NCBI GenBank assembly: GCA_026418015.1
Contig: JAOACE010000015.1
Location: 1 to 64,000 of the forward strand
Origin: Leptospiraceae bacterium
GTDB lineage: Bacteria > Spirochaetota > Leptospiria > Leptospirales > Leptonemataceae
Direction: 5' to 3'
DNA: 64,000 nucleotides
Made by a program: the position numbers and the translations under genes. Positions 1-64,000 of this stretch are shown here, one piece after another; position 1 is the stretch's first letter; every line of letters begins with the position of its first letter. The notes under the pieces were generated by a model. It saw only the letters and a list, made by a program, of their open reading frames with translations. It made no database searches and was not told where the DNA came from.

Positions 1-273
1 AGTATTCGCATCAATCCAACGATATGGAGTAAGTTATTTGATTCACGACGGTTTTTAGGGTATTCCATCAGTGCAATATTGAGGATCACCCTCGACTGGG
101 AGATGCAAGAAATGGGAAGAGACATAATTCCCTTGATACCCTTGCCAGAGATACAAGTACAGGATGTTGATTCTACTCAACATCTCCAAGAAATACAGAG
201 TTATGTTTATACAAAGACAGCCGATTATGAACCAAGAAAAATTTTTAGTATTTTTTGGGATCAATTCTATTGA
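1..273 (+). CDS. C-terminal part of an unrecognised protein (cut by window start)
   Basis: Frame 1 is open from the first base to a TGA at 271-273, giving about 90 residues of a protein whose start lies outside the window. The piece begins SIRINPTIWSKLF and contains an Arg-rich, helix-like stretch (DSRRFLGYSISAILRI) followed by an acidic tail. A TTG at 79 could serve as a start, but the reading frame and protein-like composition extend upstream of it, so a longer gene is more likely. I do not recognise the family. It vaguely resembles the short, helical, DNA-binding-like DUF1564 proteins of Leptospira, but I would not assign it on this evidence. It converges on recO with a 55-base AT-only gap. 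Confidence 0.5.
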   Translation, partial: SIRINPTIWSKLFDSRRFLGYSISAILRITLDWEMQEMGRDIIPLIPLPEIQVQDVDSTQHLQEIQSYVYTKTADYEPRKIFSIFWDQFY

Positions 274-328
274 TATATAAAAATATTTATAAATAAAATA
301 TAAATATATTTTTCACTTTTTCTTTTTC

Positions 329-1162
329 TTAATTCTGTAATAGATTTATTTTTTCATCCAACGGAAAAACTTCTTTTAGATAATGATTGATTTTATTTTC
401 TAGGGCATGAAACACATTTAAAAATTCTTCTTTTTTGATGTTGAATTGTTGAATTAAAAATATAAAATTATTTATAAAATTATTAAATTTATTTTCTGTT
501 ATGTTTTCTAAAATTTTTAAATAAAAAAAGTCAATTATATTAGATGTGGGATCACACTCTTTGCAATAAAAGTATAATCCTTCTTGCCATTTGGCTTTTT
601 CTTTAATCTTATTATTACAAGAAGAACATTTGCTTAAATCACCCACATAACCAGAAATCTTTAATAGTCTTACAGAAAAAAACAATAAAAATATTTCTTT
701 AAACGAAAGGTTCATTTGATTCAACAAAACCAATATTTCTTTTAGAGATTCATCATTTTTATAAAAGTTCTGTAAATAATTCAACCCCGACAATAAAAGT
801 ATATAAATGTCCTGAATTGTATGACTATCTGCAATAGATGCGTAATTACATAATTCTAACAAAATACTCAAAAAAACAAGTTTATCATAGTTATCTTTAA
901 GTTCATAATAGCGATTAATTAAATTGATTTCTTTGATTGTTTGAATTTCGCGCTCTTTTTTATCATAATAATTTAATTCAACCATATTTCCAATTTCAAC
1001 TATAACAGAACTTCTTTTCTTAGATTTTAATATTCCATAAACGATAAATTTTTTTCGAAGATAAACATGATCCGTTGTTTGGATGATTACATCAATGATT
1101 ACATCTTTTTCTTGGATGATATGCTTTTTTAAGATAATTCCTGTTGCTTTTTCTAACTTCAT
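329..1162 (-). CDS. recO: DNA repair protein RecO
   Basis: RecO helps RecR load RecA on SSB-coated single-stranded DNA in the RecFOR recombination pathway. The 277-residue protein has the family layout: an N-terminal OB-fold-like beta segment (about residues 1-80, starting KATGIILKKHIIQEKDVI), a helical middle, and a zinc-finger-like CSSCNNK ... FYCKEC pair near residues 180-205. RecO usually runs 230-270 residues, so the length fits. Its ATG overlaps the stop of the upstream response regulator by four bases (ATGA), so it is probably translationally coupled as the last gene of a four-gene minus-strand operon. RecO is poorly conserved in sequence, so the call rests on the zinc finger, size and N-terminus. 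Confidence 0.8.
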   Translation of the reverse strand: MKLEKATGIILKKHIIQEKDVIIDVIIQTTDHVYLRKKFIVYGILKSKKRSSVIVEIGNMVELNYYDKKEREIQTIKEINLINRYYELKDNYDKLVFLSILLELCNYASIADSHTIQDIYILLLSGLNYLQNFYKNDESLKEILVLLNQMNLSFKEIFLLFFSVRLLKISGYVGDLSKCSSCNNKIKEKAKWQEGLYFYCKECDPTSNIIDFFYLKILENITENKFNNFINNFIFLIQQFNIKKEEFLNVFHALENKINHYLKEVFPLDEKINLLQN

Positions 1163-2535
1163 TTGAAATTATATTCATTGATCTTTCTATAAAGGGTTCG
1201 CGAAGATATTCCTAATAATTCTGCTGTTTTTTCTCGGTTTCCATTCGTAAATTCTAAGTTTTTTTGAATGATAGCTTTTTCGTATTCTTCTAATGTTATA
1301 CCTGGGATAATTGTATCTACTAGGTTTCTTTTTGCTGTTGGAGATGCCCCTTTGAGTAATTCTTCTGGTAGATCATTAATGGTTAATGTATCATCTTGTG
1401 CTAGTATTACCATAGATTCTAAAACATTTTTAAATTGCCGAATATTTCCTGGCCAATCATAATTCTGAAAAAACTTTAAAACTTCAGGAGAAAGTTTTGT
1501 AATACTTTTCCCATATTTTTCGTTGAATTCTACGACAAAATGATTAAACAAAAGTATGATATCTTCTTTTCGCTCCCTTAAAGGTGGAAGTACTAATTTT
1601 GCAACAGCTAAACGATAATACAAGTCTTCGCGAAAGTTTCCTTTTTCTACTTCTTTTAGAAGATTTTTGTTTGTTGCTGCAATAATTCTTACATCAACTG
1701 GAATAGGTTTTGTTGATCCTACGCGAATAACAGATTTCTCTTCTATAACTCGCAATAGACGAACTTGGCTTTCTAAATCTAATTCTCCGATTTCGTCTAG
1801 AAAAATGGTTCCTCCGTTTGCAGCTTCGAATAACCCTGCTCGATCTTTATCCGCACCAGTATATGCTCCTTTTACAACACCAAAAAGTTCTGATTCAATC
1901 AAAGATTTAACAAGAGCTCCACAATTGATTTTTAAAAATGGTTTATCTTTTCTTAAAGAATTTTGATAAATAAAATTTGCTAATAGCTCTTTTCCAGTAC
2001 CAGATTCGCCTTCAATTAAAACAGTAATATCAGTAGGTGCTATTTGTTTTGCTTTTTCGATTACTTTTCTTATAGCAGGAGAGTTTCCTACGATGAATTC
2101 GCTTGTAGTTATTTCTGATAGTTTTCTTTTAAGCTCTTTATTTTCTTTTTGCAAAGAAAGATTTTCTAAGCATGATTGTATTTTATGAAGTAGATGTTGT
2201 AAATCGACTGGTTTTGTTAGATAATCCCATGCACCTGCTTTTAATGCTTGTACTGCACTTTCTACATCTGGTTGTCCAGTTAAAAAGATAAAAGGAATCG
2301 AAGAGTCGATTTTTTTTACGATATTTAAGATTTCTATTCCATTACCATCGGGTAGTTTTAAGTCGGATAATATTAAATCAATTTTATCTTTATTTTTATA
2401 AAATATTTCTAATGTTTCTTCTTTGTTTTTTGCTTCTATAACGTTGATTTGATGCATTTTTAAAAATTCTGTAATTCCTTCTCTAAAACTGTCGTTATCT
2501 TCTATGAATAAAATGGTTTTATTTTTCAATTTCAT
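1159..2535 (-). CDS. NtrC-family sigma-54 response regulator
   Basis: This is a cytoplasmic transcriptional activator of sigma-54 promoters, 458 residues. Residues 1-125 are a receiver with acidic pocket E12-D13, phospho-acceptor D58, T86 and K108. About 150-385 is the AAA+ domain with Walker A GESGTGKE, the sigma-54 contact loop GAYTGA (a common variant of GAFTGA) and Walker B GGTIFLDEIGE. The last 45 residues form a Fis-type helix-turn-helix (REKTAELLGISSRTLYRKI). It overlaps the upstream histidine kinase by 17 bases, which makes that kinase its likely partner, and overlaps recO downstream by 4. The target promoters cannot be told from this window, and I see no convincing -24/-12 site upstream of the operon. 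Confidence 0.92.
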   Translation of the reverse strand: MKLKNKTILFIEDNDSFREGITEFLKMHQINVIEAKNKEETLEIFYKNKDKIDLILSDLKLPDGNGIEILNIVKKIDSSIPFIFLTGQPDVESAVQALKAGAWDYLTKPVDLQHLLHKIQSCLENLSLQKENKELKRKLSEITTSEFIVGNSPAIRKVIEKAKQIAPTDITVLIEGESGTGKELLANFIYQNSLRKDKPFLKINCGALVKSLIESELFGVVKGAYTGADKDRAGLFEAANGGTIFLDEIGELDLESQVRLLRVIEEKSVIRVGSTKPIPVDVRIIAATNKNLLKEVEKGNFREDLYYRLAVAKLVLPPLRERKEDIILLFNHFVVEFNEKYGKSITKLSPEVLKFFQNYDWPGNIRQFKNVLESMVILAQDDTLTINDLPEELLKGASPTAKRNLVDTIIPGITLEEYEKAIIQKNLEFTNGNREKTAELLGISSRTLYRKINEYNFK

Positions 2536-3328
2536 TTCTCTGACCTTTTATTTCTTTTGTTATATCTTTAATGGATTTGGGATAAAAGTATATCGTAAAG
2601 ATTGTCCCTTCTTTTTCTTTAGAAATAAATTCGATCGAAGCGTTCATTTCTTCGACCATTTTTTTTACAAGTGCAAGACCTAATCCACTACCTTCTTGTT
2701 TTGTTGTAAAGAATGGTTCAAAAATTTTATGCTGTATATCTTGAGGAATTCCGGGACCATTATCTGCAATACGAAGGTAGGGTATATCGTTTTCTACACC
2801 AGTCGATATTTCTATCTTTCTTTTCTTTTCGTTGGAAGATTCGGAATAAAATGCTTGTATAGAGTTTATAATTAAATTAATCAATATTTGCTTAATAAAT
2901 ATGGGATCAATTTCCAGTTGGATGGGAATTTTCCCCGGATAAAAATAGATTTCTGCACCGACTTTATTTGCTTGTGGTTTTAACAAAGATATGATCGATG
3001 GAATTAATTCGTTCAATTCTTGGATGTGAAAGCTTCTTTTTTCGGAACGGATAATCTTTAAAAATTCTTGTAAAAGACGATTAAGGCTAATGATTTCTTT
3101 TTTTATGATCTGAATCCTGTTTAAAAGATTAGAACGTAGTTTTTCGTCTTCTACTAAATAGATTTCGTTTTCTAAAAGTTGTAGGTGTAAATGAATTGCA
3201 GCAAGAGGATTTTTGACTTCGTGTGCCAATCCTGCTGCAAGTACTGGTAATGTTTCGCTTTTTATCAAAGATAATTCTTGTATGGGCAATTCGTGTTCTT
3301 TTTCGCTTTTTGTAGGTTTTTTATTCAT
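2519..3328 (-). CDS. Soluble histidine kinase (NtrB-like)
   Basis: A 269-residue sensor kinase that presumably phosphorylates the NtrC-type regulator encoded directly downstream. The phospho-acceptor is H36 in the H-box AGLAHEVKNPLAAI. The N-box (LINLIINSIQAF), G1 box (IADNGPGIP), F-box (IFEPFFTTK) and G2 box (GSGLGLALVKK) are all present, so the kinase looks active. It has no membrane segment and only about 25 residues before the H-box, so there is no room for a sensory domain. The signal must come through a partner protein. The upstream gene, with which it overlaps by 8 bases, encodes a secreted VWA protein, but that is separated from this kinase by the inner membrane and no linking protein is visible. 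Confidence 0.9.
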   Translation of the reverse strand: MNKKPTKSEKEHELPIQELSLIKSETLPVLAAGLAHEVKNPLAAIHLHLQLLENEIYLVEDEKLRSNLLNRIQIIKKEIISLNRLLQEFLKIIRSEKRSFHIQELNELIPSIISLLKPQANKVGAEIYFYPGKIPIQLEIDPIFIKQILINLIINSIQAFYSESSNEKKRKIEISTGVENDIPYLRIADNGPGIPQDIQHKIFEPFFTTKQEGSGLGLALVKKMVEEMNASIEFISKEKEGTIFTIYFYPKSIKDITKEIKGQRNEIEK

Positions 3329-4859
3329 AACGTAAATCTAGTATTTGTACAAAAAAGAAATAGATATCTTCGGATGAGATTTCTCTTTTCTCTAATTCTT
3401 TAAATTTTAATAAAAACAATTTAGGAATTTCTTTTTGTTCTGGCAATAAAATTTTGTCTAATACATTTTGAACTCCATTCATATCTTTATAGAAAGATAG
3501 ACCAATATAAAAATTTTCTTTTGTGTTTTTGTATTCAAGAAGTTTATTTAAAAGAGTTCTATCCGATAAACGGATCCATAAAGCTTTTGTGCTGTCTTTT
3601 AATAAAATTTTAAAATAAAGTTTATTTGCTTGTTCTTTTTTGGATGTTTTTAAAATTATACGTTCTATATCAGTTTTAATAGAGCTTCCATATACAAGTT
3701 TTGTTTTGTTTTTTCTTGCATAAGCACTACATAAGAGATCCATGTTTAATTCTTCTGGTGTATAGTGATATAGGTCTAACATAGCACATTCATTTAGTTC
3801 ATTTATACCACGTAGAAAATCATCTTCGCGTTCTTCATTACATAAATAAATAGAACGTCCCATACGAATAAAAGAAAAACGACTACCATCAGAATAACCA
3901 CAAACTCTTGCATATTTTACAGGAAGAATTTCTACATTCGATAAGTTCTTAAAATTTTCGATTTCTATCCATTTATCTATTTCTAGTTTATAGGTTTGAA
4001 ATATTTTGATTTTTATCCCTTGATTAGAAATTTGTTTTAGTTGTACACCTAATTCACGAAAGGACTTGGCGTTTTTATCGAAAGAATCAAAAAAAATCCA
4101 AAGTTCCGATTCAAAAGGGATTAATTCTTTTTGGATTTGATTTAAAGCATAAAGTAAATCCTTTGTTGAAAGTTCACCAGAGCCAAAGAGTTGACTTGTG
4201 TTAGAAACCAAAATCAAATTGTTATTTTGTATTTTATAAATATTCATGACTTCAGGATTAAGACTATTTTTTAGGACAGGGAACAATGTTTCCATTGAGC
4301 CAGAACCATCTACCAATACGAAAATCTTATTTTCTTTGGTAAATTGAGAATTCCATCTTTTATAAAAAAGATTTTCTGGTAAAAAAGGAAGGATTTTACT
4401 TATGTTCTTTTTTAAATCCCTTTGTAGTTTAAATTCATTTGTCGTAATTTGCGAAGAATATAATTTTTGCATAGTTCGACAAGAAAACACGGATTGATAG
4501 ATTTTTATGTTATCTTTCGAGTAAAAATATGCTTCTCCCACCAAAAAATGAGAAAATAGGTTCTTCGAACAGATTTTCATCATTTGAACTTTTGCTTCTA
4601 GTTCTACTAAGCCCTCTCGAAATTCTGGATAATTTTCGTTTATATAAGAAGATTCCAAAAATTCATGTTGATATAATGTCTTTGATAAAAATATTGTAGC
4701 ATCTTGAAATAATAAAGGTAATTCGGTTTCTGGATGTGGAGTTGGATTTTCGATTTGAATGTTGACCCTAAAAGGAAAAATCGCAATTTTTTCGGGAAAT
4801 GTTTGTCCAAAAAGAGAGATAGCATAAAAAAAGAGAATCATTATTTTCGATATCTTCAT
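3321..4859 (-). CDS. Exported von Willebrand factor A domain protein
   Basis: A 512-residue protein with an N-terminal signal peptide (MKISKIMILFFYAISLFGQ) and therefore probably periplasmic or outer-membrane associated. Residues 20-160 look like a beta-rich domain of the kind that builds a TolB/CsgG-like 'IAIFPF' start. A VWA domain follows from about residue 178, with the metal-ion MIDAS motif DGSGS at 184-188. The remaining 250 residues have no family I recognise but contain several Cys residues. VWA domains bind protein ligands through a divalent metal; the ligand is unknown here. It is the first gene of the operon with a histidine kinase, an NtrC-type regulator and recO (8-base overlap with the kinase). 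Its 5' end overlaps the divergent lipoprotein gene. Confidence 0.72.
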   Translation of the reverse strand: MKISKIMILFFYAISLFGQTFPEKIAIFPFRVNIQIENPTPHPETELPLLFQDATIFLSKTLYQHEFLESSYINENYPEFREGLVELEAKVQMMKICSKNLFSHFLVGEAYFYSKDNIKIYQSVFSCRTMQKLYSSQITTNEFKLQRDLKKNISKILPFLPENLFYKRWNSQFTKENKIFVLVDGSGSMETLFPVLKNSLNPEVMNIYKIQNNNLILVSNTSQLFGSGELSTKDLLYALNQIQKELIPFESELWIFFDSFDKNAKSFRELGVQLKQISNQGIKIKIFQTYKLEIDKWIEIENFKNLSNVEILPVKYARVCGYSDGSRFSFIRMGRSIYLCNEEREDDFLRGINELNECAMLDLYHYTPEELNMDLLCSAYARKNKTKLVYGSSIKTDIERIILKTSKKEQANKLYFKILLKDSTKALWIRLSDRTLLNKLLEYKNTKENFYIGLSFYKDMNGVQNVLDKILLPEQKEIPKLFLLKFKELEKREISSEDIYFFFVQILDLRYE

Positions 4860-5243
4860 TTATTTTTGGTTTTTTTATTGATAAATGTTTGTCAAACAGA
4901 TAAAAAAAAGAGTTACAATGATTATCTATATGATTTTTTTTATGGGGAGAATTATCTTCAGATTATGGGAGAAGCAAGATTTCAGGATAAATCTTTAAGA
5001 TCTTACGAAGAAAACCTAAAACAATGTGTAAAAGAAGCAAAAGTTCATGCAGACAGTAAATGGTTAGGGGTTACAGAAAAATACATAGAATCCCAAAGAT
5101 TATGGCATGATCGTCTAAAAAGTAACTATTATTCTATATGGAAGAAATGCTTTGACGAAGCAACCATAAAAGAAGTGATTCCCATTTACCCAGATCGATG
5201 TAAAATTATCGTACATTATTATTGTGATCCTCAAAAATGGTAA
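4803..5243 (+). CDS. Putative lipoprotein, function unknown
   Basis: The reading frame is open from 4734, but a TTG at 4803 gives the best start: a basic n-region (SKKRDSIKKEN), a hydrophobic stretch (HLFLVFLLINV) and a Cys at the position expected of a spirochaetal lipobox. The mature part, about 115 residues, is charged and carries Cys in CVKEAK, KKCFDEA, DRCKI and YYCDP, suggesting disulfides outside the cytoplasm. No family is recognised. There is no ATG near the signal region and the ribosome-binding site is weak, so the start is uncertain. Whichever start is used, the 5' end overlaps the divergent VWA gene by more than 50 bases. Confidence 0.6.
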   Translation: MSKKRDSIKKENHYFRYLHLFLVFLLINVCQTDKKKSYNDYLYDFFYGENYLQIMGEARFQDKSLRSYEENLKQCVKEAKVHADSKWLGVTEKYIESQRLWHDRLKSNYYSIWKKCFDEATIKEVIPIYPDRCKIIVHYYCDPQKW

Positions 5244-5307
5244 ACGATAATATTTTTATAAAAATTATATAATAAAATTTTAATATTATTTGTTTATCAA
5301 AAGTAAT

Positions 5308-8070
5308 TTATTCTTGTTGTTTTAATATTTCTTCTAATTGTTGCATGTATTCTCCAAATCTTTTCCAATTTCCTTTTTGTAGTTCTTCTTTTGCTCTTTG
5401 TAAAATTAGATAAGCTGGGTGAATTTTTTTGGTTTGTTTGTTTTCGTCTTTGGCTATTTCTGTGTTCGAAGAAAGTAATCTTTCTAATGCATTTTCTAAA
5501 CTTTCTGACATCGCTAAAGAAGTTCCACTTGCAACGATGATTCGTTTTAATTCGGGGAAAGGAGATTGAGACGCTTGTAGATAAATGGGTTCTATGTATA
5601 AAAGCGTATCTTTGATGGGATAGATCAAAAGATTGCCTCGTATAACATTGCTGCCTTGTTGGTTCCACAACGTTAAATCTTTGGATATTTCTGCATCTTG
5701 ATCAATTCTTGATTCAATTTGCATTGGTCCATAAATTTGTTTTGTGCGCGGTATTTCGTATACGATAATTTCGCCATAGTTATTGTTATAATCGCATCGT
5801 ACAGCCATCCAAGCAATCAAATTCTGTTTATTATTCGGAACAAAAGGAAGCATTAAAACAGTTTCTAAATTTTTAGAACCATTTTCCAGCTTTAAAATCG
5901 CATAATAGGGTTCTACAATTTTTTCTTTGTCGTAAACAATTTCTTTGGGGATCTGCCAACGATCTTCTCTTGTATAGAAGATTTTTGCATCATTCATGTG
6001 GTAGTCGGTGTAAAGAACTGATTGTAAAAAAAATAAAGATTCTGGATAACGAATATGAGCTAATAGTTGCTTTGGAAATTCATTTTTTGACAAAATCAAA
6101 CCAGGATAAATCTTTTTGTACGTTTCTATAATGGGATCATCATCGAACTGATAAAAAAAGATTTTTCCATCGTAAGCGTCGATTACCACTTTGATAGAAT
6201 TTCGGATATAATTTAATTCATCGATCTTACTAAAATCAGAATTTTCGTCTATATCGTACAATATTTCGTATGGTTGAACCTTTTTACTGTAAGGAAAATT
6301 CGACGAAACTGTATAAGCATCTAATATCCAATAGAGTTTACCATCTTTTCCTATTACAATATAGGGATCCGAATCATACACTAAAAAAGGAGCTAATTTT
6401 TTTACTGCTTCTTGAATTTGTCGATAAATCAAAATTCGCGAATCTGGTTTAATATATTCAGAAATAAGGATTTTCCATGTATCGTATTTTAATGCAATGA
6501 TGAATTTACGAAGTCCAGAACCAATCTGAATACCACCACTTCCTTGGTATTGAGTAGGTCGATTTTCGTTTTCTGTTGGATAATCAATTTCTTCGAAGGA
6601 AGTGTTAACAATCACATAATGTTTTGTTAATTCACCAAAGTAGATTTCTGGTCTTTTGATTTCTGGTAAATCAGGGATTTGACTTTTGGGAGGAAAATCC
6701 TTAACCCACAATTCTGGCAATCCTTCGGAATTTACGATGTTCGAAGGAGCAATTACAACACCATAACCATGCGTATATTGTAGATGCAAAGGAATCCATT
6801 GTTTAGCTTGGGGAGGTAGTTTAGAAATATCGAGTTCGCGAGCTGCAATAAGAATTTGTCTTGGTATACCATTTACTTCGTATCGATCTACATCTACATC
6901 ATTAAATTCGTAATATAATCGTATTTCTTGTAATTGCTTAAAAGTTTGTTTGATTGGCCGATAATCCCATAGGCGAATATTGTTTATAATGTCTTGATTT
7001 TCTTTAATGGTTTGTAAATCTAAATTTTTTTTAAAATCTATGGTAGATGTTTTGATTTTATCTAGTTGATAAGCAATTCGCGTAAATTTAATATCGTTCT
7101 CGATAAAGTCTTTTTCTGCGATAAATTCGTTCGGTTTAACTCGAATTGACTGTAAAATCGATGGATAAATGCCTATACCAATAACGTAGATCCCTATAAA
7201 TGCTATAAGTAAAATTGTAGGAATTTTCCAATTACGAAATAAATAACCAGTTATAAGTCCGATTCCGATAAAAAAGCTTATAAAAGATAGAATTTTATAA
7301 ATAGGAATTTTCGCGTAAATATCAATATAAGAAGCCCCGGATACAACACTAGAAGAACCATCAATCATTAAATAATAATTTTTTAAGTAAAATTTTACAG
7401 AAATAGCGATGATAAACATGCCAATCAAGATAAAAGCTAATAAACCAAAACGGATCATTATATCTTTTTTGCGATAGATCCCACTGATGTTCGCGATTTG
7501 AACTGGTAAATAAAACATGGCTAAAATATAGATTAAGTTAAAAAATATTAGAACCTGTATCCATTTTATTAAAAAACCATAAAAAGGAAGTTTTAGTAAA
7601 TAAAAGCTGATATCTTTGTTTAAAATAGGATCAGCCAAGCCCATATCCTGAGAATGATACCATAACAAAAAATCAAATCCATGTCTGGCGAAGCTATCCC
7701 CATGGATAAAGTACGCGTTAAAAATTGCTACTGTGATAAAAATTACGCGAAATGTCAAAGTAAATGCATTTTTAGGATAGATTTTTGCAAGGTTGATAGT
7801 AGAAATATAGTAAAATACAAGATAAAATGCTAATGCGATAACAAATCCAAGCATTTGGAATTTATAAGTTAATGTAAGATTCGTCCAAAAAACCTGTGTT
7901 TGATTCTGGGATTCAAACCACAAATAATCAATGTAGTAATCACGCATCGAAAATACAATTGCAAAAAAAATCACTATACCTAAAAGAATTGTTATAAGGA
8001 ATCTATTTTTTAGATAATTCAAAAAATTCATCAATAACATATTAATTTTTGATTTTTGATTTTTCAACAC
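5308..8070 (-). CDS. UPF0182 family membrane protein
   Basis: A 920-residue protein of the UPF0182 family, which is conserved in actinobacteria, cyanobacteria and spirochaetes and has no established function. The first 320 residues hold about seven hydrophobic membrane segments (for example FLITILLGIVIFFAIVFSM and the segment before MFYLPVQIANISGIYRK). The rest is a large extracytoplasmic domain with family-typical text such as IPLHLQYTHGYGVVIAP and PEIYFGELTKHYVIVNT. The C-terminus is a charged helical tail. The longest frame starts at a TTG at 8070; ATGs at 8040 and 8031 are equally possible and none has a clear ribosome-binding site. It stands alone between convergent and divergent neighbours. 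Confidence 0.9.
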   Translation of the reverse strand: MLKNQKSKINMLLMNFLNYLKNRFLITILLGIVIFFAIVFSMRDYYIDYLWFESQNQTQVFWTNLTLTYKFQMLGFVIALAFYLVFYYISTINLAKIYPKNAFTLTFRVIFITVAIFNAYFIHGDSFARHGFDFLLWYHSQDMGLADPILNKDISFYLLKLPFYGFLIKWIQVLIFFNLIYILAMFYLPVQIANISGIYRKKDIMIRFGLLAFILIGMFIIAISVKFYLKNYYLMIDGSSSVVSGASYIDIYAKIPIYKILSFISFFIGIGLITGYLFRNWKIPTILLIAFIGIYVIGIGIYPSILQSIRVKPNEFIAEKDFIENDIKFTRIAYQLDKIKTSTIDFKKNLDLQTIKENQDIINNIRLWDYRPIKQTFKQLQEIRLYYEFNDVDVDRYEVNGIPRQILIAARELDISKLPPQAKQWIPLHLQYTHGYGVVIAPSNIVNSEGLPELWVKDFPPKSQIPDLPEIKRPEIYFGELTKHYVIVNTSFEEIDYPTENENRPTQYQGSGGIQIGSGLRKFIIALKYDTWKILISEYIKPDSRILIYRQIQEAVKKLAPFLVYDSDPYIVIGKDGKLYWILDAYTVSSNFPYSKKVQPYEILYDIDENSDFSKIDELNYIRNSIKVVIDAYDGKIFFYQFDDDPIIETYKKIYPGLILSKNEFPKQLLAHIRYPESLFFLQSVLYTDYHMNDAKIFYTREDRWQIPKEIVYDKEKIVEPYYAILKLENGSKNLETVLMLPFVPNNKQNLIAWMAVRCDYNNNYGEIIVYEIPRTKQIYGPMQIESRIDQDAEISKDLTLWNQQGSNVIRGNLLIYPIKDTLLYIEPIYLQASQSPFPELKRIIVASGTSLAMSESLENALERLLSSNTEIAKDENKQTKKIHPAYLILQRAKEELQKGNWKRFGEYMQQLEEILKQQE

Positions 8071-8182
8071 AAAATCTATCTATAACATCGAAGATGAATT
8101 CAATTATTCCAAATAGAATATTTAAAATTATATATTATAAAAAAATGATTGTAATTCAAACTAAGTGATTAAGTTAGTTCCA

Positions 8183-8545
8183 ATGAAGATAAAACACTTT
8201 ATTTTTACTATGTTATTAATACTTGGTTTGCAAGTAGTGGTGGGTTGTGGAAAAAAAGAAAATGCAAATTTGCAAGAATACGAAAATAGTGCAAAACAGC
8301 TTTGCGATAAATTGATTTCTTGTGTTGTAGAACCCATGAAAGGTCAAGCTATGGCTATGAATGTGGAAGTCGATGCATTCAAAAAACAATGCGAAAAAAG
8401 TATTATCAAGGCTTTACAAGAAAATAAAATTCCTCAGTTTAAACCTTGTGTAGACGCTATTTCCAATGCAACATGCGAACAAATTCAAAAAAATCAAATC
8501 GAGGCTTGTACATCCATCAATCAATTAATTCTTACTCAACCATAA
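8183..8545 (+). CDS. Small Cys-rich lipoprotein
   Basis: A 120-residue protein starting MKIKHFIFTMLLILGL with a lipobox VVGC, so it is probably lipidated and anchored in a membrane. The mature domain is helical and has regularly placed cysteines (KQLCDKLISC, KKQCEKS, FKPCVDA, ATCEQ, EACTS), which suggests a disulfide-braced helical bundle. Similar short six- to eight-Cys lipoproteins are frequent in Leptospira, but I cannot name the family. An upstream in-frame GTG at 8165 would add six residues; the ATG at 8183 gives the more typical signal peptide. It lies 18 bases before the SMP-30-like gene and may be co-transcribed with it. Confidence 0.7.
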   Translation: MKIKHFIFTMLLILGLQVVVGCGKKENANLQEYENSAKQLCDKLISCVVEPMKGQAMAMNVEVDAFKKQCEKSIIKALQENKIPQFKPCVDAISNATCEQIQKNQIEACTSINQLILTQP

Positions 8546-8563
8546 AAATTTAAAGGGGGAGTT

Positions 8564-9631
8564 ATGCGAAAGCTTATATTAATCGTTTTAATTTTTATCG
8601 CGTTATATCTTATTCTTCGTTCTGTTTCTAGGATAGATTCTGTTGGATACAATCCGCCTCCTATTCCAGAGCTAAAAGGTGTATTTGAACCAAATAAAAG
8701 ATTGTTGAACGCGGAAAAGATGGTTTTATCCAAAGGAACTGGCGCAGAAGATGTAGAAGTCGATAACGAAGGAAATATCTATACAGGATTAGAAAATGGG
8801 TTAATAGTAAAAGTATCTTTTAATAAAAGCGAAGAAGTGATTGCAAATACGGGAGGTCGCCCCTTTGGCCTTCGATTTGGTGGAGATGGGAATCTATATG
8901 TTGCAGATGGAATCAAGGGATTGTTAAAAATCGATTTTAAAAACAATTATAAAATAGAAGTTCTTACAAACGAAGCAGATGGAATTCCTTTTCGCTTTAC
9001 AGATCACTTGGATGTTGCAAGCGATGGAAAAATCTATTTTACAGATGCAAGTTCTAAATATGGACCGGGAGAATATTTGTACGATTTGTTAGAATCAAGA
9101 CCTTATGGAAGATTTCTGGTATATGATCCAAAAACGAAAAAAACGACAACATTGATGAAAGATTTATATTTTTCTAATGGTGTGGCATTATCCAAAGATG
9201 AATCTTTTGTTTTAGTGAACGAAACCTATCGATATAGGATTTGGCGTTATTGGTTAAAAGGCAAAAAGAAAGACACTTACGAAGTATTTTACGAAAATTT
9301 ACCTGGTTTTCCTGATAATCTAAGGACTTCTCCAGAGGGTGATTTTTGGCTATGCCTATTCACAAAAAGAAATAAGATGATGGACTTAATCCATCCTTAT
9401 CCCTCCTTTAAAAATATTTTATCTACATTACCTAAGTTTCTTTGGCCTAAGCCAGCAAAATATGGATTTATTGTAAAGTTAGATTCTAATGGGAATGTAA
9501 TCGAAACACTACAAAATCCTGATACCGAAGAACCCAAATTTGTTATAATTACTGGTGTAAAAGAACATAACAATTATCTTTATTTTGCAAGTCTTTACGG
9601 AAATTGGATTGGAAGGTTAAAATTACGATAA
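8564..9631 (+). CDS. SMP-30/strictosidine synthase-like beta-propeller protein
   Basis: A 355-residue membrane-anchored protein. The N-terminus is one hydrophobic helix (LILIVLIFIALYLILRSV) with no cleavage site. From about residue 45 there are repeated propeller blades (GAEDVEVDNEGNIYTG, GRPFGLRFGGDGNLYVAD, HLDVASDGKIYFTDASS, FSNGVALSKDESFVLV) matching the strictosidine synthase / APMAP group of calcium-dependent six-bladed propellers. Members act as lactonases or arylesterases. Plant strictosidine synthase activity is not implied, and the substrate here is unknown. A strong ribosome-binding site (AAAGGGGG) precedes the ATG. The gene ends at a perfect hairpin shared with the convergent DUF3332 gene. 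Confidence 0.85.
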   Translation: MRKLILIVLIFIALYLILRSVSRIDSVGYNPPPIPELKGVFEPNKRLLNAEKMVLSKGTGAEDVEVDNEGNIYTGLENGLIVKVSFNKSEEVIANTGGRPFGLRFGGDGNLYVADGIKGLLKIDFKNNYKIEVLTNEADGIPFRFTDHLDVASDGKIYFTDASSKYGPGEYLYDLLESRPYGRFLVYDPKTKKTTTLMKDLYFSNGVALSKDESFVLVNETYRYRIWRYWLKGKKKDTYEVFYENLPGFPDNLRTSPEGDFWLCLFTKRNKMMDLIHPYPSFKNILSTLPKFLWPKPAKYGFIVKLDSNGNVIETLQNPDTEEPKFVIITGVKEHNNYLYFASLYGNWIGRLKLR

Positions 9632-9632
9632 A

Positions 9633-9653
9633 AGCCAGGAATAATTCCTGGCT
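9633..9653. terminator. Bidirectional hairpin between convergent genes
   Basis: An 8-bp perfect stem (AGCCAGGA / TCCTGGCT) with a 5-base ATAAT loop sits in the 27-base gap between the stops of the propeller gene (+) and the DUF3332 gene (-). No long T-run follows on either strand, so it may act as a weak terminator or 3'-end stabiliser for both transcripts. Confidence 0.6.
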
Positions 9654-9658
9654 ATTGA

Positions 9659-10177
9659 TTATTGAATGTATGCTAATTCTTTTTGGCTTAATTCTTTCGA
9701 GAGGATTACGTTTTCTTGGCTATCTATTATATAGATTTTGTTTTCTACAATTTTAGTTTCTATGGGAATATATTGATTGTCTTTTAATACAAAGAATTTA
9801 CCAGGCTCATTCCTAAATGCATACAATGTGAGGTTGTGAATCTTACTGTGGATTTCTAATCGATCACCAACTTCTTTCAGCTCAATGAGATCGTTTTTAT
9901 TCATACCTAAATTCATTTTACTACCAGACCAAAATTCGATGGAATTAAGAATTATTGCATCGATAAAAAAAGAGATTCCATAAACAGGGATAATCGTTAA
10001 AAGAATCATCACAATAGAACGAACAATACCACCACCTTTGGATGGACCCCCAATCGAACCATTAAAATTATAAACTGTCCTAACTAGTGGGAAGGACCCA
10101 TAACAGTTTAGTAACACCCCAAAGCTAAAGCTTAGTATTAAGCTTATAGCGGTAATTTTTTTTGTTAAAGTTTTCAT
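9659..10177 (-). CDS. DUF3332 family lipoprotein
   Basis: A 172-residue protein with a lipoprotein-like signal (SLILSFSFGVLLNC). The sequence just after the Cys (YGSFPLVRTVYNFN) and the hydrophobic hairpin IVMILLTIIPVYGISFFIDAI are the hallmarks of DUF3332, a family of unknown function in proteobacteria and spirochaetes. The C-terminal 80 residues are a small beta domain. A clear ribosome-binding site (AAAAGGAGAAAAAG) lies just before the ATG. It follows glpK with a 33-base gap on the same strand, so it may be the last gene of a CBS-glpK-DUF3332 transcript, although the strong separate ribosome-binding site allows independent expression. Confidence 0.78.
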   Translation of the reverse strand: MKTLTKKITAISLILSFSFGVLLNCYGSFPLVRTVYNFNGSIGGPSKGGGIVRSIVMILLTIIPVYGISFFIDAIILNSIEFWSGSKMNLGMNKNDLIELKEVGDRLEIHSKIHNLTLYAFRNEPGKFFVLKDNQYIPIETKIVENKIYIIDSQENVILSKELSQKELAYIQ

Positions 10178-10210
10178 ACTTTTTCTCCTTTTATAAAAAA
10201 GTGCGTTGAA

Positions 10211-11707
10211 TTATTCCACCCAGTTTTTAACCCTTTCTATAGCTTTATGCCAGTATTTTAATTCTTTTTGTCGAATGTCTTCGGACATTTTAGGTTCAAA
10301 AACTGTTCTATCTCTAAGGATTTCTGTTAATTCTTCTGCATCTTTCCATACACCTGCATGTATTCCAGCTAAATAAGCTGAACCAGCAGCAGTTGTATCG
10401 ATATTTTTAGGACGTTCTACTCTTCTATTAAGAATATCTGCCTGAAACTGCATCAAATAGTGATTACTCGTTGCTCCACCATCTACGCGTAAAAAGGGAA
10501 GTTTTTTACCCGTATCTTTTTCCATTGCTTGAACTAAATCATAAGTTTGGAATGCTATTGACTTTAATGCTGCACGTGTGATTCTTGCTGGTGTTGTATC
10601 TCTTGTAAGACCAAATATAGCTCCGCGCGCCTTCATATCCCAATGAGGTGCACCCAATCCCACAAAAGCGGGAACAAAAACAACTTCGTCATCGTCTTTT
10701 AGATCATGGATTAAATCTTCGCTTTCTTTCGCGTTTGCAAAAAACTTCATATAATCTCTAAGCCATTGAATTACTGCACCTGCAATAAATACAGCACCTT
10801 CTAAACAATAGGCAACATTACCATCTTTATTGCATGCTAAGGTGGTTAATAGTCCTGAATTGCTAAGAATGAACTCATCTCCCGTATGGAATAATAAAAA
10901 GCATCCTGTTCCATAAGTGTTTTTTGCTTCGCCTGGATGTACACAAAGCTGACCAAACAATGCTGCTTGTTGATCTCCAATCAATGCAAATACAGGAATG
11001 CCATCTGGTAATACTTGGATGTTTTTGGTCTTTCCAAAATTACTTCTACTGGGTTGAACTTCTGGCAAAATATTTTTGGGTATGTTTAAGATGTTTAATA
11101 ATTCTTCATCCCATTTTTTATCTTTAATATTATAAATCATGGTACGACTTGCATTGGTATAATCGGTTTTGTGTTCACCAGTAAGTTTGTATAAAAGCCA
11201 ACTGTCCATCGTTCCAACAGATAAACGACCATTTTTGGCTAATTCTCTTGCACCTTCCACGTGATCTAATATCCATTTAATTTTTGTTCCAGAAAAATAT
11301 GCATCGATTACTAAACCTGTTTTGTTTTTTACCAAATTTTCGTATCCTTGATTTTTTAAATCGTTGCAAATATCTGCGGTTCGCCTGCATTGCCAAACGA
11401 TTGCATTGTAAATAGGTTTTCCTGTTTGTTTGTCCCAAATAACCACAGTTTCTCTTTGATTCGTGATTCCAATCGCTATCGCATTATGGGGTGATAAATC
11501 ACCTTTGTTGATCGCATCTTGGATTAAAAATTTAACACCAGCCCAAATTTCTTCGGGATCATGTTCTACCCAACCTGGTCTTGGAAAATGTTGTGTAAAT
11601 TCTCTATAACTACTACTGATTACTTGTCCTTTTTCGTCGAAACAGAATACGCGTGAACCCGTAGTACCATGATCGATAGAAATTATATATTTTTTATTCA
11701 TATTCAA
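10211..11707 (-). CDS. glpK: Glycerol kinase
   Basis: GlpK phosphorylates glycerol with ATP to sn-glycerol 3-phosphate in the cytoplasm. The 498-residue sequence shows FGGY-kinase hallmarks: the phosphate loop IDHGTTGSR, IGITNQRETVVIWD, NTYGTGCFLL (phosphate-2 region), LEGAVFIAGAVIQWLRD and the C-terminal RVDGGATSN. It is full length. An excellent AAGGAGGT site lies 7 bases before a TTG at 11707 and 13 bases before the ATG at 11701. Spacing favours the TTG, codon preference the ATG, and the two differ by only two residues. The gene follows a CBS-domain gene by 15 bases, so the G-rich leader of that gene probably belongs to glpK mRNA too. No glycerol transporter or glpD is present in the window. 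Confidence 0.96.
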   Translation of the reverse strand: MNMNKKYIISIDHGTTGSRVFCFDEKGQVISSSYREFTQHFPRPGWVEHDPEEIWAGVKFLIQDAINKGDLSPHNAIAIGITNQRETVVIWDKQTGKPIYNAIVWQCRRTADICNDLKNQGYENLVKNKTGLVIDAYFSGTKIKWILDHVEGARELAKNGRLSVGTMDSWLLYKLTGEHKTDYTNASRTMIYNIKDKKWDEELLNILNIPKNILPEVQPSRSNFGKTKNIQVLPDGIPVFALIGDQQAALFGQLCVHPGEAKNTYGTGCFLLFHTGDEFILSNSGLLTTLACNKDGNVAYCLEGAVFIAGAVIQWLRDYMKFFANAKESEDLIHDLKDDDEVVFVPAFVGLGAPHWDMKARGAIFGLTRDTTPARITRAALKSIAFQTYDLVQAMEKDTGKKLPFLRVDGGATSNHYLMQFQADILNRRVERPKNIDTTAAGSAYLAGIHAGVWKDAEELTEILRDRTVFEPKMSEDIRQKELKYWHKAIERVKNWVE

Positions 11708-11722
11708 TTTATTACCTCCTTT

Positions 11723-12313
11723 TTAACGAGTTTGTAGTACTTTTGCAATTTCTGTTAATGTATCTGCAATATCATAAGATTTAACGGGGATTCCCAATTG
11801 TCTTGCAATTTGATTTAACGAAAAGATTCCTCGAACAGTTTTTTCGTTATTTGGTCCTTGATAATCTACTACTAATATATGTTGTCTTTTCTTCTGTCTT
11901 AATGTTTCGATTACATCTGCAACCGTTGCATTTGCTAATGTTTTGATCTCGATTACATCTAATTGTTCCGCTGGAGTCATAATATCTTGAACGAGTATTT
12001 CGCTACGTTTTACGTTGTTTTCTTGTGCGAACTTAACTGGTTTTTCTCCTAGTATATCTTGTGCTGTTATAATACCAAGAATTTGATCAGAATAATTTAC
12101 AACAAAAAGAAGTCGGACTTTATTCGCGATCATCTTTTCGTTTGCTGCATCGATGGATTCCTTAGGATAGATGATACGTGCGGGAATTTTTTTTAAATCT
12201 GTCATAGCCTTGATTGCTGGATCTGTTGGATTTAAAGGTTCAAAAACAGGTGCTTCTGGTCGATGGAATTTAATACCAGTGCCTAAATTTATTGTAGGTA
12301 ATATTTTGCTCAT
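11723..12313 (-). CDS. Two-CBS-domain protein
   Basis: A 196-residue cytoplasmic protein made of an N-terminal linker (MSKILPTINLGTGIKFHRPEAP) and a pair of CBS domains (about 55-115 and 120-195) that normally form one adenosine-nucleotide-binding Bateman module. Recognisable pieces are KVRLLFVVNYSDQILGIITAQDILG and QDIMTPAEQLDVIEI ... KRQHILVVD. There is no attached catalytic domain, so it is probably a regulatory partner. The open frame continues upstream to 12439, but AAAGGAGATATT ending 5 bases before the ATG at 12313 fixes the start. The upstream extension is only translated G-rich repeat. It sits 15 bases before glpK, which suggests an energy-sensing role near glycerol use (inference). 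Confidence 0.85.
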   Translation of the reverse strand: MSKILPTINLGTGIKFHRPEAPVFEPLNPTDPAIKAMTDLKKIPARIIYPKESIDAANEKMIANKVRLLFVVNYSDQILGIITAQDILGEKPVKFAQENNVKRSEILVQDIMTPAEQLDVIEIKTLANATVADVIETLRQKKRQHILVVDYQGPNNEKTVRGIFSLNQIARQLGIPVKSYDIADTLTEIAKVLQTR

Positions 12314-12326
12314 ATAATATCTCCTT

Positions 12327-12405
12327 TTAGATTTTACCCACCCTCCCTCCCTTAGATTTTTACCCACCCAACCCGCCCTTAGATTTTTACCCACTCCTCC
12401 CGCCC
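12327..12405 (-). repeat. Three tandem G-quadruplex-forming repeats in the CBS-glpK leader
   Basis: Three direct copies (12327-12351, 12352-12378, 12379-12405; 25, 27 and 27 bases) of a unit reading TTAGATTTTTACCCACCC plus a C-rich tail on the + strand. On the transcribed minus-strand sense, copy 1 contains GGGAGGGAGGGTGGG and copy 2 GGGCGGGTTGGGTGGG, both perfect four-tract G-quadruplex motifs with loops of 1-2 bases. Copy 3 is degenerate and keeps only three GGG tracts. The block ends 14 bases before the CBS start codon, next to its ribosome-binding site. I found no similar G-tract cluster elsewhere in this AT-rich window. Confidence 0.85.
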
Positions 12406-12436
12406 TAATAATTCTAAAAATTTTTGTGTAAAATAA

Positions 12437-12465
12437 CATATATATAAAACGATATAAAATTTCAA
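12437..12465 (-). promoter_or_regulatory. Candidate sigma-70 promoter of the CBS-glpK operon
   Basis: On the minus strand TTGAAA (12465-12460) is followed after 17 bases by TATATG (12442-12437). Transcription would start near 12430 and give a leader of about 115 bases that contains all three G-rich repeats. The surroundings are very AT-rich, so chance matches are likely. Confidence 0.4.
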
Positions 12466-12695
12466 GAAAAATTGTTTGTTTATTTTAAGTTCATAATTTT
12501 TTTTTATTTGATATATATTATAAAATTATTTAATAAAAAAATGTCTAAATAATTTGTTTTAAAATCATCATTCTAAATTTCTATGGTTGATTTGGTCTAA
12601 AATTTAGGTTTATAAATAAAAAATTAAATACAAATAGAAATTTTGTTTTAAAAACAATGAATTGACTCTAAAAATAAAAAAAACATTTTGATCCT
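12466..12695. other. AT-rich divergent intergenic region
   Basis: This is the remainder of the 382-base gap between the CBS gene (-) and gatC (+). It is almost entirely A/T with a small perfect palindrome, TTGTTTT-A-AAAACAA, at about 12642-12656, and no ORF with protein-like composition. It presumably contains the gatC promoter, but no convincing -35/-10 pair stands out. Confidence 0.4.
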
Positions 12696-12983
12696 ATGAC
12701 AGAAGAATTCAAAGAGTTATGTTTTTTAGCAAGGTTAGATCCCAACGACGAAAGTTTAATTCATTTAGAACAGGATTTTAAAAAGATATTAGAATATGTA
12801 AAACACATAGAAGAAATTGATACATCTGCTATTGTAGAAGATTATACCGAAGAAGATACGTTAAATATTTTTAGAAAAGATGAACCTGAACCTACATTAC
12901 CCTTAGAAAAAATATCCAAAAATGCGCCTGATTGGGAATCTGGTCATTTTGTCGTACCAGGTGTGATTGAGCAAGAACACTAA
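12696..12983 (+). CDS. gatC: Asp/Glu-tRNA amidotransferase subunit C
   Basis: GatC is the small scaffold subunit of GatCAB, which converts misacylated Glu-tRNA(Gln) and/or Asp-tRNA(Asn) to the correct aminoacyl-tRNA. The 95-residue protein has the family pattern: an N-terminal helix (EEFKELCFLARLDPNDE), then the second helix EQDFKKILEYVKHIEEIDTS, then the conserved C-terminal segment with FRKDEPEPTLP and a final NAPDWESGHFVVPGVIE. It is 14 bases before gatA. gatB is not adjacent. Confidence 0.93.
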   Translation: MTEEFKELCFLARLDPNDESLIHLEQDFKKILEYVKHIEEIDTSAIVEDYTEEDTLNIFRKDEPEPTLPLEKISKNAPDWESGHFVVPGVIEQEH

Positions 12984-12997
12984 AAGAGAGGTAGAAA

Positions 12998-14461
12998 ATG
13001 CAAGAAATCATCCATTATAGTATTAAACAACATTTAGAAAATTTTAAGAATAAAAAATATAGCGTAAAAGAATATATTTCTGCTTGTTTAGAACGTGCAG
13101 AACAAACAAAACATTTAAATATATTTTTAAAACTTGATCCGGATAAAATTTTAAAAGATGCAGAAATATCCCAAAAAAGATACGAATCCAATCAAGCTAG
13201 ACTACTAGAAGGCATACCGATTTCTATTAAAGATAATATATGCGAAGATGGAGAACAGACTACCTGTGCATCCAAGATTTTACAAAATTTTATTGCACCT
13301 TATGATGCCACTGTAATCAAAAAACTTAAAGATCAAGGTGCTATTTTATTTGGACGAACGAACCTAGATGAATTTGCTATGGGCTCATCTACGGAAAACT
13401 CTGCTTTTATGATAACCAAAAATCCCATTGACCCTACGCGAGTTCCAGGAGGATCATCAGGTGGTTCTGCTGCAAGTGTTTCTGCTAAAATTGTCCCAGC
13501 GTCCTTAGGTTCAGATACAGGTGGTTCTATACGACAACCAGCAGCATTTTGTGGGATTTATGGATTAAAACCCACTTATGGAACAGTTTCGCGTTATGGA
13601 TTAGTTGCATTTGCATCGAGTTTAGATCAGATTGGTCCTTTTGCTCGAAGTGTGGAGGATATTGCCTTAATCTATTCTGTTATTATGGGATACGATAAAC
13701 ACGATTCTACTTCTCATCCTAAGACACAAGAGATGAAAATCGATGTTGATCCTAAACCTTACACAAAAGAAGAAAAAAAATCGTTAAAAATTGGGGTTTA
13801 TTTTCCATCCGAAAACGAAGAAGGATTTGATTTGTCTGTAATAAAAGCATGCATCGATCTTAAAAATAAATTAGAACAAGAAGGATATCAAGTAATCCCC
13901 ATCAACAGTAATTTATGGAAATATTCCATTGCAATTTATTATATTTTGGCAACAGCAGAAGCATCGAGTAATTTAGCACGTTATGATGGCATTCGTTATG
14001 GATATCGTTCTAAAAACGTAAAAAATTTAATCGATGTCTATATTCGTTCCAGAACAGAAGGCTTTGGTCCAGAGGTAAAACGAAGAATACTATTGGGAAC
14101 ATATGTATTATCTTCGGGATATTACGAAGCATTCTATCATAAAGCTCAAAAAGCGCGAAAAATGATCCGAGAAGAATACAGAAATTTTTTTAAAGAAGTA
14201 GATTTTATCCTATCACCAACGAGTCCAACAGTACCTTTTAAAATCGGAGAAAAAGTGAATGATCCTATATCCATGTATAAAAGTGATTTATTAACGATAT
14301 CTGTTAACCTTGGGGGGATTCCAGCATTGAATATACCAATAGCTAAGGACGAGTTGGGACTGCCGATTGGAATGCAGATTAAAGCTTGGCATTTCGAAGA
14401 AAACAAAATCTTTCGTTTGGTAAAAACCTTTGAAGAAGATGGTTGGATAGAAAAATTTTAA
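12998..14461 (+). CDS. gatA: Asp/Glu-tRNA amidotransferase subunit A
   Basis: GatA is the amidase subunit that releases ammonia from glutamine for GatB. The 487-residue protein carries the amidase signature: catalytic Lys in ISIKDNICEDG, the glycine/serine loop GGSSGGSAASV, and GSDTGGSIRQPAAF with the cis-Ser and nucleophile Ser. The GatA-typical FCGIYGLKPTYGTVSRYGL and GLPIGMQIKAWHFEEN follow. The length is normal. The ribosome-binding site AGAGAGGT precedes the ATG. It follows gatC directly and the MDR oxidoreductase starts 16 bases after its stop, so the three are probably co-transcribed. Confidence 0.96.
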   Translation: MQEIIHYSIKQHLENFKNKKYSVKEYISACLERAEQTKHLNIFLKLDPDKILKDAEISQKRYESNQARLLEGIPISIKDNICEDGEQTTCASKILQNFIAPYDATVIKKLKDQGAILFGRTNLDEFAMGSSTENSAFMITKNPIDPTRVPGGSSGGSAASVSAKIVPASLGSDTGGSIRQPAAFCGIYGLKPTYGTVSRYGLVAFASSLDQIGPFARSVEDIALIYSVIMGYDKHDSTSHPKTQEMKIDVDPKPYTKEEKKSLKIGVYFPSENEEGFDLSVIKACIDLKNKLEQEGYQVIPINSNLWKYSIAIYYILATAEASSNLARYDGIRYGYRSKNVKNLIDVYIRSRTEGFGPEVKRRILLGTYVLSSGYYEAFYHKAQKARKMIREEYRNFFKEVDFILSPTSPTVPFKIGEKVNDPISMYKSDLLTISVNLGGIPALNIPIAKDELGLPIGMQIKAWHFEENKIFRLVKTFEEDGWIEKF

Positions 14462-14477
14462 ACATCGGGGAATCGAT

Positions 14478-15491
14478 ATGAAAAACAAAAAATGGATTTT
14501 TGATCAATTTGGTTTTGAACACTTAAAACTTCAAGAAGATGATGTTCGCGAACCAAAAGATGACGAAGTTTTGTTAGAAATGAGGGCGATGTCATTAAAT
14601 TATCGCGATATTTTAATGATTAAAGGAAATTATAACCCGAAATTAAAAATGCCCTTAGTTCCGTGTTCTGATGGTGTAGGAATCGTAATAAAAAAAGGAA
14701 AAAACGTTGATCATTTAAATGAAGGAGATCGTGTAATTCCAATTTTTGCGCAAGGCTGGTATGATGGTTCTCCCTATCGCACTATGCTTAGAAAAACTCT
14801 TGGTGGTCCTTTGGATGGAACTTTGCAAAAATATATGATTGTTCCAGCAATGGATGTTGTAAATGTACCCGAGTATCTTACGGACGAAGAGTGTGCAACT
14901 TTACCTTGTGCTGGTTTAACTGCATGGAGTGCTTTGGTCGAATTGGGAAGAGTAAAACCTGGAGAGAAATTATTAACATTAGGTACGGGTGGTGTTTCTA
15001 TCTTTGCCCTACAATTTGCGAAGATGATGGGAGCAGAAGTGATTCTTACATCGAGTAGCGAAGAAAAACTAGAATATGCAAAAAAGTTAGGAGCAGATCA
15101 TACCATCAATTATAAAACAAACCCAGATTGGGAGAAAGAAGTCTTAAAAATTACTAAGATGCAAGGAGTAGATCATATTATCGAAGTTGGTGGTGTTGGT
15201 ACATTAGAACGATCGATTAAGAGTGTAAAACCTGGTGGAAGCATTTATCTAATCGGCGTACTAGCTGGAAAACAAGCACCATTAGATTTAACTCCTGTAT
15301 TGATGCAAAACATAAAAATTCAAGGTGTTGTTGTGGGGCACAAACGTGCTCTCGAAGAAATGATTCGCGCGATGAATTATTTTAAATTAAAGCCTGTAAT
15401 CGATAAAACTTTTGAGTTCGAAAAAGCAACAGAAGCGTTTCGATATATGGCTAGTGGTTCTCATTTTGGCAAGGTATGTATAAAAATATAA
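14478..15491 (+). CDS. MDR-family zinc-type alcohol dehydrogenase/quinone oxidoreductase
   Basis: A 337-residue medium-chain dehydrogenase/reductase. Residues 1-120 form the GroES-like catalytic domain (NYRDILMIKGNY, VPCSDGVGIVIKKGK, GDRVIPIF), and about 150-290 is the NAD(P)-binding Rossmann fold with LTLGTGGVSIFALQFAKMMGA. The usual zinc-ligand Cys of alcohol dehydrogenases is replaced by Asn-Tyr-Arg in the first motif, so it is more like the NADPH:quinone-type or zinc-independent branch. The substrate is unknown. It follows gatA by 16 bases and ends 2 bases from the stop of the convergent CPBP protease. Confidence 0.85.
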   Translation: MKNKKWIFDQFGFEHLKLQEDDVREPKDDEVLLEMRAMSLNYRDILMIKGNYNPKLKMPLVPCSDGVGIVIKKGKNVDHLNEGDRVIPIFAQGWYDGSPYRTMLRKTLGGPLDGTLQKYMIVPAMDVVNVPEYLTDEECATLPCAGLTAWSALVELGRVKPGEKLLTLGTGGVSIFALQFAKMMGAEVILTSSSEEKLEYAKKLGADHTINYKTNPDWEKEVLKITKMQGVDHIIEVGGVGTLERSIKSVKPGGSIYLIGVLAGKQAPLDLTPVLMQNIKIQGVVVGHKRALEEMIRAMNYFKLKPVIDKTFEFEKATEAFRYMASGSHFGKVCIKI

Positions 15492-15493
15492 TA

Positions 15494-16300
15494 TTAATCT
15501 TTTTTACTAAAATGAGGAATCAATAAAATAGAAATAGCTAACATAAATAATGCAAAATAGATTGGTTCTATGGGTAGGTCTTTAATGGATTCTGCTTCTT
15601 CGCCAAATTGTAAAAACTTTTTGATCAAAGTATTGTTTGTTTCTATCAAAGAGGATAATATTGCAATACTATTGGTAAACATATGAATGCTTATGGGCAC
15701 CCACAAATTTTTTGTTTTTATGTAAAACCATCCTAGCAATAATCCAATAGGAATTGCATACAAGAATTGAAATGGGTTCATGTGAGCAATACCAAATAAA
15801 ATTGCCTGAAATATATTACTGATCCAAAAATTATATTTTCTGTATAAATTATCTAAGATTAAACCGCGAAATAAAAATTCTTCGCATATGGGTGCAATCA
15901 TTCCAATCGTTATTAAACTAAACATAGCATCAAGATTGCTCTTAGGTAAAAGCATTTCTTTCAATAAATTATAATAATCTTTATAATCATCGCTAATAAA
16001 AGACATACTCCAAACTTCAATAATAGTTCCCATAATTTGTAAACTTAATGATAAAAAAAATATAATAAAATAAAACATAAAATTTTTTATAAAATAAATA
16101 TTAAAATAAATATAATGTTTAAAAATCCAATAAACAATAACTGACGGAACAATAAAAGTAAGACTCAATAAAATTTTAAACAATTCGTGAGATAAAATAT
16201 TTAACTGTAAAAGAAATTGTAATAGAAAACTAATTAGAACATTTATCAATAAAAATAGACCTAAAATCAAGATAGATTTAAAAAAACTTAAAAGCTTCAT
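15494..16300 (-). CDS. CPBP-family intramembrane metalloprotease
   Basis: A polytopic membrane protein of 268 residues belonging to the CPBP (CAAX protease / bacteriocin-processing) family. About seven hydrophobic segments surround the glutamate motif EEFLFRG and the histidine motifs FGIAHMNPFQF and SIHMFTNS, which form the active site in characterised members. Its substrate is unknown. The frame is open to 16351, but the ATG at 16300 follows AAGAG at a normal distance and leaves a 53-base promoter space to the divergent flbD, so I prefer it. Confidence 0.85.
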   Translation of the reverse strand: MKLLSFFKSILILGLFLLINVLISFLLQFLLQLNILSHELFKILLSLTFIVPSVIVYWIFKHYIYFNIYFIKNFMFYFIIFFLSLSLQIMGTIIEVWSMSFISDDYKDYYNLLKEMLLPKSNLDAMFSLITIGMIAPICEEFLFRGLILDNLYRKYNFWISNIFQAILFGIAHMNPFQFLYAIPIGLLLGWFYIKTKNLWVPISIHMFTNSIAILSSLIETNNTLIKKFLQFGEEAESIKDLPIEPIYFALFMLAISILLIPHFSKKD

Positions 16301-16353
16301 AATTACTCTTTTTTTTGTAGATAAAATTAAGCGACAAATTTTTAATAACAATT

Positions 16354-16569
16354 ATGATTCAATTACACCGGTTGAATAAAAAACCTTTTTATATAAATCA
16401 TCGCCTAATAGAAACCATAGAGACGAATCCAGATACAACTATTCATATGATGAGTGGTCAGAGTTTTGTTGTTTTAGAAACTCCCGAGGAAATCCAAAAT
16501 CGAATCATTGAATTCGAAAGAAAAATTTTTTATGATAAAGTTATAAAAATCGTCGATAAAGATCAGTGA
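16354..16569 (+). CDS. flbD: Flagellar protein FlbD
   Basis: A 71-residue protein of the FlbD (SwrD-like) family, found just before motA in spirochaetes and Gram-positives. In Bacillus the homologue SwrD raises flagellar motor power. Family features are the start MIQLHRLNKKPFYIN, then LIETIETNPDTTIHMMSGQSFVV and a C-terminal helix. Its stop TGA overlaps the start ATG of motA (TGATG), indicating translational coupling. Confidence 0.9.
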   Translation: MIQLHRLNKKPFYINHRLIETIETNPDTTIHMMSGQSFVVLETPEEIQNRIIEFERKIFYDKVIKIVDKDQ

Positions 16570-17360
16570 TGGATATAGCAACTCTAATAGGTGTAATCGG
16601 TGGTATAGTTTTATTAATTTTTGGGATGTTTACTTCGGGGTTAAGTTTTTTCGATGTTTTTGATTTACCTTCTATATTTATTACTTTTGGTGGTGGAATT
16701 AGTTCGACTTTATCTGCAAGTCCCTATTCTCGTGTTAGAAATATTATAAATGTTGCAAAATTAGCCTTCATAGAAAGAAAATCTTCTTCTATAGAAATTA
16801 TTGTAAAATTATTAACCTTAGCAGAGAGAGCAAGAAGAGAAGGTTTGCTCTCTTTGGAAGACGAAATCGCCGAAATTGAAGATCCTATCATGCGAAAGGG
16901 TTTACAATTAGTGGTAGATGGAACCGATCAAGATCAGATTCGGTCTGTATTAGATACAGAATTATCGCAAATAAAAAGTCGTCATGCAGGAAACATTAAA
17001 TTTTTTAGTTTATTAGGTGGTTTTTTACCTGCTTTTGGAATGATTGGAACACTGTTAGGATTAGTGCAAATGTTAAAAAATCTTGGAGCCGGTGATCCAG
17101 CAGTAATTGGACAGGGAATGGCAACAGCATTAATTACTACTTTATATGGATCTATTGGAGCGTACATATTTGCTATACCAATTCGAGATAAATTAACAGA
17201 ACGCGATGGAGATGAATTATTAGAGCGCTCTATAATGATTGAAGGTATTATAGGAATTCAACAAGGAGAAAACCCAAGGGTATTAAAAGATAAATTGGCT
17301 TCGTTTTTATCTCCATCAGAAAGACCACTACTTGACGAAGCATTAGGAGGAGAAAAATAA
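16569..17360 (+). CDS. motA: Flagellar motor stator protein MotA
   Basis: MotA is the four-helix inner-membrane stator subunit that, with MotB, conducts ions to drive the flagellum. The 263-residue protein has TM1 (IATLIGVIGGIVLLIFGMF), TM2 (DVFDLPSIFITFGGGISSTL), a charged cytoplasmic loop (AERARREGLLSLEDEIAEIEDP) that contacts FliG, and the TM3-TM4 region (LLGGFLPAFGMIGTLLGLVQML ... ALITTLYGSIGAYIFAIPI) with the conserved prolines. A GTG at 16566 is in frame one codon earlier; I chose the ATG coupled to the flbD stop. motB follows after 74 bases. Confidence 0.95.
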   Translation: MDIATLIGVIGGIVLLIFGMFTSGLSFFDVFDLPSIFITFGGGISSTLSASPYSRVRNIINVAKLAFIERKSSSIEIIVKLLTLAERARREGLLSLEDEIAEIEDPIMRKGLQLVVDGTDQDQIRSVLDTELSQIKSRHAGNIKFFSLLGGFLPAFGMIGTLLGLVQMLKNLGAGDPAVIGQGMATALITTLYGSIGAYIFAIPIRDKLTERDGDELLERSIMIEGIIGIQQGENPRVLKDKLASFLSPSERPLLDEALGGEK

Positions 17361-17434
17361 TACTATATTAAAAAATATTTATAAATGTTTTGATTATTTT
17401 TTTTTATTATTGAATTGATCGCGAGGAGATAAAA

Positions 17435-18244
17435 ATGGCTAAAAAAAAAGAAGAATGCCCAACATGCGAAGAAATTCCTATTTGGTTAACAACCAATGCA
17501 GATATGACTAATTTATTATTAACATTTTTTATTATGATAGTTAGTACCGGAAAAAGCATTCCTAAAGAAATCCAATTGATTCTATCTCCTTTTGCTAATA
17601 ATTTAGGTTTTTTCGAAGGAGGACAAACATTGGAAAAAGGTCGTTTAGAAGAAATGGGCATGAATTTAGAAACATTACCTTCCCAAGCTACTGGGCGCTC
17701 ATTAGCAAAGGCAAAAGCACAAGCGCGTTCAATTTTTCAACCAGAGATTCAAGCAAAAAAAGTAAGGGTAGAAGAAAACGAAAGGGGAATTGTAATCTCC
17801 TTAGTTGGTGCCGATTATTTTGAACCAGGAAGTGCCCAGTTAACACCTGCAATAGAAGAAGCCCTAAAAAAGGCATCGTATTTATTAAAAGATTTAAATC
17901 GTTATTCCAGAATCGAAGGATATGCTGGAAGTAAAGAAGTAGAAATAGAATCTCCATTTAAACAAGAAAGGAAATACATAAACAGCTGGGATTTAGCATC
18001 TGCACGTTCTATTCAAGTTGTAACATACTTGCAGAGTTTAGGAGTAGAACCATCTCTTATGCAAGTAGTCAGTTATGGTTCTTATCGTCCATTAGCATAC
18101 GAAGGGGATTTAGGTACACCAGAATCCGAAGCTCACAATAGAAGGGTTGATATTGTAATTCTACCTTACAAAGAACCAATAAAAAATAAGTTCGAAAATA
18201 AATCAAGGATACCACCTTCTATAGAAAATTTAATACCAGATTAG
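17435..18244 (+). CDS. motB: Flagellar motor stator protein MotB
   Basis: MotB anchors the stator to peptidoglycan and carries the ion-conducting Asp. The 269-residue protein begins with a short Lys-rich and CPTC segment typical of spirochaetal MotB. It has one TM helix containing the critical Asp (D23 in NADMTNLLLTFFIMIVS), a plug/linker region, and a C-terminal OmpA-like peptidoglycan-binding domain (IEGYAGSKE, WDLASARSIQVVTYLQSLG, NRRVDIVILPY). GAGGAG at 17423-17428 is the ribosome-binding site. It is followed by fliL after 35 bases. Confidence 0.95.
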   Translation: MAKKKEECPTCEEIPIWLTTNADMTNLLLTFFIMIVSTGKSIPKEIQLILSPFANNLGFFEGGQTLEKGRLEEMGMNLETLPSQATGRSLAKAKAQARSIFQPEIQAKKVRVEENERGIVISLVGADYFEPGSAQLTPAIEEALKKASYLLKDLNRYSRIEGYAGSKEVEIESPFKQERKYINSWDLASARSIQVVTYLQSLGVEPSLMQVVSYGSYRPLAYEGDLGTPESEAHNRRVDIVILPYKEPIKNKFENKSRIPPSIENLIPD

Positions 18245-18279
18245 TTATTTTTGGATTTTATTATTGTTAAGGAGGTAAT

Positions 18280-18810
18280 ATGGCAGTAGCAGAAGAAGAA
18301 TTAGAAGAAGAACAACAACAGCCAATCCAACCTGTTCAACAGACTGGAATTAACAGAATTATTAAAATATTGATTTATGTTGCACTTGGTTTGGTAGGAA
18401 TAACAGTAATGTCTATTATATCTTATTATGTGGCGAAATATGCAACAGCTCAACAATATAAAGAAGTTGCATCAATTGCTGTTGTTAAACCACCTCCACC
18501 TTTGGATGTATACAATTTTACAGATGAATTTCGCGTAAATACTGCGGATAAAGAAGAAACCCATTTTATTAAGCTCAAATTAAGTTTGGCGTTTGAACCA
18601 GGAAATAAAGCATTATCTGGGGAATTGGCACAGAGAGCACCACAATTAAGAAATATTATTAACCTAATATTGGCTGGTAAAACAAAAGAAGAACTATCTA
18701 CACAACAAGGTCAGTTAGAATTAAGAGAAGAAATCAAAGCATCTATCAATCATGTTCTTTCCGAAGGGAAGGTAGAAGAAGTTTATTTTAGCGAATTTAT
18801 TGTAAACTAA
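18280..18810 (+). CDS. fliL: Flagellar basal-body protein FliL
   Basis: FliL is an inner-membrane protein that rings the stator and supports torque under load. The 176-residue protein has an acidic/Gln-rich cytoplasmic N-terminus, one TM helix (IIKILIYVALGLVGITVMSII), a proline run (VVKPPPPLDVYNF) and a periplasmic stomatin-like domain ending VEEVYFSEFIVN, as in the family. A near-perfect AAGGAGGT site precedes the ATG. In many spirochaetes fliM and fliN follow; here the next gene is an MBOAT acyltransferase, so the usual flagellar run is interrupted. Confidence 0.92.
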   Translation: MAVAEEELEEEQQQPIQPVQQTGINRIIKILIYVALGLVGITVMSIISYYVAKYATAQQYKEVASIAVVKPPPPLDVYNFTDEFRVNTADKEETHFIKLKLSLAFEPGNKALSGELAQRAPQLRNIINLILAGKTKEELSTQQGQLELREEIKASINHVLSEGKVEEVYFSEFIVN

Positions 18811-18855
18811 TTAAGCATTTGACGGTAATTCTAATCTAGAAGAAATTGAACTTTA

Positions 18856-20268
18856 ATGCTGTTTCATTCTACAATATTTTTGCTTTTATTTTTATCGATT
18901 TATATTTTCTATTGGTGGTTGCCAGTAAAGGGAAAACATTATCTAATCATTATAACCAGTTTTTTGTTCTATTTGTGGTATTCTGTGCCTTTTTTTTTGA
19001 TGTTTCTTTTTTTAAGTATAATCAACTATTTTGCAGCTGATTATTTATTAAAAAATAAAAATAAAAAAATTTTAATATTAATTGTTTCTGTTGATCTATC
19101 TGTCTTAGGTTTTTTTAAATACTTTTATCTTTTCGCAACTAGTTTAGGATATTTAATTCAAAATCCCTATTTACTACATGTTAAAGAAAATTTAATTAAA
19201 GATTATCAATTAGAAATCATTTTGCCAATTGGTATTAGTTTTTATACATTTCAGATCATTGCTTATGTAGTAGATTGTTATAGAAATACTATATCCGAAA
19301 AAATCTCTTTTAGAAAATTTATTGTTTTTATTCTATTTTTCCCTCAATTTGTCGCTGGTCCTATTCTTCGCGCAACTGATTTTATCCCACAAATTGATCA
19401 TCCCAAATTAGAAAAAAGAAAGATTTATATAGGTTCTTTATTAATTTTATTAGGTATTTTTAAAAAGGTTTTAGTTGCAGATCCAATTGGTTATTATACC
19501 TTACCCGTATGGCAAAATCCATTGAATTATGATGCATTAAACTATTGGTTTTTGATTTTTGCTTTTGTGGTTCAAGTATATGCTGATTTTTCGGGTTATA
19601 CGGATATGGCTCGTGGTTTATCAAAATTATTAGGATACGAAATACCAGAGAACTTTTGTGGTCCTTTACTATCAAGTTCTATGTCCGAATTATGGAATCG
19701 TTGGCATATTACTCTATCGAGTTGGCTAAGGGATTATATTTATATTCCTCTTGGTGGTTCAAGACGAGGAGAAATACGAACCTATGTAAATTTATTTATT
19801 ACCATGTCTTTGGGTGGTTTGTGGCATGGTGCAACCTGGAATATGCTAATTTGGGGAATGTTAATGGGAATTTATTTATCTGTTGAACGTTTAATGAATG
19901 TTCATCAAATCAAACTTTTAAGTGATAATTCTCTTACTTTAATTATTAAGCGGTTTATTACTTTATTTATGTTCGCATTCATGGCAATATTTTTTGCTAC
20001 ACCTACGTTAGAAAATGCCTTTGTGATTATTAAAGGAATGTTCTTACTACCTCGCGGAAATCCTCTAATATCTTACGAAACGGTGATAGTATTAATTCTT
20101 ATAGGTCTTTTTTTAAACTATCTCCAGTATAATAGAACTATCATCGAAGAAATCTATAAAAACGAAAAACTACAAATTATTTTTATAATCTTAGGTGCTT
20201 TTATTCTTACCTATTTATTGTATCTATATGGAGATATGGGAGGAACATTTATCTACTTTGCTTTTTAA
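18856..20268 (+). CDS. MBOAT-family O-acyltransferase (AlgI-like)
   Basis: A 470-residue polytopic membrane protein of the AlgI/DltB/PatA type that moves acyl groups across the inner membrane onto exported polymers or proteins. Family motifs are LPIGISFYTFQIIAYVVDCYR, FPQFVAGPILRATDF, YADFSGYTDMARG, LWNRWHITLSSWLRDYIYIPLGGSR and the catalytic-His segment SLGGLWHGATWNM. About ten hydrophobic segments are visible. No AlgJ/AlgX/DltD-like partner lies next to it, so the acceptor is unknown. It starts 45 bases after fliL on the same strand and overlaps the convergent hemW by 4 bases at the stops. Confidence 0.9.
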   Translation: MLFHSTIFLLLFLSIYIFYWWLPVKGKHYLIIITSFLFYLWYSVPFFLMFLFLSIINYFAADYLLKNKNKKILILIVSVDLSVLGFFKYFYLFATSLGYLIQNPYLLHVKENLIKDYQLEIILPIGISFYTFQIIAYVVDCYRNTISEKISFRKFIVFILFFPQFVAGPILRATDFIPQIDHPKLEKRKIYIGSLLILLGIFKKVLVADPIGYYTLPVWQNPLNYDALNYWFLIFAFVVQVYADFSGYTDMARGLSKLLGYEIPENFCGPLLSSSMSELWNRWHITLSSWLRDYIYIPLGGSRRGEIRTYVNLFITMSLGGLWHGATWNMLIWGMLMGIYLSVERLMNVHQIKLLSDNSLTLIIKRFITLFMFAFMAIFFATPTLENAFVIIKGMFLLPRGNPLISYETVIVLILIGLFLNYLQYNRTIIEEIYKNEKLQIIFIILGAFILTYLLYLYGDMGGTFIYFAF

Positions 20269-21449
20269 TGTTTCTGGTTAATAATTAGATGATCCATTTT
20301 ATAAAAAAAATTAATAATTAAATTATCTAATATATTTATACCATCGGGATACCATTGAAAGTATGTATTATTTTCTTCGTAAAGGAATCTACCATATTTT
20401 TTATGGTTCATCTCTTCGAAAAAATCAAAGAATAAATCATATTCTTCTGTAATTTCTTTGATCCATTGTAAGTTGATAGGAATACAAAGTCGAAACATCG
20501 TAATTGCAACTTCTTTTCTTGGATCATGTTCAGAATAGTTTTGCTGAAAGTTTTTAAGCCACTTGTACCAATTTCTGTAATTGTTGTATCGATATTTACC
20601 ATTAAAACCATGTGCAGATGGACCTAAACCCATGTAAGGTTCGTATAACCAATAACGTAAATTGTGTCTACACTCATAATGTTTTTTAGAAAAATTAGAA
20701 ACTTCGTATTGTTGAATTGAAGCATTATTAATAATGGAAGGGATATTTATAAATATTTCTTCTTGGAGCATATGGTTTGGCTCTTTTAAGACATTTTGCT
20801 TTATGAGTTTTTCGTACATTGTACCCCATTCGACAGTTAAAGAATAGATCGATAAGTGCTTTAATGGGAATGTAAGTACATATTCTAAATCTTTCTTAAA
20901 TTCGTCGAATGTTTGGTTAGGAAATCCATAGATTAAATCTACTCCCCAATTATCAAAAATACTCGAAATGTTGTGTAATACTTCTTCGTAATGGAAAATA
21001 TTGTAATAGCGATTCATCTGTTCTAGATATTGATAGTTTTTTGTTTGATATCCAACATTAATTCGGTTGATTCCTATCTCTTTTAATGATTCCAAATATG
21101 TTTTATTGTACAAATGTTCTGGGTTTCCTTCAAGAGTAATTTCGCAATCATCAGAAAAGCGAAAAAATTCTTTGAATAAATTGAATATCTGAACGATGGA
21201 TTCTGGTGATAAAAAAGATGCTGTACCTCCTCCAAAATAGATTGTATTGACTACTTCGAAATGTTTAAAATATGCATATCTTAATAAAAATTCTTCTGTA
21301 ATTCTTTCTACAAAAATCTTTTCTATTTGTTTAGTATCTTCTTGAAATTCTTTTATCGATAGAGAATAAAAATCACAATAATGACATTTTTGAACACAAA
21401 AAGGAAAATGAATATAGATGCCTAATAAATTGGGAATACGTTGAATCAT
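20265..21449 (-). CDS. hemW: Radical SAM heme chaperone HemW-like protein
   Basis: A 394-residue radical S-adenosylmethionine protein of the HemW (formerly 'oxygen-independent coproporphyrinogen oxidase-like') group, thought to deliver heme to respiratory proteins. The [4Fe-4S]/SAM motif is in GIYIHFPFCVQKCHYCDFYS, where the extra Cys of true HemN (CxxxCxxCxC) is replaced by Phe, favouring HemW. Further support comes from YFGGGTASFL, EGNPEHL, GINRINVGYQ and DLIYGFPNQT. The frame extends to a TTG at 21488; the ATG at 21449 puts the usual short spacer before the motif. Both lack a clear ribosome-binding site. Confidence 0.87.
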   Translation of the reverse strand: MIQRIPNLLGIYIHFPFCVQKCHYCDFYSLSIKEFQEDTKQIEKIFVERITEEFLLRYAYFKHFEVVNTIYFGGGTASFLSPESIVQIFNLFKEFFRFSDDCEITLEGNPEHLYNKTYLESLKEIGINRINVGYQTKNYQYLEQMNRYYNIFHYEEVLHNISSIFDNWGVDLIYGFPNQTFDEFKKDLEYVLTFPLKHLSIYSLTVEWGTMYEKLIKQNVLKEPNHMLQEEIFINIPSIINNASIQQYEVSNFSKKHYECRHNLRYWLYEPYMGLGPSAHGFNGKYRYNNYRNWYKWLKNFQQNYSEHDPRKEVAITMFRLCIPINLQWIKEITEEYDLFFDFFEEMNHKKYGRFLYEENNTYFQWYPDGINILDNLIINFFYKMDHLIINQKH

Positions 21450-21505
21450 AGGATAGTTTATTTTAATATAAAATGATTCTTCTGTCAATAAGAAATAAAA
21501 AATTC

Positions 21506-21533
21506 TTGCATTGAATATTTTAGAAATTATTAT
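21506..21533 (+). promoter_or_regulatory. Candidate sigma-70 promoter of hsp20
   Basis: TTGCAT (21506-21511), a 16-base spacer and TATTAT (21528-21533) lie just upstream of the small heat-shock gene, leaving a leader of about 18 bases with the CGGAGG site. No CIRCE (HrcA) element is visible, and the leader is too short for a ROSE-type thermometer. Confidence 0.45.
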
Positions 21534-21557
21534 GTTAAAAAAAAATCGGAGGATTTT

Positions 21558-22064
21558 ATGAAAGACTGGTTACCAGATTTTTCCAAAGCATGGGAAAGGG
21601 GAGAGAATATTCGAAAAGATGTAGAACATTATTTAACCCAAGTTCAAAGAGATATGGAAAAGATGTTTACAGATTTGCGAAGAGGGTTTGATTTTCAGAT
21701 GGAAGAAGCATCTAAGTTTATAAAAAGATTTGTTCCATCTATCAATGTTAGCGAGGATGACGAAAAAATTACTATTAAAGTAGAACTTCCTGGTGTAGAA
21801 CCCAAAGATGTACATTTAACCGTAGAAAATGATACTTTAATCATCGAAGGAGAAAAAAAAGAAGAAAAGAAATCAGAAAAAGAAGAATTCAAAATTATCG
21901 AAAGTGCTTATGGTCAGTTTAAAAGGGTGATTGCGCTTCCTAATTCTATTGATGCAAACAAAATAGAAGCAAACTATAAAAATGGTGTATTGAACATTAT
22001 CTTGCCCAAAAAAGAAGAAGCAAAAAAACCCAAGCAAAAAATCGAAATAAAAACAGAAGGTTAG
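21558..22064 (+). CDS. Hsp20/alpha-crystallin small heat-shock protein
   Basis: A 168-residue ATP-independent holdase chaperone that forms oligomers and binds unfolding proteins. The N-terminal 55 residues are helical and amphipathic. The alpha-crystallin domain (about 60-155) shows PSINVSEDDEKITIKVELPGVEPKDVHLTV and GQFKRVIALPNSIDANKIEANYKNGVLNIILPK. The C-terminal tail is Lys-rich; it lacks an obvious I-x-I but ends KQKIEIKTEG, where IEI could serve. It is monocistronic between a promoter and a strong hairpin. Confidence 0.92.
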   Translation: MKDWLPDFSKAWERGENIRKDVEHYLTQVQRDMEKMFTDLRRGFDFQMEEASKFIKRFVPSINVSEDDEKITIKVELPGVEPKDVHLTVENDTLIIEGEKKEEKKSEKEEFKIIESAYGQFKRVIALPNSIDANKIEANYKNGVLNIILPKKEEAKKPKQKIEIKTEG

Positions 22065-22070
22065 TATGGA

Positions 22071-22100
22071 TTGAATCATCCAGTTGTCTGGATGATTCAA
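22071..22100 (+). terminator. Perfect hairpin after hsp20
   Basis: A 13-bp perfect stem (TTGAATCATCCAG / CTGGATGATTCAA) with a TTGT loop starts 6 bases after the hsp20 stop. It is followed by TATAAAAAAA rather than a T-run, so it may stabilise the mRNA end or terminate by another route. It is the longest perfect inverted repeat I noticed in the window. Confidence 0.6.
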
Positions 22101-22114
22101 TATAAAAAAAGAAA

Positions 22115-22142
22115 TTGACAATCAAACGATAATTCTTATAAT
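22115..22142 (+). promoter_or_regulatory. Consensus sigma-70 promoter of fliG
   Basis: A perfect -35 TTGACA (22115-22120) and a perfect -10 TATAAT (22137-22142) are separated by 16 bases. Transcription would start near 22149, about 40 bases before the fliG ATG. Both hexamers being exact makes this the best promoter in the window. It implies housekeeping, not flagellar-sigma, control of fliG. Confidence 0.8.
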
Positions 22143-22189
22143 TTATTCTAGAAATAGCCGATTGAATAATATAGATTAAGGAATTTTAT

Positions 22190-23212
22190 ATGGCAGTATC
22201 TCATTCCAAAAAAACGCAATATACTGGTAAACAAAAAGCAGCGATATTTTTAATTACATTAGGTCCAGAGGTTGCAGCAGAAATTTTTAAACATTTGCGT
22301 GAGGATGAGATCGAAACTTTAACCTTCGAAATGGCAAAATTAGATAAAATAACACCAGAGGATAAAGAAGCAGTTCTATTGGAATTTAATGAGCTCATGA
22401 TGGCTCAGGAATTTATTACAACTGGTGGTATTGATTATGCAAGAGAAGTACTAGAAAAAGCATTAGGTACTCAAAAAGCAATCGATATTATCAACCGTTT
22501 AACATCCAGTTTACAAACACGTCCATTCGATTTTATTCGTAGACAAGATCCACAACATTTATTAAACTTTATCCAAAATGAGCATCCACAAACAATTGCT
22601 CTAATCTTATGTTATATGGATCCCAATAAGGCATCTCAGATTTTGTCAAGTTTACCCCATAATATACAAGCAGATGTGGCAAAACGAGTTGCTTTGATGG
22701 AACGTGTTTCTCCAGATATTTTAAGAGAAGTAGAAAGAGTCTTAGAAAGAAAGTTATCTGCACTTTCTTCCGAAGATTATACCTCTGCTGGTGGAATTGA
22801 TGCAATCGTAGAAATCTTGAATAACGTAGATAGAGCCACAGAAAAAACCATTATCGAAGCATTAGAAGACGATGATCCCGAGTTAGCAGAAGAGATCAAA
22901 AAACGAATGTTTGTTTTCGAAGATATTGTATTGTTAGAAGATAGAGCTATTCAAAGGGTATTAAGAGAGGTGGATAACCAAGATTTGGCGAGAGCATTAA
23001 AGCAAGTTGATCCTGATGTGCAAGAAAAGATTTTTAAAAATATGTCTAAAAGAGCTGCCACATTACTAAAAGAAGATATGGAATATATGGGTCCTATTAG
23101 ATTAAAAGATGTGGAAGAAGCACAACAAAAGATTGTTAATATCATCAGGAAGTTAGAAGAACAAGGAGAAATCGTTGTTGCTCGTGGTGGAGAAGATGAA
23201 GTCCTTGTTTAA
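22190..23212 (+). CDS. fliG: Flagellar motor switch protein FliG
   Basis: FliG is the C-ring protein that receives torque from MotA and links to FliF and FliM. The 340-residue protein has the three FliG domains: N-terminal (KQKAAIFLITLGPEVAAEIFKHL), the middle with the EHPQTIALILCYMDP surface that binds FliM, and the C-terminal domain with MFVFEDIVLLEDRAIQRVLREVD, whose charged residues meet the stator. It has its own promoter and is separated from the mot genes by unrelated genes. A DUF167 gene begins 5 bases after its stop, probably on the same transcript. Spirochaetes often encode two FliG paralogues; this one looks complete. Confidence 0.95.
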   Translation: MAVSHSKKTQYTGKQKAAIFLITLGPEVAAEIFKHLREDEIETLTFEMAKLDKITPEDKEAVLLEFNELMMAQEFITTGGIDYAREVLEKALGTQKAIDIINRLTSSLQTRPFDFIRRQDPQHLLNFIQNEHPQTIALILCYMDPNKASQILSSLPHNIQADVAKRVALMERVSPDILREVERVLERKLSALSSEDYTSAGGIDAIVEILNNVDRATEKTIIEALEDDDPELAEEIKKRMFVFEDIVLLEDRAIQRVLREVDNQDLARALKQVDPDVQEKIFKNMSKRAATLLKEDMEYMGPIRLKDVEEAQQKIVNIIRKLEEQGEIVVARGGEDEVLV

Positions 23213-23217
23213 CATTT

Positions 23218-23445
23218 ATGAAGATAAAAATTACTGTAAAACCACGATCTTCGCAAAGGAAACTCTTGCCTGTTGATAATAGCAACCAAGAATTTATTGC
23301 CTATTTAAACGCCCCTCCCATAGATGGTAAAGCCAACGAAGAACTAATATCCTTAATTTCTGACTACTTCAAAGTTCCTAAATCTAAAGTTTTATTCAAA
23401 AGTGGGTTAAAATCTCGTCAAAAAATAGTAGAAATTTTGGATTAA
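23218..23445 (+). CDS. DUF167 / YggU family protein
   Basis: A 75-residue protein of the DUF167 (YggU) family. The start MKIKITVKPRSSQ, the core NAPPIDGKANEELISLISDYFKV and the end KVLFKSGLKSRQKIVEI match the family fold well. Its function is unknown despite wide conservation. It follows fliG by 5 bases and is probably read from the fliG promoter. Confidence 0.88.
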   Translation: MKIKITVKPRSSQRKLLPVDNSNQEFIAYLNAPPIDGKANEELISLISDYFKVPKSKVLFKSGLKSRQKIVEILD

Positions 23446-23473
23446 TTAAAAACCTTAAAACATAAGAATTAAC

Positions 23474-26400
23474 ATGAATAAAAGATGTTTTTTTTTAACA
23501 ATGATTTATATCTTTTTTTCTTTTTCTATATTCTGCAATCCTATTATCTTAAACAATTGGTTTTATTGTTATTCGTTGGATTTTGAACCCTCTAAAACCT
23601 CTTCTTGTGATTGGAAGCCATGGTCTTTAGAAAGTATAAAAAACGATCGCAATAAACGCAATGTTGTCTGGTTAAAGGTTAAAATACCCCAAATCGACTT
23701 AAAAGATCCTGTAATATTTTTCGATAGCATAGATTTGAATTATGAACTTTATATAGAAAACAAACTTTATCATCAATATGGAAAATTTGATAAAAATTTT
23801 AATGTAATTTTTGATGGATGGCCTTTACATATCATTCCTATTACAAAAGAATTTTCTAATAAAATTTTATATCTGAAAGTTTATAGCATCTATGAGTATC
23901 CAGATATTGGTATCTGGAAAAAACAATGGATCATCGAACGAGCAGATTTGTATTTTTATATATTAAAAGATTCATTTTCGGTTCTTATTATCTCTTTAAT
24001 TTTTTATTTTTCCAGTCTGTTGGCTTTTGGAATTTATATTGCGAACCGAAAATTCATCTTTAACCTTTATTTTAGTATTGTAGCATTGTTGATAGGAAAT
24101 TATCTATTCTTTTCTCCAGAAAATTTATTGTTGTTGTTACTTTTTTCTTATCCTCTTATATATTTTACGATCGAATATACATCCGTACATTTACTAATAA
24201 TATTTTTTTCTCTGTATTTGCAATCAGTATTAGAACTAAGAAAAAAAGAAATGTTATATTTAGCTTTAAACTACATACGATATTTGTTTTATATAGTATT
24301 CTTTTTAGGAATTTATCTTATTGTGTTTGATATAAATCGCTATTTTTATTTGCACTATTACGTTAATGTTATTATTGTAATAATTAATATATTTTTTTTA
24401 ATAATAATTTTTATTAAAATTTTTAATAAAGATATTAATGCAATATATATTTTTATCGGTTGTTTAAGTATTTCTGCTACTGGATTAATTGAATTAGCAA
24501 ATTATTTTGAGGTTTTTAAATTTTTTAATATATTTCATTTAGGTGGACTTATCTTTTTGTTAACAAACTATATTGTGCTTTCGAACAAATATTGGGCTAC
24601 TTTTAAACAATTGGAAATAACGAATCAACTATTACAACAAAAGCAAGATCAAATCGAAAAAATCCAACGATTAAAAGATAATTTTATTCTGGAAATTACT
24701 AGTAAAATTACCACTCCATTAAAAGATATTTTAACGTTAATAAAACAATATTTTGCACAAGATAGCGAAAAGGAATTATTATATAGGATTTTAGATAATT
24801 TTAAAAGAGAGATATTTCGTATTAATAGTCTTTTATCCTTCGAAAGAGATCAGGCTGATTTTTCTTCTAATAGAATTAATATAATAGAATTTTTAAAAAA
24901 TATTCATCAATTAGAATTAACCAGTTTAGAAAATAAAAAAATCGAAATTCTAGATCAAATCAATGCAAAAGATATTAGGATCGATTTTAATTATGAAATG
25001 CTAACACAAATTTTTGATGAGTTATTTTTTTATTCTTCTGGTAATGTTCGAATTTCTATCGATTTAGAATCTCTGGATGAGAATTATTTTTTGGTGATTA
25101 AAGTTGATTCAGAAAATGTTTATATGTATCCAGAAATCGAAAACTTTTTTACCCCTTATTTAAAGCTTAATTTTTTAGAAACTACGGGACTTTATCTAAT
25201 CTATATTTATATGAATTATTTTGCTGGAAAATTCTTGTATTATATTGACGATAAATCCATTGAATTTATTCTAAAATTTCCCCTAAAAAATAGTATTGAA
25301 AAATTAAAGGATCAGAGTGAAACCTTATTAGAATTTAATAATAAAAAAATATTTACGTCAAAAAGTTTTACCAAGAACAATAAACCTAAGATACTTTTTC
25401 TTTATGATGATATTCTTACGTTAAAAAATTTTTGTAAACTATTAGAAAAAGATTATCATATTTTTTGTACAAACGATCTTTCCTTAGCAGAAATACAATT
25501 AAAATCTGGGTATGATATATTTATATTTCCTCCTATTTTGTATGGAAATTCTTTATTGTCTTTTTTTAAAAAAATTCGTAGTTTATACGATCCATTTTCT
25601 TTGATTACGATTTTGATTAGTCCAGAAGGATTACTTTCTTGGAAAGATAAAATAAATTTAGGAATTCAGGATATTTTTATTATTAATAAAAATCAATGGA
25701 ACGAAGAAGAAATTCGATTGCGTATTCAGAACAGCTTGCTATTAAAAGATTATTATAAAAAATATTTAAATTATTTAAAATATCATCATGATGTAGTTGC
25801 ATTAGGAGAAATTCAAAACCATTTTTATAAAGATTACAATCAATACAAAGATTATGTGGAGTACGAAGTAAAATATTTTGCAACAGACGAAATCAGTGGC
25901 GATCTTGTTGATGTTTATAAAATATCCGATAAGATGTTACTCTTTATCATAGCAGATGTTACGGGTCATGGATTGTATCCAGCGTTTTTTTCTGTATTTT
26001 TAAGAATTTCCATGGATCTTTTTATTCGAGAGAAACCAAAAATCAATGGAAAAGAGTTGTTAGAAAAAATCAATAGAATGATTTTAAAATATTTTAATAA
26101 ACAGCTTGTTACGTTGAGTATGGTTTTTGTAGATATAGAAAATCAATTATTAAAATTCTATCGTGCTGGACATTTACCAGCATTATTCTATGATTCTTAT
26201 AGAAATCAATTTTTAGAAATTTTTCCCAAAGGCAAGATTCTTGGGGTTGTAGAAAGCGCATTTTGGGAAGAAATTGTTATAAATTATCATGTAGGTGATA
26301 GAATTTTTCTTTATACCGATGGATTGGTCGAAAGTATTTCTATGGATTATACAAAAAATATTGTAGAATTTATAAAAAAATATAATAAAATATTAAGTAT

Positions 26401-26512
26401 TAAAGAACTATCCGAAAAGATTTTTGTTGAATCTATCAAATTAAAAACAAATAGTAACAAAGAAAGATTTATAGAAGATGATATATCAACAATATTTATC
26501 GAGCTAAAATAA
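23474..26512 (+). CDS. 7TM sensor with degenerate kinase and receiver fused to SpoIIE phosphatase
   Basis: A 1012-residue inner-membrane signalling protein. Residues 1-21 are a signal peptide. About 25-160 is a 7TMR-DISM extracellular (jelly-roll, carbohydrate-type) domain, and about 165-375 holds seven membrane helices. A coiled coil (380-402) leads to a HisKA-like helix where the phospho-His is replaced by S410 (EITSKITTPLKDIL). A weak HATPase-like region (470-605) lacks the glycine boxes. A receiver-like domain (638-755) keeps D645-D646 but has no acceptor Asp (DIFIFPPILYG). The C-terminal PP2C/SpoIIE domain (795-1012) looks active, with metal ligands D810 (SGD), D828 (ADVTGHG), D950 (YTDG) and D1003. 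It likely dephosphorylates an anti-anti-sigma protein, but none is adjacent. Confidence 0.87.
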   Translation: MNKRCFFLTMIYIFFSFSIFCNPIILNNWFYCYSLDFEPSKTSSCDWKPWSLESIKNDRNKRNVVWLKVKIPQIDLKDPVIFFDSIDLNYELYIENKLYHQYGKFDKNFNVIFDGWPLHIIPITKEFSNKILYLKVYSIYEYPDIGIWKKQWIIERADLYFYILKDSFSVLIISLIFYFSSLLAFGIYIANRKFIFNLYFSIVALLIGNYLFFSPENLLLLLLFSYPLIYFTIEYTSVHLLIIFFSLYLQSVLELRKKEMLYLALNYIRYLFYIVFFLGIYLIVFDINRYFYLHYYVNVIIVIINIFFLIIIFIKIFNKDINAIYIFIGCLSISATGLIELANYFEVFKFFNIFHLGGLIFLLTNYIVLSNKYWATFKQLEITNQLLQQKQDQIEKIQRLKDNFILEITSKITTPLKDILTLIKQYFAQDSEKELLYRILDNFKREIFRINSLLSFERDQADFSSNRINIIEFLKNIHQLELTSLENKKIEILDQINAKDIRIDFNYEMLTQIFDELFFYSSGNVRISIDLESLDENYFLVIKVDSENVYMYPEIENFFTPYLKLNFLETTGLYLIYIYMNYFAGKFLYYIDDKSIEFILKFPLKNSIEKLKDQSETLLEFNNKKIFTSKSFTKNNKPKILFLYDDILTLKNFCKLLEKDYHIFCTNDLSLAEIQLKSGYDIFIFPPILYGNSLLSFFKKIRSLYDPFSLITILISPEGLLSWKDKINLGIQDIFIINKNQWNEEEIRLRIQNSLLLKDYYKKYLNYLKYHHDVVALGEIQNHFYKDYNQYKDYVEYEVKYFATDEISGDLVDVYKISDKMLLFIIADVTGHGLYPAFFSVFLRISMDLFIREKPKINGKELLEKINRMILKYFNKQLVTLSMVFVDIENQLLKFYRAGHLPALFYDSYRNQFLEIFPKGKILGVVESAFWEEIVINYHVGDRIFLYTDGLVESISMDYTKNIVEFIKKYNKILSIKELSEKIFVESIKLKTNSNKERFIEDDISTIFIELK

Positions 26513-27862
26513 ATAGCTAAAATAAAAAGAGAAATTTTGTTTATTTCCGACTAGAATTTCGTATTTTTTTTGCTGATCCGATTGAATTCCTTTGTATAAA
26601 AAATATCCAGAGGCAAAAAGAGAGAGAATACCCAACCCTCCATAGAGCTGTCCTTGTCTATGCCAGTAGATTGATTTTTTTCTTGCATTTTCTAATATTG
26701 CATATTGTATCAATGTTAATTCCAAAGGGTTTATAAAGTAATTGGGTATGAATGGACTTCTTACCGAATCTAAAACCTTTTCTTTTTGAACCTGAGTATA
26801 AGTCCATCCACCCGCAAAAAACAAACTTTGAATTGCCATTCCAAAACAAAGATCATAATAAGTCCAGTTCGAAATTGCATATTGCTTTTGATAATAATAT
26901 TCTTGATTATTTCCTTTGTTTAAAGATACAAATATTTTATTCGTAGAGGATTTTTGTAAATCTATTAAAATATTTTTATCGATATATCCATCCGAAGAAA
27001 TTCGAACTCGATAGATCTTTTCTGGTAAATCCAAACTTAGGGGTGTTTTACCTACAAAACGTTCATCTACAAAAACATCAGCATTTGTTGGTTCAGAATC
27101 GATCAAGATTGATTTTTTAATATTATTATCGCAATCAAAATATATGTTCGAGTTTTTAATTTGATTCGTAAAATATGTTTTTTTGCAATCTTCGTGATAT
27201 ACAGAAATCTTAAAATCATCTTCTGGTAGTTCTAGAGATTCTAAGTTTTTTCCGTAGGAGATATCGTTTACATAGACAGAATAATCTTTTAAAGATGTTT
27301 TTATAAATATTTTCTTTAAATTATTTCTAGTAATATATTTATAAATATTATATATATTTTCTTTAAGAATTTTTTGATTCTCTTCTTGGTATGGATCTTC
27401 TTTATTTAAAAATATTTGTTTTTCTAAAAAATCATTTGTAAGGGAATTAAAATAATAGATTTTCACTTTTAAGTTTTTTTCGTTAGGTTGAATTGTGCCT
27501 GTAATAATCGAATCTGCATCCAGTTGCAAGGATAAATTTTTTAACTGGGTTTTGATATCTAAATCGTTTTGAACATTCGCTTTTGGATCAAGTTTTAATT
27601 TTACAGTGGCTAAATAAGTTTGCGAACATTGAGATTTTTGATTGATTGTAATCGTAGGATTGTTAAAAGAAGCGATAAAAAATTTTGAACGTAGATAAGA
27701 ATATACAAAACGTGGTATTCCTTCTTCCAAGTATTGATAATCTATGTTTTTATCCAATACAAAAAATTTTATTAAATTGATGGTATGATCATATTTGCAA
27801 AAAGATTCTGCAAAGAGTAGCTGAGAAAATATCATCAAAATAAAAAAAAATCTATACAACAT
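26504..27862 (-). CDS. Exported PEGA-domain protein
   Basis: A 452-residue protein with a signal peptide (MLYRFFFILMIFSQLLFAES). The middle contains a clear PEGA repeat (ILIDSEPTNADVFVDERFVGKTPLSLDLP ending with SSDGYIDKNI), preceded by a more diverged one around SVYVNDISYGK. PEGA domains are small beta modules thought to bind surface polymers. The first 170 residues resemble the CsgG/TolB-like nucleotide-independent domain that computes 'DADSIITGTIQ'. Two C-terminal hydrophobic segments (LCFGMAIQSLFFAGGW, GLGILSLFASGYFLY) may anchor it. It overlaps smc by 11 bases upstream and the convergent SpoIIE gene by 9 bases at the stop. Confidence 0.75.
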   Translation of the reverse strand: MLYRFFFILMIFSQLLFAESFCKYDHTINLIKFFVLDKNIDYQYLEEGIPRFVYSYLRSKFFIASFNNPTITINQKSQCSQTYLATVKLKLDPKANVQNDLDIKTQLKNLSLQLDADSIITGTIQPNEKNLKVKIYYFNSLTNDFLEKQIFLNKEDPYQEENQKILKENIYNIYKYITRNNLKKIFIKTSLKDYSVYVNDISYGKNLESLELPEDDFKISVYHEDCKKTYFTNQIKNSNIYFDCDNNIKKSILIDSEPTNADVFVDERFVGKTPLSLDLPEKIYRVRISSDGYIDKNILIDLQKSSTNKIFVSLNKGNNQEYYYQKQYAISNWTYYDLCFGMAIQSLFFAGGWTYTQVQKEKVLDSVRSPFIPNYFINPLELTLIQYAILENARKKSIYWHRQGQLYGGLGILSLFASGYFLYKGIQSDQQKKYEILVGNKQNFSFYFSYLF

Positions 27863-30614
27863 TCTTTTGTTTTAAGTTTTCTAGTTTAACAGAAACGATT
27901 TTCGATACACCTGGTTCTTCTTGTGTTACTCCAAATATAGCATTGGCTTCTGCCATAGTCAATTTGTTGTGCGATATAACCAAAAACTGCGATCGTTGAG
28001 CAAAACCATTAAGCATTCTAAGAAATCCTTTTACATTATTATCGTCTAATGGTGCATCGATTTCGTCTAGTAAACAAAAAGGAGAAGGTTTTACCAAGTA
28101 TATAGCAAACATCAAAGCAATTGCTGTAAGGTTTTGTTCACCACCAGAAAGTAAAGATAATGTAGTATTTTTTTTACCAGGTGGCTGAACCATAATCTGA
28201 ATGCCACTATCTAAGGGGTTTTGTGGATCTGTTAAAGAGATATGTGCATTTCCTCCACCGAAGAGGGTTTTAAAAACGTTTTCGAAATTGGTTTGAATTC
28301 TTTGGAAGGTATCTATAAACAATTTTTTAGATTCTTCGTCGATTTTTTCGATTATTTCTTTGATATTTTTTTCGGAATTTTCTATGTCTTCTTTTTGTTT
28401 TAACAATTCTTCGTAAGATTTTTGGGAATATTCGTATTGTTCTATTGCTAATGCATTGAATTGACCTAGTGCTTGAATTTCTGTTTTTAGTCTGTCGTAC
28501 TCTCTTTGTTCTTTTTCGTAATTGAGTTGTTGATCTTTACATTTTTGTATTAGTTCTGTGGGGCTCATCTGAAAATCATTGTAGAGTTCTTCTTCTAAGT
28601 TCATCAATGCAACTTTTAGGTTTTCTTCTTGGCGTTCATATGTAGAGATCTCTGGAAGAATTTTTTCGATTTTTTCTCTTTCTTTTTGTGCATTTTTTCT
28701 TAAATTTTGAATCTTTTCTTTTAAGTCTTTTGTGTGCTTTTTTAAATTTTTAAGGTGTTCATTCGATTGTTCAATTTTTTCTTTTAATTCGTTAATTTCT
28801 TTTTCTTTTTGGGTCTGATTTTCTTTAAAAAAATCTAATTGATGTAGGTAGCTTTTTTCTTCGCTATTCAAAAATTCTAATCGTTCTTTACTTTCTTCTA
28901 TTTGTACTTTAATAGAATCTCTTGCTTCTATGGAGGTTGTTTTTCTAACTTCGTAGTCGCGAAGAAGGATTTCCATTTGCACTTTTTGTTGGTTCAATTT
29001 TTCTATATCTTTTTGTAAATCTGAACGAATTTTATAAAGTTCTTTTATGTTTTGTTGTATATTCTGTTTTTGTTGTTGCAAAAAATTCATTCTTTGATCA
29101 ATTTCTTCTTTTTTGGAAAGGATACCAGTTTCTCCAAAAAAGATTTCTCTTAATTCTTGCTGGATTGATTTATATTGTAAGAAGTCTTGTTTTGCTTTCT
29201 CTGTTGGTAGCGAATCGATCAAAGATAATAAATGTGTTGTATTCATAGAACCATCTAACAATAATTGTTTTATCTCTTGGATTGTATTTATCAAGATTTC
29301 GTAATAGCTTTCGATATTATTTTCTAATATTCGTCTTTTTTCTTCTCCGTATTTGAGTTCTTTTTGTCGTGCTTGTAATTTATGAATTAATTCTTCTGTT
29401 AGTTGTTTTAATTTTTCTAGTTCTAAACTATAATCTTTTTCTATGTTTTCGATTTTTTTTAATTCTTCTTCTTCTTTCTGGAATGTTTGTTGGATTTTCT
29501 CTTGGAATTCTTTAATCTTTTCTTCCGCAGATACGATGTTTTTTTTGATACTTTCGATTTCTAATCCTAAATCCAACTCTATTTGTAAAGATTCTTGATA
29601 TTTTTTTTCTATGCTTTTTAAGTATTTCGTTTCGCTTTTGATCCTTTTGTGTAATTGTTCTAGTTTGATTTTAACATTTTTTTCTTCTTCTAAGATTCTT
29701 TTTATTTCTTCTTTTTTTGAATCTAATAGATTAACAAATTGATGGTATTCAATTTCTAAATTTTGCATCGACTCTAAATCTGTTTGATTTTTTTGTTCTA
29801 ATTCTTCGATTTCGATTTCCGCACTTGTTATATTCTGAAAGATTTGATTTTTTAAATTTAGCAATTCTTTTAATTTGTTGGATACTTGTTCTTCTTTTTC
29901 TTTTAAGGAAATGTATTTTAAATAGCGAAGGTTTAAATCATGTTTATCTAAATATTCTTTTAGTTTTAAGTATTGTTTTGTTTTACGGGCTTGTTTTTCG
30001 AGTTGATTGAGTTCTTTTTCTTTTTCTTTTAAGATATCGTTTAATCGAAGTAAATTTTGTTTTGTATCTTCTAATTGTTTTAAGGTTTCTTGTTTTTCGG
30101 TTTTAAATCGCGAAATTCCAGCAGCTTCGTCGAAAATATATCTTCTTTCTTCGGGAGATGCTTTAAGAATTTCTGCCATTTTCCCTTGTTCCATGATAGA
30201 ATAAGCAGTTTTCCCAATACCTGTATCCATTAACAGAGTATCGATTTCTTTTCGGGTTGTTTTTTTTCCGTTTAACAAATATTCGCTACTACTGTTGATG
30301 TATATCCTACGGGCAACTACAACTTCATCCATATCGATAGGCAAGGTTCTATCGGAGTTATCGAAAAAGATTTCTACTTCTGCCATACCTGCTGGCTTTC
30401 TTGTTTCTGAACCTAAGAAGATTACATCTTCCATGCTTTTTCCTCTTAATGCTTTGCCGGATTTTTCTCCTAATGCCCATCGAACTGCATCTACTATGTT
30501 AGATTTACCACATCCGTTAGGTCCAACAATTGCTGTAATGCCTTTGTCAAGAGTTATGATGGTTTCGTCGGCAAAAGATTTAAACCCAACTAAACGAATT
30601 TTTTTTACTTGCAT
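27852..30614 (-). CDS. smc: Chromosome segregation ATPase SMC (short form)
   Basis: SMC dimers with ScpA/ScpB organise and segregate the chromosome. The N-terminal head has Walker A GPNGCGKSNIVDAVRW, IMEQGKM and the family-typical FDEAAGISRFK. Then come two long coiled coils rich in K/E/Q (about 165-440 and 520-760). The C-terminal head has the signature LSGGEQNLTAIALMFA and Walker B CLLDEIDAPLDD. At 920 residues it is about 250 shorter than Bacillus SMC. The middle (about 440-520) contains no hinge domain I can recognise, only a short helical insert (LLDGSMNTTHLLSLIDSLP). From memory the Leptospira SMC is similarly short. Confidence 0.92.
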   Translation of the reverse strand: MQVKKIRLVGFKSFADETIITLDKGITAIVGPNGCGKSNIVDAVRWALGEKSGKALRGKSMEDVIFLGSETRKPAGMAEVEIFFDNSDRTLPIDMDEVVVARRIYINSSSEYLLNGKKTTRKEIDTLLMDTGIGKTAYSIMEQGKMAEILKASPEERRYIFDEAAGISRFKTEKQETLKQLEDTKQNLLRLNDILKEKEKELNQLEKQARKTKQYLKLKEYLDKHDLNLRYLKYISLKEKEEQVSNKLKELLNLKNQIFQNITSAEIEIEELEQKNQTDLESMQNLEIEYHQFVNLLDSKKEEIKRILEEEKNVKIKLEQLHKRIKSETKYLKSIEKKYQESLQIELDLGLEIESIKKNIVSAEEKIKEFQEKIQQTFQKEEEELKKIENIEKDYSLELEKLKQLTEELIHKLQARQKELKYGEEKRRILENNIESYYEILINTIQEIKQLLLDGSMNTTHLLSLIDSLPTEKAKQDFLQYKSIQQELREIFFGETGILSKKEEIDQRMNFLQQQKQNIQQNIKELYKIRSDLQKDIEKLNQQKVQMEILLRDYEVRKTTSIEARDSIKVQIEESKERLEFLNSEEKSYLHQLDFFKENQTQKEKEINELKEKIEQSNEHLKNLKKHTKDLKEKIQNLRKNAQKEREKIEKILPEISTYERQEENLKVALMNLEEELYNDFQMSPTELIQKCKDQQLNYEKEQREYDRLKTEIQALGQFNALAIEQYEYSQKSYEELLKQKEDIENSEKNIKEIIEKIDEESKKLFIDTFQRIQTNFENVFKTLFGGGNAHISLTDPQNPLDSGIQIMVQPPGKKNTTLSLLSGGEQNLTAIALMFAIYLVKPSPFCLLDEIDAPLDDNNVKGFLRMLNGFAQRSQFLVISHNKLTMAEANAIFGVTQEEPGVSKIVSVKLENLKQKNVV

Positions 30615-30867
30615 GGTCGAAAGTTAAGAATTCTTTTCTAATGTTATACGTCAAGTAATTGGATTGTTCCATTCTGCTAAATTCTAAAAAATAGATTATG
30701 TTTAAGTTGATAATTTTATTAGGGTTTTAAAAAAATCGATCCATCAAAATCTTAAATCTCTAAACAATACTTTACAAAAACAATGATGAAAATTCCATAA
30801 ATGGGACAAAAAGATAAAATTTACAATTATAAAATTTAATTGCCTATATCTATAAAAAGATAAAATT

Positions 30868-31296
30868 ATGATATATATGGAAAAATCATCCAAACCAAAT
30901 CCAAATTATACAAAGCAACAGATATTAGAATTTATCCAAAAAGGAAAAGAAGCCTTTAAGAAAAAAGATTATCGATTGGCAAAAGAATACTTTCTTAAAG
31001 CAAATTATAAAGAAGGTTTAATTCAACTTGGAGATTATTACATGTACGAAAAAAGGCTTCCTTTACTAGCTTATGGATATTATAAAAAAGCTGGTGCAAC
31101 CGAAAAAGTGGAAGATTTGCATAGAAGAATGATATTAGCATTAGGAAAATGGATTGGAGAAGACAAAATCAAACCAGAGTCACTACAAAAAATTAAGTCC
31201 CAACAAGTAGATAAAGATGGATGGATTAAAGTAAATGTAGATCCCCAACTGTTAGAAACCGCAAGAAATATATTAAAAAAATATGGTGTACAATAG
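30868..31296 (+). CDS. TPR-like helical protein, function unknown
   Basis: A 142-residue soluble helical protein. KGKEAFKKKDYRLAKEYFLKANYKEGLIQLGDYYM and the following LLAYGYYKKAG resemble one and a half TPR/Sel1 units. The C-terminal 60 residues end KVNVDPQLLETARNILKKYG. No specific family is recognised. It overlaps the following sigma-54 activator by 14 bases, so the two are surely co-transcribed and perhaps coupled; it might modulate that activator (inference from position). Confidence 0.65.
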   Translation: MIYMEKSSKPNPNYTKQQILEFIQKGKEAFKKKDYRLAKEYFLKANYKEGLIQLGDYYMYEKRLPLLAYGYYKKAGATEKVEDLHRRMILALGKWIGEDKIKPESLQKIKSQQVDKDGWIKVNVDPQLLETARNILKKYGVQ

Positions 31297-32254
31297 GATA
31301 AAAGATGCTTTTATTGGGGCAACCTTTGTTTTTACACCCAATGGAAAGATGTCGAAGATTTTCGAATTGGTGGAAAAATATGCACCCCTTTCCAACCCAA
31401 TTTTGATTACGGGAGAAACAGGCACAGGAAAAGAACAAATTGTAAAAATTATTCATGCATTATCCAAAAGACCTGGAAAACTAATTAGTGTAAACCTATC
31501 TGCCATTCCCACAGAGTTAATAGAAAATGAATTGTTTGGACATGTTAAAGGTGCTTTTACTGGTGCAGATACTACAACCGAAGGCTTAATAGAAAAAGCA
31601 GAATATGGAAGTCTTTTTTTAGATGAAATTGGGGAGATTTCTTTACAGCATCAGATTAAGTTGTTAAGAGTAATTCAAGATAATGAATTCGAAAAAATTG
31701 GTTCCAATAAAACGATTAAATCCACAGCAAGGTTTATCTTTGCAACGAGTAAAAATTTGGAAATAGAAATAAAAGAAGGACGATTTCGGCAAGATTTATA
31801 TTATAGGATTTCTGCATTTCATATCCATATTCCAGCATTAAGAGAACGTAAAGAAGATATACCATTATTAGTAGATCATTTTTTATGGATGTTAAAACAA
31901 CAATACAACAAAAAATTAAAAGTACACCCAGAGGTATTGAATCAATTTTTAGAATATAATTGGCCAGGGAATGTAAGAGAATTAGAAAATACAATTCATC
32001 GTATTGCGGTTACAAAAAATAAGGATATTATCACTGTTGAGGATTTACCAGAAGAATTTAAACAAAAATTTGATATTGATTATAAAATTCAGGAATATAA
32101 CAAGAAGAAACAAGAATTGTTAGAATACGAAAAAGATTTGATTAAAGATATTGTTAGTTATTATCAAGGAAATTTATACAAAGCATCGAAAAAATTGAAT
32201 ATTTCCCGAGGTGCTATTCAATATAAATTAAAAAAATACAACATAAAGATATGA
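31283..32254 (+). CDS. Receiver-less sigma-54 activator (AAA+ plus Fis HTH)
   Basis: A 323-residue enhancer-binding protein with no input domain: the AAA+ module begins almost at once. Walker A is GETGTGKEQ, the sigma-54 loop is GAFTGA (canonical), Walker B is GSLFLDEIGE, and the arginine-finger region reads RFRQDLYYRISAF. The C-terminal Fis-type HTH (GNLYKASKKLNISRGAIQYKLKKY) binds DNA. Activity must be set by expression level or by a partner, as in PspF, which is held in check by PspA. It overlaps the upstream TPR-like gene by 14 bases and its stop overlaps the start of a second activator (ATGA). Confidence 0.9.
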   Translation: MVYNRIKDAFIGATFVFTPNGKMSKIFELVEKYAPLSNPILITGETGTGKEQIVKIIHALSKRPGKLISVNLSAIPTELIENELFGHVKGAFTGADTTTEGLIEKAEYGSLFLDEIGEISLQHQIKLLRVIQDNEFEKIGSNKTIKSTARFIFATSKNLEIEIKEGRFRQDLYYRISAFHIHIPALRERKEDIPLLVDHFLWMLKQQYNKKLKVHPEVLNQFLEYNWPGNVRELENTIHRIAVTKNKDIITVEDLPEEFKQKFDIDYKIQEYNKKKQELLEYEKDLIKDIVSYYQGNLYKASKKLNISRGAIQYKLKKYNIKI

Positions 32255-33471
32255 AGATTCCTCATACATTAAACGAAAGCATCATCAAATTATTTCGCAA
32301 TGGTTGGATTTCGAGAAAGCAGTTAAAAATTCTCGAAGATCAAATTACGAAAGAAAATTCATTACAAAACGATAAAGATTTACTTCGATATTTGTTAGAA
32401 CAAGGTTGGATTGATGAACAAGATTTAGAAGAAATCAATATTTTATTAAAATACAAAGAAATACCCAAAGACTTCCATTTAATTCCTGGTTCGTTAAACC
32501 CGCGAATGGAAGAAGTTTATAAAATCGCAAGAAAAATGGCAGAAGTCGATACAACTTTATTAATACTAGGAGAATCCGGAGTAGGTAAATCTCGTTTGGC
32601 AAGAATGATTCACGAAAGAAGTCATAGAAAAGAAAAACCATTTATTACGGTTTCGTGTGGAAGTATTCCCGAAAATTTATTAGAATCTGAACTCTTTGGT
32701 GTAGAAAAAGGTGCTTATACAGGTGCTCATAAAAGTCGCGAAGGAAAATTTAAAGTTGCAGATGGTGGTACAATCTTTTTAGACGAAATTGCAGAATTAC
32801 CGTTAAATTTACAGGTTAAACTTTTAAGAGTTTTACAAGAAAAAACCATTGAGCCATTAGGAAGTGCAGAAGAAGTTAAAGTAGATGTTCGCGTTATTGC
32901 TGCAACCAACAAAAACTTAGAAGAACTCGTAAAAAGTGGTTTATTTCGCGAAGACTTATATTATCGTTTAAACGTTGTTCCACTTGTGATGTTGCCATTA
33001 AGAGAAAGAAAAGAGGATATAGAAAGTTTAGTATTGTATTTTTTAGAACAGTTTAAGAAAAAATACGAAAAAAGATATTTTATTAACGATCCTCTATTGT
33101 GGAAAATTCTAAAAGAATACGATTGGCCTGGAAATATTCGAGAATTAGAAAATACCATAGAAAGATTATGTGTTTTATCGGATTCTGGCGAATTGCAAGT
33201 GGAAGATTTACCAGAAAAAATATTAAAAAAATTTGATAAAAATATTTTATATAAATTTTCTGAAGAAATCAAAAACGAAAAGAAAGATTACGATTTAAAC
33301 CATTTTCCTACATTAGAAGAAATCGAAAAAGAACATATCATGAGGACTTTAATATTAACGAACGGAAAGATACAAGAATCCGCAGAACTACTAGGAATAC
33401 ATCGCAATACCTTACGCTTAAAAATAGAAAAATATCAACTAAAAAAATACTTTAAAGAAATTCAAAAATAG
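32251..33471 (+). CDS. Second sigma-54 activator with a helical N-terminal domain
   Basis: A 406-residue enhancer-binding protein translated directly after the previous activator (4-base ATGA overlap). Residues 1-75 form a helical domain (FRNGWISRKQLKILEDQI ... LLEQGWIDEQDLEEI) that resembles the N-terminal helical pair of GspE/PilB-type proteins rather than a receiver or PAS. AAA+ follows with Walker A GESGVGKS, the loop GAYTGA, Walker B GGTIFLDEIAE and RLNVVPLVMLPLRERKEDI. The C-terminal Fis HTH is GKIQESAELLGIHRNTLRLKI. No phosphorylation site is present. The tandem arrangement suggests the two could act at the same promoters or form mixed hexamers (inference). Confidence 0.9.
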   Translation: MKIPHTLNESIIKLFRNGWISRKQLKILEDQITKENSLQNDKDLLRYLLEQGWIDEQDLEEINILLKYKEIPKDFHLIPGSLNPRMEEVYKIARKMAEVDTTLLILGESGVGKSRLARMIHERSHRKEKPFITVSCGSIPENLLESELFGVEKGAYTGAHKSREGKFKVADGGTIFLDEIAELPLNLQVKLLRVLQEKTIEPLGSAEEVKVDVRVIAATNKNLEELVKSGLFREDLYYRLNVVPLVMLPLRERKEDIESLVLYFLEQFKKKYEKRYFINDPLLWKILKEYDWPGNIRELENTIERLCVLSDSGELQVEDLPEKILKKFDKNILYKFSEEIKNEKKDYDLNHFPTLEEIEKEHIMRTLILTNGKIQESAELLGIHRNTLRLKIEKYQLKKYFKEIQK

Positions 33472-33506
33472 ACGATGGATTGATCAAATACTATCTAGGA
33501 GTTTAT

Positions 33507-34292
33507 ATGGTATCCATACAGCAAATCGATGAACTATGGGATTTATATGCCCTTCGAAAATTCGACAATATAATAGAAAATTTTAAAAACGTAGAAATAG
33601 AAAAATTAAACGACAATTTAAAAGAAATATATTATTTATCTTCGTTAGAATTAAAAAATAAAATTAAGGTTCCCGAAACAAATGGCATATTTAAAGAATT
33701 ATTATCTGCAATGAATGATTATCATGCGAAAAATTATTTATATTGTACAAAAAAATTGAGTAATTGGATTCTAAACAAAGGATTCTATGCTTCTTGGATA
33801 TTAGAACGCTTTTTCGAAGCTTCCAAACTATCGAATCAACATAACTATACTATTAAGGTTTGTGAACATTTTATCAACAAAGGGAAAGTGACTACAAAAA
33901 TTGTACAAGAAATTTTCTATGCTTATTATTACTCTCGCGATTACGAACAAGCTTTAAAATATTTCGAAATTTACAGAGAATTATTCGATGAAAACGATTT
34001 ACAAACCGTAGGCATTGTTCTAATCAAATTAAGAAGATATAAAGATGCAGAAAGAATCTTACTTTCGGTCTACAAAAAAATTACAGGAAAAGAATACCAA
34101 AACAATTACGACAAATATGAACAATATTATAAAGGTAAATACAAAGAGTTAAAAGAAAAATTCCAATCGAATCAAATCCAAGATGATAAAGAATTAACAG
34201 AATTTGCAATGGCTTGTTTATTCAACGGAGAATATAGAACTGCTCTACAACTTTTTACCCAGTTAAAAAACAAATTAGAAAAAGCAGCATAA
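33507..34292 (+). CDS. TPR-like helical protein, function unknown
   Basis: A 261-residue soluble protein of alternating helices. Recognisable repeat-like pieces are FYAYYYSRDYEQALKYFEIYRELFDEND, VLIKLRRYKDAERILLSVYKKI and FAMACLFNGEYRTALQLFTQLKNKL, the classical TPR spacing. The frame opens at a TTG at 33480, but AGGAG at 33497-33501 just before the ATG at 33507 fixes the start. It follows the second sigma-54 activator by 35 bases and closes the four-gene plus-strand run. Its stop codon directly abuts the stop of the convergent HAD phosphatase gene. No named family is recognised. Confidence 0.72.
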   Translation: MVSIQQIDELWDLYALRKFDNIIENFKNVEIEKLNDNLKEIYYLSSLELKNKIKVPETNGIFKELLSAMNDYHAKNYLYCTKKLSNWILNKGFYASWILERFFEASKLSNQHNYTIKVCEHFINKGKVTTKIVQEIFYAYYYSRDYEQALKYFEIYRELFDENDLQTVGIVLIKLRRYKDAERILLSVYKKITGKEYQNNYDKYEQYYKGKYKELKEKFQSNQIQDDKELTEFAMACLFNGEYRTALQLFTQLKNKLEKAA

Positions 34293-34991
34293 TCAGAAAT
34301 ATTTCAATAAATCTTTGATAGACTGAATATGTAAAAGGGCACCATTTCTTTCGGATTGTTCTCCATGCCCATAATCTGCTGCAATAAAATAGATGTGATT
34401 TTTTTCTGCTGCTATTCTATCGGATGCTCTATCTCCGATGATGGCACATTCTTCTGGTAAGAGCTGATGTTTTTGGATCGTATGTTGAACAAGCTCTATT
34501 TTGTTAAAAATGGTTTTGTTGTCGATGCAGGGAATTTCGTAAAAAAAATCATATATTTTATTTACTTTTAGGATGGCTTCTACATAGGGTCTTCTACCGT
34601 TGGATGCTGCAAATAATTTATAATTTTTATTGTGTAAATATTTGATTACTTCCTCTACACCATCATAATGTAAGCCTTCGCCATTTTCAATACGTTCTAC
34701 GAGAATCTTTAAAACGTTATTGCTGATTTCTTGTCGTTCTTCTTCGCTTAAATCCGGTAATAAATTCTGAAAAATTTCTTTTACTGGTAATCCAACATAT
34801 TGTATGATTTCTTCTAGTGTTGGGAGTTTTTTGTTGTAGTGCTTATTTTTAAAAAATTCCAGTATGGATTGATGATAAACTTCTTCTAACATGTGTTCGC
34901 TGGAAAATAGTGTTCCATCAACATCAAAAAAAATATTTTTTATTTTCGATAAGATAAATTGTAATTCTTGGTTTTCGTTTTTTGTTTGCAT
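34293..34991 (-). CDS. HAD-superfamily phosphatase (phosphoglycolate phosphatase-like)
   Basis: A 232-residue cytoplasmic hydrolase. Motif I is FFDVDGTLFS (nucleophile D23, acid/base D25), motif II is AASNGRR, motif III a Lys in FNKIELV and motif IV IIGDRASDRIAA. The helical cap between residues 30 and 110 places it in subclass I with Gph/PGMB-type enzymes. The substrate cannot be told from sequence. It is the downstream partner of the kinase-like gene (2-base gap), so the two may act on the same pathway. Its stop is immediately adjacent to the convergent gene's stop, with no space between. Confidence 0.85.
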   Translation of the reverse strand: MQTKNENQELQFILSKIKNIFFDVDGTLFSSEHMLEEVYHQSILEFFKNKHYNKKLPTLEEIIQYVGLPVKEIFQNLLPDLSEEERQEISNNVLKILVERIENGEGLHYDGVEEVIKYLHNKNYKLFAASNGRRPYVEAILKVNKIYDFFYEIPCIDNKTIFNKIELVQHTIQKHQLLPEECAIIGDRASDRIAAEKNHIYFIAADYGHGEQSERNGALLHIQSIKDLLKYF

Positions 34992-34993
34992 AA

Positions 34994-36091
34994 TTACTCC
35001 AATCCAAACGATTCAATAAATTTTTCTATTACTTCTATATGTTCTTTTTCTGGGTTCAAAATTCCATCTCCATAATCATAGAGATGTTCATCAAAAATAT
35101 GAAAGTCAAATAATTTTAGCTCAAATTCTGGTATAGTAATAATTAAGTTTTCTGTATGAATATCTAAGATCAATTTTTCTTCTTTTGCAAGTCTTTCTGT
35201 AAAACGAATCAGCCGAAGTAAATCTTCTTTTATTTTGATAAGTACCTTTTTTTTGATATGTCCAAAACTCCCTATGTCGAAGGTGAATTGATAAGTAGGT
35301 GGTTTAAATAATTGCAGAAGTTTATTTCTAGGCTGAATCTTTTTCCCTGCTTTGGCAAATTCTTTTAGATGTTTGCCTGTTAGCATTAACTGTACATCCA
35401 TAGGTCGAATACTTTCTAGATGATTATTACTAAAGGGTTTATTTCTATAACGCATCCCCATAAAAAATCGCGTAGGTATTACTAAATCAGGTAAATTTTC
35501 TTTTACGATAACATAGTGGTATCGTTCTAATCCCAATCGTAAAAATTTAAACCAAAGATATTCTTTTTGTGGTTTCATCATTTTTTTCGATAAATATTCA
35601 TACAATGCTATTTCTTCTCTGGTTAAGAACCTCTCTGGTTGTTTTTGAACATCTTTAAACAATGAACCACACAAGGGATCAGAAGGTAAAATCGATTTAG
35701 AAATTTTTATCACCATTTTCCATGGTAATGCATAAACAAATTTGTAAGAGCCTCTTCCTAAAAAAGTATCGTTAGAAATGGGCATGTATTCGTCCAAATA
35801 TTCTCTACCATAACGATAGCTAATTCGAAAGGCATGCGAAACAGGAAAAATCCTTTCGTATAATTTTCTAATCCAACTCGACTGCCTTAGCTGAAAATCA
35901 ATAGGAATTTCGTCGAAGGATGGTGCAAGGGTTTCTTTGGCTTTTTGGAGGGTCTTTTCTATCCAATCTTCGCTAAAAGAATCAACAATACTTTTTATTG
36001 CATCCTTTGTTAAGAAGCTTCTTTCTTCTAAGTCGATTTTTGCTTTTTTGATCCGGGCTTTAACCCTTAAATAAATGTCTTTGAACTTCAC
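34994..36091 (-). CDS. Divergent protein-kinase-like fold protein
   Basis: A 365-residue cytoplasmic protein of no family I can name, but with the landmarks of a kinase fold in the right order. There is a glycine-rich loop GRGSYKFVY (112-120), a Lys in VIKISK (K129), a catalytic-loop-like LDIHTENLII (D310, N315) and an FDF segment in place of DFG (D329). The order and spacing match the ATP loop, the beta-3 Lys, the HxDxxxxN catalytic loop and the metal-binding Asp of eukaryotic-like and aminoglycoside-type kinases. The N-terminal 100 residues are helical and charged. It is followed after 2 bases by a HAD phosphatase. Kinase activity is an inference; no classical Ser/Thr-kinase subdomains VIII-XI are visible. 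Confidence 0.6.
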   Translation of the reverse strand: MKFKDIYLRVKARIKKAKIDLEERSFLTKDAIKSIVDSFSEDWIEKTLQKAKETLAPSFDEIPIDFQLRQSSWIRKLYERIFPVSHAFRISYRYGREYLDEYMPISNDTFLGRGSYKFVYALPWKMVIKISKSILPSDPLCGSLFKDVQKQPERFLTREEIALYEYLSKKMMKPQKEYLWFKFLRLGLERYHYVIVKENLPDLVIPTRFFMGMRYRNKPFSNNHLESIRPMDVQLMLTGKHLKEFAKAGKKIQPRNKLLQLFKPPTYQFTFDIGSFGHIKKKVLIKIKEDLLRLIRFTERLAKEEKLILDIHTENLIITIPEFELKLFDFHIFDEHLYDYGDGILNPEKEHIEVIEKFIESFGLE

Positions 36092-36185
36092 AAAGTAAAG
36101 ATAATTCTTGAAGGATTAAGAATAAACAAGAATTTTTCCACGCAAGAAAATCTTTACTCTATAATTATAAAAAAAATCATTGGTT

Positions 36186-36410
36186 ATGCAATTTATAAAA
36201 GAAATCACCAAGAATAAAAACGAAATCATTCGAATTAGTATCGATGAATACCATGGAGAAAAATTGGTCAACATTCGTGTTTTTTACCGAGATAAAGATG
36301 GAAATCTGTTGCCCACAAAAAAGGGCATTGCAATTCGATTCGACTTATTCCCCGAGGTAAAAAAAGTATTAGACGAAGTAGAAGATATTATTAACGATCA
36401 ACAAAAATGA
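36186..36410 (+). CDS. PC4/p15-like ssDNA-binding transcriptional coactivator
   Basis: A 74-residue protein matching the bacterial PC4 (YdbC-like) family: EIIRISIDEYHGEKLVNIRVFYRDKDGN followed by LLPTKKGIAIRFDLFPEV and a C-terminal helix. PC4 domains dimerise and bind single-stranded DNA or RNA. Its role in bacteria is not settled. An in-frame TTG at 36180 lies two codons earlier; the ATG at 36186 is preferred. Its stop overlaps the start of the amidohydrolase gene (ATGA). Confidence 0.85.
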   Translation: MQFIKEITKNKNEIIRISIDEYHGEKLVNIRVFYRDKDGNLLPTKKGIAIRFDLFPEVKKVLDEVEDIINDQQK

Positions 36411-37603
36411 AGTTTCTAAAAAGAATTGTTGTTTTATTTTTTGTATTAAGTTATCTTTTTTTGCTATTATGGTTTTTTGATTTTACAAGATATAAAATGA
36501 TAGGATTTTTCTGGAAGGTTGTAGGATTTCCTTTCGATTTAAAAAATCCAGACTATCAAATTTATGTACCAGTACAGCTTTTTAGGCCTAAATCCATGCT
36601 TGTTGTAGAAAAGATTCATCTACCTAGTAAGCCTAAATTTCCTTTGGTAGAATTTCATGGTCATTCTTTTAATCTACCCGAAGAAGAATTGATTCGACAA
36701 ATGGAAAAAACCCACACCAAAATCTTTGTTGATTTAGCTTTAAAAACAACCACCTTAAACGAATACAATGAATTACAAAAAAAATATGCAAACATTAAAG
36801 AACGTTATCTGATTTTTCCTGGTTTAAATTGGAAACGATTAGAACAACAAAATAACAAAGATGGTATTCGACTTATGGCACAAGATTTGGAAGAAATTGC
36901 AAAAAATCAACCCATAAAAGGCATAAAATTATGGAAAGATTTTGGGTTGATGCGTAAAAAAAGTGATGGTACTTATTGGAGACTGGATGATCCTGCATTT
37001 GATCCAATATGGGATGTATGCCAAAAATATCGCTTAATTGTTGCAATCCATACTGCCGATCCACCAGCATTTTTTTCTCCCATAGATGAATACAATGAGC
37101 GATTAATAGAATTATCGCGAAGGCCTGAATGGTCTTTTTATGGAAAAGGTTATCCTTCTTTTGACGAAGTGATGAATCAACGAGAGAAACTTTTTAAAAG
37201 ACGAAGGGATGTTATCTTTGTTGCACTACACTTTGCAGAGTTTGCTCATGATTTAGCGAGAGCAAAGAAACTATTAGACGAAAATCCTAATGTCTATGTG
37301 GATATAGCTCAAAGAATCGACGAATTAGGAAGGCAGCCTAGAAGTAGTAGAAAATTTTTTATCGAATATCAAGATAGAATTCTCTATGGTATCGATGGTA
37401 CACCGAATTTCCAAAAAGCACAGATCTACTGGCGGTTTTTAGAAACCGAGGATGAATATTTTGATTATTATCCCAACGAAAAATCTATGAAAGGTTTATG
37501 GAAGATCTATGGAATCTCTTTACCCGACGAAGTTTTAGAAAAGATTTATTATAAAAATGCTTTAAAATTGTTAAGAATCAACGAAAATATAGTAAAAAAC
37601 TAA
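36407..37603 (+). CDS. Membrane-anchored amidohydrolase-family (TIM-barrel) protein
   Basis: A 398-residue protein with an N-terminal membrane anchor (IVVLFFVLSYLFLLLWFF), then an amidohydrolase-2 type metal-dependent TIM barrel. Candidate metal ligands are in VEFHGHSF (HxH), GIKLWKDFG (bridging Lys position), VAIHTADPP, FVALHFAEFA and the final Asp in YGIDGTPNF. Such enzymes hydrolyse or decarboxylate cyclic or carboxylated substrates; the substrate is unknown. The membrane tether probably places the domain outside the inner membrane. It overlaps the PC4-like gene by 4 bases. Confidence 0.82.
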   Translation: MKFLKRIVVLFFVLSYLFLLLWFFDFTRYKMIGFFWKVVGFPFDLKNPDYQIYVPVQLFRPKSMLVVEKIHLPSKPKFPLVEFHGHSFNLPEEELIRQMEKTHTKIFVDLALKTTTLNEYNELQKKYANIKERYLIFPGLNWKRLEQQNNKDGIRLMAQDLEEIAKNQPIKGIKLWKDFGLMRKKSDGTYWRLDDPAFDPIWDVCQKYRLIVAIHTADPPAFFSPIDEYNERLIELSRRPEWSFYGKGYPSFDEVMNQREKLFKRRRDVIFVALHFAEFAHDLARAKKLLDENPNVYVDIAQRIDELGRQPRSSRKFFIEYQDRILYGIDGTPNFQKAQIYWRFLETEDEYFDYYPNEKSMKGLWKIYGISLPDEVLEKIYYKNALKLLRINENIVKN

Positions 37604-37723
37604 AAGGGCTGGGTTTTATATGTATGATCAATTCTTTTCCCAAGGAAGCCCCAACCCTCGACAATTTACAATTTTATTTATTGTTTAAAATAAACAACTA
37701 TTTTTTAATGTCATAAAACAAAA

Positions 37724-40168
37724 ATGAAAAAGAAATTTCAATACACCTGTAGAAACTGTGGTAATCAACAAATTGTAGAACTAAATATCAACAGCCGTGT
37801 TGTATATAAAATTGTTTGTAAACGATGCGGTTTTTCTCGTTATATTAACAACGAATCGGGAATATTAAAAAACTTAAAAACAGAAAATAGAACTTATTCG
37901 AATCAAAAAGTAAAAGAGTCGGTCTTAAAAAGCTTTTTGTTAAAAATCATCGATTTTTTAGAAGATTTTTTAGATTCTTTTCGGGATTATGGTTCTCTTC
38001 TAAGAAAAGCGGTGTTGATTCTTTTTTTGCTGTTCGGGATAACGTTTATAGGTATGGGAATTTTTACTATTAGCACAGTCTTTTTTTTCCACGAAGAAGA
38101 ATATCTTGTTGGTCTAAATCAAAATACTCCGAACGTTATCTACGATTCTAACGGAAAGGTATTAGCTGAACTTTTTGATGTTAAGATCAGTGATTCCAAG
38201 TTTAACGAAATTCCTCCCGAAATGGTTAAGCTTCTTTTGTTTGTGGAAGATAAAAACTTCTTTTCCCATGGTGGAATTGATTATTTTGCATTGATAAGAG
38301 CAGTCCTACACAACATCACATCTTTAAGGTACGAACAAGGTGCTTCAACCATTACTCAACAATTAGCAAGAATATTGCTAAATCGTAGAGAAAAAACATT
38401 GGCACGAAAGTTTAAAGAAGCTCTATTAGCTTTTGCGCTAGAAAGAAAATACACCAAAGAAGAAATACTTACCCTATACATGAATCATGTATATTTAGGG
38501 CATGGAGCTTATGGTTTTAAAAATGCAGCTTTATTTTATTATAACAAAAGTTTAGAATCCTTGAATTTTACTGAACAATTGTCATTAGTTTGTTTACCTT
38601 CGCGACCAGAATTTTATTCTCCCATAAGAAATTTTGATCACCTCGAAAAAAAAATGGACTCTGTTTTCGAAAGGCTGACAAAAGAAAAACCAGATTTTTT
38701 TAACATCGAGCCAAAAACTTACGAAAGACAAAAAAAAGAAATTCGAATGGTTTTGAATCGTAGTCCTTACGAAAGTGTATATGGTACACGAATCGATTAT
38801 GCACCTTATATTACAGAATTTATTAGAACAAAAATTCAAGAAATATTAGGAAAAGAATATGTTGTTTCCAAAGGATTAAAAATCTATACTACTGCGGATT
38901 TGGATTTACAACTCTCTGCATCGAAAGAGTCATTAAAACATATAGAAGAATTACGAAGATATCATCCTTATAAATTAAGCGATAGCGATAAAGATTTTTT
39001 TTCTAAGTTTTATCTAGAACGTGCATTAGGAGGAGTATTTTTAGGGCTTCCTGTACCGATTGTTGCTAAAAAACAATTAGAAACTGCTTCGATTGGAATC
39101 AATCCTTTAACAGGAGAGATATTGTTTATTCAAGGTGGAAGTGAATTTCAACCTAATAATCAATTTAATCGCGCGATTAAGATGCGAAGACAAACTGGTT
39201 CTGCCATAAAACCCATTGTATATTCTGCAGGTATTGAAGATGGAATACTAACACCAGCTACGATTTTCGAAGATAGCCCAATCTATTTTTCTATACAACA
39301 AGCAAACAATGATTATTGGTTACCAGAAAATATCGATCAAACTTACGAAGGTAGAATTTCCCTTCGCGAAGCACTAGAAAAATCTCGAAACGTCCCAGCA
39401 TTGATCGCGGCACAAAAGATTGGAATAGAACGATTAGGCGAACAATTTCGAAAGTTTTTTTTCCATACAGATAAGGAATTCGAAAAAAGGTTTAAGAGAG
39501 AGTTAGCAATTGGTATTGGAATTCTTGAAATGAGTCCGTTAGAAATGGCTCTTGCTTATACTGCTTTTGCGAACAATGGTATAATTAAGCGACCGTATTT
39601 AATAAAAAAAATTGAAGATCAAAAAGGAAATGTTTTATATCGCGGAGATGATAAAGACGAATTTAACCTAAACATGCCACAAGAAAAAAAAGTTCTTTCG
39701 GGAGATGTTGCAGAGGTTATGATTAGTTTGTTAAAAAGCTCTGCCAAATTTGGTGGAACAAAAAGAGGAGGATTTTATTCTGAACGATTAGCAGGAAAAA
39801 CAGGAACAACGAATCAATATCGCGATGCATGGTTTATTGGTGTTTTGCCTACTTTGGTGGTTTCTGTTTGGGTGGGATTTGACGAACCCAAAGTTAGTAT
39901 GAACAAAGGAACAGGCGCGGGCGTTTCTGGTCCACTTTATGGAAAAATTCTACGAAATGTTAGAGAAAAATTCGATACAGGCGAATATGTATTTGAACCA
40001 CGAGCTGTTATGCAAAAAATTTGTCCACAAAGTGGAAAACTACCTAATCCTTATTGCCCACGCGTTAAAGAAGAGATCTTTATTATTGATGGTGTACCAA
40101 AAGAAACTTGCGATTATCATCTATCAGAAGATCAAATCAAACCTACAAAGAAAAGCGATTTCGAATAA
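37724..40168 (+). CDS. Bifunctional class A penicillin-binding protein with N-terminal zinc ribbon
   Basis: An 814-residue PBP1A-type peptidoglycan synthase. A cytoplasmic N-terminus carries a zinc ribbon with C9/C12 and C32/C35 (YTCRNCGN ... IVCKRCGFS), which PBP1A proteins normally lack. A TM helix follows at about 96-120. The GT51 glycosyltransferase has the catalytic Glu in FVEDKNFFSHGGID and GASTITQQLARILL. The transpeptidase has the SxxK serine in TGSAIKPIVYS, SRN in KSRNVPALIAA and KTG in AGKTGTTNQYRDAWF. A C-terminal tail holds two Cys (KICPQSGKLPNPYCP), also common in spirochaetal PBPs. It is monocistronic. The zinc ribbon may bind a cytoplasmic partner or nucleic acid (inference). 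Confidence 0.92.
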   Translation: MKKKFQYTCRNCGNQQIVELNINSRVVYKIVCKRCGFSRYINNESGILKNLKTENRTYSNQKVKESVLKSFLLKIIDFLEDFLDSFRDYGSLLRKAVLILFLLFGITFIGMGIFTISTVFFFHEEEYLVGLNQNTPNVIYDSNGKVLAELFDVKISDSKFNEIPPEMVKLLLFVEDKNFFSHGGIDYFALIRAVLHNITSLRYEQGASTITQQLARILLNRREKTLARKFKEALLAFALERKYTKEEILTLYMNHVYLGHGAYGFKNAALFYYNKSLESLNFTEQLSLVCLPSRPEFYSPIRNFDHLEKKMDSVFERLTKEKPDFFNIEPKTYERQKKEIRMVLNRSPYESVYGTRIDYAPYITEFIRTKIQEILGKEYVVSKGLKIYTTADLDLQLSASKESLKHIEELRRYHPYKLSDSDKDFFSKFYLERALGGVFLGLPVPIVAKKQLETASIGINPLTGEILFIQGGSEFQPNNQFNRAIKMRRQTGSAIKPIVYSAGIEDGILTPATIFEDSPIYFSIQQANNDYWLPENIDQTYEGRISLREALEKSRNVPALIAAQKIGIERLGEQFRKFFFHTDKEFEKRFKRELAIGIGILEMSPLEMALAYTAFANNGIIKRPYLIKKIEDQKGNVLYRGDDKDEFNLNMPQEKKVLSGDVAEVMISLLKSSAKFGGTKRGGFYSERLAGKTGTTNQYRDAWFIGVLPTLVVSVWVGFDEPKVSMNKGTGAGVSGPLYGKILRNVREKFDTGEYVFEPRAVMQKICPQSGKLPNPYCPRVKEEIFIIDGVPKETCDYHLSEDQIKPTKKSDFE

Positions 40169-40177
40169 AAACATAAT

Positions 40178-40426
40178 TTATATTTTTTTGTGGGTTCCGT
40201 CGCAATAAGGTTTGTTGTTAGAATGTTTACAACCACACCAAGCTACTGTTCCATCTTTTTCGATTGTAACAACTATGGGACTCATTCCTGTATTGTGTCT
40301 TTTGTGACTTCCATCGCAGAAAGGTTGTGTTTCGGATAATCCACAACTACACCACGCACGCTTTGTACCAGCCTTTTCTTCTAATACATAAGGTTGTTTT
40401 TGTGCAATCTTTGGCTCAAAACTCAT
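40178..40426 (-). CDS. Double CDGSH iron-sulfur domain protein
   Basis: An 82-residue protein consisting of two mitoNEET-type CDGSH motifs, each binding a [2Fe-2S] cluster by three Cys and one His: C26, C28, C37, H41 (WCSCGLSETQPFCDGSH) and C64, C66, C75, H79 (WCGCKHSNNKPYCDGTH). Bacterial tandem forms are soluble and probably act in redox or Fe-S transfer. It converges on the PBP1A gene with a 9-base gap. Confidence 0.93.
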   Translation of the reverse strand: MSFEPKIAQKQPYVLEEKAGTKRAWCSCGLSETQPFCDGSHKRHNTGMSPIVVTIEKDGTVAWCGCKHSNNKPYCDGTHKKI

Positions 40427-40737
40427 AATGAATAATAAAAAATAAAGAAATAAAATCCGTCAATTTAAATTTGATGCATAATAAATCTTTAAGAGTTATA
40501 AAAAATATAAAATCAGTCTATGTAGGAATAAACAAAATTTGTCTAAGATTAAAATGAATTAAATTCAATTAATTAAGAATTATCTGGTTGTTTGGGAATT
40601 TTTCAATCAAAAATTGAGATTTAGAATCATTATAATGAAAATTTTAGGTATTAAAAAGTAATAAATACAAAAAAGATTTGACGCTATTTTGAATTTTTAA
40701 TAAAAAAATAAAACCTAATAAAAAAAGGAGAGAGAAT
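40427..40737 (+). promoter_or_regulatory. Upstream region and candidate promoter of the hydrogenase operon
   Basis: This 311-base AT-rich gap has no gene-like ORF. A possible sigma-70 site is TTGACG (40678-40683) followed after 17 bases by TAAAAA (40701-40706), with AAAAAAGGAG as the ribosome-binding site just before the ATG. The -10 is poor, as expected of an activated promoter. No -24/-12 sigma-54 site and no palindromic regulator site is obvious. Confidence 0.35.
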
Positions 40738-41877
40738 ATGACAACCAGAACAAAAAGAAAAAAAGAAAAAATCAACCAAGAAAAAGGTGATTATTCCATC
40801 TGGGATCATATGTCCAATAAAGGGTATACCCGTAAGGAGTTTTTACAATTTTGTGCTTATGCTGCGGTAACTACTGGTATTGCTCTAACAGATCTCGATA
40901 AAGTAATCTATGCTATGGAAAAAAAGCGAAGGCCACCTGTGGTATGGATGCACTTTCAGGAATGTACCTGTTGTAGTGAATCGTTTATTCGTTCGAACCA
41001 TCCCATTGTTGCGGACATCGTATTAGATAAAGTTTCGTTGGATTATACCGAAACACTTCAAGCTGCGGCGGGATTTCAGGCAGAAAAGTCCTTAGAAGAT
41101 ACAATAAAGAGATACAAGGGAGAATACATTGTTATGGTAGAAGGTTCTATTCCAACCAAAGATGGAGGTATTTATTGTACGATAGCGGGAAAAACTGCAT
41201 TGCAAATATTAGAAGAGGTAACAGAACATGCTGCTGCTGTTATCGCCTGGGGTAGTTGTGCATCTTTTGGATGTGTGCAGGCAGCTAATCCAAACCCAAC
41301 AGGGGCAACACCGGTTCATAAGCTTATATCCAAACCAGTAATTCGTGTTCCGGGATGTCCACCCATTGCAGAAGTAATGACAGCAATCGTAACCCATATT
41401 TTAGTTTTTGGAAAAATACCCGAACTAGATTCGAGAGGTCGTCCAAAAGAGTTTTATTCTCGTAGAGTTCACGATACTTGTTATAGAAGACCCAATTTCG
41501 ATGCTGGTTTATTCGTAGAATCTTGGGATGACGAAAATGCTAAAAAAGGTTACTGTTTATACAAAATGGGATGTCGCGGTCCAGTTACTTATAATGCATG
41601 TAGTACAACAGAATGGAATGGTGGATTAAGTTTCCCCATTAAATCTGGTCATCCTTGCATTGGTTGTAGCGAAGATGGATTCTGGGATAATGCACCATTC
41701 TATCAACACTTAGGCGATATAAAAACATTGAATGCAGAAAAAACTGCCGATAAGATAGGTGCAGCTTTAACTATTGGTGTAGGTGCTGGTATTGCAGCTC
41801 ATGCTATTGCAACCAATATCAGAAAGAAAAAACTAATCACAGAACAAGATACAAAACAAGATAAAGAAAATTCATAA
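40738..41877 (+). CDS. hyaA: [NiFe]-hydrogenase small subunit, O2-tolerant group 1d type
   Basis: This subunit carries three Fe-S clusters that pass electrons from H2 oxidation to cytochrome b. The 379-residue protein has a Tat-like signal TRKEFLQF (residues 31-38) in which the second Arg is Lys, then the mature start RPPVVWMHFQECTCC. The proximal-cluster cysteines are six: C76, C78, C79, C174, C179 and C207. The extra pair (C78, C179) is diagnostic of the [4Fe-3S] cluster of O2-tolerant membrane-bound hydrogenases; standard enzymes have Gly there. The distal cluster uses H245, C248, C273 and C279, the medial one C288, C307 and C310. A C-terminal helix (GAALTIGVGAGIAAHAIA) anchors it in the membrane. 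Confidence 0.95.
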   Translation: MTTRTKRKKEKINQEKGDYSIWDHMSNKGYTRKEFLQFCAYAAVTTGIALTDLDKVIYAMEKKRRPPVVWMHFQECTCCSESFIRSNHPIVADIVLDKVSLDYTETLQAAAGFQAEKSLEDTIKRYKGEYIVMVEGSIPTKDGGIYCTIAGKTALQILEEVTEHAAAVIAWGSCASFGCVQAANPNPTGATPVHKLISKPVIRVPGCPPIAEVMTAIVTHILVFGKIPELDSRGRPKEFYSRRVHDTCYRRPNFDAGLFVESWDDENAKKGYCLYKMGCRGPVTYNACSTTEWNGGLSFPIKSGHPCIGCSEDGFWDNAPFYQHLGDIKTLNAEKTADKIGAALTIGVGAGIAAHAIATNIRKKKLITEQDTKQDKENS

Positions 41878-41887
41878 GGAGAAGAGT

Positions 41888-43612
41888 ATGCCACAAAAAA
41901 TTGTAGTAGATCCTATTACGCGAATCGAAGGACATTTAAGAATAGAAGCAATTGTGGACGAAAACGGAGTTATTACAGAAGCTTATAGCTCTGGAACAAT
42001 GGTAAGAGGCTTGGAAATCATCCTTAAAGGAAGAGATCCGCGCGATGCTTGGGCTTTAACAGAAAGGGCATGTGGGGTTTGTACAACAGTTCATGCATTG
42101 GCAAGTGTTCGAGCTGTGGAAGATGCATTAAACATACAAGTTCCAGAAAATGCAGATTTAATTCGAAACTTAATGTTTTGTGCCCAGTATTTACAAGATC
42201 ACGTAGTTCATTTTTATCATTTACATGCCTTGGATTGGGTAGATATTGTTAGTGCATTAAGAGCAGATCCCAAAGAAACATCGCGTATTGCACAATCTAT
42301 TTCCAACTGGCCTAAAAGTTCTGTGGGTTATTTTTCTGATTTGCAAAAACGATTAAAAACATTTGCAGAAAGTGGACAATTAGGAATATTTGCGAATGGT
42401 TATTGGGGACATCCTGCTTATAAACTGCCACCAGAAGTAAATCTACTTGCTGTTGCGCATTACTTAGAAGCATTAGAATGGCAAAAAGAAATCGTTAAAG
42501 TTCATACCATTTTTGGAGGTAAAAACCCTCATCCAAACTATTTAGTAGGCGGTGTACCTTGTTCTATCAATATTAACGAAGTAAATGCACTTAATACAGA
42601 GAGACTAAATTTAGTTGGAAAACTTTTTAAAGAAGCTAAAATATTTGTCGAACAGGTATATATTCCCGATTTACTTGCAATTGCAGAATTCTATAAAGCC
42701 GAATGGACCAAATATGGTGGAGGATTAAAAAATTACTTAGCCTATGGTGATTTGCCAACAAAAGGAATAAATAACCCAGAAGGTTTTCTTTTACCACGCG
42801 GTATTGTGTTAGACAGAGATTTATCGAAGGTTCACGAAGTAGATCCCAAAGACAAAGATGGAATCAAAGAATATATTGCACACTCTTGGTATGAATATTC
42901 TAAGGGAGATCAAGAAGGTTTACATCCATGGGAAGGCGAAACGAAATTAAAATATACAGGACCTAAACCACCTTATAAATTTTTGGATACAGATAAAAAA
43001 TATTCCTGGTTAAAAACACCTCGTTGGAAAGGAAAACCCATGGAAGTTGGACCATTAGCAAGAATGGTGGTAGCTTATGCTTATGGTAGAAAAGAAGTAC
43101 AGGAAGCAGTGAATGGTGTCTTAAGAAAATTGAATGCACCCGTTGATGCCTTATTCTCTACATTGGGAAGAACAGCAGCTCGTGGTATAGAAACCCAATT
43201 GATTGCAGAGTGGTCTTTACAAATTTACGATAAATTGCTACAAAACATCAAGAATGGTAATACCACAACCCATACGAAAGAAAAATGGGACCCCGAATCT
43301 TGGCCAAAAACAGCGAAAGGTGTAGGTATGACAGAAGCACCAAGAGGTGCATTAGCTCATTGGATTGTGATAAAAGATAAAAGAATAGAAAATTATCAGT
43401 TAGTTGTTCCTTCTACATGGAATGCTTCTCCCAAAGATCCTATGGGAAATCGTTCTGCATACGAAGAATCACTGATAGGAACAAGATTAGCTAAGATTGA
43501 TCAACCTGTGGAAATTTTAAGAACTATCCATTCTTTTGATCCTTGTTTGGCATGTGCAGTTCATCTCTACGACCCAGAAGGAAAACATATAGCACAGGTT
43601 CGTGTTATGTAG
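41888..43612 (+). CDS. hyaB: [NiFe]-hydrogenase large subunit
   Basis: The catalytic subunit holds the NiFe(CN)2CO centre. The 574-residue protein has the L1 motif RACGVCTTVH (C62, C65) and the L2 motif DPCLACAVH (C553, C556). It carries a 15-residue C-terminal extension after H559 (LYDPEGKHIAQVRVM) that the HyaD-type protease removes after nickel insertion. GHLRIE at the N-terminus and AARGIETQLI are also group-1 typical. It has no signal peptide and is co-exported with the small subunit. It begins 10 bases after the small-subunit stop with a good AAGGAG site. Confidence 0.97.
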   Translation: MPQKIVVDPITRIEGHLRIEAIVDENGVITEAYSSGTMVRGLEIILKGRDPRDAWALTERACGVCTTVHALASVRAVEDALNIQVPENADLIRNLMFCAQYLQDHVVHFYHLHALDWVDIVSALRADPKETSRIAQSISNWPKSSVGYFSDLQKRLKTFAESGQLGIFANGYWGHPAYKLPPEVNLLAVAHYLEALEWQKEIVKVHTIFGGKNPHPNYLVGGVPCSININEVNALNTERLNLVGKLFKEAKIFVEQVYIPDLLAIAEFYKAEWTKYGGGLKNYLAYGDLPTKGINNPEGFLLPRGIVLDRDLSKVHEVDPKDKDGIKEYIAHSWYEYSKGDQEGLHPWEGETKLKYTGPKPPYKFLDTDKKYSWLKTPRWKGKPMEVGPLARMVVAYAYGRKEVQEAVNGVLRKLNAPVDALFSTLGRTAARGIETQLIAEWSLQIYDKLLQNIKNGNTTTHTKEKWDPESWPKTAKGVGMTEAPRGALAHWIVIKDKRIENYQLVVPSTWNASPKDPMGNRSAYEESLIGTRLAKIDQPVEILRTIHSFDPCLACAVHLYDPEGKHIAQVRVM

Positions 43613-43621
43613 GAGGAAGCT

Positions 43622-44296
43622 ATGAACGACATTACGTTTGATAGGAAATATGTTTGGCAATTCCCGGTTAGAATGTTCCACTGGGTGAATTTTTTTTGTA
43701 TTTTAGGTTTAACCATAACGGGTTTTATAATAGCTTCTCCACCAGCTATACTTTCCGAATTAGAAGCTTCGGAACAATTTTGGTTTGGATATGTTCGCAT
43801 GATTCATTTTATCTTGGGGTATGTATTGTTGTTTAACTTGATTGTAAGAATTTATTGGGGGTTTGTGGGTAATGAATACGCGAAATGGAAATCGATGAAT
43901 CCTTTCGATAAATCCAAACGCGAAGAATTAATCGATGTGCTAAAAGCCGATATTTTTTTAACAAAGCTAGAAGGTAAGTTATCTGTTGGGCATAATCCGT
44001 TAGCTTCTTTATCGTATTGGATATTTTTTATTCTGCTTATCTTACAGATGGCAACAGGCTTTGCTTATTATTCTCAGATGAGTGATTCTTGGATCCCAAA
44101 AATCTTTGCTTGGGTGACAATTTTATTAGGTGGAGATTATAACACAAGGTTTGTGCATCATTTGTTTACATGGTTTTTTATTATTTTTGCTATGGTTCAT
44201 GTGTATATTGCTTCTTATCATGATTACGTAGAAGGTAGAGGTGTTATTTCTTCTATGATCAGTGGCTGGAAATTTATCCCCAAAAAAGAAAAATAA
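43622..44296 (+). CDS. hyaC: Hydrogenase b-type cytochrome subunit
   Basis: A 224-residue membrane protein of the HyaC/HupC family that anchors the hydrogenase and passes electrons to the quinone pool through two b hemes. Four membrane segments are visible with candidate heme His in FPVRMFHWVNF, RMIHFILGYVLL, RFVHHLFTWFF and AMVHVYIASYHDYVEGRG, the last being the family signature. It begins 9 bases after the large-subunit stop with an AGGAGG site. Its presence makes this a respiratory uptake enzyme rather than a soluble one. Confidence 0.94.
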   Translation: MNDITFDRKYVWQFPVRMFHWVNFFCILGLTITGFIIASPPAILSELEASEQFWFGYVRMIHFILGYVLLFNLIVRIYWGFVGNEYAKWKSMNPFDKSKREELIDVLKADIFLTKLEGKLSVGHNPLASLSYWIFFILLILQMATGFAYYSQMSDSWIPKIFAWVTILLGGDYNTRFVHHLFTWFFIIFAMVHVYIASYHDYVEGRGVISSMISGWKFIPKKEK

Positions 44297-44299
44297 AAT

Positions 44300-44779
44300 A
44301 TGAATTCTCAAAAAATTCCCATTCTCGTTATGGGTATAGGAAATTATTTAATGGGGGACGAAGGTATAGGTATTCATGTGATTCAAAGTCTTCAGGAAGA
44401 ACACTTTCCCCCTTCTGTCCAACTCCTTGATGGAGGAGTTGGAAGTTTTTATTTGTTAGAATACATGCATTTATCAGAACAATTAATTATCATCGATGCA
44501 GCAAATGATGGGAAAGAACCAGGTACAATTACGAAATTATTTCCCAAATATTCTTCGGATTATCCAAAGAGTTTAACAGCACACGACATAGGCTTAAAAG
44601 ATTTATTAGATGCATTCTATATATCTGGAAAAGCATTACCGGATATTTTATTAATAACAGTAACAATTAAATCTTTGCCTGAACAACTTACGATAGAATT
44701 ATCTCCGGAATTAAAAAAGGTATTACCCATATTGTGCGAAGAAGTAAAAAAAGAAATCTATAAAAGAATTAATTATTAA
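44300..44779 (+). CDS. hyaD: Hydrogenase maturation endopeptidase
   Basis: A 159-residue HyaD/HupD/HycI-family protease that cuts the C-terminal extension of the large subunit once nickel is in place. Nickel-sensing residues are E21 (GNYLMGDEGIGIHV), D66 (IIIDAAND) and H95 (LTAHDIGLKD); the DGG motif follows LL at 44-46. The length is typical. It starts 3 bases after hyaC and is specific to the adjacent hydrogenase. Confidence 0.94.
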   Translation: MNSQKIPILVMGIGNYLMGDEGIGIHVIQSLQEEHFPPSVQLLDGGVGSFYLLEYMHLSEQLIIIDAANDGKEPGTITKLFPKYSSDYPKSLTAHDIGLKDLLDAFYISGKALPDILLITVTIKSLPEQLTIELSPELKKVLPILCEEVKKEIYKRINY

Positions 44780-44790
44780 AATTTATAAAA

Positions 44791-47247
44791 ATGCTACGAA
44801 AACGAATCGAAGTTACAGGATACGTTCAAGGGGTAGGTTTTAGACCATTCGTTTATAGATTGGCTAAAAGTTATGAGCTTTCTGGGTTTATAAAAAATCA
44901 AAACGGAAAAGTAATCATCGAAGTTCAAGGCGATGCCGATTCATTACAATCTTTTATCAAGGATTTAAGCGAAAAAAAACCAGCAATATCAAAAATCCAT
45001 TCATTAATCGAATTCAATATACCTCTCTTGTCGAACGAAGTGGATTTTCGCATAGTAGAAAGCGAGGTGATTCAAGATCAGTTTTCGGAAATTTTACCCG
45101 ATATCGCAATCTGCGATGATTGTAAAAGAGAGCTTTTAGATAAGAATGATCATCGATACTATTATCCGTTTATTAACTGTACGAATTGTGGACCTCGGTA
45201 TTCTATTATTCATGGTCATCCTTACGATAGAATCAATACCACCATGAATCAGTTTCGAATGTGTATACATTGCTATCAAGAATATAATGAGCCAATCAAT
45301 CGAAGATTCCATGCAGAGCCTATTGCATGTCATGAATGTGGTCCGATTTACATTTCTGTTAGTATCGATGAATATAACGAGCATTCCAACAATGTTTTGG
45401 ATTATATCCATCATAAATTTAATTCTGTCTATTCGCAACATAAGACAAGATGGAATCGAATTGTTTATAATCAAAACTTAATAAGCGAAATGTTAGATTC
45501 AATTAAAAAAGGTTCTATCATTGCGATAAAAGGTATTGGGGGATATCATATTGCCTGCGATCCTTTTAACGATGAGGCAGTAATAAAACTGCGACAAAGA
45601 AAAAACAGAAAATATAAACCTTTTGCTATTATGTTTCCCAACATACAGACATTAAAAGAATATGCTTACGTTTCTCCAAAAGAGAAAGAATTCCTTCTCT
45701 CTAAAGAAGCTCCTATTGTATTGGTTAGAGCTAAAAAAAATTTTTCGGATTATGTAATCCCACAACCACAGAATTTTATTGGTGCGTTTTTGCCTTATAG
45801 TCCTATTCATTATTTATTAATGAATAATTATAAAAAACCTTTAATTATGACGAGTGCAAATATTACCGATGAACCTATCTTTTATCGCGAAGACGAAAAT
45901 TTTAAAAAAATTTTTTCACTGGTGGATTGTGTTTATATTCACAACAGAGAAATCTTTGTTCGAAACGACGACTCTGTTGTAAAATTTTATAAAAATCATC
46001 CTATATTTTTTCGAATCAGTAGAGGCTATTCTCCAAAAACGTTTTTTTATAACAAAAATCATGTTCGTATATTAGCATTAGGTGCACAACTTAAAAATAC
46101 GATTTCTATCTTGCATAAAAATAAAATTCTTCATTCTCATTACATTGGTGATTTGGATAACATCGAAGCTTTTCTATCTTTCGAAGAAACATACGATCTT
46201 TACAAAAAAATTTTTTATTTTGAACCTGATTACATCGCTGTTGACTTTCATCCCGAATACGAAAATACAAAATGGGCTTTAAAGCGTTTTCCGAAGAATA
46301 AAATTATCTATGTCCAACATCATCATGCTCATATAGCCGCTTGTATGTTCGAAAACCAAATCGAAGAAAGTGTAATTGGGATTGTCTTGGATGGAACAGG
46401 ATATGGAATTACCAAAAATCATCCTTCGGTGTTAGGTGGAGAGATTTATTTAGCCAATTATCGCAAGTTTATACATTTGGGTAGTCTACTGCCAATCCCC
46501 TTGATTGGAGGAGAAAAAGCAATCAAGGAAACATATCGCATTGCGATTGGATTGTTATACGAATTTTATAAATATTTTTATAAAAATAATCATTTTGATA
46601 AATTTATATTAAATTTTGAATATTTTAGAAATGTGAATACAAAAAATTACACCATCTTATTAGAAAAACAGATAAATGTTATCTATTCGTCTAGTTGTGG
46701 TAGGTTCTTCGATGCTATATCCTCGCTTTTGAATATTTGTCATTATTCAGATTACGAAGCGCATGCAGCTATATCCTTAGAACAAGTCGCTTATTCTTAT
46801 TCTATAAAAAACCCAAGTTATAATGCTTATTCCTATCGCTTGATTAAAAAAAACAGAATATTATACTTAGATTGGAGGTATATTGTTAAAGGAATCCTAG
46901 AAGATCTATCAAGTAATACAGATATTGGTTTGATAGCATTAAAAGTTCATAATACGATTGCAAAAGCATATTCACAAATGGTGATCTATTTTGCAAAAAA
47001 ATACAAAATTCGTAAAATCGTTCTTAGTGGGGGATGCTTTCAGAATCTCTTATTGTTAGAATTTTTTTATAAATTTTTAGAAGATCATGTGGATGTTTAT
47101 TTTCATAAAGAATTATCCCCTGGCGATAGTTCTGTGTCTATTGGGCAATTGTTGATTGCAAATGCTCTATTAAACCAAAAACCACAAGGAGTAAAGTATG
47201 TGTTTAGCAATTCCTATGAGAATATCGCAGATCCTCTCAGAAAATGA
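44791..47247 (+). CDS. hypF: Carbamoyltransferase HypF
   Basis: HypF makes the carbamoyl-AMP and transfers it to HypE for the CN ligands. The 818-residue protein has all domains: acylphosphatase (EVTGYVQGVGFRPFVYRLAK, 1-90), two zinc fingers (CDDCKRELLD ... CTNCGPRYSI and CIHCYQEY ... CHECGP), a YrdC-like domain (SIIAIKGIGGYHIACD) and a Kae1-like carbamoyltransferase (VQHHHAHIAAC, LDGTGYG). The last 22 residues extend past the usual GQLLIANALL end and overlap the start of hypC by 50 bases, so the native stop may have been lost and replaced by one in the hypC frame region. Confidence 0.95.
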   Translation: MLRKRIEVTGYVQGVGFRPFVYRLAKSYELSGFIKNQNGKVIIEVQGDADSLQSFIKDLSEKKPAISKIHSLIEFNIPLLSNEVDFRIVESEVIQDQFSEILPDIAICDDCKRELLDKNDHRYYYPFINCTNCGPRYSIIHGHPYDRINTTMNQFRMCIHCYQEYNEPINRRFHAEPIACHECGPIYISVSIDEYNEHSNNVLDYIHHKFNSVYSQHKTRWNRIVYNQNLISEMLDSIKKGSIIAIKGIGGYHIACDPFNDEAVIKLRQRKNRKYKPFAIMFPNIQTLKEYAYVSPKEKEFLLSKEAPIVLVRAKKNFSDYVIPQPQNFIGAFLPYSPIHYLLMNNYKKPLIMTSANITDEPIFYREDENFKKIFSLVDCVYIHNREIFVRNDDSVVKFYKNHPIFFRISRGYSPKTFFYNKNHVRILALGAQLKNTISILHKNKILHSHYIGDLDNIEAFLSFEETYDLYKKIFYFEPDYIAVDFHPEYENTKWALKRFPKNKIIYVQHHHAHIAACMFENQIEESVIGIVLDGTGYGITKNHPSVLGGEIYLANYRKFIHLGSLLPIPLIGGEKAIKETYRIAIGLLYEFYKYFYKNNHFDKFILNFEYFRNVNTKNYTILLEKQINVIYSSSCGRFFDAISSLLNICHYSDYEAHAAISLEQVAYSYSIKNPSYNAYSYRLIKKNRILYLDWRYIVKGILEDLSSNTDIGLIALKVHNTIAKAYSQMVIYFAKKYKIRKIVLSGGCFQNLLLLEFFYKFLEDHVDVYFHKELSPGDSSVSIGQLLIANALLNQKPQGVKYVFSNSYENIADPLRK

Positions 47248-47503
47248 AGCATTAGCAGAATACAAAGGCATTAAAAAAAATATCAATATAGCATTGGTCT
47301 ATCCTATCCAACAAGATGATTTTGTATTAGTGCATACGGGATTTGCTATACAAAAGATCGACGAAGAAGAATTCTATAAAACCATGCAAATCCTAGAAGA
47401 AGAAAGTAAAATTCGCGAAGAGATGTTTCCCGAAGACATTACGGATTTTGATATAGACGATAAATCACCTAAACTGATAAATTTTAAGGATCATAAAATA
47501 TGA
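47198..47503 (+). CDS. hypC: Hydrogenase assembly chaperone HypC
   Basis: HypC carries the Fe(CN)2CO unit with HypD and delivers it to the large-subunit precursor. The 101-residue protein begins MCLAIPMRI with the essential Cys2 after the initiator Met, then ALVYPIQQDDFVLVHTGFAIQKIDE as in the family. The C-terminal tail of about 30 acidic residues is longer than usual. AAGGAG, located inside hypF, precedes its ATG; the gene overlaps hypF by 50 bases and hypE by 4. Confidence 0.94.
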   Translation: MCLAIPMRISQILSENEALAEYKGIKKNINIALVYPIQQDDFVLVHTGFAIQKIDEEEFYKTMQILEEESKIREEMFPEDITDFDIDDKSPKLINFKDHKI

Positions 47504-48501
47504 ATAAAATAACCATAACACACGGAAATGGTGGAAAACAAACCCACGAATTGATCGAAGAAATCTTTTATAAATCCTTTAAAAATCCCTATTTAAAAAA
47601 TACAGACGGTGCTATTATTAATCTAAAAAATCCTAATATTGTTGTTTCCACAGATTCTTTTGTTGTTAAACCTATATTCTTCCCTGGTGGCAACATCGGA
47701 AAATTAGCAATAACAGGTACCATCAACGATTTAGCGGTGATGGGGGCAAAACCTTTGTATATTACAGCGGGTTTTATCTTAGAAGAAGGATTAGAAGTTT
47801 CTTCTCTAAAAGAAATCATCAATTCCATGGCGAAAGAAATTCAAAGGCACGAAATTTTTTTTGTAGCAGGCGATACAAAAGTAGTATCCAAAGGCGAAGC
47901 AGATAGCATTTTTATTACAACGACAGGTATTGGAATACTTTTAGAAAATCATCCTTTAGGATTAGAATCTATCAATGACAACGATGTTGTTATAATTTCT
48001 GGAACCATTGGAGATCATGGTTCAGCACTCTATTTAAAACGAAATAACTTAGATTTTGATGCAAATATAGAAAGTGATTGTAATTCTGTATATTTTCCCA
48101 TCGAAGCATTGTTAAAAGAATGTAAAACAATCAAAATCATTCGCGATCCTACAAGAGGAGGATTAGGTACAGTTTTGAATGAATTTGTTCAAGGCCAAAA
48201 ATGGGGTATAGAAATCTACGAAGATCAAGTTCCCATAAAAGACGAAGTAAAAGGGATTTGTGATTTGTTGGGTATAGATGTATTCCATTTAGCTTGCGAA
48301 GGAAGGTTTGTCTTTGTTATTTCGGAATCAGAAAAGGATAAAGCGATGAACATTCTAAAAAAGTTTCCTCTGACAGAAAATGCTTCTATTATCGGAAAAA
48401 TAAGTTCTAAATATCCAGAAAGGGTAGTTTTGCATACGCGAATAGGTGGAAAGCGAATATTGGATATGCTTTCGAACGAAATTTTACCAAGGATTTGTTG
48501 A
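47500..48501 (+). CDS. hypE: Carbamoyl dehydratase HypE
   Basis: HypE dehydrates the carbamoyl group on its C-terminal Cys to thiocyanate, the source of the CN ligands. The 333-residue protein ends ILPRIC, the invariant PRIC tail with the reactive Cys. The PurM-like ATP-binding parts are visible in THGNGGKQTHELIEE, STDSFVVKPIFFPGGNIGKLAITGTINDLAVMG and IRDPTRGGLGTVLNEF. The length is normal. hypA begins 1 base after its stop. Confidence 0.96.
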   Translation: MNKITITHGNGGKQTHELIEEIFYKSFKNPYLKNTDGAIINLKNPNIVVSTDSFVVKPIFFPGGNIGKLAITGTINDLAVMGAKPLYITAGFILEEGLEVSSLKEIINSMAKEIQRHEIFFVAGDTKVVSKGEADSIFITTTGIGILLENHPLGLESINDNDVVIISGTIGDHGSALYLKRNNLDFDANIESDCNSVYFPIEALLKECKTIKIIRDPTRGGLGTVLNEFVQGQKWGIEIYEDQVPIKDEVKGICDLLGIDVFHLACEGRFVFVISESEKDKAMNILKKFPLTENASIIGKISSKYPERVVLHTRIGGKRILDMLSNEILPRIC

Positions 48502-48502
48502 T

Positions 48503-48838
48503 ATGCACGAAATGAGCCTTGCATACAGTATTGTAGAAATCTTGTTAGAAGAAACACAAAATCAAGAGGAAAGTATCAAAGAAGTTTATCTAAAAGCAAG
48601 TAGTCTACATCAGATTGTACCAGAGTCTCTGATTTTTTATTATGATATAATCAAAAAAGATTACGAAAAATTAAAAGATTCTGTCTTGATTATAGAAAAA
48701 GAAGAAATAAAAGTAAGGTGTAGAAATTGTGGAAAAACCTATTATGTAGAGAATCTATTTTTTCTTTGCGAAGATTGTCAATCGGGGGTAGATATAATCG
48801 AAGGGAATGAACTTTATATAGATAAAATCATCGTTTAG
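48503..48838 (+). CDS. hypA: Nickel incorporation protein HypA
   Basis: HypA works with HypB to insert nickel into the large subunit. The 111-residue protein starts MHEMSLAYSIVEIL, where Met1-His2-Glu3 form the nickel site, and has a zinc site of C73, C76, C89 and C92 (CRNCGKTY ... CEDCQSG). The frame is open upstream inside hypE, but the MHE start at 48503 is invariant in the family and decides it. Confidence 0.95.
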   Translation: MHEMSLAYSIVEILLEETQNQEESIKEVYLKASSLHQIVPESLIFYYDIIKKDYEKLKDSVLIIEKEEIKVRCRNCGKTYYVENLFFLCEDCQSGVDIIEGNELYIDKIIV

Positions 48839-48848
48839 GAGAATTTTT

Positions 48849-49544
48849 ATGAGTTTAGAATTAAAAAAAGAAATAAAAATCGTAAAAAATGTATTAGAGA
48901 AAAATAATGCATTAGCAGATAGAATAAGACAAATTCTTAAAGAAAAAAAACAAACCATGTTTAATTTTATGAGTTCTCCTGGTGCAGGGAAAACAGCCTT
49001 GTTAGACAAATTGATTCCACATCTTATACAAAAAGGCATAAAAATTGGCGTTATAGAAGGGGATGTTCAAACCGATAATGATGCAAAACGATTACAACAT
49101 CACAATATTCCTATCGCGTTGATCAACACATCGAAATTTGGTGGAAGTTGTCATTTAGCTTCTAACGTGGTTTTAGGTGCAATAGAAGAACTAAATGAGG
49201 AAGAAATGGAAATTCTCTTTATCGAAAATGTAGGCAATCTTATTTGTCCAGCAAGTTATGATACAGGTTCAGATTTTAATTTTGTACTTCTATCTGTTAC
49301 AGAAGGCGAAGATAAACCATTAAAGTATCCGGGTATTTTTAGAAAAACACAAAGTGCTATCATAACCAAAGTAGATATAGCAGATGTGGTGGAATGCGAT
49401 GTAAATTTAATCAAAAATAATATTAGGCAAATTAACCCAGATTCTGTGATATTCGAAACCTCTGCCAAAAAAAACTTAGGAATAGAAGAATTAGCGAATT
49501 TTATTATTAATTATCATTCGAAGAAATATGATGAAACCCAATAA
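48849..49544 (+). CDS. hypB: Hydrogenase nickel-insertion GTPase HypB
   Basis: HypB is the GTPase partner of HypA. The 231-residue protein has the P-loop MSSPGAGKTALLDKL (41-55), a metal-binding C101-H102 (GGSCHLASN) and C133 (NLICPASYD) at the dimer interface, and TKVDIADV as the guanine-specificity loop. It lacks the His-rich nickel-storage N-terminus seen in some species. It begins 10 bases after hypA and overlaps hypD by 17 bases. Confidence 0.95.
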   Translation: MSLELKKEIKIVKNVLEKNNALADRIRQILKEKKQTMFNFMSSPGAGKTALLDKLIPHLIQKGIKIGVIEGDVQTDNDAKRLQHHNIPIALINTSKFGGSCHLASNVVLGAIEELNEEEMEILFIENVGNLICPASYDTGSDFNFVLLSVTEGEDKPLKYPGIFRKTQSAIITKVDIADVVECDVNLIKNNIRQINPDSVIFETSAKKNLGIEELANFIINYHSKKYDETQ

Positions 49545-50679
49545 AATTAAAGAAAACTTATCTATCGATAATGCATTTTTTCAGAAAGAAAAAATTCTAG
49601 GAATTGTTGATAAGATTAAAAAAGAAGTTAAAAGCCAAAAAATGTATTCTATTATGGAATTTTGTGGAGGTCATACCCATTCCCTGTTAAAGTATGGTAT
49701 TTTAGATCTTTTGCCAGAAAATGTTCAGATGATTCATGGACCGGGATGCCCTGTATGTGTGATGTCCATTGAACGAATCGATTTAGCCATTGAGCTTGCA
49801 CAAAATCCAGATGTTATTTTTTGCACTTATGGCGATTTATTAAGAGTGCCTGGTAGTAAAAGAAAAAGTTTGCTACATGTAAAAGCAGATGGTTATGATG
49901 TTCGCATGGTTTATTCGAGTATGGATTGTATTGATATTGCAAAGAAAAATCCCAACAAAGAAGTGATTTTTTTTGCTCTTGGTTTCGAAACAACTACACC
50001 TCAAACTGCCTATCTAATCAAAAACTTAAAAGAAAACAACATAAAGAATGTTTCTGTTGTATCGAATCATGTTTTAACCCCTTCTGCGATTCAACATATT
50101 TTGAATGCACCTGAGCTAAGAGAAATGGAAAGTGTGCCCATAGATGCATTTATTGGACCTGGACATGTAAGCACGATTATTGGTTATCAACCATATGAAT
50201 ATTTTGTAGAAGAATTCAAAAAACCCGTAGTAATTTCGGGGTTCGAACCAGAAGATATGTTACTTTCTATTCTATACTTGATTCGATGTATCAACAATAA
50301 AACTCCTAAACTGATCAATGAATTATCGCGGGCAGTTACACGCGAAGGAAATCTAAAAGCCAAAAAATACGTTGCAGAAGTGTTCGAATTAAGAAAGGTT
50401 TTTAAATGGAGAGGATTAGGAAATATTCCTTATAGTTCTTTAAAAATTCAACAAACCTTCGAAGAATTTGATGCAGAAAAGCGATTTTTCGTCACTTTGC
50501 CACCACCAAAAGAAAATAAAGCCTGCATTTGTGGACATGTTTTAAGAGGTGTTAAAAAACCAACAGAATGCCCTATATTTGGAAAAGTATGCACACCGGA
50601 AAATCCTATGGGCTCTTGTATGGTATCTTCGGAAGGTGTATGTGCAGCATATTATCTTTATAAAAATACTAAACTATAA
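49528..50679 (+). CDS. hypD: Hydrogenase maturation scaffold HypD
   Basis: HypD binds Fe together with HypC and holds a [4Fe-4S] cluster while CN and CO are added. The 383-residue protein has all conserved Cys motifs: EFCGGHTHSLL, HGPGCPVCVMS, FALGFETTTP, and the C-terminal cluster ligands in ACICGHVLRGVKKPTECPI and SCMVSSEGVCAAYY. The length is normal. It overlaps hypB upstream and is followed 4 bases later by hypX, the CO-ligand enzyme whose product this scaffold receives. Confidence 0.96.
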   Translation: MMKPNKIKENLSIDNAFFQKEKILGIVDKIKKEVKSQKMYSIMEFCGGHTHSLLKYGILDLLPENVQMIHGPGCPVCVMSIERIDLAIELAQNPDVIFCTYGDLLRVPGSKRKSLLHVKADGYDVRMVYSSMDCIDIAKKNPNKEVIFFALGFETTTPQTAYLIKNLKENNIKNVSVVSNHVLTPSAIQHILNAPELREMESVPIDAFIGPGHVSTIIGYQPYEYFVEEFKKPVVISGFEPEDMLLSILYLIRCINNKTPKLINELSRAVTREGNLKAKKYVAEVFELRKVFKWRGLGNIPYSSLKIQQTFEEFDAEKRFFVTLPPPKENKACICGHVLRGVKKPTECPIFGKVCTPENPMGSCMVSSEGVCAAYYLYKNTKL

Positions 50680-50683
50680 TACT

Positions 50684-52432
50684 ATGGGAACTTATCATAT
50701 AAAAAAACCAAAACAAATCAAAAAGATATTACTTTTTGCAGAGACGTTTCAGAGTTTAACACAACGAATTTTTGTAGAATTAACAGAACGCGGTTATGAT
50801 GTAAGCATCGAGTTTTCTGTGAATGATATGATTCTAAAAGAAGCTGTGAAATTGTTCGAACCAGATTTAATCATAGCTACTTATTTGAAGTGTGCAATTC
50901 CCGAAGATATTTTTTTAAATTATCTATGTTTGATCGTACATCCGGGGATAAAAGGAGATCGCGGTCCATCTTCGCTAGATTATGCAATTCTAAACCGAGA
51001 ACAAACCTGGGGTACAACAATTCTACAAGCAGACTATGAATGGGATATGGGCGATATTTGGTCTTCTTTCGAATTTCCCATGCGATTTGCAAAAAAAAGT
51101 AGTCTTTATAGAAACGAAGTAACAGAAGCAGCAGTAAAAGGGATTCTCGATGCGATAAACAAAATCGAAGATAATGTTGTACCAGAAGTATTAGATTATA
51201 GTAATCCTAATATTAGAGGAAAATGGAATCCTTATTTAACCCAAGAACAAAGAAAAATTTTTTGGGGAAGCGATACAACAGAAGATATTCTTCGCAAGAT
51301 CTATGCTTCAGATGGATTTCCTGGTGTATTAGATACGATTAATAACAAACAAGTCTATCTCTACAATGCATATAAAGAAGAATTACTATACAAAGAGTTT
51401 AAGAATGCTAAACCAGGTGATTGGCTTGCAAGAAGAAATCATGCCTTATTAAGAAAAACAACGGATGGAGCGATTTGGATCACCCACATGAAAGAAAAAA
51501 AAGAATATGCTCTAAAACTTCCTTCTTCGTATGTATTACCAGAGATTTACGAAACATTACCAGAAATAAATATATCTACTAACAGAAGCGAACATTCAAC
51601 TTACCAAGAAATCTATTACGAAATCCAAGGAAAAATAGCATATTTGTATTTTGATTTTTATAATGGTGCCATGTCCACAGAACAATGCAATCAGCTGTTG
51701 GCAACATATAAAGAGTTAAAATCAAAAAATGTGGATTGCATTGTCCTAATGGGTGGAGAAGATTTCTGGTCTAATGGTATACATTTAAATTTAATAGAAT
51801 TTGCAGAATCTCCAGCTTGGGAGTCTTGGCGAAATATCCAAGCAATGGATGATTTATGCGAAGAAATCATAAACGATGTGGATCATCTTACAATTGCAGT
51901 GATGAGAGGCAATGCAGGTGCTGGTGGAGTTTTTTTCTCTTTGTGTTGTGATTTTGTTTTTGCGAAAAAAGGCATAATTCTAAACCCACATTACAAATCG
52001 ATGGGAAATTTATATGGTTCTGAATTTTGGACATATCGATTGCCTAAAAGAATAAACCCGGAAAATGCAAAAAAATTGTTAGAAAATCGTTTACCAATAA
52101 GTACAAATTACGCGAAACAAATTGGTTTAATTGATTTGGAACTAGAACAAGAAAATATAAAACAACAAGTAGAAGAACGATTAAAAGAGTTATTAGAATC
52201 TCGAGATTTTTATACTTTTATCGAAAAAAAAAGAAAGATTCGCCAAGAAGACGAACAGAACAAGCCCCTAATCGAATACAGAAAAGAAGAATTAAACCAA
52301 ATGTATATAAACTTTTTTGGGTTTGATCCCAGCTACCACATTGCTCGGTATTATTTTGTTTATAAAATTAGAAATTTTAGAACACCTTTATATTTAGCAA
52401 AACACCGATTAGATGTTTTAACTAAAAAATAA
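50684..52432 (+). CDS. hypX: HypX/HoxX, CO-ligand-forming maturation enzyme
   Basis: HypX turns formyl-tetrahydrofolate into formyl-CoA and then CO for the hydrogenase iron under aerobic conditions. The 582-residue protein has an N-terminal formyltransferase-like domain with the signature HPGIKGDRGPSSLDYA (86-101). A C-terminal enoyl-CoA hydratase-like domain contains YLYFDFYNGAMSTEQ, CIVLMGGEDFWSNGIHLN, VMRGNAGAGGVFFSL and NPHYKSMGNLYGSEFW. The frame is open upstream inside hypD; the ATG at 50684 is the first in-frame Met after the hypD stop. It is the last gene of the hydrogenase block. HypX is typically found with O2-tolerant hydrogenases, consistent with the six-Cys small subunit. Confidence 0.94.
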   Translation: MGTYHIKKPKQIKKILLFAETFQSLTQRIFVELTERGYDVSIEFSVNDMILKEAVKLFEPDLIIATYLKCAIPEDIFLNYLCLIVHPGIKGDRGPSSLDYAILNREQTWGTTILQADYEWDMGDIWSSFEFPMRFAKKSSLYRNEVTEAAVKGILDAINKIEDNVVPEVLDYSNPNIRGKWNPYLTQEQRKIFWGSDTTEDILRKIYASDGFPGVLDTINNKQVYLYNAYKEELLYKEFKNAKPGDWLARRNHALLRKTTDGAIWITHMKEKKEYALKLPSSYVLPEIYETLPEINISTNRSEHSTYQEIYYEIQGKIAYLYFDFYNGAMSTEQCNQLLATYKELKSKNVDCIVLMGGEDFWSNGIHLNLIEFAESPAWESWRNIQAMDDLCEEIINDVDHLTIAVMRGNAGAGGVFFSLCCDFVFAKKGIILNPHYKSMGNLYGSEFWTYRLPKRINPENAKKLLENRLPISTNYAKQIGLIDLELEQENIKQQVEERLKELLESRDFYTFIEKKRKIRQEDEQNKPLIEYRKEELNQMYINFFGFDPSYHIARYYFVYKIRNFRTPLYLAKHRLDVLTKK

Positions 52433-52451
52433 TTATAATTAAAATTTATAA

Positions 52452-52637
52452 TATAATTCTAACGGACAATTGGATACAAGTTTTGCTTCGCCCCAGGGCT
52501 ATATGATGTTTTCCATTACAGGTGATAATTACAGTAATGCAAGAGTAGCAGTCCAACCTGATGGAAAAATTTTGATCGGTGAAGAATGTTATCAAAGCTC
52601 AGGTGAAAGTGATTTTTGTGTGGCGAGAATTCAGTAA
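52452..52637 (+). pseudogene. Orphan 3' fragment of a delta-60 repeat gene
   Basis: Just 19 bases after hypX, 61 codons read YNSNGQLDTSFASPQGYMMF, then VAVQPDGKILIG and SDFCVARIQ before a TAA. This is the last repeat of a delta-60-type protein, without start codon, promoter or signal peptide. It ends with a terminator nearly identical to that of the full gene 1.5 kb downstream, so it is either a decayed tandem copy or a reserve cassette. Confidence 0.8.
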
Positions 52638-52644
52638 AATCAAG

Positions 52645-52669
52645 GGCTCTTTTTTAAGAGCCTTTTTTT
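52645..52669 (+). terminator. Rho-independent terminator after the orphan fragment and hydrogenase block
   Basis: A 7-bp perfect stem (GGCTCTT / AAGAGCC) with a TTTT loop is followed by seven Ts. It presumably ends the hydrogenase transcript, since no other terminator lies between hypX and this point. The sequence is nearly repeated at 54196-54219. Confidence 0.85.
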
Positions 52670-52721
52670 ATTTTAATAAATCTTTCTAAATTCAAAAGAT
52701 TCCTAAAATAAACGCTAATAG

Positions 52722-52730
52722 TGTTATAAT
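52722..52730 (+). promoter_or_regulatory. Extended -10 promoter of the delta-60 repeat gene
   Basis: TGTTATAAT provides a perfect TATAAT (52725-52730) with the upstream TGn of an extended -10, which compensates for the missing -35. The leader to the ATG at 52825 would be about 90 bases. Confidence 0.5.
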
Positions 52731-52824
52731 TTCTTATTTTTTGTTCAATTTTTTGATTATTGTTAAAAATAAATTAAGAAATCCAAATTTTTTACGTCAC
52801 ATATTAAGTTGGAGGAGTAGGAAT

Positions 52825-53241
52825 ATGATAAATAAAACTTTAAAGAGTCATATTCAAGGCTTAGCGATATTTTTGGTTTTATTAATCGTATTTACTGCTT
52901 GCCACAAGAAGAAAAAACCCTTTTTACTTTTGCCTTTAATGGATAATGCTAGTGTGAGTGGAGGTAGTGGTGGTTCTGGAGGTAGTGGCTCTATCTTTAT
53001 ACCTGCAAGGGGAGAAATAGATGATTCGTTTGGTTCTTCTGGTTATCAAGTCTTGGATGTAATTGCGGGCAATCATGGTTATGGGCAATCTTTAGGTATT
53101 CAATCCAATGGAAAAATTCTGTTAGGGGGCTATTGTGATAGTGGTAGTAGTACAAATAGAGATTTTTGTATAGTAAGGTTTAATAGCTGGTTCTATCGAT
53201 ACAAATTTTGGTTCATCTGGCAAAGTAATTACAAACAATAG
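52825..53241 (+). CDS. Delta-60 repeat lipoprotein, 5' part before a frameshift
   Basis: The start ATG at 52825 follows GGAGGAG, and the frame begins with a lipoprotein signal (IQGLAIFLVLLIVFTAC), a Lys-rich stretch and a Gly/Ser linker (SGGSGGSGGSG). The first delta-60 repeat (LGIQSNGKILLGGYCDSGSS ... DFCIVRFNS) is then read before the frame runs into nonsense (WFYRYKFWFIWQSNYKQ) and stops at 53241. Removing one base near 53187 restores the repeat text (NSGSIDTNFGSSGK) and joins it to the frame of 53258-54187. The intact product would be about 450 residues on the cell surface or outer membrane. Lipoproteins with delta-60 repeats are of unknown function. Confidence 0.75.
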   Translation: MINKTLKSHIQGLAIFLVLLIVFTACHKKKKPFLLLPLMDNASVSGGSGGSGGSGSIFIPARGEIDDSFGSSGYQVLDVIAGNHGYGQSLGIQSNGKILLGGYCDSGSSTNRDFCIVRFNSWFYRYKFWFIWQSNYKQ

Positions 53242-53257
53242 CTACATTGATTATGCT

Positions 53258-54187
53258 TTGTCTCTCAAAGTTTTATCTGATGATAGGATTATGTTAGGGG
53301 GATATTGTGATAATGGTAGTATCAATTATTTCTGCTATGCGAGATATGGTTCAGATGGAACAAATCAAACTTCTGGTTATATGAGTATAGGTGGTTCTGG
53401 TTCTGATTATGCAATGTCATTAGTAGTAGAATCCATGGAAGATAATTTCAATCCTGGTAAATTTTTATTAGGTGGTCATTGTAATGATCAGTTTTGTCTT
53501 GCTAGGTTAGATTTTTCTGGTTCCTTTGATACTTCTTTTAATTCTAGTGGTTATGTTATAAAGGATATTCCTACTACTGCTCCTGATATAGGTAATTCTC
53601 TTGCACTACAACCTGATGGAAAGATACTTTTAGGTGGATATTGTTTTGTTGGAGGTAGTGTTCAATTTTGTATAGCAAGGTTTAACTCTAATGGTTCTTT
53701 GGATACAAGTTTTGTTTCAGGAAATGGTTATATTGTACAAGATATTTCTGCTGGTTCTGATTATGGTAATTCTCTTGCACTACAACCTGATGGAAAGATA
53801 CTATTAGGTGGAACATGCGATAACAAATTTTGCATTGCAAGGTTTAACTCTAATGGTTCTTTGGATACAAGTTTTGGTTCAGGAAATGGTTATGTTGTAC
53901 AAGATATTTCTACCGGTTCTGATAATGGTAATTCTCTTGCAATACAACCTGATGGAAAGATACTTTTAGGTGGAACATGCGATAACAAATTTTGTGTTGC
54001 AAGGTTTAACTCTGGTGGTTCTTTGGATACAACTTTTGGAACTAGCGGATATTTTATTTTAGACATACTTGGTTCAAATCCGGACAATGCTAGATCTCTT
54101 TTGTTGCAACCTGATGGCAAGATTTTATTAGGTGGTTTTTGTCTTACTGGAGGTATACAAAAATTTTGTATAGCAAGAATTAGATAA
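53258..54187 (+). CDS. Delta-60 repeat lipoprotein, 3' part after the frameshift
   Basis: A 309-residue frame of six delta-60 repeats, each with the core LALQPDGKILLGG, a Cys pair (GGTCDNKFC), IARFNSNGSLDTSF and a glycine-rich turn. With the repeat upstream of the frameshift the total is seven, which could close a seven-bladed propeller. The start at 53258 is only the first Met-like codon after the frameshift; the repeat text continues upstream in this frame to about 53188, so this is the tail of the gene beginning at 52825. The regular Cys pair in each repeat is unusual for the family and suggests one disulfide per blade. Confidence 0.8.
   Translation: MSLKVLSDDRIMLGGYCDNGSINYFCYARYGSDGTNQTSGYMSIGGSGSDYAMSLVVESMEDNFNPGKFLLGGHCNDQFCLARLDFSGSFDTSFNSSGYVIKDIPTTAPDIGNSLALQPDGKILLGGYCFVGGSVQFCIARFNSNGSLDTSFVSGNGYIVQDISAGSDYGNSLALQPDGKILLGGTCDNKFCIARFNSNGSLDTSFGSGNGYVVQDISTGSDNGNSLAIQPDGKILLGGTCDNKFCVARFNSGGSLDTTFGTSGYFILDILGSNPDNARSLLLQPDGKILLGGFCLTGGIQKFCIARIR
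53681..54178 (+). repeat. 162-base tandem coding repeats
   Basis: Units starting at 53681, 53843 and 54005 repeat every 162 bases (54 codons). The first two are almost identical at DNA level (TTTAACTCTAATGGTTCTTT, GATGGAAAGATACT, GGAACATGCGATAACAAATT), implying recent duplication or gene conversion; the third and the earlier repeats are more diverged. Confidence 0.85.
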
Positions 54188-54195
54188 AATCAAAG

Positions 54196-54219
54196 GCTCT
54201 TTTTTAAGAGCTTTTTTTT
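54196..54219 (+). terminator. Rho-independent terminator of the delta-60 gene, inside the lnt 3' end
   Basis: The stem GCTCTT / AAGAGC with a TTTT loop is followed by eight Ts. It nearly duplicates the terminator at 52645-52669, including the preceding TAAAATCAA. The stop codon and last codons of the convergent lnt gene lie within it. Confidence 0.85.
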
Positions 54220-55970
54220 CTGAATAAATTCAACCAGAGAAACAGAATGATTAATCCATAAAGCCAACTATTTCCCAAATAACTATATAGAGTGTTTTGA
54301 TTTTTTATAATAGGAAGATCTACAACCTGAACTTCTTTTGTTTCCTGTCCTGTTAATATATTTCCATAGATAGGTTTTATGTAGCTACCTGTGGGATCGA
54401 TGGCAGTACTTACACCACTATTGGTAGAACGAACAATGCTTCTGCGAAGTTCTATCGCGCGAACTAAACCTAAGGAGAGATGTTGGTAGCTTTCGATGGT
54501 TTTTCCATACCATTTATCTTGGGTGATGTTTACGATAAAATCAATGGATCGGTTAGCACTTAAAAAGAAATCTCTTACATATTCTGGTTGAATAATTTCA
54601 TAACAGATTAAAGGCATAAAATAACCTGTTGGCTTAAATTCTTTGTTCTTAAAAAAGTTTTCTATTTCTTTGGTTTTATACAACTCTTCTATTGGTTCAA
54701 AAGGATAATCCATTGCCTTAACAGGATTAGAATAATTTTCGCGTTGATAGGGCATAACAATAAAAGATTTACCTGGTTCAAACCTACTATATCGCACAGA
54801 TTCGGGAACTAGTTGGATTAAACCAGTTTGATCTAAAAATTCAGCAAGGGGAATTTGTTCGCCAAAAGCAATCAATTTTCTTTTATGATAAGTTTCTTCT
54901 CTTTTGCCTCTTCGCGAATAAAAGGGAGCAGAATTGTAAACAACTATTCTATTTTGTTTTTGTTCATAATAAAAATCATTAAAAATCACATCTGCATTGT
55001 AGCGTGCATTAATATAATGGATCAAATATTCAAAATAAGGATGGTATGCATTTAGCCTTAAAGTTAATGCATCTTTTTGGGTAGAAAAATAAGGAATACC
55101 CGATTCGGGAAATACAAATAGATCAATCTTTCCTTCGCTATTTTTAAAAGCTTCTTCGATTAAAGGGGGGATTTCATTAAGCATAAAATTTTCTACGGAT
55201 TCTATTGTTACTTTATTTTCGCCGTATTTTTCTAATGGTGCATTGGGTTGAATCATCGCTATGCGAATTTTTTGTGAGGATTTAATCATTTCATTGATTC
55301 GATGGATTTGTACAATGCCATAGAGATGAATTAGCAAAAAAAGAATCAGCACAAAACCATAGGTTTTTTTAAAACGCGGTAGAAAAAATATTAAATAATT
55401 TTTGTATAATAATTTAAATATTCGATAAAAACTATAAGAAAAAAATACATACAAAAACGTAATTCCATGTATACCAAAGATATCTGCCACCTGAGCAAAA
55501 ATCAAATTTTTAACTACTAAATTCCCCCAATACCAGTTAAAAACCTGCGGAGTTATTATGTCAATTATCGTAATCACTAATGGAATAGAAATTAAATTGT
55601 ATTTATAAAATATTTTGTATTTATACTTTATTTTTGATAAAAATATTAATATTAAAGGAATCTTAGAATTTAGTAAAATGGAATAAGGAATAAACAAAAA
55701 AATCGATAATATCAGGGGTATACCGCCATACTCTACAAAAAGATGAATCACCCAATAAAAAGAAAAGATACACAAACTTAATGCAAAAAGAAAAGAAATC
55801 CATAGAATTTTTTTGTAAGAGGCATGATTTCGTCTTAATTCTTCGCTTATATAAAATAAATGCCATAAAACAAACCATCGAATGATGGGAAAAGAAAATG
55901 GTTCAATTGATATTGTTGCACTAATACCAAAAAGAATCGACAATACAATGGGTTTAAATTTTATCTTCAT
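54204..55970 (-). CDS. lnt: Apolipoprotein N-acyltransferase
   Basis: Lnt adds the third acyl chain to the N-terminal Cys of lipoproteins in the inner membrane. The 588-residue protein has about seven N-terminal hydrophobic segments, then a nitrilase-fold domain with the catalytic Glu in DLFVFPESGIPYF, Lys in HKRKLIAFGEQIPL and Cys in MPLICYEIIQPEYV. Family-typical VNITQDKWYGKTIESYQH and RSTNSGVSTAIDPTG follow, and a C-terminal TM helix closes it. It is somewhat longer than E. coli Lnt (512). Its start codon directly abuts the start codon of the divergent pyrE (CATATG), and its stop lies within the terminator of the delta-60 gene. Confidence 0.93.
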   Translation of the reverse strand: MKIKFKPIVLSILFGISATISIEPFSFPIIRWFVLWHLFYISEELRRNHASYKKILWISFLFALSLCIFSFYWVIHLFVEYGGIPLILSIFLFIPYSILLNSKIPLILIFLSKIKYKYKIFYKYNLISIPLVITIIDIITPQVFNWYWGNLVVKNLIFAQVADIFGIHGITFLYVFFSYSFYRIFKLLYKNYLIFFLPRFKKTYGFVLILFLLIHLYGIVQIHRINEMIKSSQKIRIAMIQPNAPLEKYGENKVTIESVENFMLNEIPPLIEEAFKNSEGKIDLFVFPESGIPYFSTQKDALTLRLNAYHPYFEYLIHYINARYNADVIFNDFYYEQKQNRIVVYNSAPFYSRRGKREETYHKRKLIAFGEQIPLAEFLDQTGLIQLVPESVRYSRFEPGKSFIVMPYQRENYSNPVKAMDYPFEPIEELYKTKEIENFFKNKEFKPTGYFMPLICYEIIQPEYVRDFFLSANRSIDFIVNITQDKWYGKTIESYQHLSLGLVRAIELRRSIVRSTNSGVSTAIDPTGSYIKPIYGNILTGQETKEVQVVDLPIIKNQNTLYSYLGNSWLYGLIILFLWLNLFRKKSS

Positions 55971-56549
55971 ATGTCTCCATTAACAAAACTTCTCTTCGAT
56001 AAAGCACACTCTTTTATTTATATGTATAGAGAAAAGCCTTTTCAACTATCTTCTGGGAAAATGTCTCATCATTATTTCAATTGTAAAAAAATTACGTTAA
56101 ACCCAGAATTTTTGTATTTAGCTGTAAGAGCAATCTGCGAAGAACTAATTCCAGAAAATCATTTATCTATTCCCGAAGCAGTAGGTGGTTTAACCTTAGG
56201 AGCAGATCCTTTGGCTTATGGAATATCATTGTATTATCTCCAAAAAAATATTGTTTGTTATCCTTGCATTGTTCGTAAAGAAGTAAAACAATATGGAACA
56301 CAAAAACAAATCGAAGGCGAAATAGAAAATATCCATAATGTTGTTGTATTGGATGATGTAGTAACAACAGGTAGCTCTACTTTAAAGGCTGTTGATGCCT
56401 TTAGAAATGCTGGCAAAAATGTACAATATGCCATTTGCTTAGTTGACAGAGAAGAAGGGGGGAGAGAAACCCTTCTTAAAGAAGGGGTAAAACTTTTTAG
56501 TCTATGGAAAAAATCCGATTTTACTCCTCTTACTGATAATAACTTATAA
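55971..56549 (+). CDS. pyrE: Orotate phosphoribosyltransferase
   Basis: PyrE converts orotate and PRPP to OMP in pyrimidine synthesis. The 192-residue protein has the family start (TKLLFDKAHSF ... FQLSSGKMSHHYFNCKKI), IVRKEVKQYGTQKQIEG as the flexible catalytic loop and the PRPP motif VVVLDDVVTTGSST. Its ATG touches the lnt ATG back to back, so its ribosome-binding region and promoter must lie inside the lnt coding region. It overlaps the convergent endonuclease gene by 20 bases at the stop. Confidence 0.93.
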   Translation: MSPLTKLLFDKAHSFIYMYREKPFQLSSGKMSHHYFNCKKITLNPEFLYLAVRAICEELIPENHLSIPEAVGGLTLGADPLAYGISLYYLQKNIVCYPCIVRKEVKQYGTQKQIEGEIENIHNVVVLDDVVTTGSSTLKAVDAFRNAGKNVQYAICLVDREEGGRETLLKEGVKLFSLWKKSDFTPLTDNNL

Positions 56550-57342
56550 AGGGATTTTCGTTGCCTTGATATTGAGCTTTTAATCGATTTATTTTTTTCT
56601 CTTCTTCGTCTGGTGGATCAAGTTTATTCCATTTCTGTATAAAACTTTTTTCTTCTTGGGTTAAGGGAATTCCATAAAACCACGACATGTATAAATAGGT
56701 TCGAGCAATATCTCCTCGGATAGAATCTCTTGGTTCTACTATATTTCTTCTATGATCCACTTCGAAATCACAACTACCATATTCTCTTGGTTCTCCGGGT
56801 ATTTCTCCAAAAAAATAGTTTTTTCTATCGCGATTTAGTTCATAAATTGTGGGGACTAAATTATGGACATCCCCTTCCATAATATTAAAACAATCGTCGA
56901 TTTCGTTGCAACAATTCCTACCTTTGAATTTTTTTATTTTACCGTTTTTTTCTTTTGTACAAACGCGACTTTGCCAGCATTCTCTGTCTTTTCCAAATCG
57001 ATATGCCGGCATAATGTGTTCCCAGTTAATCATAAATTCTGTCGAAGGAGACTTTTTTTTGTATCCACAAGAAGGATCGGGTATTAGTCGTTCTTGGGAT
57101 TTACTATAAAGGATTCTACAACCACAATAGAAAGAGATAGGATGATGGACAATATAAAGTTTTTTTAAGAAACGTTTTGCTTCCATAAAATTTTGTCTAT
57201 CTTTTGATTTTAAAAGACAACCTTTGCCATAGTTTTTTGCCAAATCGTATTGTGGTTGTACAAATTGTTTGTAAAAATCTAAGTCTTGGCTATACAAAAA
57301 AATTGGGAAAAAAAATAATAAAAGATATTTTAGTGTTTTCAT
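56530..57342 (-). CDS. Exported endonuclease I (EndA/Dns-like)
   Basis: A 270-residue nuclease with a signal peptide (MKTLKYLLLFFFPIFLYSQ), so it probably acts in the periplasm or medium on DNA. The endonuclease_1 family signature is clear: INWEHIMPAYRFG with the catalytic His, GDVHNLVPTIYELNRDRKNYFFGE, CDFEVD and VEPRDSIRGDIARTYLYM. Eight or more Cys form likely disulfides, typical of Dns-type enzymes. It starts 3 bases after the stop of the PilZ-like gene and is the last gene of a four-gene minus-strand run. Confidence 0.9.
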   Translation of the reverse strand: MKTLKYLLLFFFPIFLYSQDLDFYKQFVQPQYDLAKNYGKGCLLKSKDRQNFMEAKRFLKKLYIVHHPISFYCGCRILYSKSQERLIPDPSCGYKKKSPSTEFMINWEHIMPAYRFGKDRECWQSRVCTKEKNGKIKKFKGRNCCNEIDDCFNIMEGDVHNLVPTIYELNRDRKNYFFGEIPGEPREYGSCDFEVDHRRNIVEPRDSIRGDIARTYLYMSWFYGIPLTQEEKSFIQKWNKLDPPDEEEKKINRLKAQYQGNENPFISYYQ

Positions 57343-57345
57343 TTT

Positions 57346-58500
57346 TTATCCTTTTTGAGCTTGTTGAGCTTGCATGATTTTGAATTTTTTTTCGTAGATA
57401 TTAATTAAATTTAAATACTGATTCTTTTGCTCTTCGTTCTTAAATTGGATAATTTTTGTCCCTAAATACAAAACACCTTTTTCGTCTCTTGCACTGGAAC
57501 GAATTTCTACAAAAACAGAAATGGGAGGATAACCTTTAAAAACAATATCGCAAGAAAAGCCAGATTGCTTTAATAAATAATTGATCAAGCTAAGGTGTTT
57601 GATTTTTGTTCTAAATCCACTTTTAGATATATTTAACACATCTTCTTTTTCTTGTATTAAAGATGTGTTGATTTGTAGCATTCTATCGATTAATTCTCGG
57701 TTCCATTGTTTTACTTTATCGATTTCGTCTAATTCCATTGTTTTGTTTTTATGTTGTAATTGAATGTATCCTATTACAATAGAGTTATGATCGTGGGTAA
57801 GATAGTATAATGGAGCAATTAATTCGCTTTTTATGTTAAGTTTTCTGTAACGTTGTATAATTTTATCTAAGTTGTTGCTAAATATTTTTTTTAAGTTGAG
57901 TATTTCGGGATGTTCTGTTTCGAATTCTTTTGGTTCAAAGCTATCTCTTACAAGAATAAATTTTTCTGTTCTTTTTACGAGTTCAGTTAGTGGATCTGGT
58001 TCTTCGAATGTATCTAGTTTTACAACATCGTATAAGGGTCGAATTTTGTTTTCGAATTCTGCAAGACCTACTTTGATTGTTGTGGGAATAATCCTTGTTC
58101 CAGGTTCAATCATGTGTTTACTCGTTAAAAAATTCGTAAGATAAACTTCGTTATTCTTTATAGGAATTCTGATTTCTTCTCTATCGGATAGAGAAATTCC
58201 AATTGCTTTTATCTGAACATTATATATTCCTTTGATTTCTCCTCTACTGATAATTTTAATATGAATTTCTAAGTATCTTCCTAATACGCGAAAGCAAACA
58301 TATTCTTTATCTAAGTCTAAAACAATATCGGTTGCAATCTTATAAGTATGGTTTGGATGAATTTCTATAAAACGAATTTTAGGTGGATCTTCTAAGGACT
58401 TTAAATAAATATATTTGTTCAAAAGATGCTTTTCTACAATTGAATGAATTTTTTCTGGATTGATAAACCATTCTAATTGTCTTTTGGTTTCTTTTAACAT
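57346..58500 (-). CDS. PilZ-like / DUF1577-like protein
   Basis: A 384-residue soluble protein of the kind annotated as DUF1577 in Leptospira (family name from memory, not verified). SDREEIRIPIKNNEVYLTNF supplies the RxxxR element of a PilZ domain, and DVLNISKSGFRTKI supplies the N-x-S-x-x-G element, but with about 160 residues between them, so any PilZ-like fold is split by an insert. PilZ domains bind cyclic di-GMP. A c-di-GMP phosphodiesterase gene lies 4 kb away at the window end. Function is unproven. It is flanked by a receiver-like protein (3-base gap) and EndA (3-base gap). Confidence 0.6.
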   Translation of the reverse strand: MLKETKRQLEWFINPEKIHSIVEKHLLNKYIYLKSLEDPPKIRFIEIHPNHTYKIATDIVLDLDKEYVCFRVLGRYLEIHIKIISRGEIKGIYNVQIKAIGISLSDREEIRIPIKNNEVYLTNFLTSKHMIEPGTRIIPTTIKVGLAEFENKIRPLYDVVKLDTFEEPDPLTELVKRTEKFILVRDSFEPKEFETEHPEILNLKKIFSNNLDKIIQRYRKLNIKSELIAPLYYLTHDHNSIVIGYIQLQHKNKTMELDEIDKVKQWNRELIDRMLQINTSLIQEKEDVLNISKSGFRTKIKHLSLINYLLKQSGFSCDIVFKGYPPISVFVEIRSSARDEKGVLYLGTKIIQFKNEEQKNQYLNLINIYEKKFKIMQAQQAQKG

Positions 58501-58503
58501 GTT

Positions 58504-58857
58504 TTATATGTGTAATTCTAACAATTCTTCTATGTATTCATCTATAATAAAGATTTCCATTGGTAAAGCAATTTTACTGCATTTACAACTAAAATAGGGT
58601 TTTGGATAATTTTGTTCGCTTTCTAGAAACAAAAAGTGTGGCGGTATACCATGTAAATGCTTGATCTTTTCGTGTACATCTTGAACATTTATATCTGGTC
58701 CTACGATTACTATACAATAATCACAACTGATATCGTTTATATCGTAAGACACAAAAAATTCTAATGATTTGTTTTTTAAAATCTCGGAAAGAATATGTAT
58801 TATATCTTGATCCTTAGACAAAATCAAAACCTTAGAATAGCAACCCTGTTCTCCCAT
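58504..58857 (-). CDS. Receiver-like small protein
   Basis: A 117-residue soluble protein beginning MGEQGCYSKVLILSKDQDII, which resembles the first strand and helix of a receiver domain. The acidic pair and phospho-acceptor are missing (DYCIVIVGPDIN lies at the acceptor strand). It may be a pseudo-receiver that binds without phosphorylation. GGGGGA just before the ATG at 58857 fixes the start; the frame is open to 58893. It lies 3 bases upstream of the PilZ-like gene and probably shares its function. Confidence 0.55.
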   Translation of the reverse strand: MGEQGCYSKVLILSKDQDIIHILSEILKNKSLEFFVSYDINDISCDYCIVIVGPDINVQDVHEKIKHLHGIPPHFLFLESEQNYPKPYFSCKCSKIALPMEIFIIDEYIEELLELHI

Positions 58858-58917
58858 AAATCCCCCATTTAATACTATAAACATAAAAATCAAGGAAAAT
58901 AATTTTTCTACTATTTT

Positions 58918-59664
58918 TTAATTTTTCTTTATTTCTTCTTTAAACAAAATTTGTCGATAGTTGAATTTCTTTCCTAATTGGTGAAAGATTTCTATCGATT
59001 TTTTTAAATTTTCGTTTTGTTGATCTATTAAGGCAGATTTATCTACTATCCATAGAATAGGTTGGTTAATTCTTTCGTAAATTTCTGCTCTATGTACATA
59101 CTTAAAGATTTTGTACTTAACACAAGTGTTTTCTTGTGGATAATAGCATAAACGTGGTTCTATCAAAGTCCAAATGAGGGGGATTGACGGATATAATTCA
59201 TCATACAAAATAAGTTGAACAATTTTAGGATAATGTGCAGCAATTTCTAATGACAAAAGATTCTGGAATCCTTGCGACACAATACGAATATTTTTATAAT
59301 GAAATTCTAAAAATTCGTACAAGGTATTGATAAAATCTAATGTTTTGTTAAAATCTTGATAAATTTGCTTTTCCTTAATAACAATATAGCAACTTTGATT
59401 TTGATCTAATATACTAAAAGAATCTGGGTTTGAATCTTCTAAAAAAATCAAAGAACAACTATCGGATTGTTCTGGAAGTTGAATCAATTCATTTTCAAAT
59501 GGGATACGATAATAATCATAAATTTTTTTTATATTTTTATCGATAAAGATAGATTTTTCTTTTTCGTTTAATGTGTGTTTTTCGTAATTGATGGAAAAAA
59601 ATAACAAAAATATCAGTATAATTCCGATAATGATAAAAATAAATTTTTTTATAAGCGAATTCAT
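58918..59664 (-). CDS. Membrane-anchored alpha/beta-hydrolase-like protein lacking the nucleophile
   Basis: A 248-residue protein with an N-terminal membrane anchor (KKFIFIIIGIILIFLLFFSI). The rest resembles an alpha/beta hydrolase: the elbow region IRIVSQGFQNLLSLEIAAHYPKIVQLILYDE aligns with IVGHSMGGxxAxxxAxxYP, but the Gly-x-Ser-x-Gly motif has become Ser-Gln-Gly-Phe-Gln, removing the nucleophile. Activity is therefore doubtful. It heads the minus-strand run with the receiver-like, PilZ-like and EndA genes and is separated from the divergent GH31 gene by only 12 bases. Confidence 0.5.
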   Translation of the reverse strand: MNSLIKKFIFIIIGIILIFLLFFSINYEKHTLNEKEKSIFIDKNIKKIYDYYRIPFENELIQLPEQSDSCSLIFLEDSNPDSFSILDQNQSCYIVIKEKQIYQDFNKTLDFINTLYEFLEFHYKNIRIVSQGFQNLLSLEIAAHYPKIVQLILYDELYPSIPLIWTLIEPRLCYYPQENTCVKYKIFKYVHRAEIYERINQPILWIVDKSALIDQQNENLKKSIEIFHQLGKKFNYRQILFKEEIKKN

Positions 59665-59676
59665 AAAAAATTATGA

Positions 59677-62040
59677 ATGCAAGTTTTTGTTATGAGTAAA
59701 GAAGTGCAAGATCAATTTAAAAATATCATACAAATTTATAGCTATGGTAAAAATGTCTTTCGTTTTTGTTTTTTTGGAAAAGAAGATGTTTCCACAATTC
59801 CGATATTAGAAAAAGAATCTAATATAACTGTTTTTAAAGATCCAGAAAGTAAAATTCAGGCGAAAAAAAAGAATCTTCATTTTATTTATGATCCTCCAAC
59901 TAGAAATATTCGTTTTGATTACGAAAATCATCACTATTTTTCTGGATTAGTTAACGCAAAAGAAGATCCCAATTTTTTAAGTTTATATTTATATGATGAA
60001 GTAAACATTTATGGTTTAGGTGCTATAAACGGAAAATACAACAGGAATCAAGGGGAATTTATTTTAAGAAATATCGATACCTTTTTTTATAAAATCCAAA
60101 ACCAGCCTTATGCATCATTCCCATTTTTATTGCTTCGAAATAAAAACTCATCGAAACATTTTGCTATCTTGATTTATACTTCTTATCCAATAAAATTAAA
60201 AGTCCAAAAAAATATCAATTTCCCCGATAAATACGAAATCCATTTTTCTTATTATTATAAAAGAGAAACAGAAATAATTGATTTTTTTCTTTTTATTGGC
60301 TCTGTCGAAGAAATCATCACAAGTTTGATAAAATTAACAGGATATCCATTTTTTCCACCCATTTGGGCAATTGGTTATCATCAATCTCGATGGTCTTATA
60401 AAACCCAGTCGAAGGTGTTGGAAATTGCAAAAGAAGCGCGAAACCATAATTTACCCTTGGATGCCATTTACTTGGATATTCATTATATGAATAAATATAA
60501 AGTGTTTACGTGGCATCCAGAAAGGTTTCCAAACCCAGAAAAACTTATCGAAGAATTAAATACCTTAGGCATAAAATTAGTTACCATTGTTGATCCGGGG
60601 GTTGCGATTGATCCCGACTATTTAATCTACAAAGAAGGTGTAGAGAATAACTACTTTTGTAAAGATGGAAGTTCAAAAGAGAATGCTTTTTATACAGGAA
60701 AGGTTTGGCCAGGGAAGGTTCATTTTCCCGATTTTTCTAAAATAGAAGTACGTGAATGGTGGTCGAATCATGTAAAAAAATTTCTCGAAATGGGGATTAG
60801 TGGTATTTGGAATGATATGAATGAACCTGTTCTACTTATGGGCAAGACGAATGAACCTTTAAACGAAACGATTACCCATAAAGATGCAAGTCATTTAAAA
60901 ATACGAAATATTTATGCTAATCTAGAAGCAGAAGCAACTTACAATGCTTTTAAACTGTTAAACACAAATCAAAGACCATTTATATTATCGCGTTCTGGAA
61001 CAATTGGGCTACAAAAATGGTCTGCTTTATGGACAGGTGACAATCATTCTTCTTGGGAACATCTTCGCGAAAACTTATATATGGTTGTTAACCTGAATTT
61101 ATCGGGAATGTTTTTCTGTGGTGCGGATATTGGAGGGTTTGGGGCTCCAAGAAAAGGTTTGTTATCTCTTTTTAAATTATTTAAAGAACCTGAATTGTTC
61201 GAACGTTGGAATGAATTGGGTTCTCTTCTTCCTTTTTTTAGGAATCATACAGTACTTTTTTCGTATCAACAAGAGCCATGGAAATTTCCGCAAACAACTT
61301 TTGAACGCGTCAAGATACACATAAAGCGAAGATATCAACTTTTGTTGTATTATTATTATTTATTTTACTTGGCACACAAAGAAGGCTTACCCATTATTAG
61401 GCCAGTTTTTTACGAGTTCGACACATTAGAGGACGACGAAAAATTAAAAGACCAATTTTTTATAGGAAAAAACCTATTAGCATGTCCAGTATTATATCCA
61501 AACCTTAATAAACTTTCTGTATTTTTACCACCTGGTTCTTGGTACGAATTCGAAACTAGTAAACTTTACAATGGAAATCGTTGGGTAGAATTTTCGATAG
61601 AAAGGGGATATTATCCTTTATTTGTTCGCGGAGGTACAATACTTCCTATTGTTTATCCTGGAATCAACGCAGAGCAAACGTTAAAAAACGAAATCTTTTT
61701 GGAAATCTATCCAGAGAATCAAATGCAAGGTTATTTATATTTAGACGACGGTTTAACGATGAATTATCATCATTCAAACTTTTTTGCTGTTATAACAGGA
61801 GAAAGAGAAAACAATGGAGATATTCACTTAAAATACGAAATCATCAATAAAACCTTTACACCAGAACAAAACACGGTAAAATTACGCTTGCCAATTGCCT
61901 ATAAATATATCTATTTTAAGAAAAAGAAAAAAAATGCGATTCAAAGAGATTTGTTTGCAGAAGATAGAAAATTTAGTATATCGGAGTTTAGTCTGCCACT
62001 ATTAGAAAATTGGGAAGTTAGTATAACAATAGATAGATAA
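59677..62040 (+). CDS. Glycoside hydrolase family 31 (alpha-glucosidase-like)
   Basis: A 787-residue GH31 enzyme. The N-terminal beta domain leads to the TIM barrel, with [17 protein letters not shown], the nucleophile Asp in [12 protein letters not shown], and the acid/base Asp in [24 protein letters not shown] and the C-terminal beta domains (GRGxxRGGTILP-like [10 protein letters not shown]) follow. GH31 enzymes hydrolyse alpha-1,4 or alpha-1,6 glucosides or xylosides with retention. There is no signal peptide, so it is probably cytoplasmic and may act on stored glycogen or imported maltodextrin. msrB starts 5 bases after its stop. Confidence 0.93.
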
Positions 62041-62045
62041 AATAT

Positions 62046-62546
62046 ATGAGCATTCAAAACGAACAAATATCAGAAAAATTGGTCCAACAAAAGTTTTATA
62101 TTCGAGGGAATTATCAAGAATTGTTGAATTATACATACGACGGAGAGAAAATCCATCTCGAAGAAGAGGAATGGAAACAATTCTTGAATGAATGGCAGTA
62201 TTATATTATAAGAAATAAAGGTACAGAAAGAGCATTTACCGGAAGTTATTATAAAAATCATCAAGAAGGAATTTATACTTGTTTAGCATGTGGTTTACCA
62301 TTATTTGAATCTAACGCGAAATATGATTCTGGCAGTGGTTGGCCTTCTTTTTATCAACCCATAAAAAAAGAAAATGAGCCATTAAGAATTCAAGAGGAAA
62401 TCGATTTATCTTATGGAATGATTCGAACCGAGATCATGTGTAATCGTTGTGGTGGACATTTGGGGCATGTATTTCCCGATGGACCGCGTCCTACGGGCCT
62501 TCGTTATTGTGTTAACTCTGCTTCTATACGCTTTGTTGCTAAGTAG
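62046..62546 (+). CDS. msrB: Peptide-methionine (R)-S-oxide reductase MsrB
   Basis: MsrB repairs methionine-R-sulfoxide in proteins. The 166-residue protein has the zinc site C79, C82, C132, C135 ([25 protein letters not shown]), the substrate loop [13 protein letters not shown] and the catalytic C155 in [11 protein letters not shown]. The N-terminal 35 residues are extra compared with E. coli MsrB. It is cytoplasmic, with no signal peptide. It overlaps the convergent EAL gene by 8 bases and follows the GH31 gene by 5, so both may be on one transcript. Confidence 0.93.
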
Positions 62547-64000
62547 TTAGAATCATTTCTTCGATAGGTAATGGTTTAGATAATAAAAAACCTTGACAAT
62601 AATCTATATTAATATTTCTTAAAAATTCTAATTGTTCTTGGGTTTCGATTCCTTCTGCAATAGTTTTTAAACCTAATTGTTCAGATAAATTATAAATTGT
62701 TTTTATAATTGTACTTGATCTTTTCTCTTGATAATTCTGAATAAAGATTTTATCGATTTTAATGTAATCAACATCTAAGTCCATAATATATCTTAAAGAA
62801 GAATAACCTGTTCCAAAATCATCAATAGAGATTTTTAACCCAATATCTTTAAGTTTTTTTATTGTTTGTTTTGCATATTCAAAAGATTCTATGTAAGAAC
62901 TTTCTGTTAATTCAATTGTAAATCGACTTAGATCTAGTTGAGAATCTAAAAATATTTGTAAGATTTGATCTACTAAATAATCATCATTAAAACTAACTGT
63001 GGACAAATTAATAGAGAATGTTTTATCTTTCGCGATAAACAATTTTTCTTTGTAGGTTTTTAGAAAATGTTTGATTAAAGAAATTTCGAAACTTTTAATC
63101 AAACCCGATTTTTCTAATAAAGGAATAAATTGAATTGGAGAAATATTGCCATATTGTTTATCATTCCATCTCGATAAAACCTCGTATCCAGAAATCTTTA
63201 AATCTTGAATTCTGTAATAAGGTTGAAATACCAGATAAAATTCGTTCTCGAAATTCGAATAATCATGTTTTTGTTGAATTAATAAGCTAAACTTCGATTT
63301 TTCTTCCAAGGATTTTTGATAAAACTCTATATTTTTTATATTTTCTGTTTTACTTTTTTTTAAAGATAATTGAGCTAATTGATAGATAGAATTTGCATTT
63401 TCTGAATCGTTTGGATAGATAGAAACACCACAATGAAAGTTTAAGTAGAATTCCAAATGATGAATTTGAACCTTCTTGTTCAAAGAATAAAATACTTCTT
63501 GTAGCCAATGTTTTGGGTTTTCTTTATGTTCATCAGGAATTTGTATAAAGATTCCAAATTCATCTGAACGAATTCGCGAAATTACTGCATTTTGTTTTTG
63601 ATTAAAATGATTCATTAGATTTTTACTAAATTCCTTTAAGATTAAATTAGCAAAATCTTTGTCAAAAAAAACGTTTAAATCCGTAAAATTCTGGATATCT
63701 AATAATATACAGGCAAACGCTTTATCTTTGTTATTATTTATAAAATTAGTTAAATAATTCAAGAAGATGGATTCGTTTGGTAAATTTGTTAAAGGATCAA
63801 AAAAATCTATTTCTAAAGTATCTAATGTTTTATCTTTATTTGTTTCGAACCCAATAGAAATAAATTTTGTTTTATTGTCGTAGGTTTCTATGGGAATAAT
63901 AAATTGTTTTATAAAAAATAATTCTCCTTGTTTATTCTTGTTCACAAAAACAGAAGTAAATGGTTGATGATTTTTTATTTTATCCCAAAGCGATTTAAAA
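62539..64000 (-). CDS. PAS-GGDEF-EAL protein, cyclic di-GMP phosphodiesterase (cut by window end)
   Basis: The reading frame is open beyond the GTG at 63945 to the window end, and the added residues ([20 protein letters not shown] then [14 protein letters not shown]) form the end of a PAS domain, so the gene starts outside the window. A GGDEF domain follows with [12 protein letters not shown] and a degenerate active site RIRSDEFG, so it is unlikely to make c-di-GMP. The EAL domain looks complete: [46 protein letters not shown] and AEGIETQEQ. It is therefore probably a phosphodiesterase that lowers c-di-GMP in response to a PAS signal. Confidence 0.9.

Follow-up and report, generated by a model that had tools for sequence, protein, structure and literature searches.

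The window, a 64-kb stretch of DNA with 30.7% GC, carries on its minus strand an operon of three cistrons, which encode a CBS-domain protein of 196 aa (11723..12313; Pfam PF00571, E=3.4e-13), an FGGY-family kinase of the glycerol kinase type (10211..11707; Pfam PF00370/PF02782) and a DUF3332 protein (9659..10177; Pfam PF11810). Upstream of the first cistron is a tandem repeat, placed by Tandem Repeats Finder at 12327-12406 with a period of 27, 3.0 copies and a score of 121; 5' of it, a divergent intergenic space runs up to a plus-strand gene at 12696. The sense strand of the repeat is the minus strand, which from 12405 to 12327 reads GGGCGGGAGGAGTGGGTAAAAATCTAA / GGGCGGGTTGGGTGGGTAAAAATCTAA / GGGAGGGAGGGTGGGTAAAATCTAA, followed by the Shine-Dalgarno (SD) sequence AAGGAG (12326-12321) and the ATG (12313-12311). 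The 5'-most unit (GGGCGGGAGGAGTGGG + TAAAAATCTAA; 12379..12405, 27 nt) has one weakened G-tract (GGAG), and ViennaRNA predicts no G-quadruplex (G4) in it. Unit 2 (GGGCGGGTTGGGTGGG + TAAAAATCTAA; 12352..12378, 27 nt; matched by our family search R1 with E=7e-4) and unit 3 (GGGAGGGAGGGTGGG + TAAAATCTAA; 12327..12351, 25 nt; matched by family search R2 at 12321-12350) each contain a perfect four-tract G3 motif with 1-2-nt loops, at 12378-12363 and 12351-12337, respectively.

The first-pass annotation, made from the letters of the window, had described three sense-strand units of 25-27 bases with two perfect G3 motifs and no other comparable G-tract cluster in the window. Both statements are borne out: no G3 four-tract motif other than those in units 2 and 3 occurs anywhere in the window, on either strand, and 100 dinucleotide shuffles of it gave a mean of 0.01 such motifs and a maximum of 1. 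Its description of G4-capable repeats next to the ribosome-binding site is likewise supported, since the SD follows unit 3 immediately, a layout that recurs in other leaders. The distance of 14 bases that it gave to the start codon needs correction; the repeat ends 13 nt, and its last G lies 23 nt, from the ATG, with the SD in between. The predicted energy of the window leader at 37°C is -74.6 kcal/mol with G4 formation versus -16.3 kcal/mol without (ViennaRNA). The excess persists at 60°C, which, these being model values, suggests that easy melting is unlikely.

A coding origin of the repeat was considered and rejected: the CBS frame is open through the region (ORF from 12439), yet the units are of unequal length (27/27/25 nt here; 60-66 nt elsewhere) and an SD lies 3' of the arrays in leaders. 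A promoter consensus scan upstream of the window copy gave nothing above shuffles in this AT-rich DNA. On the sense strand, no intrinsic terminator or attenuator (GC stem plus U-tract) was found in the window leader or in two further leaders, L092 and L151. Elsewhere in the window, positions 53664-54135 hold a 162-bp tandem repeat of 2-3 copies that is probably coding.

The first-pass annotation had also suggested looking for the unit across the genome. The exact unit TTAGATTTTTACCCACCC has only 3 matches there with up to two mismatches allowed, whereas the looser G-tract architecture is widespread. Sequence searches of the window's own genome (G000; a 2.9-Mb draft assembly) gave about 15 G-tract leaders, in which clusters of G3 runs with 1-2-nt loops lie mostly on the sense strand, just 5' of an SD and ATG. 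The downstream genes, named from sequence where there was no Pfam match, include those for PPDK, etfA, recA, a PPDK_N protein, a lipoprotein, a CbbQ/NorQ ATPase, an acidic protein, a small cysteine-containing protein (named CANC here), a DJ-1/PfpI protein, SahH, ClpP and FixP, among others. Some of these leaders also contain an inverted repeat, GTCGCTG-GGCTATGCA-CAGCGAC. The array between etfB and etfA meets two contig ends (C9:1 and C22:1), so the assembly may have collapsed copies. Two other sites in this genome deserve mention. At G000:C3:72050, a G-rich GGGAGGGGTTGGGG lies upstream of a gene, with a CCCCTC inverted repeat close by; it is unrelated to the leader family. Before rplJ, there is no G4; a small perfect hairpin, CTTGC-TCCCAAAG-GCAAG, precedes TAAAAATTCTTAAAGGAG and is possibly a remnant or a related leader.

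The full unit is seen in a congeneric draft genome, apparently a MAG (G003), where about 24 leader loci carry arrays of up to seven units; family search R2 finds 78 units at E<=0.01 and 89 at E<=5. Each unit consists, in order, of G-tracts (about four G-runs with 1-2-nt loops), an A-rich linker, a hairpin and an AACYCTAAA linker, which leads into the next unit or into the SD and ATG. Most of the 38 leaders that we tabulated have a cluster of at least four G-runs on the transcript strand. The hairpin is 22-23 nt long, with a main stem of 6-7 bp and a conserved loop, GGGyUnU, and it occurs in versions such as GTCGGC-GGGTTTACT-CGCCGAC, GACGCTG-GGCTTTGCA-CAGCGTC, GCCGTTG-GGTTTACA-CAACGGC and GTTGCTG-GGCTTTGCA-CAGCAAC. 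The loop is better conserved than the sequence of the stem. The hairpin adjoins the G4 upstream of the ribosome-binding site in most G003 units, while the window copy is without one.

Pairing in the stem is maintained by compensatory change. Among 82 aligned units, 96% of cells are paired, two-sided changes occur in 9 of the 9 pairs, and covariation is 0.400 versus 0.155 when shuffled; sliding the partner by one base reduces pairing to 20-30%. The fairer control is the first set, 18 units aligned with MAFFT, because the alignment of 82 had been fitted to the model; in this first set, two-sided changes were found in 8 of 9 pairs, with a covariation of 0.595 versus 0.289 when shuffled. At least three G3 runs lie upstream of the hairpin in 56 of 70 hairpin units. 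The loops between adjacent G3 runs vary (T51/A20/C15) while the runs themselves stay G, a pattern that a quadruplex would produce and a pairing site would not. We also considered the G-tracts as anti-SD-like sequences, given GGAGGUG in some units, but the freely varying and often pyrimidine loops indicate that G-runs are conserved rather than anti-SD complementarity. A second stem, between the CYCU of the linker and the next G-run, is only suggestive (24 cases versus 17.3 expected, p=0.023).

Strong units lie nearly all on the sense strand, directly 5' of an SD and ATG, and only 3 of the 78 in G003 (L148, L153 and L155) are away from a start codon. In most hairpin leaders, 47-57 nt separate the last G-run from the ATG; in the hairpin-less class, to which the window copy belongs, the distance is 22-30 nt, and a few last G-runs lie elsewhere. 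About 12 arrays are intercistronic, starting 13-71 nt after a same-strand ORF and ending directly before the SD of one gene, as between etfB and etfA, rplA and rplJ, glpK and the DUF3332 gene, and before clpP. If the operons are transcribed as such, these arrays must be part of the transcripts. Their placement points to action on one cistron, through either the start of its translation or its segment of the mRNA. A TTGACA-17-TATTTT sequence lies about 20 nt before the L092 array. At L148, L150 and L155 of G003, a dispersed repeat of about 200 bp includes a G-tract/hairpin unit in degenerate form, GGGTGGGTATAAATTTCGTTGTAGGGATTTCACTGCGACAAT, with no adjoining start codon. At L090, an array of six nearly identical units is followed only by a short ORF and an IS110-like transposase, and its upstream flank is similar to the one at the PPDK array (L160).

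The family was matched in only two of the 22 genomes of the bacterial family, G000 and G003. In this one genome pair, seven orthologous genes have a leader in both members: those for PPDK, recA, the lipoprotein, the acidic protein, CANC, FixP and ClpP. Copy number varies, as the first-pass annotation had supposed for its repeat: G-clusters number 1 in G000 versus 5 in G003 before PPDK, and 1 versus 7 before CANC. Unit identity is 0.75 within arrays versus 0.59 between arrays, which would fit tandem slippage combined with exchange among loci. Two other genomes of the genus (G001 and G002) have plain leaders at PPDK, recA and rplJ. The G003 counterpart of the window operon has its leader before the third gene, not the first: the DUF3332 orthologue that follows glpK (L142) bears a G4-hairpin leader while the CBS orthologue has none. 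Two relatives have CBS orthologues of 90% and 85% identity, and neither of these carries the leader. The leader is therefore dispensable, in general, for CBS, PPDK, recA and rplJ. We found no plasmid or phage relatives of the unit. The 18 viral matches to the hairpin core are in DNA of higher GC content, lack the G-tract unit and appear to be due to chance, so that a phage origin was set aside. Weak R2 matches elsewhere in the phylum were also discarded; in one genus (f14/g36) they reflect an intergenic G4 element of another kind, and the others were unconvincing. The sites in that genus (L124-L132, L135, L138-L140) are recurrent single intergenic GGGGCGGGTGGGCGGGCAGAATAAA sequences with no consistent relation to gene starts, and represent a separate element.

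Judged by sequence, the window repeats belong to a dispersed family of RNA leaders that is restricted to one lineage, and within it to the members that lack the hairpin. The first-pass annotation had linked the element to the CBS/glpK operon and its metabolism; such a specific link is not supported, as leaders precede dozens of functionally unrelated genes and CBS orthologues do without; with no common pathway and a leaderless CBS orthologue, a glpK-specific switch responding to K+ or temperature is not supported. We give about an even chance to the reading that the leader is a reusable, cistron-level translation-initiation cassette, tuned by copy number and G4-ATG distance and most likely raising translation. 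Its target would be the mRNA, at the step where translation of the adjoining cistron begins; there, a bulky folded block just 5' of the 30S site could stop upstream sliding or pairing, and might either bias the ribosome toward the SD or hold it in standby. The output of that cistron would thereby be set, and most likely raised, and would be tuned by the number of copies and by the G4-ATG distance (about 23-30 nt or about 53 nt). For the window copy, with its proximal geometry, a repressive or temperature/K+-dependent effect is possible by analogy: a G4 about 20 nt before the AUG represses, according to Holder and Hartig as cited in PMC11087576, so the sign of the effect is uncertain for this hairpin-less leader at 23 nt. 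The wider geometry would fit a general translation-initiation element no less well than a repressive K+/temperature switch.

Another reading extends the idea of the first-pass annotation to a general repressive switch, in which a G4 beside the SD of many genes would block the ribosome and melt or refold with temperature, K+ or a helicase. The hairpin-less class, with its last G-run 22-30 nt from the ATG, is close to the reported repressive spacing, and the predicted G4 energy of the window leader would suit such a block. Most G003 leaders, however, have a hairpin between the G4 and the SD and leave the SD outside the G4; housekeeping genes (rplJ, recA, clpP, PPDK) are among the targets; and the modelled excess at 60°C speaks against a structure that melts readily. 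We consider this switch unlikely. The intercistronic arrays, with stable stems and G4s at the starts of mRNA segments, might instead guard the segment that follows against nucleases or mark sites of cleavage between cistrons. No match to the RNase J family (TIGR00649), the best known 5'-3' exonuclease for which the structures could be an obstacle, was found in any of the four genomes, and a nuclease barrier is less favoured; moreover, the effect in the engineered precedent was not on mRNA lifetime (PMC11087576). A role in mRNA stability or processing thus seems distinctly improbable.

The conservation of the loop over the stem sequence, and the multiple copies, as in multi-site platforms, would be expected if an RNA-binding protein or small RNA read the GGGyUnU loop and the G-tracts to form a post-transcriptional regulon. 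Yet the targets share no pathway, and the CsrA signature is missing from nearly all loops (GGA in about 2 of 38 distinct hairpins, the loops being mostly GGGyUnU); we hold such a platform to be quite doubtful. Least probable to us is a selfish or neutral dispersed repeat, spread by recombination and tandem slippage with no benefit to the host gene. The restriction to one lineage, the orthologues without leader, the mosaic arrays, the identical copies, the higher identity within than between arrays, and the three degenerate copies embedded in a longer repeat that does not adjoin starts would all be natural for it. Set against these are the sense-strand position of the strong units directly before SD and ATG, the compensatory stem changes, the uniform spacing, the retention at seven orthologous genes and the lack of phage or plasmid relatives.

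Returning to the translation-initiation cassette, a more far-reaching version is that these modular RG4/hairpin units, by tandem expansion and contraction before individual cistrons, constitute a new class of translational control, in which copy number and the distance from G4 to start codon would serve as a genome-wide evolvable rheostat; we put this forward tentatively, as somewhat less than an even prospect. If true, it would be the natural counterpart of an engineered hairpin plus RG4 enhancer. To our knowledge, work on G-quadruplexes in bacterial 5'UTRs has dealt mainly with synthetic insertions or with predictions here and there. The present leaders form a natural family: the copies run to dozens, the accompanying hairpin covaries, the spacing to the start codon is nearly fixed, and orthologues differ in copy number. 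They offer a ready test of whether RG4s control bacterial translation and of whether the number of repeats tunes that control. Should the unit prove to be an enhancer, it would also be a portable genetic part.

Structured translation elements in 5'UTRs are known; the G4-hairpin repeat anatomy is unusual, and a literature text search of partial coverage found no described counterpart. REP, BOX, ERIC and Correia elements are dispersed bacterial intergenic repeats with many copies and inverted repeats, limited to particular lineages. Compared by description, the leader family is alike in all these respects, but we know of no confinement of those elements to the sense strand before start codons and of no G4 module in them. 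RNA thermometers and riboswitch leaders are similarly structured near the SD; in contrast to them, the family has only chance-level matches to Rfam covariance models, its SD is mostly outside the conserved hairpin, and its targets share no pathway. Ribosome standby-site leaders, as outlined in PMC3936740, resemble it in having hairpins and single-stranded linkers just 5' of the SD that could load or position the 30S subunit, but in that outline the model includes neither a G4 nor a dispersed repeat family. The closest likeness in architecture is to the enhancers of Lee et al. 2024, in which a hairpin upstream of a 5'UTR RG4 boosts translation up to 12-fold in T7 in vitro expression, with RG4 enhancement also in E. 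coli, not through mRNA stability, and an RG4 about 46 nt upstream of the SD (PMC11087576). Shared features are a short-loop RG4 upstream of the ribosome-binding site, an adjoining hairpin and tandem structures, and by analogy the leaders may share the effect on translation. The enhancers are synthetic T7 constructs with the hairpin upstream of a single RG4, whereas the leaders are natural, repeated in tandem arrays and have a hairpin between G4 and SD; since hairpin and G4 alternate along an array, inner units match the engineered hairpin-then-RG4 order, with an additional hairpin before the SD.
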